DNA from: a virus
Length of the DNA stretch: 23,926 nt
Reading direction: 5' to 3' (one strand)
IMG/VR virus record: IMGVR_UViG_3300032294_002087
Span: 1-23,926 of that record
In this document: piece by piece, positions 1 to 23,926 of the stretch
How the letters are laid out: the number at the start of each line of letters is the position of its first letter
Position numbering within the stretch: the first letter of the stretch is position 1
The notes under the pieces: model-generated
Told to the model about the DNA's origin: nothing
The model's database searches: none
The model's input: only the letters and a program-made list of their open reading frames with translations
Made by a program: the position numbers and the translations under genes

Positions 1-356
1 ATATCCATATCAACAGTAACATTCATTATTGACTTTTTACCGCGTTTTATTTTTTTACTATAAAGTCTACTACAATTGGCACACATTGTTTTAAGATTGC
101 TTTCTTTTTTGTTCTTTTTGTTTCCATCTTTATATACTAAATCAAGTTGACACAAATCTTCGGGTACGAAATTGCAACTCTCGCATTTTATTTTTTTGTG
201 TCTCAAGTGTTTATATTTTTTGCTATATAAAGCCTTACTACAATCTACACAGTATTTGTGCCATTTTTTATAACCTAATTTACTTTTGCCGTTTGGTTTT
301 GCTAATGCAAAATTGCAATGACTGCACACAGGTCTTGATTTTTGTTTGGTAAGCAT
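1..356 (-). CDS. Zinc-ribbon / degenerate HNH-like protein, C-terminus cut off by window edge
   Basis: Reading the minus strand from ATG at 356 gives an open frame of 118 codons that runs off the window at base 1. It is Lys-rich and has four Cys pairs: C11/C14, C36/C39, C58/C61 and C92/C95, which suggests two zinc ribbons. The second half resembles the HNH fold of phage HNH proteins (consensus roughly LDxDHIDGN ... NLxTLCANCH). Here the segment reads LDLVYKDGN ... NLKTMCANCS, so both expected histidines are replaced (Tyr75 and Ser96). Nuclease activity is therefore doubtful; a DNA-binding or other zinc role is possible. In-frame ATGs at 383 and 404 would lengthen the N-terminus; none has a convincing ribosome site (a GGAGAAC lies about 18 nt before the 356 start). 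It is the only minus-strand gene, divergent from the fibre genes. The frame, Cys pattern and missing histidines are seen; the family link is from memory. Confidence 0.72.
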   Translation of the reverse strand, partial: MLTKQKSRPVCSHCNFALAKPNGKSKLGYKKWHKYCVDCSKALYSKKYKHLRHKKIKCESCNFVPEDLCQLDLVYKDGNKKNKKESNLKTMCANCSRLYSKKIKRGKKSIMNVTVDMD

Positions 357-411
357 ACAAATATTTATAAAAAAGTTCTCCATGGTGCTTTTTTTCAAGC
401 CCATATTTGTA
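356..411. repeat. Inverted repeat in the divergent intergenic region
   Basis: TACAAATAT (356-364) and ATATTTGTA (403-411) are perfect 9-bp inverted arms separated by 38 nt, between the minus-strand HNH-like gene and the first fibre gene. The location suits an operator or a transcript-end structure, but the arms are AT-only apart from one base pair, so chance is a real possibility. Confidence 0.25.
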
Positions 412-418
412 AAAAAAC

Positions 419-426
419 GATAAATA
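419..426 (+). promoter_or_regulatory. T4-late-like promoter box GATAAATA upstream of fibre gene 1
   Basis: GATAAATA differs from the T4 late -10 box TATAAATA only at the first base. It ends 24 nt before the ATG at 450, leaving room for a short leader. Similar boxes at nearly the same distance stand before three other genes in the window, which is the main support. Confidence 0.5.
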
Positions 427-449
427 ATTTATTATAGGGTTACTTCTAC

Positions 450-2987
450 ATGGCCAATGTTGAACTGTTTAATGTTTTGGGTGGATATAGCGTAGGCATA
501 CCGCCTAAAGTTGCTATTGATAATAGTGGTAATTTAGTAACAAATGTTAATGCACCAAACAGTAATGTCACTGCTAACCGTGTATTTGCAAATAGTTATT
601 TGTATGCCAACGGCGACCCATTAAGTATCGGGGCTGGTGGCTCAAACACACAAGTACAATATAATAACAACGGACTTTTGGGTGCAAGTTCAGCATTTAC
701 TTTTAATAGCACTACTAGTTTAGTAACTGTAAGTAAACTACAAGTCAGTAATAGTGCTAATTTAGGCAATGTTAGTAATATAATTATACTAGGTGGAAAT
801 AACGGATATTTCCTACAAACAGACGGTGAAGGCAATCTAACTTGGGCACCAGGTAGTGGCGGAAATGGTGGAAATGGTAGTCCAGGTGGAGCAAATAGTC
901 AAGTACAGTTCAATGATGCAGGAAGTTTTGGCGGTGATGCAGGATTCACTTATAACAAAGTCAGTAATACTCTTAGTATTGCAAATAATATAGCTGCTGG
1001 TAATGCTATTACCGGTGTGAATTTAGCAGTAACAGATGCTACGATCTATAACACATTATCAGTAACAGATGTCATAGCATCAAACATCACACTAACAGCC
1101 AACATAACAAGTGCTAACTGGATCAATTCTAATTATTTTGCAGGTAATGGACATAATCTATTTGGCTTAGTGGGCGCCAATGTCACAGGTCAAGTAGGAT
1201 TTGCAGCAGTAGCAAACAGTGTAGCAGGCGCTAATGTCACGGGTCAAGTAGCATTCGCTAATGTCGCCAACAATGTAGCGGGTGCAAATGTTACTGGACA
1301 AGTAGCAAATGCACTTGTTGCTGGTACAGTTTACACAAACGCACAACCAAACATCACTAGTGTTGGTAATCTAACAAGTCTAACAGTTGTTGGCAATACT
1401 ACATTAGGCAATCAAGTTGTTTCAAATTATTTTATAGGTAATCTGTTTGGATTAGCAAATCTTGCTAGAAATGTAACCTATGCAGCACAGCCAAATATCA
1501 CTAGCGTTGGTACACTAACATCATTGACTGTAAGTGGTAATACAACACTAGGAAATACGGTTACAGCAAATTACTTTGTAGGAAATCTATATGGTGTTGC
1601 GAATAGTGCAATCATAGCCAACACTGCTAACTTAGCAAACAATGCTAATAGAGCAAATCTAGCAAACGCAGCCGTTGTTGCAGGCACTGTTACCGTAAAT
1701 GCACAGCCAAATATCACTACTGTAGGTACATTGACATCATTAAATGTAAATGGTTTATCTAATTTAGGTAGTATATCAAATATAACTATAACAGGTGGTA
1801 GCCCAAATTATGTACTAAGCACAGACGGTGTTGGTAATTTAAGTTGGGTAGAACAATCTAGTGGTAATACAGTTGTCCCGGGTGGATTGAACACATATGT
1901 TCAATTCAACGATGGTAACACATTTGGCGGAGACAACGCATTTACATGGAACAAGACTACGAACTATTTGTTTGTTGGCGGAAATGCAAATTTTGCAGGA
2001 ATGGTAAATGCACAAACACTTACTTCTAATGTAAGCACAGGCACACCACCATTACAAGTCATCAGTACTACCCCTGTAGCGAACTTGTCAGTAGAAACAG
2101 CAAATACAGTTAGGGGTAACATTCAACCAAACATCACTAGTGTTGGTAACCTGACAAATTTAGTAGTTGTCGGTAACATAGAAACTAGCAACTTATCGGT
2201 TAGCAACAATTTTGGTGTCACAGGCAACCTATCTTGCGGAAACTTAAGTACACCAGGTTCTGTAAACAGTACACGACTTGCTGTTACTGGTAATGCTAAC
2301 CTAAATGGTAGCACAGTTATAGGTACAACGGGCAATTTAATAGTCAATGGCACACTAAACGCATCTAACTCTGCCAATGTCAATTTAGGAAATGTAAGTA
2401 ATCTTCACATTTCGGGTGGATTAAATGGATATGTATTAACTACTGATGGAGCAGGTAACTTAAGTTGGAGCGTAGGCGGAAGCGGCGGCAATGGTAGTCC
2501 TGGCGGTAGCAATACACAAATTCAATACAATAACAACGGCATATTTGATGGTAGTGCATTTTTAACATTCAACAACACTACCAACACTTTGAGTGTTGCA
2601 GGAAACCTAATAGCCAATAGTTTTACTATGGGTTCAGGTGTATTTCAATTTAGTCAAAGCAGGGTATTCGCCGCAACAACAAATACTGACATACCAAATC
2701 AAACTTTGATTGCTATTGAAGCTGATGATTTAGCAGCAATAGACTTTACTATTATTTCAACTTCTGGGAACATACGAAATTTCGTGAAAATCTCAGCAGT
2801 TGTTTGTGATGAGCAGGTAAATTATGTGGAATACAGCAATTTACCAATAAATGGGTACATAGGAGATTATCAGGTGGTATATGACACGGGAAATGTAATA
2901 GTTCCATCAACTGTAAAACTATTAGTTTCACCGAATTCTGCCAATTTTACGGCACATAAAATGTCCATAACCACATATATTTCCTAA
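450..2987 (+). CDS. Repeat-built tail fibre / adhesin-like protein 1 (845 aa)
   Basis: Predicted virion fibre, low-complexity and rich in Asn, Gly, Thr, Ser and Val. It is assembled from three recurring modules. Type A is LGNVSNIxIxGG..GYxLxTDGxGNLxW (three copies). Type B is SNTQVQYNNNG..G..xFTFNxxTNxLSV (four copies, usually after a Gly-rich linker such as GNGSPGG). Type C is AQPNITSVGTLTSLTVxGN (four copies). About 110 C-terminal residues, from roughly residue 730, are not repetitive and may form the tip that contacts the host or caps the shaft. No signal peptide or membrane segment is seen. The ATG at 450 follows a weak TAGGGT. The gene begins a run of three fibre genes. Such repeats are typical of fibres of marine T4-like phages; the exact position in the virion cannot be told. 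Confidence 0.85.
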   Translation: MANVELFNVLGGYSVGIPPKVAIDNSGNLVTNVNAPNSNVTANRVFANSYLYANGDPLSIGAGGSNTQVQYNNNGLLGASSAFTFNSTTSLVTVSKLQVSNSANLGNVSNIIILGGNNGYFLQTDGEGNLTWAPGSGGNGGNGSPGGANSQVQFNDAGSFGGDAGFTYNKVSNTLSIANNIAAGNAITGVNLAVTDATIYNTLSVTDVIASNITLTANITSANWINSNYFAGNGHNLFGLVGANVTGQVGFAAVANSVAGANVTGQVAFANVANNVAGANVTGQVANALVAGTVYTNAQPNITSVGNLTSLTVVGNTTLGNQVVSNYFIGNLFGLANLARNVTYAAQPNITSVGTLTSLTVSGNTTLGNTVTANYFVGNLYGVANSAIIANTANLANNANRANLANAAVVAGTVTVNAQPNITTVGTLTSLNVNGLSNLGSISNITITGGSPNYVLSTDGVGNLSWVEQSSGNTVVPGGLNTYVQFNDGNTFGGDNAFTWNKTTNYLFVGGNANFAGMVNAQTLTSNVSTGTPPLQVISTTPVANLSVETANTVRGNIQPNITSVGNLTNLVVVGNIETSNLSVSNNFGVTGNLSCGNLSTPGSVNSTRLAVTGNANLNGSTVIGTTGNLIVNGTLNASNSANVNLGNVSNLHISGGLNGYVLTTDGAGNLSWSVGGSGGNGSPGGSNTQIQYNNNGIFDGSAFLTFNNTTNTLSVAGNLIANSFTMGSGVFQFSQSRVFAATTNTDIPNQTLIAIEADDLAAIDFTIISTSGNIRNFVKISAVVCDEQVNYVEYSNLPINGYIGDYQVVYDTGNVIVPSTVKLLVSPNSANFTAHKMSITTYIS

Positions 2988-2992
2988 TAAAT

Positions 2993-3000
2993 GATAAATA
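2993..3000 (+). promoter_or_regulatory. T4-late-like promoter box GATAAATA upstream of fibre gene 2
   Basis: GATAAATA lies in the 38-nt gap between fibre genes 1 and 2 and ends 26 nt before the ATG at 3026. A GGAGA Shine-Dalgarno site (3013-3017) sits between box and start. This would give fibre gene 2 its own late transcript with a short leader. Confidence 0.5.
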
Positions 3001-3025
3001 AATTTACAAATCGGAGACTATTCAC

Positions 3026-6000
3026 ATGGCACTAAAACCACTTAATTCAGTTGGCGGTTTCTCAGTAGGCGAAACCCCGAGTAATGTAATCGACGCAAAT
3101 CTTAATTTTACAGGTAACACTGCAAACTTTACCGGTAACTTAATATCTGTAAACGCAAATCTAGGTAACCTTGCATTAGCAAACTTTGTTAATGTTTCGT
3201 CAAATCTTAATGTTACTAACACATTGGCAGCAGGCAATGTCCGCACAGACAACCTATTATATGCTAATGGTAGTCCATGGGATTTACAACAACCTGCAGG
3301 CAGCAACACACAAGTACAATTTAACAACAATAATGATTTTGGTGCCAGTGCGAATTTCACATTCGACTCTACGAGCAATACATTATCAGTATTGGGTAAT
3401 GCTAATGTAACCACATTAAACACTGGAAATATCAATACTGGAACTAGCAGCCTAACACTTACTGCTAATGGTCAGTCAACAGTATTCAATGCTAACGGTG
3501 TTGTTGCTTTCCCAGCAAATGTAAGTGCACCAAACTTCATTGGTAATGTCGTAGGTAACATAAGCGGTAATATCACTGCTCCTGGTTCTAACACAAACAT
3601 CATATACAATGACGGTAACTTATTAGCAGGAAGCAATGCATTCTCGTTCAGTAATGCAACTAACACAGTCTCTATATCAAATGCATTGAGTGTCACAGGT
3701 AATATCACATCAGGTAATGCGAATCTTGGTAATTTGGCTATTGCAAACTTTGTACAGGGTACATTGACAACTGCTGCACAGCCAAATGTCACTAGTGTAG
3801 GCATATTGACAGGACTAAGCGTAGATGGTTCAAACATCACATTAGCAAATGGTGTTTATGTTGGCAATGGTGCAGGACTAACAAATCTTGCAGGTGCTAA
3901 TGTCACAGGTACTGTAGCAAATGCAACACATGCAAGCACAGCAAATACAGTAACAGATGCGGCACAACCAAACATCACCAGTGTCGGTACATTGACTTCA
4001 CTAACAGTAACTGGCAATGCAAGTGCAGGTAACTTAAGTACCGGAGGCGCATTAAGCGTAACGGGAAATGCTAATGTTGGTAATCTTGGCGCAACAGGCG
4101 TTGTAGCAACTACATTAGGCGGAACATTAACGACAGCAGCACAACCAAATATCACAAGTGTTGGTACATTAACTGGTTTAGGCGTAAACGGCAATATTAC
4201 TGCTGCTAATATCACAGCAAATACAGGCGTATTTACAGGTAATGGTAGTGGCTTGACTGCACTAAACGCAAGTAACATTTCAAGTGGTACATTAGCTCAA
4301 GCAAGATTGGCCAACTCAAATGTTATATTAGGTAATACAGCATTGACACTTGGTGCAACAGTAACAACAGTAACTGGTTTATCAAGCGTTACATCAACTA
4401 CATTTGTTGGTGCATTGACTGGGGCTGCTACAACAGCAGGTACAGTAACTACTAACGCACAGCCAAATATCACTAGCGTTGGTACATTAACAAGCGTAAC
4501 TGTTTCCGGTAATGCTAATGTAGGTAATCTAAATTCAGGTAACGGTAATTTTACCGGTGATTTGACTGTTTTAGGTAATGCTAATATCGGCAACGGTGCA
4601 GGCGGTACTATTTCTGGTGCTAACTTAGTAAGTGCTAATTTCTTAGCAGGTACACTAACAACAGCAGCAAGCGCACAGCCAAATATCACCAGTGTTGGTA
4701 CATTGTCATCATTGGCAGTTACCGGCAATGTGACAGCAGGCAATTTTGTAGGTATCTTTGCTAACGGCAATTCAAACATCGCTATTCCTAGTGCTAACGG
4801 CAACATCAACATCTCAGCAGGTGGAACACCAAACGAACTAGTAATCACAAGTACTGGTATCAATGTTGCAGGTACATTGAATGCAACAGGTAATGCTAAT
4901 GTTGGTAATTTGGGCGCAGCACAGGTACTAGCAAGTGCTAATGTCACTGCTCCTCAGTTGATATCAAATGTCACAACAGGTACTGCTCCGTTCGTAGTCA
5001 CATCAACTACGCAAGTTGCAAACTTGAATGTTGCTGTTGCAGGTACTGCAGGAACAGTCACAACTGCCGCACAACCAAACATCACTAGCGTTGGTACATT
5101 GTCATCACTAACTGTATCAGGTAACGCAACTGCTGGCAATGTCTATGCAAATAGCGGCACAATCGGTGCTTCATTATTAGCAGGTACATTGACTACTGCT
5201 GCTCAACCAAATATCACTAGTGTTGGTACACTAAGTTCATTAAGTGTTACTGGTAACGCTAATGTTGGTAACATTGGTGCAGCAAACGGTGTATTCACAA
5301 ATGTAAGCGGTAACGGTAGCGCGTTGAGTTCATTGACAGGTGCTAATGTCACTGGTCAAGTTGGCAACGCATTGGTTGCTGGCACTGTGTACACAAATGC
5401 ACAGCCAAATATCACTAGTGTTGGTACACTATCAAATGTAGATGTAACAGGTAATGGTATATTTGGCAATGTTTATGCTAATGCCGGTACTATCGCTGCA
5501 CTAACACTAAAGGGTGAAGGTGGAAACATCAGCAATATTACAGCAGGTAATATTACTGGTCAAGTAGCAAATGCACTTGTTGCTGGTACAGTATATACTA
5601 ATGCACAACCAAACATCACAAGTGTCGGTACATTAACTGATCTAACTGTAAGCGGAAACGCAAGTGCAGGTAATCTAAGCACAGGCGGAAACTTATCTGT
5701 AACAAGTAATGCTAATATCGGTACCCTAAATACAAGTGCAATTAATTCTGGAACTAGCAACTTAATAGTTACTGTAAACGGCAATGCCGTAAACTTCTAT
5801 GCTAACGGATTAACTGCATTTACTGGAAATGTAAGTGCACCAACATTCATTGGTAATGTTCAGGGTAACATAAGTGGTAACATCACTGCTCCTGGCTCTA
5901 ATACAAACATCATATTTAATGATGCAAATTTATTGGCAGGAAGTAATGCGTTTACATTCAACAAAACAAGCAACTTGTTGTCAGTTACTGGCAATATCAG

Positions 6001-8389
6001 TGCAGAAAATGCAAACTTAGGTAATTTGGTCACTGCGAACTTCTTCGCAGGCACACTAACAACAGCAGCACAACCAAATATCACAAGTGTTGGTACATTG
6101 ACATCACTTGATGTTACTGGCAACATTTCTACTGCTGCAAATATTGTTACAAACCGTGTAGTAGGAAATACAACAGGTGTAACTATTGAAGCAGTAGGCG
6201 TTGACCAAGACATCGAACTAAAACCAACCGGTAACGGTACGGTTGATGTTTGGAACAAGATTATCAGCAATGTTGCTACTCCAATAGCAAGCACTGATGC
6301 AGCAACTAAGGGTTATGTTGACGCAGCGGTTGAAGGTCTGCACATACATGCACCTTGCGCAGCAGCAACACCAAATACTCTTGCTGTATTGTCAGGTGGT
6401 ACTGTTACATATAACAACGGTACAGCAGGCGTAGGTGCAAATCTTGTAACTACTGGTAGTTATACAACTATTGACAGTGTAAACATTGCTAATGTCGGTA
6501 CAAGAATTCTTGTCAAGAACGAAGCAAACGCAGCACATAATGGTATCTATGTATATACGAGCAGCACAGTTCTAACAAGAGCAACTGACTTCGATACGCC
6601 AACAGAAATGGCTGGTGGTGATTTCACATTTGTCAGTGCAGGTACATTATATAATGATACTGGTTGGGTGATGACTGATCCAGTAACTACTGTTGGCACA
6701 AGTCCAGTTACTTGGTATCAATTTAGTGGTGCTGGTACTTATACAGCAGGTACAGGACTAACACTAAACGGTACTGAGTTCAGCATCAGCAATACTACTG
6801 TAACAGCAGGTGCATATGGTAATGGCGACTATGTTGCTACATTTACTGTAAATGCTCAGGGTCAGTTGACAGCAGCAGCAAATACAGCAATTACTGCTAA
6901 TGCTGCTAACCTAAGCGGTACTGCTCTAAACGCAAACATTGTCACATCAAACTTGACAACTGTTGGTACACTAGGTTCATTGTCTGTAACAGGTAATGCA
7001 ACTGCAGGTAATGTCTATGCAAATAGCGGCACAATTGGTGCAAGTCTATTGGCTGGTACATTGACTACTGCTGCACAGCCAAATATTACTAGCGTTGGTA
7101 ACCTAAGTTCACTAAATGTTACTGGTAATGTTGTAGCAGCCAACTTCGTAGGCGTACTAGCAAATGGCAACAGCAATGTAAACATTCCTGCTGCTAATGG
7201 TAATGTCAACATAAGTGCTGTTGGTAATGCTAATGTTCTAGTTGTCACAGGCACCGGTGTCAATGTTGCAGGTACATTGAATGCAACAGGTAATGTCACA
7301 GTAGGTAATCTAACAACAGCAGGTAGCGGTGGTAACATCACAGGTGCTAATGTTGTAAGTGCAAATACATTCTTAGGTAATCTACAAGGCATACTTGCAA
7401 ATGGTACTAGTAATGTAAGCATACCGGCTGTTAACGGCAATATCAATCTAAGTGCAGCAGGAAATGCTAATATTCTAGTTGTATCTGGTACCGGAGTGAA
7501 TGTTGCAGGTACATTGAATGCAACAGGCAATGCTAATGTTAATAACTTAGGTGTAGGTAACTCAATCACTGCAACAGGCAATGTCAGTGGCGGCAATCTA
7601 TCAACTGGTGGAACATTAAGTGTAACTGGTAATGCTAATGTTGGTAATTTGGGCGCAGCACAGGTACTAGCAAGTGCTAATGTTACTGCTCCTCAGTTCA
7701 TATCAAATGTTGCTAACGGTACTGCTCCATTAACAGTATTGTCATCAACATTGGTAGCAAACTTGAATGCTGACTTACTAGATGGTTACAATACTGCAAT
7801 TGCAAATACTGCAAATACTGTTGTAGTTCGTGATGCAAACGGCAATGTCAGTGCAAATTACTTTACAGGTAATGGTGCGTTCCTGACAGGTATTGACACA
7901 TCATTGATTGCTAACGGAAACAGCAATGTATCTGTAATAGCAAATGGTAATGTGACTGTAAGCATTACTGGTACTGCAAACACAGCAGTGTTTAGTACTA
8001 GCGGACTAAACCTATCAGGTAATTTACTAGCAAATGTTGTCAAGGCAAACAGTCAAGTACAAGTTGGAAATACGCAGGTTCGTTGGGCTGAAGTAACAAC
8101 ATCAGCCATCACATCAAATCAGGCTATCTCAACTGTATCAGTAACAGGCATAACTGGTGTTGAATGGTTAGTTAAGGGTGTTGACTCATCTGGCGGTAAG
8201 TACAGTGTTGCTACTGTAACTGCTGTGACAAATGGAACAACAGTGGACTATTCAATATTTGGCGCAGTCAATATCGGTAGCACAACGGGTACACTTGCTG
8301 TAAACATATCAGGTGGAAACATTGAGTTGCAAGTAACACCTTCAAGTATTGCTTCAACTGTTTGGGTAACTCAGTACAGAACTATATAA
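3026..8389 (+). CDS. Giant repeat-built tail fibre / adhesin-like protein 2 (1787 aa)
   Basis: Largest protein of the window and a predicted virion fibre. It holds about twelve copies of the type C module ([25 protein letters not shown] and variants), three type B modules (GSNTQVQFNNNN... and GSNTNIIxND...), and copies of an ANGNSNVxIPxxNGN..ISA unit. Residues about 1092-1257 form a different domain starting DAATKGYVDAAVEG and containing RILVKNEANAAHNGIYVY and TRATDFD, a segment type found in many phage side-tail fibres. A later LLDGYNTAIANTANTVVVRD unit is another common fibre motif. The last roughly 80 residues are non-repetitive and probably form the tip. The start follows a GGAGA site with 8-nt spacing. 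Copies share exact stretches of DNA, so recent duplication or gene conversion is likely. A fibre role is well supported by style; receptor and location are unknown. Confidence 0.87.
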   Translation: MALKPLNSVGGFSVGETPSNVIDANLNFTGNTANFTGNLISVNANLGNLALANFVNVSSNLNVTNTLAAGNVRTDNLLYANGSPWDLQQPAGSNTQVQFNNNNDFGASANFTFDSTSNTLSVLGNANVTTLNTGNINTGTSSLTLTANGQSTVFNANGVVAFPANVSAPNFIGNVVGNISGNITAPGSNTNIIYNDGNLLAGSNAFSFSNATNTVSISNALSVTGNITSGNANLGNLAIANFVQGTLTTAAQPNVTSVGILTGLSVDGSNITLANGVYVGNGAGLTNLAGANVTGTVANATHASTANTVTDAAQPNITSVGTLTSLTVTGNASAGNLSTGGALSVTGNANVGNLGATGVVATTLGGTLTTAAQPNITSVGTLTGLGVNGNITAANITANTGVFTGNGSGLTALNASNISSGTLAQARLANSNVILGNTALTLGATVTTVTGLSSVTSTTFVGALTGAATTAGTVTTNAQPNITSVGTLTSVTVSGNANVGNLNSGNGNFTGDLTVLGNANIGNGAGGTISGANLVSANFLAGTLTTAASAQPNITSVGTLSSLAVTGNVTAGNFVGIFANGNSNIAIPSANGNINISAGGTPNELVITSTGINVAGTLNATGNANVGNLGAAQVLASANVTAPQLISNVTTGTAPFVVTSTTQVANLNVAVAGTAGTVTTAAQPNITSVGTLSSLTVSGNATAGNVYANSGTIGASLLAGTLTTAAQPNITSVGTLSSLSVTGNANVGNIGAANGVFTNVSGNGSALSSLTGANVTGQVGNALVAGTVYTNAQPNITSVGTLSNVDVTGNGIFGNVYANAGTIAALTLKGEGGNISNITAGNITGQVANALVAGTVYTNAQPNITSVGTLTDLTVSGNASAGNLSTGGNLSVTSNANIGTLNTSAINSGTSNLIVTVNGNAVNFYANGLTAFTGNVSAPTFIGNVQGNISGNITAPGSNTNIIFNDANLLAGSNAFTFNKTSNLLSVTGNISAENANLGNLVTANFFAGTLTTAAQPNITSVGTLTSLDVTGNISTAANIVTNRVVGNTTGVTIEAVGVDQDIELKPTGNGTVDVWNKIISNVATPIASTDAATKGYVDAAVEGLHIHAPCAAATPNTLAVLSGGTVTYNNGTAGVGANLVTTGSYTTIDSVNIANVGTRILVKNEANAAHNGIYVYTSSTVLTRATDFDTPTEMAGGDFTFVSAGTLYNDTGWVMTDPVTTVGTSPVTWYQFSGAGTYTAGTGLTLNGTEFSISNTTVTAGAYGNGDYVATFTVNAQGQLTAAANTAITANAANLSGTALNANIVTSNLTTVGTLGSLSVTGNATAGNVYANSGTIGASLLAGTLTTAAQPNITSVGNLSSLNVTGNVVAANFVGVLANGNSNVNIPAANGNVNISAVGNANVLVVTGTGVNVAGTLNATGNVTVGNLTTAGSGGNITGANVVSANTFLGNLQGILANGTSNVSIPAVNGNINLSAAGNANILVVSGTGVNVAGTLNATGNANVNNLGVGNSITATGNVSGGNLSTGGTLSVTGNANVGNLGAAQVLASANVTAPQFISNVANGTAPLTVLSSTLVANLNADLLDGYNTAIANTANTVVVRDANGNVSANYFTGNGAFLTGIDTSLIANGNSNVSVIANGNVTVSITGTANTAVFSTSGLNLSGNLLANVVKANSQVQVGNTQVRWAEVTTSAITSNQAISTVSVTGITGVEWLVKGVDSSGGKYSVATVTAVTNGTTVDYSIFGAVNIGSTTGTLAVNISGGNIELQVTPSSIASTVWVTQYRTI
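4889..7683 (+). repeat. Exact 56-bp direct repeat inside fibre gene 2
   Basis: The 56 bp at 4889-4944 recur identically at 7628-7683, encoding a GNANVGNLGAAQVLASANV segment, and similarity continues on the 3' side with synonymous differences. The coordinates given span both copies. Exact identity at third codon positions points to recent duplication or conversion rather than protein-level selection alone. Confidence 0.85.
6299..6800 (+). other. Side-tail-fibre type domain (ATKGYVDA segment) inside fibre 2
   Basis: The region encodes ATKGYVDAAVEGLHIHAP, then RILVKNEANAAHNGIYVY, TRATDFDTPTEMAGGDFTF and TYTAGTGLTLNGTEFSISN. The order of ATKGYVDA, a VLVKN..NGIY element, TRATDFD and an AGTGLTL end is a recurring arrangement in phage tail fibres. 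It interrupts the type C repeats on both sides, so it behaves as an embedded module. Family recognition is from memory of such fibres. Confidence 0.65.
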
Positions 8390-8410
8390 TTTGTATTGCT
8401 GTAAATAAAA

Positions 8411-8442
8411 ATTCCATAGCAGGCTAAAATCTGCTATGGAAT
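8411..8442. terminator. Perfect 12-bp stem-loop after fibre gene 2
   Basis: ATTCCATAGCAG (8411-8422), an 8-nt loop, then CTGCTATGGAAT (8431-8442) form a perfect 12-bp stem 21 nt after the stop of fibre gene 2. On the plus strand it is followed by ACTTAAAATC, a poor U tract. On the minus strand it is followed by TTTTTATTT. It may stabilise or end the fibre 2 mRNA, or stop antisense transcription. No other intergenic hairpin of comparable length was seen. Confidence 0.6.
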
Positions 8443-8484
8443 ACTTAAAATCTATATGTTTTCATATTATATGGGAACAAATAG

Positions 8485-8492
8485 CATAAATA
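8485..8492 (+). promoter_or_regulatory. T4-late-like promoter box CATAAATA upstream of fibre gene 3
   Basis: CATAAATA ends 26 nt before the GTG start at 8518, the same spacing as the box before fibre gene 2. It lies after the stem-loop at 8411-8442, consistent with a separate late transcript for fibre gene 3. Confidence 0.48.
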
Positions 8493-8517
8493 TATATAAG
8501 CAATAGGTATATAATCT

Positions 8518-12723
<4,206 letters not shown>

Positions 12724-12735
12724 GGAGAATTATAA

Positions 12736-13065
12736 ATGTCTGCAACATTTACATGGAATATTTCGCAACTAGACTGCGTACCAAATACACCAGAAGGACC
12801 AAACTATGTAGTAACTGCACACTGGCAGTGTAATGGTCTAGAAACAAACGATGATAATACTTATGAAGCATATGCATATGGAACATGTTCGTTCAGTATA
12901 GTAGAAGGCCCGTCTTTTACACCATATGAAGATCTAACACTTGAACAAGTGTTAGAATGGTGCTGGAATACTAGTGTTGATAAAGATAGCACAGAGTTAT
13001 CTGTACAACGACAGATAGACAATCAAATTAATCCGCCCATAGTTGCTCCCCCATTGCCTTGGTAA
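12736..13065 (+). CDS. Conserved small phage protein beginning TFTWNISQLDC (109 aa)
   Basis: An acidic 109-aa protein with a good AAGGAGA ribosome site 7 nt before the ATG, 12 nt after fibre gene 3. The order FTWNISQL, a short strand-rich middle (VVTAHWQCNG, YEAYAYGTCSF), then TPYEDLTLEQVLEWCW and a Pro-rich tail ending PPLPW matches a small family I remember near tail-fibre genes of marine phages; it may be DUF7936, but I cannot confirm the number. No signal peptide or membrane segment is visible. The position suggests a fibre accessory or minor virion protein, but no function can be shown. Confidence 0.8.
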   Translation: MSATFTWNISQLDCVPNTPEGPNYVVTAHWQCNGLETNDDNTYEAYAYGTCSFSIVEGPSFTPYEDLTLEQVLEWCWNTSVDKDSTELSVQRQIDNQINPPIVAPPLPW

Positions 13066-13088
13066 AAAATAGGGAATGTTTTCTTATC

Positions 13089-13096
13089 AATAAATA
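13089..13096 (+). promoter_or_regulatory. T4-late-like promoter box AATAAATA upstream of the 53-aa gene
   Basis: AATAAATA ends 23 nt before the ATG at 13119, in the 53-nt gap after the 109-aa gene. It would serve the small genes that follow and perhaps the reductase cassette. Confidence 0.38.
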
Positions 13097-13118
13097 AGTT
13101 GACAAGGAGTTTGTAATT

Positions 13119-13280
13119 ATGGAAATAAAGTTATCATTAACAGTTGATGAAGTTAATACTATTTTGCAGGTATTGGGCGATTTGCCAACTAAGTTGGGTT
13201 TGTGGCCGCTTGCACTAAATATCAAGCAGCAAGCAGAAGCACAACTTCCAGCTAAAGAAGACACTACTGACCAGCAGTAA
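13119..13280 (+). CDS. Small protein of 53 aa, unknown function
   Basis: An open frame from ATG 13119 to TAA 13278-13280, preceded by AAGGAG (13104-13109) at 9-nt spacing, one of the better ribosome sites in the window. The product starts MEIKLSLTVDEVNTILQVLG and has an amphipathic, Leu-rich middle (TKLGLWPLALNIKQQ) and an acidic tail ending TTDQQ. Similar 50-60 aa proteins with a V(D/E)xxNxIL.xLxxLP start sit beside fibre genes in other marine phages, from memory. It has no Cys and no signal peptide. The strong ribosome site, the fit between neighbours (next start 3 nt downstream) and the late-like box upstream support a real gene; the role is unknown. Confidence 0.78.
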   Translation: MEIKLSLTVDEVNTILQVLGDLPTKLGLWPLALNIKQQAEAQLPAKEDTTDQQ

Positions 13281-13283
13281 GAT

Positions 13284-13724
13284 GTGACTAACATTTTTAT
13301 TCTTGATTATGAATCAAGACTTAAAACTTGGTCAAAATTACGAGACAGTATAGCAAATAAATCTATGGCTACTCAGTGTGTAGCCATAGATGACTTTTGG
13401 CAAAAGTCACCAATTCAACAACATTATTTACATACCGATTTCATAAAGGATTGGCCAAGCCCCTGGCAGTTATTGTCAGACAATACATATTGCAATTATG
13501 CCCGTGCATTGGGCATGGTATATACACTGTTGTTACTGGGCAACAAAAGTATTGAACTTGTAGACGCAGTAGACGATAATAACAACGAGGTGGTATTAGT
13601 CCTGGTTGATGACGCAAAATATGTGTTGAATTACTGGCCAGGCACGGTGTTAAATAATCACATCACTGATTTTGTGATAATTAGAAAACACGACTTAACA
13701 CCACTTCATTCTAAGATAGGTTAA
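13284..13724 (+). CDS. Conserved hypothetical phage protein (146 aa)
   Basis: Starts at GTG 13284; the ATG two bases earlier is in another frame and meets TGA at once. The gene follows the 53-aa gene by 3 nt and ends 2 nt before nrdA, so it is probably co-transcribed with both. The product has a WSKLRDSI start, an aromatic core (FIKDWPSPWQLL, NYARALGMVYTLLLLG) and a strand-rich acidic region (ELVDAVDDNNNEVVLVLVDD, KYVLNYWPGTVL). It has no signal peptide, and the hydrophobic MVYTLLLLG stretch is too short for a membrane span. I do not recognise a functional family. It could be a virion component or a modulator tied to nucleotide metabolism; neither can be shown. Confidence 0.78.
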   Translation: MTNIFILDYESRLKTWSKLRDSIANKSMATQCVAIDDFWQKSPIQQHYLHTDFIKDWPSPWQLLSDNTYCNYARALGMVYTLLLLGNKSIELVDAVDDNNNEVVLVLVDDAKYVLNYWPGTVLNNHITDFVIIRKHDLTPLHSKIG

Positions 13725-13726
13725 TA

Positions 13727-16045
13727 ATGAAAATAAATGTAATAAAAAGATCTGGGAAATCAGAACCTCTAGCCATTGAGAAATGGCAGGCACAAGTAGC
13801 AAAGATTTGCAATGGCATAGCAGACATATCTCAATCAATGATTGAGATTAAAGCACAGCCTCACTTTCATGACGGCATTACTACAAGAGAAATCGATGAA
13901 ATCACTTTAAGAGCAATCGTAGACTTGATTGACAGTGATACTAATCCAGATATAGGTCACACAAATTATCAGTATGCTGCTGGTAAGCAAAGACTATCTA
14001 TGCTGCGCAAAGATGTTTATGGTAGTTATACACCGCCTAATCTATATACTATAGTAAAGAAAAATGTTGAGTTGGGTTTGTACACTAATGAACTATTATC
14101 ATGGTATACAGAAGAAGAATTCAACAAAATGGATGAGTTCATAGACCATGAAAAGGACGAACTATATTCATATGCTGCTATCGAACAGTTGATTGAAAAG
14201 TATCTGGTACGCAATCGTGCTACAAAGGAAATTTATGAAACACCTCAAATTCGCTACATGGTTGCAGCCGCAACTGTATTCCACAATGAAGACAAAAATC
14301 AAAGACTACGCTACATCAGAGAATATTATAATTGCAGCAGTGATGGGTTATTTACTCTTGCGACTCCTGTATTGGCTGGTTTGGGGACTCCAACAAAGCA
14401 GTTTTCTAGCTGTGTACTCATTCGTAGCGATGATGATTTGGACAGTATATTTGCTAGTGGAGAAATGATGGCAAAATATGCTAGCAAACGCGCTGGCATT
14501 GGTCTTGAGATTGGTAGATTGCGTCCATTAGGTAGCCCCATTCGCGGCGGCGAAGTCATGCATACTGGTATGATTCCATTCCTAAAGAAGTGGTATGGTG
14601 ATTTGCGTAGTTGCAGTCAGGGCGGCATTCGTAATGCATCAGCAACTATATTCTATCCTATATGGCACTATCAGTTTGACGATTTGATTGTATTGAAGAA
14701 TAATCAAGGAACCGATGAAACTAGAGTGCGACATATGGACTATGGCGTAGTACTATCAGCGTTTTTCTTTAAAAGGTTCAAAAACCGTGAAAACATAACA
14801 TTTTTTGACCCCAACGAAGTTCCTGATTTATACGAGGCTTTCTATACAAATTCCAAGAAGTTTGAAGAACTTTACATCAAATATGAAAAGCGTAAAGATT
14901 TGCGTAAAAAGACCATGAGTGCTGAAGAAGTATTCAAAGGTGGAATACTGAAAGAAAGAACAGATACGGGTCGTATATATCTTGTATTCATAGATAATGT
15001 CATGAATCAGGGCCCGTTTGACCCAGAATTTCATACAATCTATCAGTCTAACTTGTGCTTAGAGATTTTGTTACCCACAAAGCCATTTAAAAGATTAGAT
15101 GATGCTGAGGGAAGAATAGCCCTATGCACACTGGGTAGTTTGAATTGGGGTGCATTCCGTAACCCAGAAGATATGCGTAGAGCATGTAGAATACTACACC
15201 GTTCATTGAACAATATTCTTGACTATCAAGATTTCTTGAGTATTCAAAGCAAATTGTCAAATGATGAAATCAGACCACTGGGTATAGGTGTAACTAACCT
15301 AGCATACTGGCATGCCAAGCGTAATTTAAAGTACGGTGAACCAAACAGTCTAGAAGAAGTAAAGAGTTGGATGGAACATCAAGCATTTTACCTTACCGAA
15401 GCATCAGTTGAACTAGCCAAAGAACGAGGTAAATGCGTAGACAGCGACAATACACGCTATGGACAAGGTATATTCCCTTGGGAACTACGAGCAAAGGGTA
15501 TCAACGAACTTACGGACTTTACACCCGAATTAGATTGGGAAACACTTAGAACTGAAATGAAAAAGTATGGTGTAAGAAATGCTACACAAATGGCCATTGC
15601 ACCAGTAGAGTCAAGTTCAGTTGTAATCAACAGCACTAATGGCATTGAGTTGCCAATGAGTTTGATTACTGTCAAAGAAAGCAAGGCAGGAAGTTTCACA
15701 CAAGTTGTACCAGAGTACAACAAACTAAAGAACAAATATCAGTTAATGTGGGAACAGACTGATTGCATTGGTTACTTGAAAACAGCAGCCGTGTTGGCTG
15801 CATATATCGATCAAAGTATAAGCACAAATACTTTCTATAATCCTGCACACTTTGCTGGCAGAAAGGTTCCTACTACGCTTATTGCTAAGAATTTAATGCA
15901 AGCACATGTGTGGGGTCTTAAGACCTTTTACTACAGTTTGATTTCTAAACAGGGCGCAAAGGTCCAAGAACAAGAAGTTGTTGCGAATATATCTGTAGAA
16001 AATATTGAACTATCAGATGATGATTGCGAGTCATGTAAATTATGA
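13727..16045 (+). CDS. nrdA: Ribonucleoside-diphosphate reductase class Ia, alpha subunit
   Basis: Catalytic large subunit that reduces ribonucleoside diphosphates to deoxy forms in the cytoplasm, using a radical supplied by NrdB. The 772-aa length matches the family (E. coli 761). An N-terminal ATP-cone-like region (residues about 1-95) precedes the barrel. Active-site residues are present: Cys229 in FSSCVLI, Asn442, Cys444 and Glu446 in SNLCLEI, and Cys467 in ALCTLGS. The radical-transfer tyrosine pair Tyr735/Tyr736 lies in KTFYYSL. The C-terminus ends DDDCESCKL, giving a redox pair Cys767/Cys770 that is two residues closer than the E. coli CX4C tail and would be recycled by the nearby glutaredoxin. 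ATG 13727 follows the upstream stop by 2 nt. The last 4 nt overlap the next gene (ATGA). All key residues are seen, so activity is expected. Confidence 0.98.
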   Translation: MKINVIKRSGKSEPLAIEKWQAQVAKICNGIADISQSMIEIKAQPHFHDGITTREIDEITLRAIVDLIDSDTNPDIGHTNYQYAAGKQRLSMLRKDVYGSYTPPNLYTIVKKNVELGLYTNELLSWYTEEEFNKMDEFIDHEKDELYSYAAIEQLIEKYLVRNRATKEIYETPQIRYMVAAATVFHNEDKNQRLRYIREYYNCSSDGLFTLATPVLAGLGTPTKQFSSCVLIRSDDDLDSIFASGEMMAKYASKRAGIGLEIGRLRPLGSPIRGGEVMHTGMIPFLKKWYGDLRSCSQGGIRNASATIFYPIWHYQFDDLIVLKNNQGTDETRVRHMDYGVVLSAFFFKRFKNRENITFFDPNEVPDLYEAFYTNSKKFEELYIKYEKRKDLRKKTMSAEEVFKGGILKERTDTGRIYLVFIDNVMNQGPFDPEFHTIYQSNLCLEILLPTKPFKRLDDAEGRIALCTLGSLNWGAFRNPEDMRRACRILHRSLNNILDYQDFLSIQSKLSNDEIRPLGIGVTNLAYWHAKRNLKYGEPNSLEEVKSWMEHQAFYLTEASVELAKERGKCVDSDNTRYGQGIFPWELRAKGINELTDFTPELDWETLRTEMKKYGVRNATQMAIAPVESSSVVINSTNGIELPMSLITVKESKAGSFTQVVPEYNKLKNKYQLMWEQTDCIGYLKTAAVLAAYIDQSISTNTFYNPAHFAGRKVPTTLIAKNLMQAHVWGLKTFYYSLISKQGAKVQEQEVVANISVENIELSDDDCESCKL

Positions 16046-16473
16046 GAAATTTATTGAATCTAATGGAAGATACATTGAACGATGATTGGTTCAAAGATGG
16101 ATTCCAAACTTATAAAAAGCCAGCAAAAGAAAAATACGAGATTGCACAACAGGACGGAGTTATTCAAACATTAGAGGGCCCTGTTAACTATAAAGCAGGG
16201 TACTATATTTTGACTGGACCTAAAGGAGAACAATATCCTATACCTCCTCAAAAGTTCAACGAACTTAAAGATGATTTAGGTAATGGAGTTTGCACTCCAA
16301 AAAAGATTATGAAGGTAGCCAAACTTGCTGACCATGATGGCAGTGTAAAGACATCATGGGGAGAAACACTAAATTACACTACAGGCAATGATTATATTGT
16401 AAGACATGGGCCCGGTGATTACGGTGTAGTTAAGGCAGACATTTTTAAAAGGACATACAATACAAATGAGTAA
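16042..16473 (+). CDS. PGDYG-motif protein with internal duplication (143 aa)
   Basis: A small soluble protein translated across both reductase genes: its ATG overlaps the nrdA stop by 4 nt and its end overlaps the nrdB start by 8 nt. The C-terminal half contains YIVRHGPGDYGVVKADIF (PGDYG at residues 124-128), the signature of the PGDYG family, whose function I do not know. The first half (residues about 35-76) looks like a second, degenerate copy: DGVIQT.EG..NYKAGYYIL, GPKGEQYPI and a following F line up with DGSVKT.WG..NYTTGNDYIV, GPGDYGVV and F at 96-137. Tight coupling suggests a role with the reductase, such as assembly or inhibition, but that is inference from position only. Confidence 0.8.
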   Translation: MRNLLNLMEDTLNDDWFKDGFQTYKKPAKEKYEIAQQDGVIQTLEGPVNYKAGYYILTGPKGEQYPIPPQKFNELKDDLGNGVCTPKKIMKVAKLADHDGSVKTSWGETLNYTTGNDYIVRHGPGDYGVVKADIFKRTYNTNE

Positions 16474-17566
16474 AGCACAATACGATCTTTCAAAAAATAC
16501 AAACTATTTAACTAGAAAATTATTTCTAGACCCTGCAGGACCTGTGACCATACAACGGTTCGAAGAGGTAAAATATAATAAATTGCAAAAGTATGAGCAG
16601 ACTGCAAGAGGTTTCTTTTGGATTCCAGAAGAAATCAGTCTTACTAAAGATGCTAATGATTTTAAAGAAGCAAGTGACTCTGTAAAACATATCTTTACAA
16701 GTAATCTATTGCGACAGACTGCACTAGACAGTCTACAAGGTAGAGGTCCAACACAAGTATTTGTTCCAGTTTGTTCTTTACCTGAACTAGAAGCCTTGAT
16801 GTATAATTGGGGATTTTTTGAAACAGCGATACATTCTAAATCTTACAGCCATATTATACGCAATATCTATAATGTACCAAAAGATGTTTTCAATAACATT
16901 CACGACACAAAAGAAATTGTTGATATGGCAAGCAGCGTTGGCAAGTACTATGATGAATTGCATCTACTCAACTGCCGTATCGAAGCAGGCGAGAGAGTAA
17001 AAGAAAATGAACATATCAAGGCAATTTGGCTAGCACTAAATGCCAGTTATGCGCTTGAGGCTCTTCGCTTTATGGTAAGTTTTGCTACCAGTCTTGCAAT
17101 GGTAGAAAACAAGATTTTTATTGGTAACGGTAATATCATCAGTTTGATATTGCAAGACGAGTTACTACACAAAGAGTGGACTGCTTGGATAATCAATCAG
17201 GTAGTCAAAGAAGATAGTAGATTTGCAAAAGCAAAAGAAGAGTGTGAACATGAAGTCTATCAGATGTACATGGATGTCATACGAGAAGAAAAAGAATGGG
17301 CAGATTATCTATTCAGTAAAGGTAGTGTGATTGGACTAAACAGCAACATATTGAAAGATTTTGTTGACTATACAGCCAACACAGCACTTAAAGAAATTGG
17401 TATCAAATATCAAAATCCTGCACCAAAAATTACGCCCATACCGTGGTTTAATAAGCATAGTCAAACAGACAAAAAGCAGACAGCACTACAAGAAAACGAA
17501 AGTACTAATTATGTACTTGGTGTAATGAGTGACCAATTAAATTATGACGAACTGCCTTCGTTGTAA
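16466..17566 (+). CDS. nrdB: Ribonucleoside-diphosphate reductase class Ia, beta subunit
   Basis: Small R2 subunit that holds the diiron-tyrosyl radical used by NrdA. The 366-aa length is normal. By alignment with E. coli R2, metal ligands are Asp88 (ALDSLQGR), Glu119, His123, Glu214 (AMVENK), Glu232 and His235 (QDELLH), and the radical tyrosine is Tyr127 (SKSYSH). Trp52 in FWIPEE matches the radical-path Trp. One oddity: E. coli has Glu-x-x-His in the first pair (SETIHS), while here it is Glu-x-x-x-His (FFETAIHS), one residue longer; the second pair keeps Glu-x-x-His. The tail ends NYDELPSL, probably the NrdA-docking peptide with a Tyr. The start overlaps the preceding gene by 8 nt. Function is secure; the effect of the insertion is unknown. 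Confidence 0.97.
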   Translation: MSKAQYDLSKNTNYLTRKLFLDPAGPVTIQRFEEVKYNKLQKYEQTARGFFWIPEEISLTKDANDFKEASDSVKHIFTSNLLRQTALDSLQGRGPTQVFVPVCSLPELEALMYNWGFFETAIHSKSYSHIIRNIYNVPKDVFNNIHDTKEIVDMASSVGKYYDELHLLNCRIEAGERVKENEHIKAIWLALNASYALEALRFMVSFATSLAMVENKIFIGNGNIISLILQDELLHKEWTAWIINQVVKEDSRFAKAKEECEHEVYQMYMDVIREEKEWADYLFSKGSVIGLNSNILKDFVDYTANTALKEIGIKYQNPAPKITPIPWFNKHSQTDKKQTALQENESTNYVLGVMSDQLNYDELPSL

Positions 17567-17594
17567 TATATAATACTAACACAAGGAGAATTTC

Positions 17595-17825
17595 ATGAAG
17601 GCTACGATTTGGAGCAAAGATATGTGTCCTTATTGCATCCGCGCCAAACAGTTGTTGGAGCAAAAAGGAATACCCTACGAAGAAAGAGTGATAGGCAATG
17701 GTTGGACAAAACAACAACTATTAGAAAGTGTGCCTACAGCAAGAACTGTTCCGCAGATATTTTTAGACGATAAACTTATCGGTGGACACGACGATTTAGT
17801 GAAATATTTCAATGAGGTAAAATAA
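17595..17825 (+). CDS. Glutaredoxin
   Basis: A 76-aa single-domain glutaredoxin. The active site CPYC is at residues 11-14 after a typical first strand (ATIWSKDM). The cis-Pro motif TVPQIF and the glutathione-binding GGHDDL follow, all in their usual places. It probably recycles the C-terminal Cys pair of the phage NrdA, replacing or adding to host glutaredoxin and thioredoxin. AAGGAGA (17583-17589) precedes the ATG by 5 nt. The 28-nt gap after nrdB contains TATAAT (17569-17574), but no convincing -35 partner was found, so read-through from nrdB is more likely. The gene ends 1 nt before the Sm-like gene. Confidence 0.96.
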   Translation: MKATIWSKDMCPYCIRAKQLLEQKGIPYEERVIGNGWTKQQLLESVPTARTVPQIFLDDKLIGGHDDLVKYFNEVK

Positions 17826-17826
17826 A

Positions 17827-18129
17827 ATGGAACTAAAAGTAGATGAGATTTATACATTCAAGTTGAATAGCGGTGAAGAATTGGTCGCTAAGGTCGTTTC
17901 AGTAGCAAATGACCATTTAATGATATCTGAACCAGTAAGCATTGGACCCAATGCTAGCGGCAATCTTGGGTTAGTGCCTAGTATGTTCACATACAATATG
18001 CGTGAATCTGTGAGACTAAATAATACTAGTATATCACTAGTAGCCGAAACTGATGACAATGTAAAGACAAAGTATATTGAAGCAACAACCGGTCTACAGG
18101 TGCCAAACAAGAAGGTATTGATAGGATAA
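17827..18129 (+). CDS. Sm-like small protein (100 aa), function unknown
   Basis: Residues 8-39 read as a hydrophobic strand, SGEELVAKV, another strand and ISEPVSI. That is the pattern of an Sm1 motif (strand, G-E-L, V-x-V, then D/E-P). After a Gly-rich loop, residues about 45-100 contain MRESVRLNNTSISLVAE and a conserved-looking tail LQVPNKKVLIG. The size and strand order suggest an Sm/Hfq-like barrel, possibly RNA-binding or a virion protein. No RNA-binding residues can be assigned from sequence alone. The gene lies 1 nt after the glutaredoxin and 4 nt before the PAAR gene, so it is in the same operon. The fold is an inference and the function is open. Confidence 0.7.
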   Translation: MELKVDEIYTFKLNSGEELVAKVVSVANDHLMISEPVSIGPNASGNLGLVPSMFTYNMRESVRLNNTSISLVAETDDNVKTKYIEATTGLQVPNKKVLIG

Positions 18130-18133
18130 GTTA

Positions 18134-18412
18134 ATGGCGGGAAAAAAACTCAGTAGAAAAGGCGACAAAAACAGCGAAGCCGGACAAATTGTTCGCGGTG
18201 CTGAAACGGTATTTTGTAATGGGATAGCCGTGGGTCTGCATGTAAGTGAAATAACAAAGCACAGGCCCAACAAAAATAAACATAAAGCAGCCAAAACTAC
18301 TGAGGGAAGTCCAACTGTATTTGCTGAAGGTGAACCTGTGTTAAGAGTCACTACCAATACTACATGCGGTCATACAATAGTTGAAGGTAGTGACAATGTA
18401 TTTGTCCCATAA
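18134..18412 (+). CDS. PAAR-domain spike-tip protein
   Basis: A 92-aa PAAR protein. It has the expected strand-turn series: a polar start, RGAETVFCNGIAVG, a loop with several His (GLHVSEITKHRP, KNKHKAAK), TEGSPTVFAEGEPVLRV and the ending CGHTIVEGSDNVFV. His25-type and Cys-Gly-His residues would bind the metal ion at the apex. In phages such as T4 (gp5.4) a PAAR protein caps the spike that pierces the outer membrane, which implies a contractile tail. It lies 4 nt after the Sm-like gene and ends 2 nt before the Hint protein gene. The loop between the two half-motifs is longer than in minimal PAAR proteins. The fold is well supported; position in the virion follows from the family. Confidence 0.86.
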   Translation: MAGKKLSRKGDKNSEAGQIVRGAETVFCNGIAVGLHVSEITKHRPNKNKHKAAKTTEGSPTVFAEGEPVLRVTTNTTCGHTIVEGSDNVFVP

Positions 18413-18414
18413 TT

Positions 18415-20313
18415 ATGTCAAACACAGGTAAACAAAGTCCACTAGGTGTAAATGTTTTGGGTTCTCTGTTGCAGAACACGGGATTTTACATCAATCCTAC
18501 AGCACAAAGTTATATGGGCGTCAGCAAAAAAACTGACGGTGACTATCAATCAGGCAAAATTGTAAATGATACCTGCTTAAAATTCATAACAAATGCAATA
18601 CAAAATGCGTATGTTAGGGGAGCAGCAAGTCAAACCGACCCTGTTACACCCACAGGAACATATACTGTAGATAGTGAGACTTATAACAATTTATTAAATA
18701 TAGGACAAAGTAGAATACCTGCTTTGGGTAATAGCCCGCCGCCCACATATGAAACTACTGACCCTAGCGGCGTATGGACAAATAAACATCAAGAATTTTA
18801 TAAAAACGCACAAGCAGGTGCACCTGCAAATGCCGGATATGGATTTTATAGTTGGGACGCACCGGAATATAACAATCTTACCAACAAACAAGAAGCATAT
18901 AAAAATGAGGGACAATGTGCAAGTTGGTATCCCTTTTTAGCAACTGTTGAAGACCCTGACAATCCAGGCAATTATTTAGAAGTGCCAAACAGAAACATAA
19001 CACAGTGGGGCTGGATACGGTGTATGGCATTGCAGGCATATAATGAATTCAACTTCAATGGGGAAACAGTTGAACAATTGAATAATTCGCCTGTGGGTTC
19101 ACCCGAATATAAAGATTTCGTTGATAGTTTTATGACAGCAGACGGCTTTGTAAATTTCAGTAATCAAGCCATATATGCAATAGAAGACAGCCAAAATTTC
19201 TTAAAAGGTACATATAGTAATCAAAATGATTTGATATCAGCGGATATAGCAGGTGTATCATTATCAAGTAAGGCTTTTGGACAAGATTTATTAAATTTAG
19301 GAAAAGCAATTGATTTGAGACATATTAAGACTTTTGGATTACCTTCTAATTTGTTGCAAACACTTAAAAATAATAATGCATTAACACAATCAGTTATACT
19401 AGCGTTGCTAGCAAGTGAATTAAATCAAAATGAAATTGAAAATATATCTAACGGCAACACGACGCCTACTAAATTACAAGAACAAAAAATATATGGTGCA
19501 TTTTTAGTAATAGCGGGAATTGACCTTAATACTATATTGATTACACTTAATTGCAGAACTAAAGGCATCAATACTTTGGCAGATTTGTTATCTGTGAAAA
19601 AACTTTTCCCACAGAGTTTTACAACATTGACCGTACCTGTTTATAACACAAGTCCTGGACCAACTAATAGTAAAACTTATTATTTGCTCTTCATAAAACA
19701 AGAATTGAATCCGCAACTAGTGACGCCTAAAATTAAGTCAATTGTAGGTACTATAGTACCACCCGCAATCCCACAACCAGTTGAACCTAGCATAATAGTT
19801 CCAACTATCATCGATCCTCCTAATAATATTATTGGTGGAGGCGGATGTGTAGCACTTGAAAGTTATATACCATTAGTCGAACATGAAATCAAACACAATA
19901 ATAGACCTATAACCAATGCATATATGCTTGAATCAAATATGGAATTGAGTTTAGGCACAGATGAACTGAAAATTGTTTCAGGCAAAATAAAAATGGCATT
20001 AAATGATTATCAACCGTGCCTACGAATCGTAACAACAGATGGCATATCATTGGTGTGTTCTACTACTGCACGAATACTTACTAAAGAAAAAGGATACATG
20101 CCTGCAACAGAATTATATGGATTAAGAGTAGCAGTAAGAAGAAACAACAGTGTATGGTATGATGAAGTTATACAACTAGAAGATGTAGGCATGAAATTTG
20201 TAAGAGTAGTAGACGCAGGTGATCATAGTTTTTGGGCAGGCGAAAAACCCGGCTCATACATACTACACCACAATGTACTCATAGACCAAGCATATCAATA
20301 CGCGAAAAACTAA
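18415..20313 (+). CDS. Probable tail structural protein with C-terminal Hint domain (632 aa)
   Basis: A 632-aa protein starting GKQSPLGVNVLGSLLQNTGF, a motif I remember from structural proteins of marine T4-like phages. Residues 1 to about 440 are mixed helix and strand and not recognised further. A Pro-rich linker (VPPAIPQPVEPS, IIDPP) and GGGG lead to Cys478, the first residue of a 155-aa Hint-like domain. Visible landmarks are CVALESYIPLVE, TTDGISLVCSTTARIL, GLRVAV, SFWAG and HHN at residues 618-620. Hint domains cut the peptide bond before their first Cys, so this protein may be processed in the virion. The usual block B T-x-x-H is not seen; TTAR stands there, so activity is uncertain. 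It starts 2 nt after the PAAR gene and ends 1 nt before the next gene, consistent with a spike or baseplate role. Confidence 0.83.
   Translation: MSNTGKQSPLGVNVLGSLLQNTGFYINPTAQSYMGVSKKTDGDYQSGKIVNDTCLKFITNAIQNAYVRGAASQTDPVTPTGTYTVDSETYNNLLNIGQSRIPALGNSPPPTYETTDPSGVWTNKHQEFYKNAQAGAPANAGYGFYSWDAPEYNNLTNKQEAYKNEGQCASWYPFLATVEDPDNPGNYLEVPNRNITQWGWIRCMALQAYNEFNFNGETVEQLNNSPVGSPEYKDFVDSFMTADGFVNFSNQAIYAIEDSQNFLKGTYSNQNDLISADIAGVSLSSKAFGQDLLNLGKAIDLRHIKTFGLPSNLLQTLKNNNALTQSVILALLASELNQNEIENISNGNTTPTKLQEQKIYGAFLVIAGIDLNTILITLNCRTKGINTLADLLSVKKLFPQSFTTLTVPVYNTSPGPTNSKTYYLLFIKQELNPQLVTPKIKSIVGTIVPPAIPQPVEPSIIVPTIIDPPNNIIGGGGCVALESYIPLVEHEIKHNNRPITNAYMLESNMELSLGTDELKIVSGKIKMALNDYQPCLRIVTTDGISLVCSTTARILTKEKGYMPATELYGLRVAVRRNNSVWYDEVIQLEDVGMKFVRVVDAGDHSFWAGEKPGSYILHHNVLIDQAYQYAKN
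19846..20313 (+). other. Hint domain at the C-terminus of the 632-aa protein
   Basis: Begins at Cys478 after a GGGG run and a proline-rich linker. Block A-like CVALESYIPLVE, block B-like TTDGISLVCSTTARIL and a terminal YILHHNV are visible. There is no endonuclease insert, and only 12 residues follow the His-Asn, so this is not a conventional intein splicing two exteins. Processing or attachment at the linker is more likely if it is active. Confidence 0.72.
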
Positions 20314-20314
20314 T

Positions 20315-21832
20315 ATGGCACAAGAACTCAATTTTCAAATACCAAGAGAAGGCTATGACAGTTATTTGTATGGCATAATACCTGACGACCAGGCAGTACT
20401 AGCGGGTGCATTTAGTATTAGTATGCAACAAATCAAAAACATAGACAAAATCAATATTGAAGATTTTGCGAAAGTTGCATATAACATGGAAAGCACAATT
20501 GGGTTGCCACTAACAGCAGGAACAGACATACCAACTGATTTACCATTGTCTACTACTGCAAAAATAAAAACAGCATTAGGCAGCGGTGTATATGGTACCT
20601 ATACTACAAGTAATTTCTTTGGTGCAATGACTGGGTTGCCCTATCCCTGGGTGCAATTGTACACAAAAATACAAGAACTAGAAACACAAACATTGTACGA
20701 CATATATCAAAATTTATATCTAGCAGTGACATGGGAAAAAGCATCAGCAACATATGATGGTGTTTCTTTCACATATACAAATAGAGGGGGAGGCTATGGT
20801 AGAGACAATAGCGGACCTCCTAATGTCACAGTTAACGGTAATGCTGCCACAGCAGTTATAGGTACGGACCCTAATAATTTAGAAACTTTTGGAAAATTAG
20901 TAGAAATAATATACACGGGTTCTGCAGGTCCAGTAGTTATAGATAGTCCAATTGGCATAGACTATGCAGTAGACAATATAGGGTATAACAATATAATACA
21001 GAATTATATAGATGCAGCAAACAATGAGATACAAAATATATCCACATCATCTGCTGAAAATTTTCAAAACAGTAAAATACTTAACACATTGTGGAACATA
21101 ACAGGAATAGCACTTAAGCACGAACAAAGAGCAAGATACAACGGTATAGGTCCCGTATCCGTACCATATGATGATAGATTATCAAATTACCCCACATCTT
21201 TTTATGCCTTTGTAGATAGTATTCCTGATTTTGCTAAAAAGATTGAACCCCATATGACAGCACAAACACTAGAGCATATAAGTGACCTTACTTCACCTGG
21301 TGGTCAAAGCATTGTAGCTATGATGCGTCAAGAAAGAAATCAAGACCGTTTGGCAGAAATAGGCATTGATTTGGATAATAATTTACAAAGTGACCTCAAT
21401 GACAACTTGAAGAAAGAATTGATTGTAAATGGGGTTTTGTGCGGCGCAGTTGAAGGCATAGAATCAGAAAATGGGTGCATCTATACTATACCTGCATGGC
21501 CACAAAATACAGAACCTTATGCATATTATGATTGCACGATAGACGAATTGAGATTGATAACTCAAACTACAACAGGTTCTATAAATCCTCTACTAGATGG
21601 CACTGAATGCCCAATCGTAAATACTACGGTACCGGTTGGGTTTGGTCCTGTTCTTGCGCCCGAAAACTTTATATCAGAAGACGGAAATGTGCCTAATTTT
21701 GCAATAACTATGCCTTTACCAGTCGAACTTGATACTAACTATACAGGAACTACATTATTTCCTAGCACATATAACATAGCAAATGCTATTGATAAAGTCA
21801 TAGAATGCAATTGTGATTGTTGGATAAAATAA
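20315..21832 (+). CDS. Probable phage structural protein (505 aa), unknown
   Basis: A 505-aa protein, 1 nt after the Hint protein gene and so probably translated with it. It starts MAQELNFQIPREGYDSYLYG and has no signal peptide or membrane segment. A Gly-rich stretch (SFTYTNRGGGYGRDNSGP) and a strand-rich middle precede a region with a possible helical part (ALKHEQRARY, MMRQERNQDRLAEIG). The C-terminal 150 residues hold several Cys pairs (LCG, GCIY, YDC, ECP, CNCDCW), ending CNCDCWIK. That Cys-rich end is unusual for a cytoplasmic phage protein and could bind metal or be disulfide-linked in the virion. I do not recognise a family; the neighbours (PAAR and Hint proteins) suggest spike, baseplate or tail. 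Confidence 0.78.
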   Translation: MAQELNFQIPREGYDSYLYGIIPDDQAVLAGAFSISMQQIKNIDKINIEDFAKVAYNMESTIGLPLTAGTDIPTDLPLSTTAKIKTALGSGVYGTYTTSNFFGAMTGLPYPWVQLYTKIQELETQTLYDIYQNLYLAVTWEKASATYDGVSFTYTNRGGGYGRDNSGPPNVTVNGNAATAVIGTDPNNLETFGKLVEIIYTGSAGPVVIDSPIGIDYAVDNIGYNNIIQNYIDAANNEIQNISTSSAENFQNSKILNTLWNITGIALKHEQRARYNGIGPVSVPYDDRLSNYPTSFYAFVDSIPDFAKKIEPHMTAQTLEHISDLTSPGGQSIVAMMRQERNQDRLAEIGIDLDNNLQSDLNDNLKKELIVNGVLCGAVEGIESENGCIYTIPAWPQNTEPYAYYDCTIDELRLITQTTTGSINPLLDGTECPIVNTTVPVGFGPVLAPENFISEDGNVPNFAITMPLPVELDTNYTGTTLFPSTYNIANAIDKVIECNCDCWIK

Positions 21833-21840
21833 GCCCAAAA

Positions 21841-21890
21841 TTCTAGTAGCAGTTTTGGTTGTTTGCTATAGTCTAAGTACTATACTAGAA
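21841..21890 (+). promoter_or_regulatory. Inverted-repeat region with possible promoter before the SleB-like gene
   Basis: TTCTAGTA (21841-21848) pairs perfectly with TACTAGAA (21883-21890), and inside it TATAGT (21867-21872) pairs with ACTATA (21879-21884). TATACT (21881-21886) resembles a -10 box, and TTTGCTATA (21862-21870) resembles a T4 MotA box but is only 10 nt away, somewhat short. A hairpin could alternatively end transcription of the structural genes. The region lies in the 71-nt gap before the hydrolase. Confidence 0.35.
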
Positions 21891-21903
21891 AATAGGAGCC
21901 AAC

Positions 21904-22446
21904 ATGAATAATATAAAACTGTTTTTTATGATTATTGCAATGACATTATTCTCATTTTCAGTATTACATGGTATCAATGCCTTTGCAATTCAGCCATATT
22001 TACATCTAGATGATAGCATAATAAATGTACGCAAGATGTCAGAAACTGAATTAAAAGACAGTCTAGACTGTTTGGCTACCAACATATATCATGAAGCGGG
22101 CAATCAAAGTTTTGATGGTAAGGTGGCAGTAGCGCAAGTAACACTAAATCGTGCTAATAGCGGAAAATTTCCCAAAAATATTTGCAAAGTAGTAAAACAA
22201 AAAACAATAAGAAATGACAAAACAGTTTGTCAATTCAGTTGGTATTGTGTTTCTCGTCTAAGAAATAAAATAAAAAACAAAACAGTATATGAAGAAAGTT
22301 ATGAGGTAGCCAAAAAGGTTCTTTTGGAAAACTATAAACTTGATATTCTTGAAGAAGCCTTATATTATCATGCTGATTATGTCAATCCAAGATGGAGATT
22401 GACAAAAATAATCAAGATAGGCGATCATATTTTTTATAAAGGGTAA
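21904..22446 (+). CDS. SleB-type cell wall hydrolase (probable lysis enzyme)
   Basis: A 180-aa protein of the SleB hydrolase family, enzymes that cut the glycan strands of peptidoglycan. Residues 5-28 form a hydrophobic signal peptide with an AFA end before Ile29, so export to the periplasm is likely; a signal-anchor form cannot be excluded. The domain starts LATNIYHEAGNQSFDGKVAV, with Glu64 as the expected catalytic residue. It continues with VTLNRANSGKFPKNIC, CQFSWYC and ends YHADYVNPRW, all SleB landmarks. AGGAG (21894-21898) precedes the ATG. As a phage protein it is either the lysis endolysin with its own export signal or an entry hydrolase. The Cys residues in the mature part (Cys56, 94, 109, 115) could form disulfides after export. 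Family assignment is strong; timing is inferred. Confidence 0.9.
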   Translation: MNNIKLFFMIIAMTLFSFSVLHGINAFAIQPYLHLDDSIINVRKMSETELKDSLDCLATNIYHEAGNQSFDGKVAVAQVTLNRANSGKFPKNICKVVKQKTIRNDKTVCQFSWYCVSRLRNKIKNKTVYEESYEVAKKVLLENYKLDILEEALYYHADYVNPRWRLTKIIKIGDHIFYKG

Positions 22447-22449
22447 TCA

Positions 22450-22950
22450 GTGAAAATCAGCAAAAGTCCTCAACGCGGTACTTTTTTGAAAGAAGCGTAC
22501 ATAAAACGCTGTATTGAAAAGGGTGAAAACCCTGATCCAGACCAATTGGCATCACATGACTGGGCAATAAAATTTCTTGAAAAAAGACAAGATGACCCAA
22601 ACTTTAAAATAGACAATCTTGAATATGACTTGTTGACCACTGATTGGATATTAGAAAAAGTCAGAACCAGTGATGTATATGCACAAAACTTATATGCAGC
22701 CATGTGTAATAATGACTTTGTAAAAAATGATGTATGGCCCATACTTCAAGATAAACACTGGGGATGTAGTTGGAGAAGTGCCGGTGGTATTATTGCTGAT
22801 ATGCGACAAGAAGGTGACTATATAGATTGGTATTGTTCGGGTATGCGAGGTAACGAAGCACCTAATAAGTATGTCGTTGAAGGTTGTGTCACCGACGAAA
22901 TTCGTGCCGACTTATTAAAATTAGGTTGGATAGTTGTGGACGATAAATAA
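22450..22950 (+). CDS. Conserved phage protein with SWRSAGGIIADMR motif (166 aa)
   Basis: Starts at GTG 22450, 3 nt after the SleB-like stop, so it is probably translated with it. It begins KISKSPQRGTFLKEAYIKRC and has a charged, helical first half. The C-terminal half has the motif WGCSWRSAGGIIADMRQEGD followed by YIDWYCSG and a tail LLKLGWIVVDD. I remember this motif in a phage protein family common in marine T4-like viruses, but no function is known to me. There is no signal peptide, so it is cytoplasmic or packaged. GATAAATA spans its last codons (22942-22949) but looks incidental. Confidence 0.8.
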   Translation: MKISKSPQRGTFLKEAYIKRCIEKGENPDPDQLASHDWAIKFLEKRQDDPNFKIDNLEYDLLTTDWILEKVRTSDVYAQNLYAAMCNNDFVKNDVWPILQDKHWGCSWRSAGGIIADMRQEGDYIDWYCSGMRGNEAPNKYVVEGCVTDEIRADLLKLGWIVVDDK

Positions 22951-22954
22951 ATTC

Positions 22955-23101
22955 ATGATAGATTTACGCAATCTGAATACGGGCAAAAAACTTATAAAGC
23001 ACATCATAAGAAACAATCAGGCTGCTAATGCCCCGTGGTCAAGGTCTAACCAACAAAAATTAAAATCACAGAAAAATACAAAGACCAATCCCAAAGCATA
23101 A
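22955..23101 (+). CDS. Small basic ORF (48 aa), tentative
   Basis: An open frame from ATG 22955 to TAA 23099-23101 in the 207-nt gap between the 166-aa gene and the peroxiredoxin. The product is strongly basic (MIDLRNLNTGKKLIKHIIRN, then many Lys, Asn and Gln) with no Cys. It lies 4 nt after the preceding stop, so it could be translated by re-initiation. No good ribosome site of its own is visible and the codon pattern gives weak support. It may be real, or just an open stretch in an AT-rich leader. Confidence 0.4.
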   Translation: MIDLRNLNTGKKLIKHIIRNNQAANAPWSRSNQQKLKSQKNTKTNPKA

Positions 23102-23157
23102 TCAATTATTTTTATCGACTAATTTTTACAGATATATACACGAACAAAGGAGTTGTT

Positions 23158-23745
23158 ATGAAGACAGTAGGATACCAATTGAAGCCATTTTCTATGACTG
23201 GCGTAAAGCCAGGCGTGTTGACACCAGATGATGCGTTTGAAACTATTACTGAAAATAGTTTTGAAGGCAAGTGGAAGGTCATCGTTTTTTATCCAAAAGA
23301 CTTTACTTTTGTATGCCCAACAGAAATCGTTGCATATGACAAGTTGAACAAGGATTTTGCAGACCGTAACGCTGTACTGTTGATCGGTTCAACCGATAAT
23401 GAGTTCTGTAAGTTAGCATGGCGTAATCATCATGAAGATTTGAAGAAGACTAACAGTTGGATGTTTGCTGATACTAGAAGATATAAGGTTACATATAAAA
23501 ATTTAGAGGACTTAGAGGGTACTGTCATTCAAGGTCTTGCAGATCAGTTGGGTGTATTCGAACATAATGCGGGTGCTGCACTAAGAGCAACATTTATTGT
23601 TGACCCAAAGAATGTCATTCAGCATGTTACAGTCAACAACTTGAATGTTGGTCGTAATCCAGAAGAGACATTGCGTATTCTTGATGCATTACAGACAGAA
23701 GAATTGTGCCCATGCAACAGACAGATTGGAGGCGCAACTCTCTAA
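23158..23745 (+). CDS. AhpC-type 2-Cys peroxiredoxin
   Basis: A 195-aa thiol peroxidase that reduces hydrogen peroxide and organic peroxides in the cytoplasm. The peroxidatic Cys53 lies in FYPKDFTFVCPTE, with the expected Pro and Thr (PxxxTxxC). The conserved Arg is in ALRATFIVDP. Resolving cysteines are in ELCPCNRQIGG (Cys184 and Cys186), similar to actinobacterial AhpC enzymes with ELCxCN tails. An extra Cys85 (EFCKLAWR) is also present. A strong AAAGGAG site (23146-23152) precedes the ATG. The codon style matches the surrounding phage genes, suggesting long residence. The reductant is unknown; the nearby glutaredoxin is one candidate. It starts after a 56-nt AT-rich leader with no sure promoter. 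The next gene begins 1 nt after its stop. Confidence 0.96.
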   Translation: MKTVGYQLKPFSMTGVKPGVLTPDDAFETITENSFEGKWKVIVFYPKDFTFVCPTEIVAYDKLNKDFADRNAVLLIGSTDNEFCKLAWRNHHEDLKKTNSWMFADTRRYKVTYKNLEDLEGTVIQGLADQLGVFEHNAGAALRATFIVDPKNVIQHVTVNNLNVGRNPEETLRILDALQTEELCPCNRQIGGATL

Positions 23746-23746
23746 T

Positions 23747-23926
23747 ATGCTTGAATGCTTGATTTTGGGCGATAGTATTGCTGTTGGTGTGGGCTTGTAT
23801 AGACCTAAGTGTACAGTATATGTACAACAGGGCATCAACAGCAAAAACTATAATCTTACTTATAATAAAACTAATCTAAAAGCACAAACAGTTATTATAA
23901 GTTTGGGCTCAAATGATTACGAAAAA
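23747..23926 (+). CDS. SGNH/GDSL-type hydrolase, N-terminal part (cut off by window end)
   Basis: The frame is open from ATG 23747, 1 nt after the peroxiredoxin stop, to the end of the window (60 codons). It starts MLECLILGDSIAVGVGLY, where GDS is block I with Ser9-10 region as the expected nucleophile. Near the end VIISLGSND matches block III (GxND). The order of these two blocks at this spacing is typical of SGNH hydrolases, which deacylate lipids, glycans or proteins. The catalytic His block lies beyond the window. In a phage it could modify surface polysaccharide or membrane lipids. The start is supported by close coupling to the gene before. Family call is good; substrate is unknown. Confidence 0.8.
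   Translation, partial: MLECLILGDSIAVGVGLYRPKCTVYVQQGINSKNYNLTYNKTNLKAQTVIISLGSNDYEK

Follow-up and report, generated by a model that had tools for sequence, protein, structure and literature searches.

The C-terminal domain of a 632-residue protein encoded at positions 18415-20313 of a 23,926-base virus fragment (the window, meaning the whole stretch of DNA that was analysed) is a genuine Hint fold and a member of the HINT superfamily, as judged from a structural model and profile alignment, and sequence comparison places it in a large family for which Pfam, PHROG and NCBIfam hold no model. Our preferred reading, to which we give about an even chance, is that the domain belongs to a new family of self-processing modules which baseplate or tail proteins carry as a cassette at the C-terminus, with its catalysis inferred. 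It draws on the fold and its register, a set of invariant sites, a disordered Gly-rich linker, a lysine in the C-terminal tail and the exchange of the domain as a cassette with its own tail. The chemistry of the family is probably altered, since the first cysteine (Cys1) and the terminal His-Asn pair are kept while the block B histidine of inteins is always lost.

The Hint protein follows a gene for a PAAR-motif spike tip (18134..18412; Pfam PF05488, E 8.7e-12; phrog_281), a neighbour that stands outside the Hint system. Its N-terminal body (aa 1-437, 18415..19725) is a conserved family with at least 534 IMG/VR relatives, many of them without Hint, and no PHROG family was found for it. The body leads into a Pro-rich linker ending in GGGG (aa 438-477, 19726..19845), variable in the alignment and predicted to be disordered, with aa 438-476 below pLDDT 50 in the full-length AlphaFold2 model. 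The Hint domain (aa 478-620, 19846..20274) starts directly after GGGG at Cys478 (19846-19848), the invariant Cys1 of the family alignment, and ends at block G with His619-Asn620 (20269..20274), invariant in 74 distinct copies and in a sample collected by way of the body. In block B, Ser549 (20059..20061), also invariant, takes the place of the Thr of the intein TxxH motif in the alignment of family and inteins, and Ala552 (20068..20070) takes that of the histidine in HMM alignments to the CDC21-1 and gp41-1 inteins. The triplet HHN (residues 618-620) is followed by a 12-residue tail (VLIDQAYQYAKN, 20275..20310) and a stop; the tail has a conserved penultimate lysine, Lys631, and is part of the Hint cassette, with which it is swapped. 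The next gene (20315..21832) encodes 505 aa ending in CNCDCWIK; in some relatives that lack Hint it shares a single ORF with the body. All of these features are on the + strand. Judging by its relatives and neighbours, the window protein is presumably a virion component. Elsewhere in the window, positions 450-12723 hold three fibre-like ORFs of great length that contain numerous copies of a 16-letter repeat type, and the last ORF (8518-12723) has collagen-like GxT repeats and an end resembling an intramolecular chaperone; the translation of 23158-23745 looks peroxiredoxin-like, by eye only, which would be unusual in a phage.

Used as a lone query, the window protein matched nothing in Pfam, PHROGs, PDB sequences or related loci, so the sequence-only reading, which had called a Hint domain from Cys478 to HHN plus 12 residues, went beyond what standard annotation offers. 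That call is borne out by profile and structure. A first alignment of five rows was too diverse for use as a search query; a profile of 42 relatives matches the PDB inteins CDC21-1 (E 6e-5) and gp41-1 (4e-4). The modelled domain has a pLDDT of 92.7 (86 in its last block) and aligns with the DnaB, RecA and gp41-1 inteins and with Hedgehog at Z 17.5-19.3 (Foldseek, VIA-align), while the last residues of the full-length model fall below 50, so that tail placement in the models is uncertain. Model residue 5, which is Cys478, superposes on intein residue 1. The candidate cut site proposed earlier, directly before Cys478, is rightly placed if the domain does cut. The profile also sets the intein T/S-x-x-H on the family's S-x-[TS]-A, with the TxxH histidine exactly on the Ala; because this alignment and the AlphaFold2 superposition fix the register, the absence of the block B histidine, suspected from the window's S-T-T-A-R, is real. 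Nearly all relatives read S-x-[TS]-A-P at this site and none has a histidine.

Searches with tblastn found relatives of the domain, in C-terminal position, in isolated phages, namely the Xanthomonas phages PhiXhv-12/15/16, LucasX and XacN1, Erwinia phage Ep032 and Stenotrophomonas phage DLP6; in the four examined (PhiXhv-15, LucasX, XacN1, DLP6) the Hint domain follows unrelated N-terminal parts. Scanning IMG/VR at the DNA level for [FY]W[AS]GE-x5-[IVM]-x2-HN returned 96 stretches, from which 94 ORF matches were parsed, and a second pattern restricted to block B, and hence blind to Cys1 and His-Asn, gave 63 matches. An HMM search of all ORFs yielded 107 ORFs, among which are 75 distinct full-length domains; 42 of these stay under 75% identity, and no Hint family of Pfam, PHROG or NCBIfam matched these 42 diverse members. 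Copies are nearly always C-terminal on phage virion-type proteins, with up to three per genome. Nine contigs of bacterial and archaeal genomes match the pattern, six of them with true members; one of these, in a Burkholderiales bin (L224:2-3826), has the same Hint variant internal to an Rhs-repeat protein, with ~1000 residues after it and the Lys at +2 kept. The DLP6 record (L004:1-1655) opens with an unannotated frame of ~550 aa that has a C-terminal Hint. Directly downstream of the intact Hint protein, PhiXhv-15 encodes XYR93252.1 (L107:4423-4842), a free-standing Hint-like protein of 139 aa that has neither Cys1 nor His-Asn and looks like a catalytically dead paralogue. We found no description of C-terminal Hint domains on virion proteins in the literature, in a search covering few subscription papers. 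The XacN1 paper reports virion mass spectrometry and does not name the Hint protein ORF231 in its text; the LucasX and PhiXhv papers do not mention mass spectrometry.

Cys1, the block B Ser and His-Asn are the only invariant positions among the 42 diverse members, Cys1 being present in every full-length copy, and the column of the missing histidine is nearly always Ala and occasionally Thr (S-x-[TS]-[AT]). Synonymous variation at the invariant sites is free, with Cys1 encoded by TGT in 38 copies and TGC in 37 and the serine by TCN in 66 and AGY in 9, among domains ~25-70% identical to that of the window. Cys1 was part of none of the scan patterns, and neither the block B scan nor the body-based one depended on His-Asn, so the constancy of these residues in those two scans is no artefact of pattern choice. 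Invariance of this kind amid free synonymous variation disfavours a purely structural Hint, one of three fates (cutting the protein, attaching a group to it, structure) between which the sequence-only reading had not chosen. The residue at -1 is Gly in 36 of the 42. At +1, 69 of 74 distinct copies have V, I, M, L, A or K (Val in the window) and the other 5 have S or T, so most members are not expected to splice in the ordinary way. Of 42 non-redundant copies, 40 have tails of 5-32 aa and the other two have tails of 62 and 77 aa. In this set all 40 tails of up to 35 residues contain a lysine, against 22.3 expected and a maximum of 33 in 10,000 draws from other genes of the same loci, and 30 have it in the penultimate position, against 4.1 expected, although the tails share common ancestry and the draws overstate their independence. 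Only 1 of the 74 distinct copies has a tail without Lys.

The proteins that carry the domain are diverse: the window-type body, VrlC/DUF4815 (phrog_358, Pfam PF16075), a gp5-like hub (phrog_13211), phrog_15511 and several others, VrlC being described as an integral part of two-layered baseplates (PMC7029224). Partner labels change 12 times on the Hint tree, the starred branches alone forcing at least 4 changes for VrlC, and the module therefore moves between proteins. A natural swap is preserved in two contigs, L033 with Hint and L169 without, with an identity of 97.7% across 2860 bp upstream and of 96.7% across 1230 bp downstream; between these flanks, 523 bp in L033, which run from the end of the linker through Hint and tail into the first codons of the following gene, stand in place of 85 bp in L169. 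The same exchange of 523 bp for 85 bp separates L033 from the near-identical phage contigs L170, L172, L173 and L174. Hint and tail are thus one dispensable cassette, and since close relatives do without the domain it is unneeded for basic assembly.

Among the best 80 loci of the at least 534 relatives of the window-type body, a number carry Hint, others stop after the linker, and in 11 distinct loci the body and the homologue of the next gene are fused in one ORF of ~850-1120 aa. An apparent stop exactly at GGGGG, in L188, was merely a contig end. VrlC is a single ORF of 1635-2468 aa in the seven Hint-less phages examined, and is split in most checkable Hint-bearing loci, where the homologue of its C-part starts 14-23 nt after the Hint stop codon; at a few Hint-bearing VrlC loci the next ORF had no match. 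Hint thus sits at the division points of two unrelated genes. It is not the only cause of the splitting, and that it always marks a gene break is too strong a statement, as some split relatives have no Hint and the gene after gp5-type copies is a different one.

We argue for chemistry because Cys1 and His-Asn are invariant although the module is mobile, and because it brings along a flexible Gly linker. In the proposed sequence, Cys478 would take over the acyl group of Gly477, holding the flexible GGGG end of the body as a thioester, which hydrolysis or transfer to an amine would then resolve. Cyclisation of Asn620 could free the tail, and the Gly-rich linker would become the end of the mature body, either unattached or coupled to a partner. 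With Ala in the histidine pocket another assisting group would be needed, and the tail lysine is the best candidate, because a small residue always occupies the pocket and the tail Lys is nearly universal. The reaction may instead be slow or triggered, for example at baseplate assembly or host contact, or C-terminal cleavage may occur alone. A more specific version, in which the tail lysine replaces the block B histidine as base or serves as isopeptide acceptor and the module covalently caps or joins baseplate proteins, including at gene splits, is quite unlikely. The block B histidine is dispensable in some inteins (PMC7664689, PMC6333167), and its absence is no bar to membership of the HINT superfamily because a few genuine inteins lack it too. 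In those of PMC6333167 a compensating residue is reported and the -1 position is a bulky Leu, whereas the phage family has Gly at -1 and a conserved tail Lys; Ssp DnaB precursors with H73A and Gly(-1) are stable and are rescued by bulky -1 residues only (PMC6333167). By analogy, Gly at -1 and the missing histidine argue against plain intein chemistry with a plain N-S shift. The Hedgehog C-terminal (Hog) domain resembles the phage domains in fold (1at0, 6tyy, Z ~19), in its Gly-Cys junction and in its place at the protein end; the phage family differs in having His-Asn and in lacking a sterol-binding extension after Hint.

Loss of the histidine together with Gly at -1, a pairing that prevents the N-S shift in Ssp DnaB (PMC6333167), would suit a domain in which only the C-terminal end reacts, Asn620 cyclising to clip the short tail while Cys1 contributes little and Hint remains part of the virion protein. 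The invariant His-Asn fits this as well, and A-type BIL domains with Asn can cleave at their C-terminal end (PMC7765530), but the invariant Cys1 and the Gly-rich N-flank would go unexplained and a tail merely discarded would have no need of a lysine, and we consider the reading unlikely. The BIL domains share the C-terminal His-Asn and occur in variable proteins (PMC7765530), whereas the phage family lacks the block B histidine, is nearly always C-terminal and belongs to phage tail proteins; the likeness to the A-type BIL structure 2lwy (Z 15.9) is a match of fold only. Class 1 mini-inteins (Ssp/Npu DnaB, gp41-1, CDC21-1) have in common with the family the Hint fold over 123-141 aligned residues at an rmsd of ~2 A, Cys1 and a C-terminal His-Asn; the family differs in its block B Ala, in the +1 residue of most members, in the short tail that follows, in its exchange as a C-terminal cassette and in sitting on virion proteins, not at the active sites of enzymes. 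The intein fold, the His-Asn and the position at gene breaks might suggest an ordinary intein stranded at the end of a broken gene. We regard that as the remotest of the readings: most members have no +1 nucleophile, there is no homing endonuclease, and Hint and tail move together between unrelated genes. In the window Val stands at +1 and the 12-residue tail and stop leave no C-extein insertion, while Hint itself is complete and the next ORF, starting MAQELNFQIP..., has no complementary intein fragment. We also dropped the idea of the tail as a C-extein, since tail and Hint are exchanged together. Joining of proteins, in which the thioester of the N-part would pass to an amine on a partner chain (the split C-part or another virion protein) and so restore a covalent link where the gene has been divided, would account for Hint at the breaks of two unrelated genes, each of which relatives encode as one ORF; it is very unlikely, as the next protein starts without Cys, Ser or Thr, and neither the split relatives without Hint nor the different gene after gp5-type copies accord with it.

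The PAAR gene upstream had led the sequence-only reading to a comparison with toxin and effector proteins that use Hint for release, the role of PT-HINT beside PAAR in polymorphic toxins, and the related Hint in the Rhs protein of the bacterial bin points the same way. That analogy is not supported, since PAAR neighbours relatives with and without Hint alike: the gene is upstream in 24 of 24 relatives with Hint, in 22 of 25 split ones without it and in all 15 fused ones without it. Nearly all phage copies, moreover, have no toxin-sized domain or other payload after Hint (just 12 residues in the window), and Pfam PT-HINT matched none of the 42 members at E up to 1. We dropped toxin release as highly improbable. 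Somewhat unlikely, by comparison, is a non-catalytic display domain, in which the Hint fold was co-opted for binding or capping on baseplate proteins and is exchanged as adhesin modules are. The loss of the histidine in every member favours it, as do the dispensability of the cassette and the evidently dead Hint-like protein beside an intact one in PhiXhv-15; against it, the invariant positions are the catalytic ones, Cys1, Ser and His-Asn, and a pure scaffold should let such sites drift, as they have in that paralogue.

The Hint superfamily gains a large family, unmatched by Pfam, PHROGs and NCBIfam, on baseplate-type proteins of T4-like and jumbo phages. The isolated phages XacN1, LucasX, PhiXhv-15 and DLP6 carry it, and the virion proteome of XacN1 is public under PXD008065. 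If the self-processing module is active, it would perform Hint chemistry in the absence of the residue to which a central part in the N-S shift is usually ascribed, and phage tails would have a covalent step of maturation or coupling.
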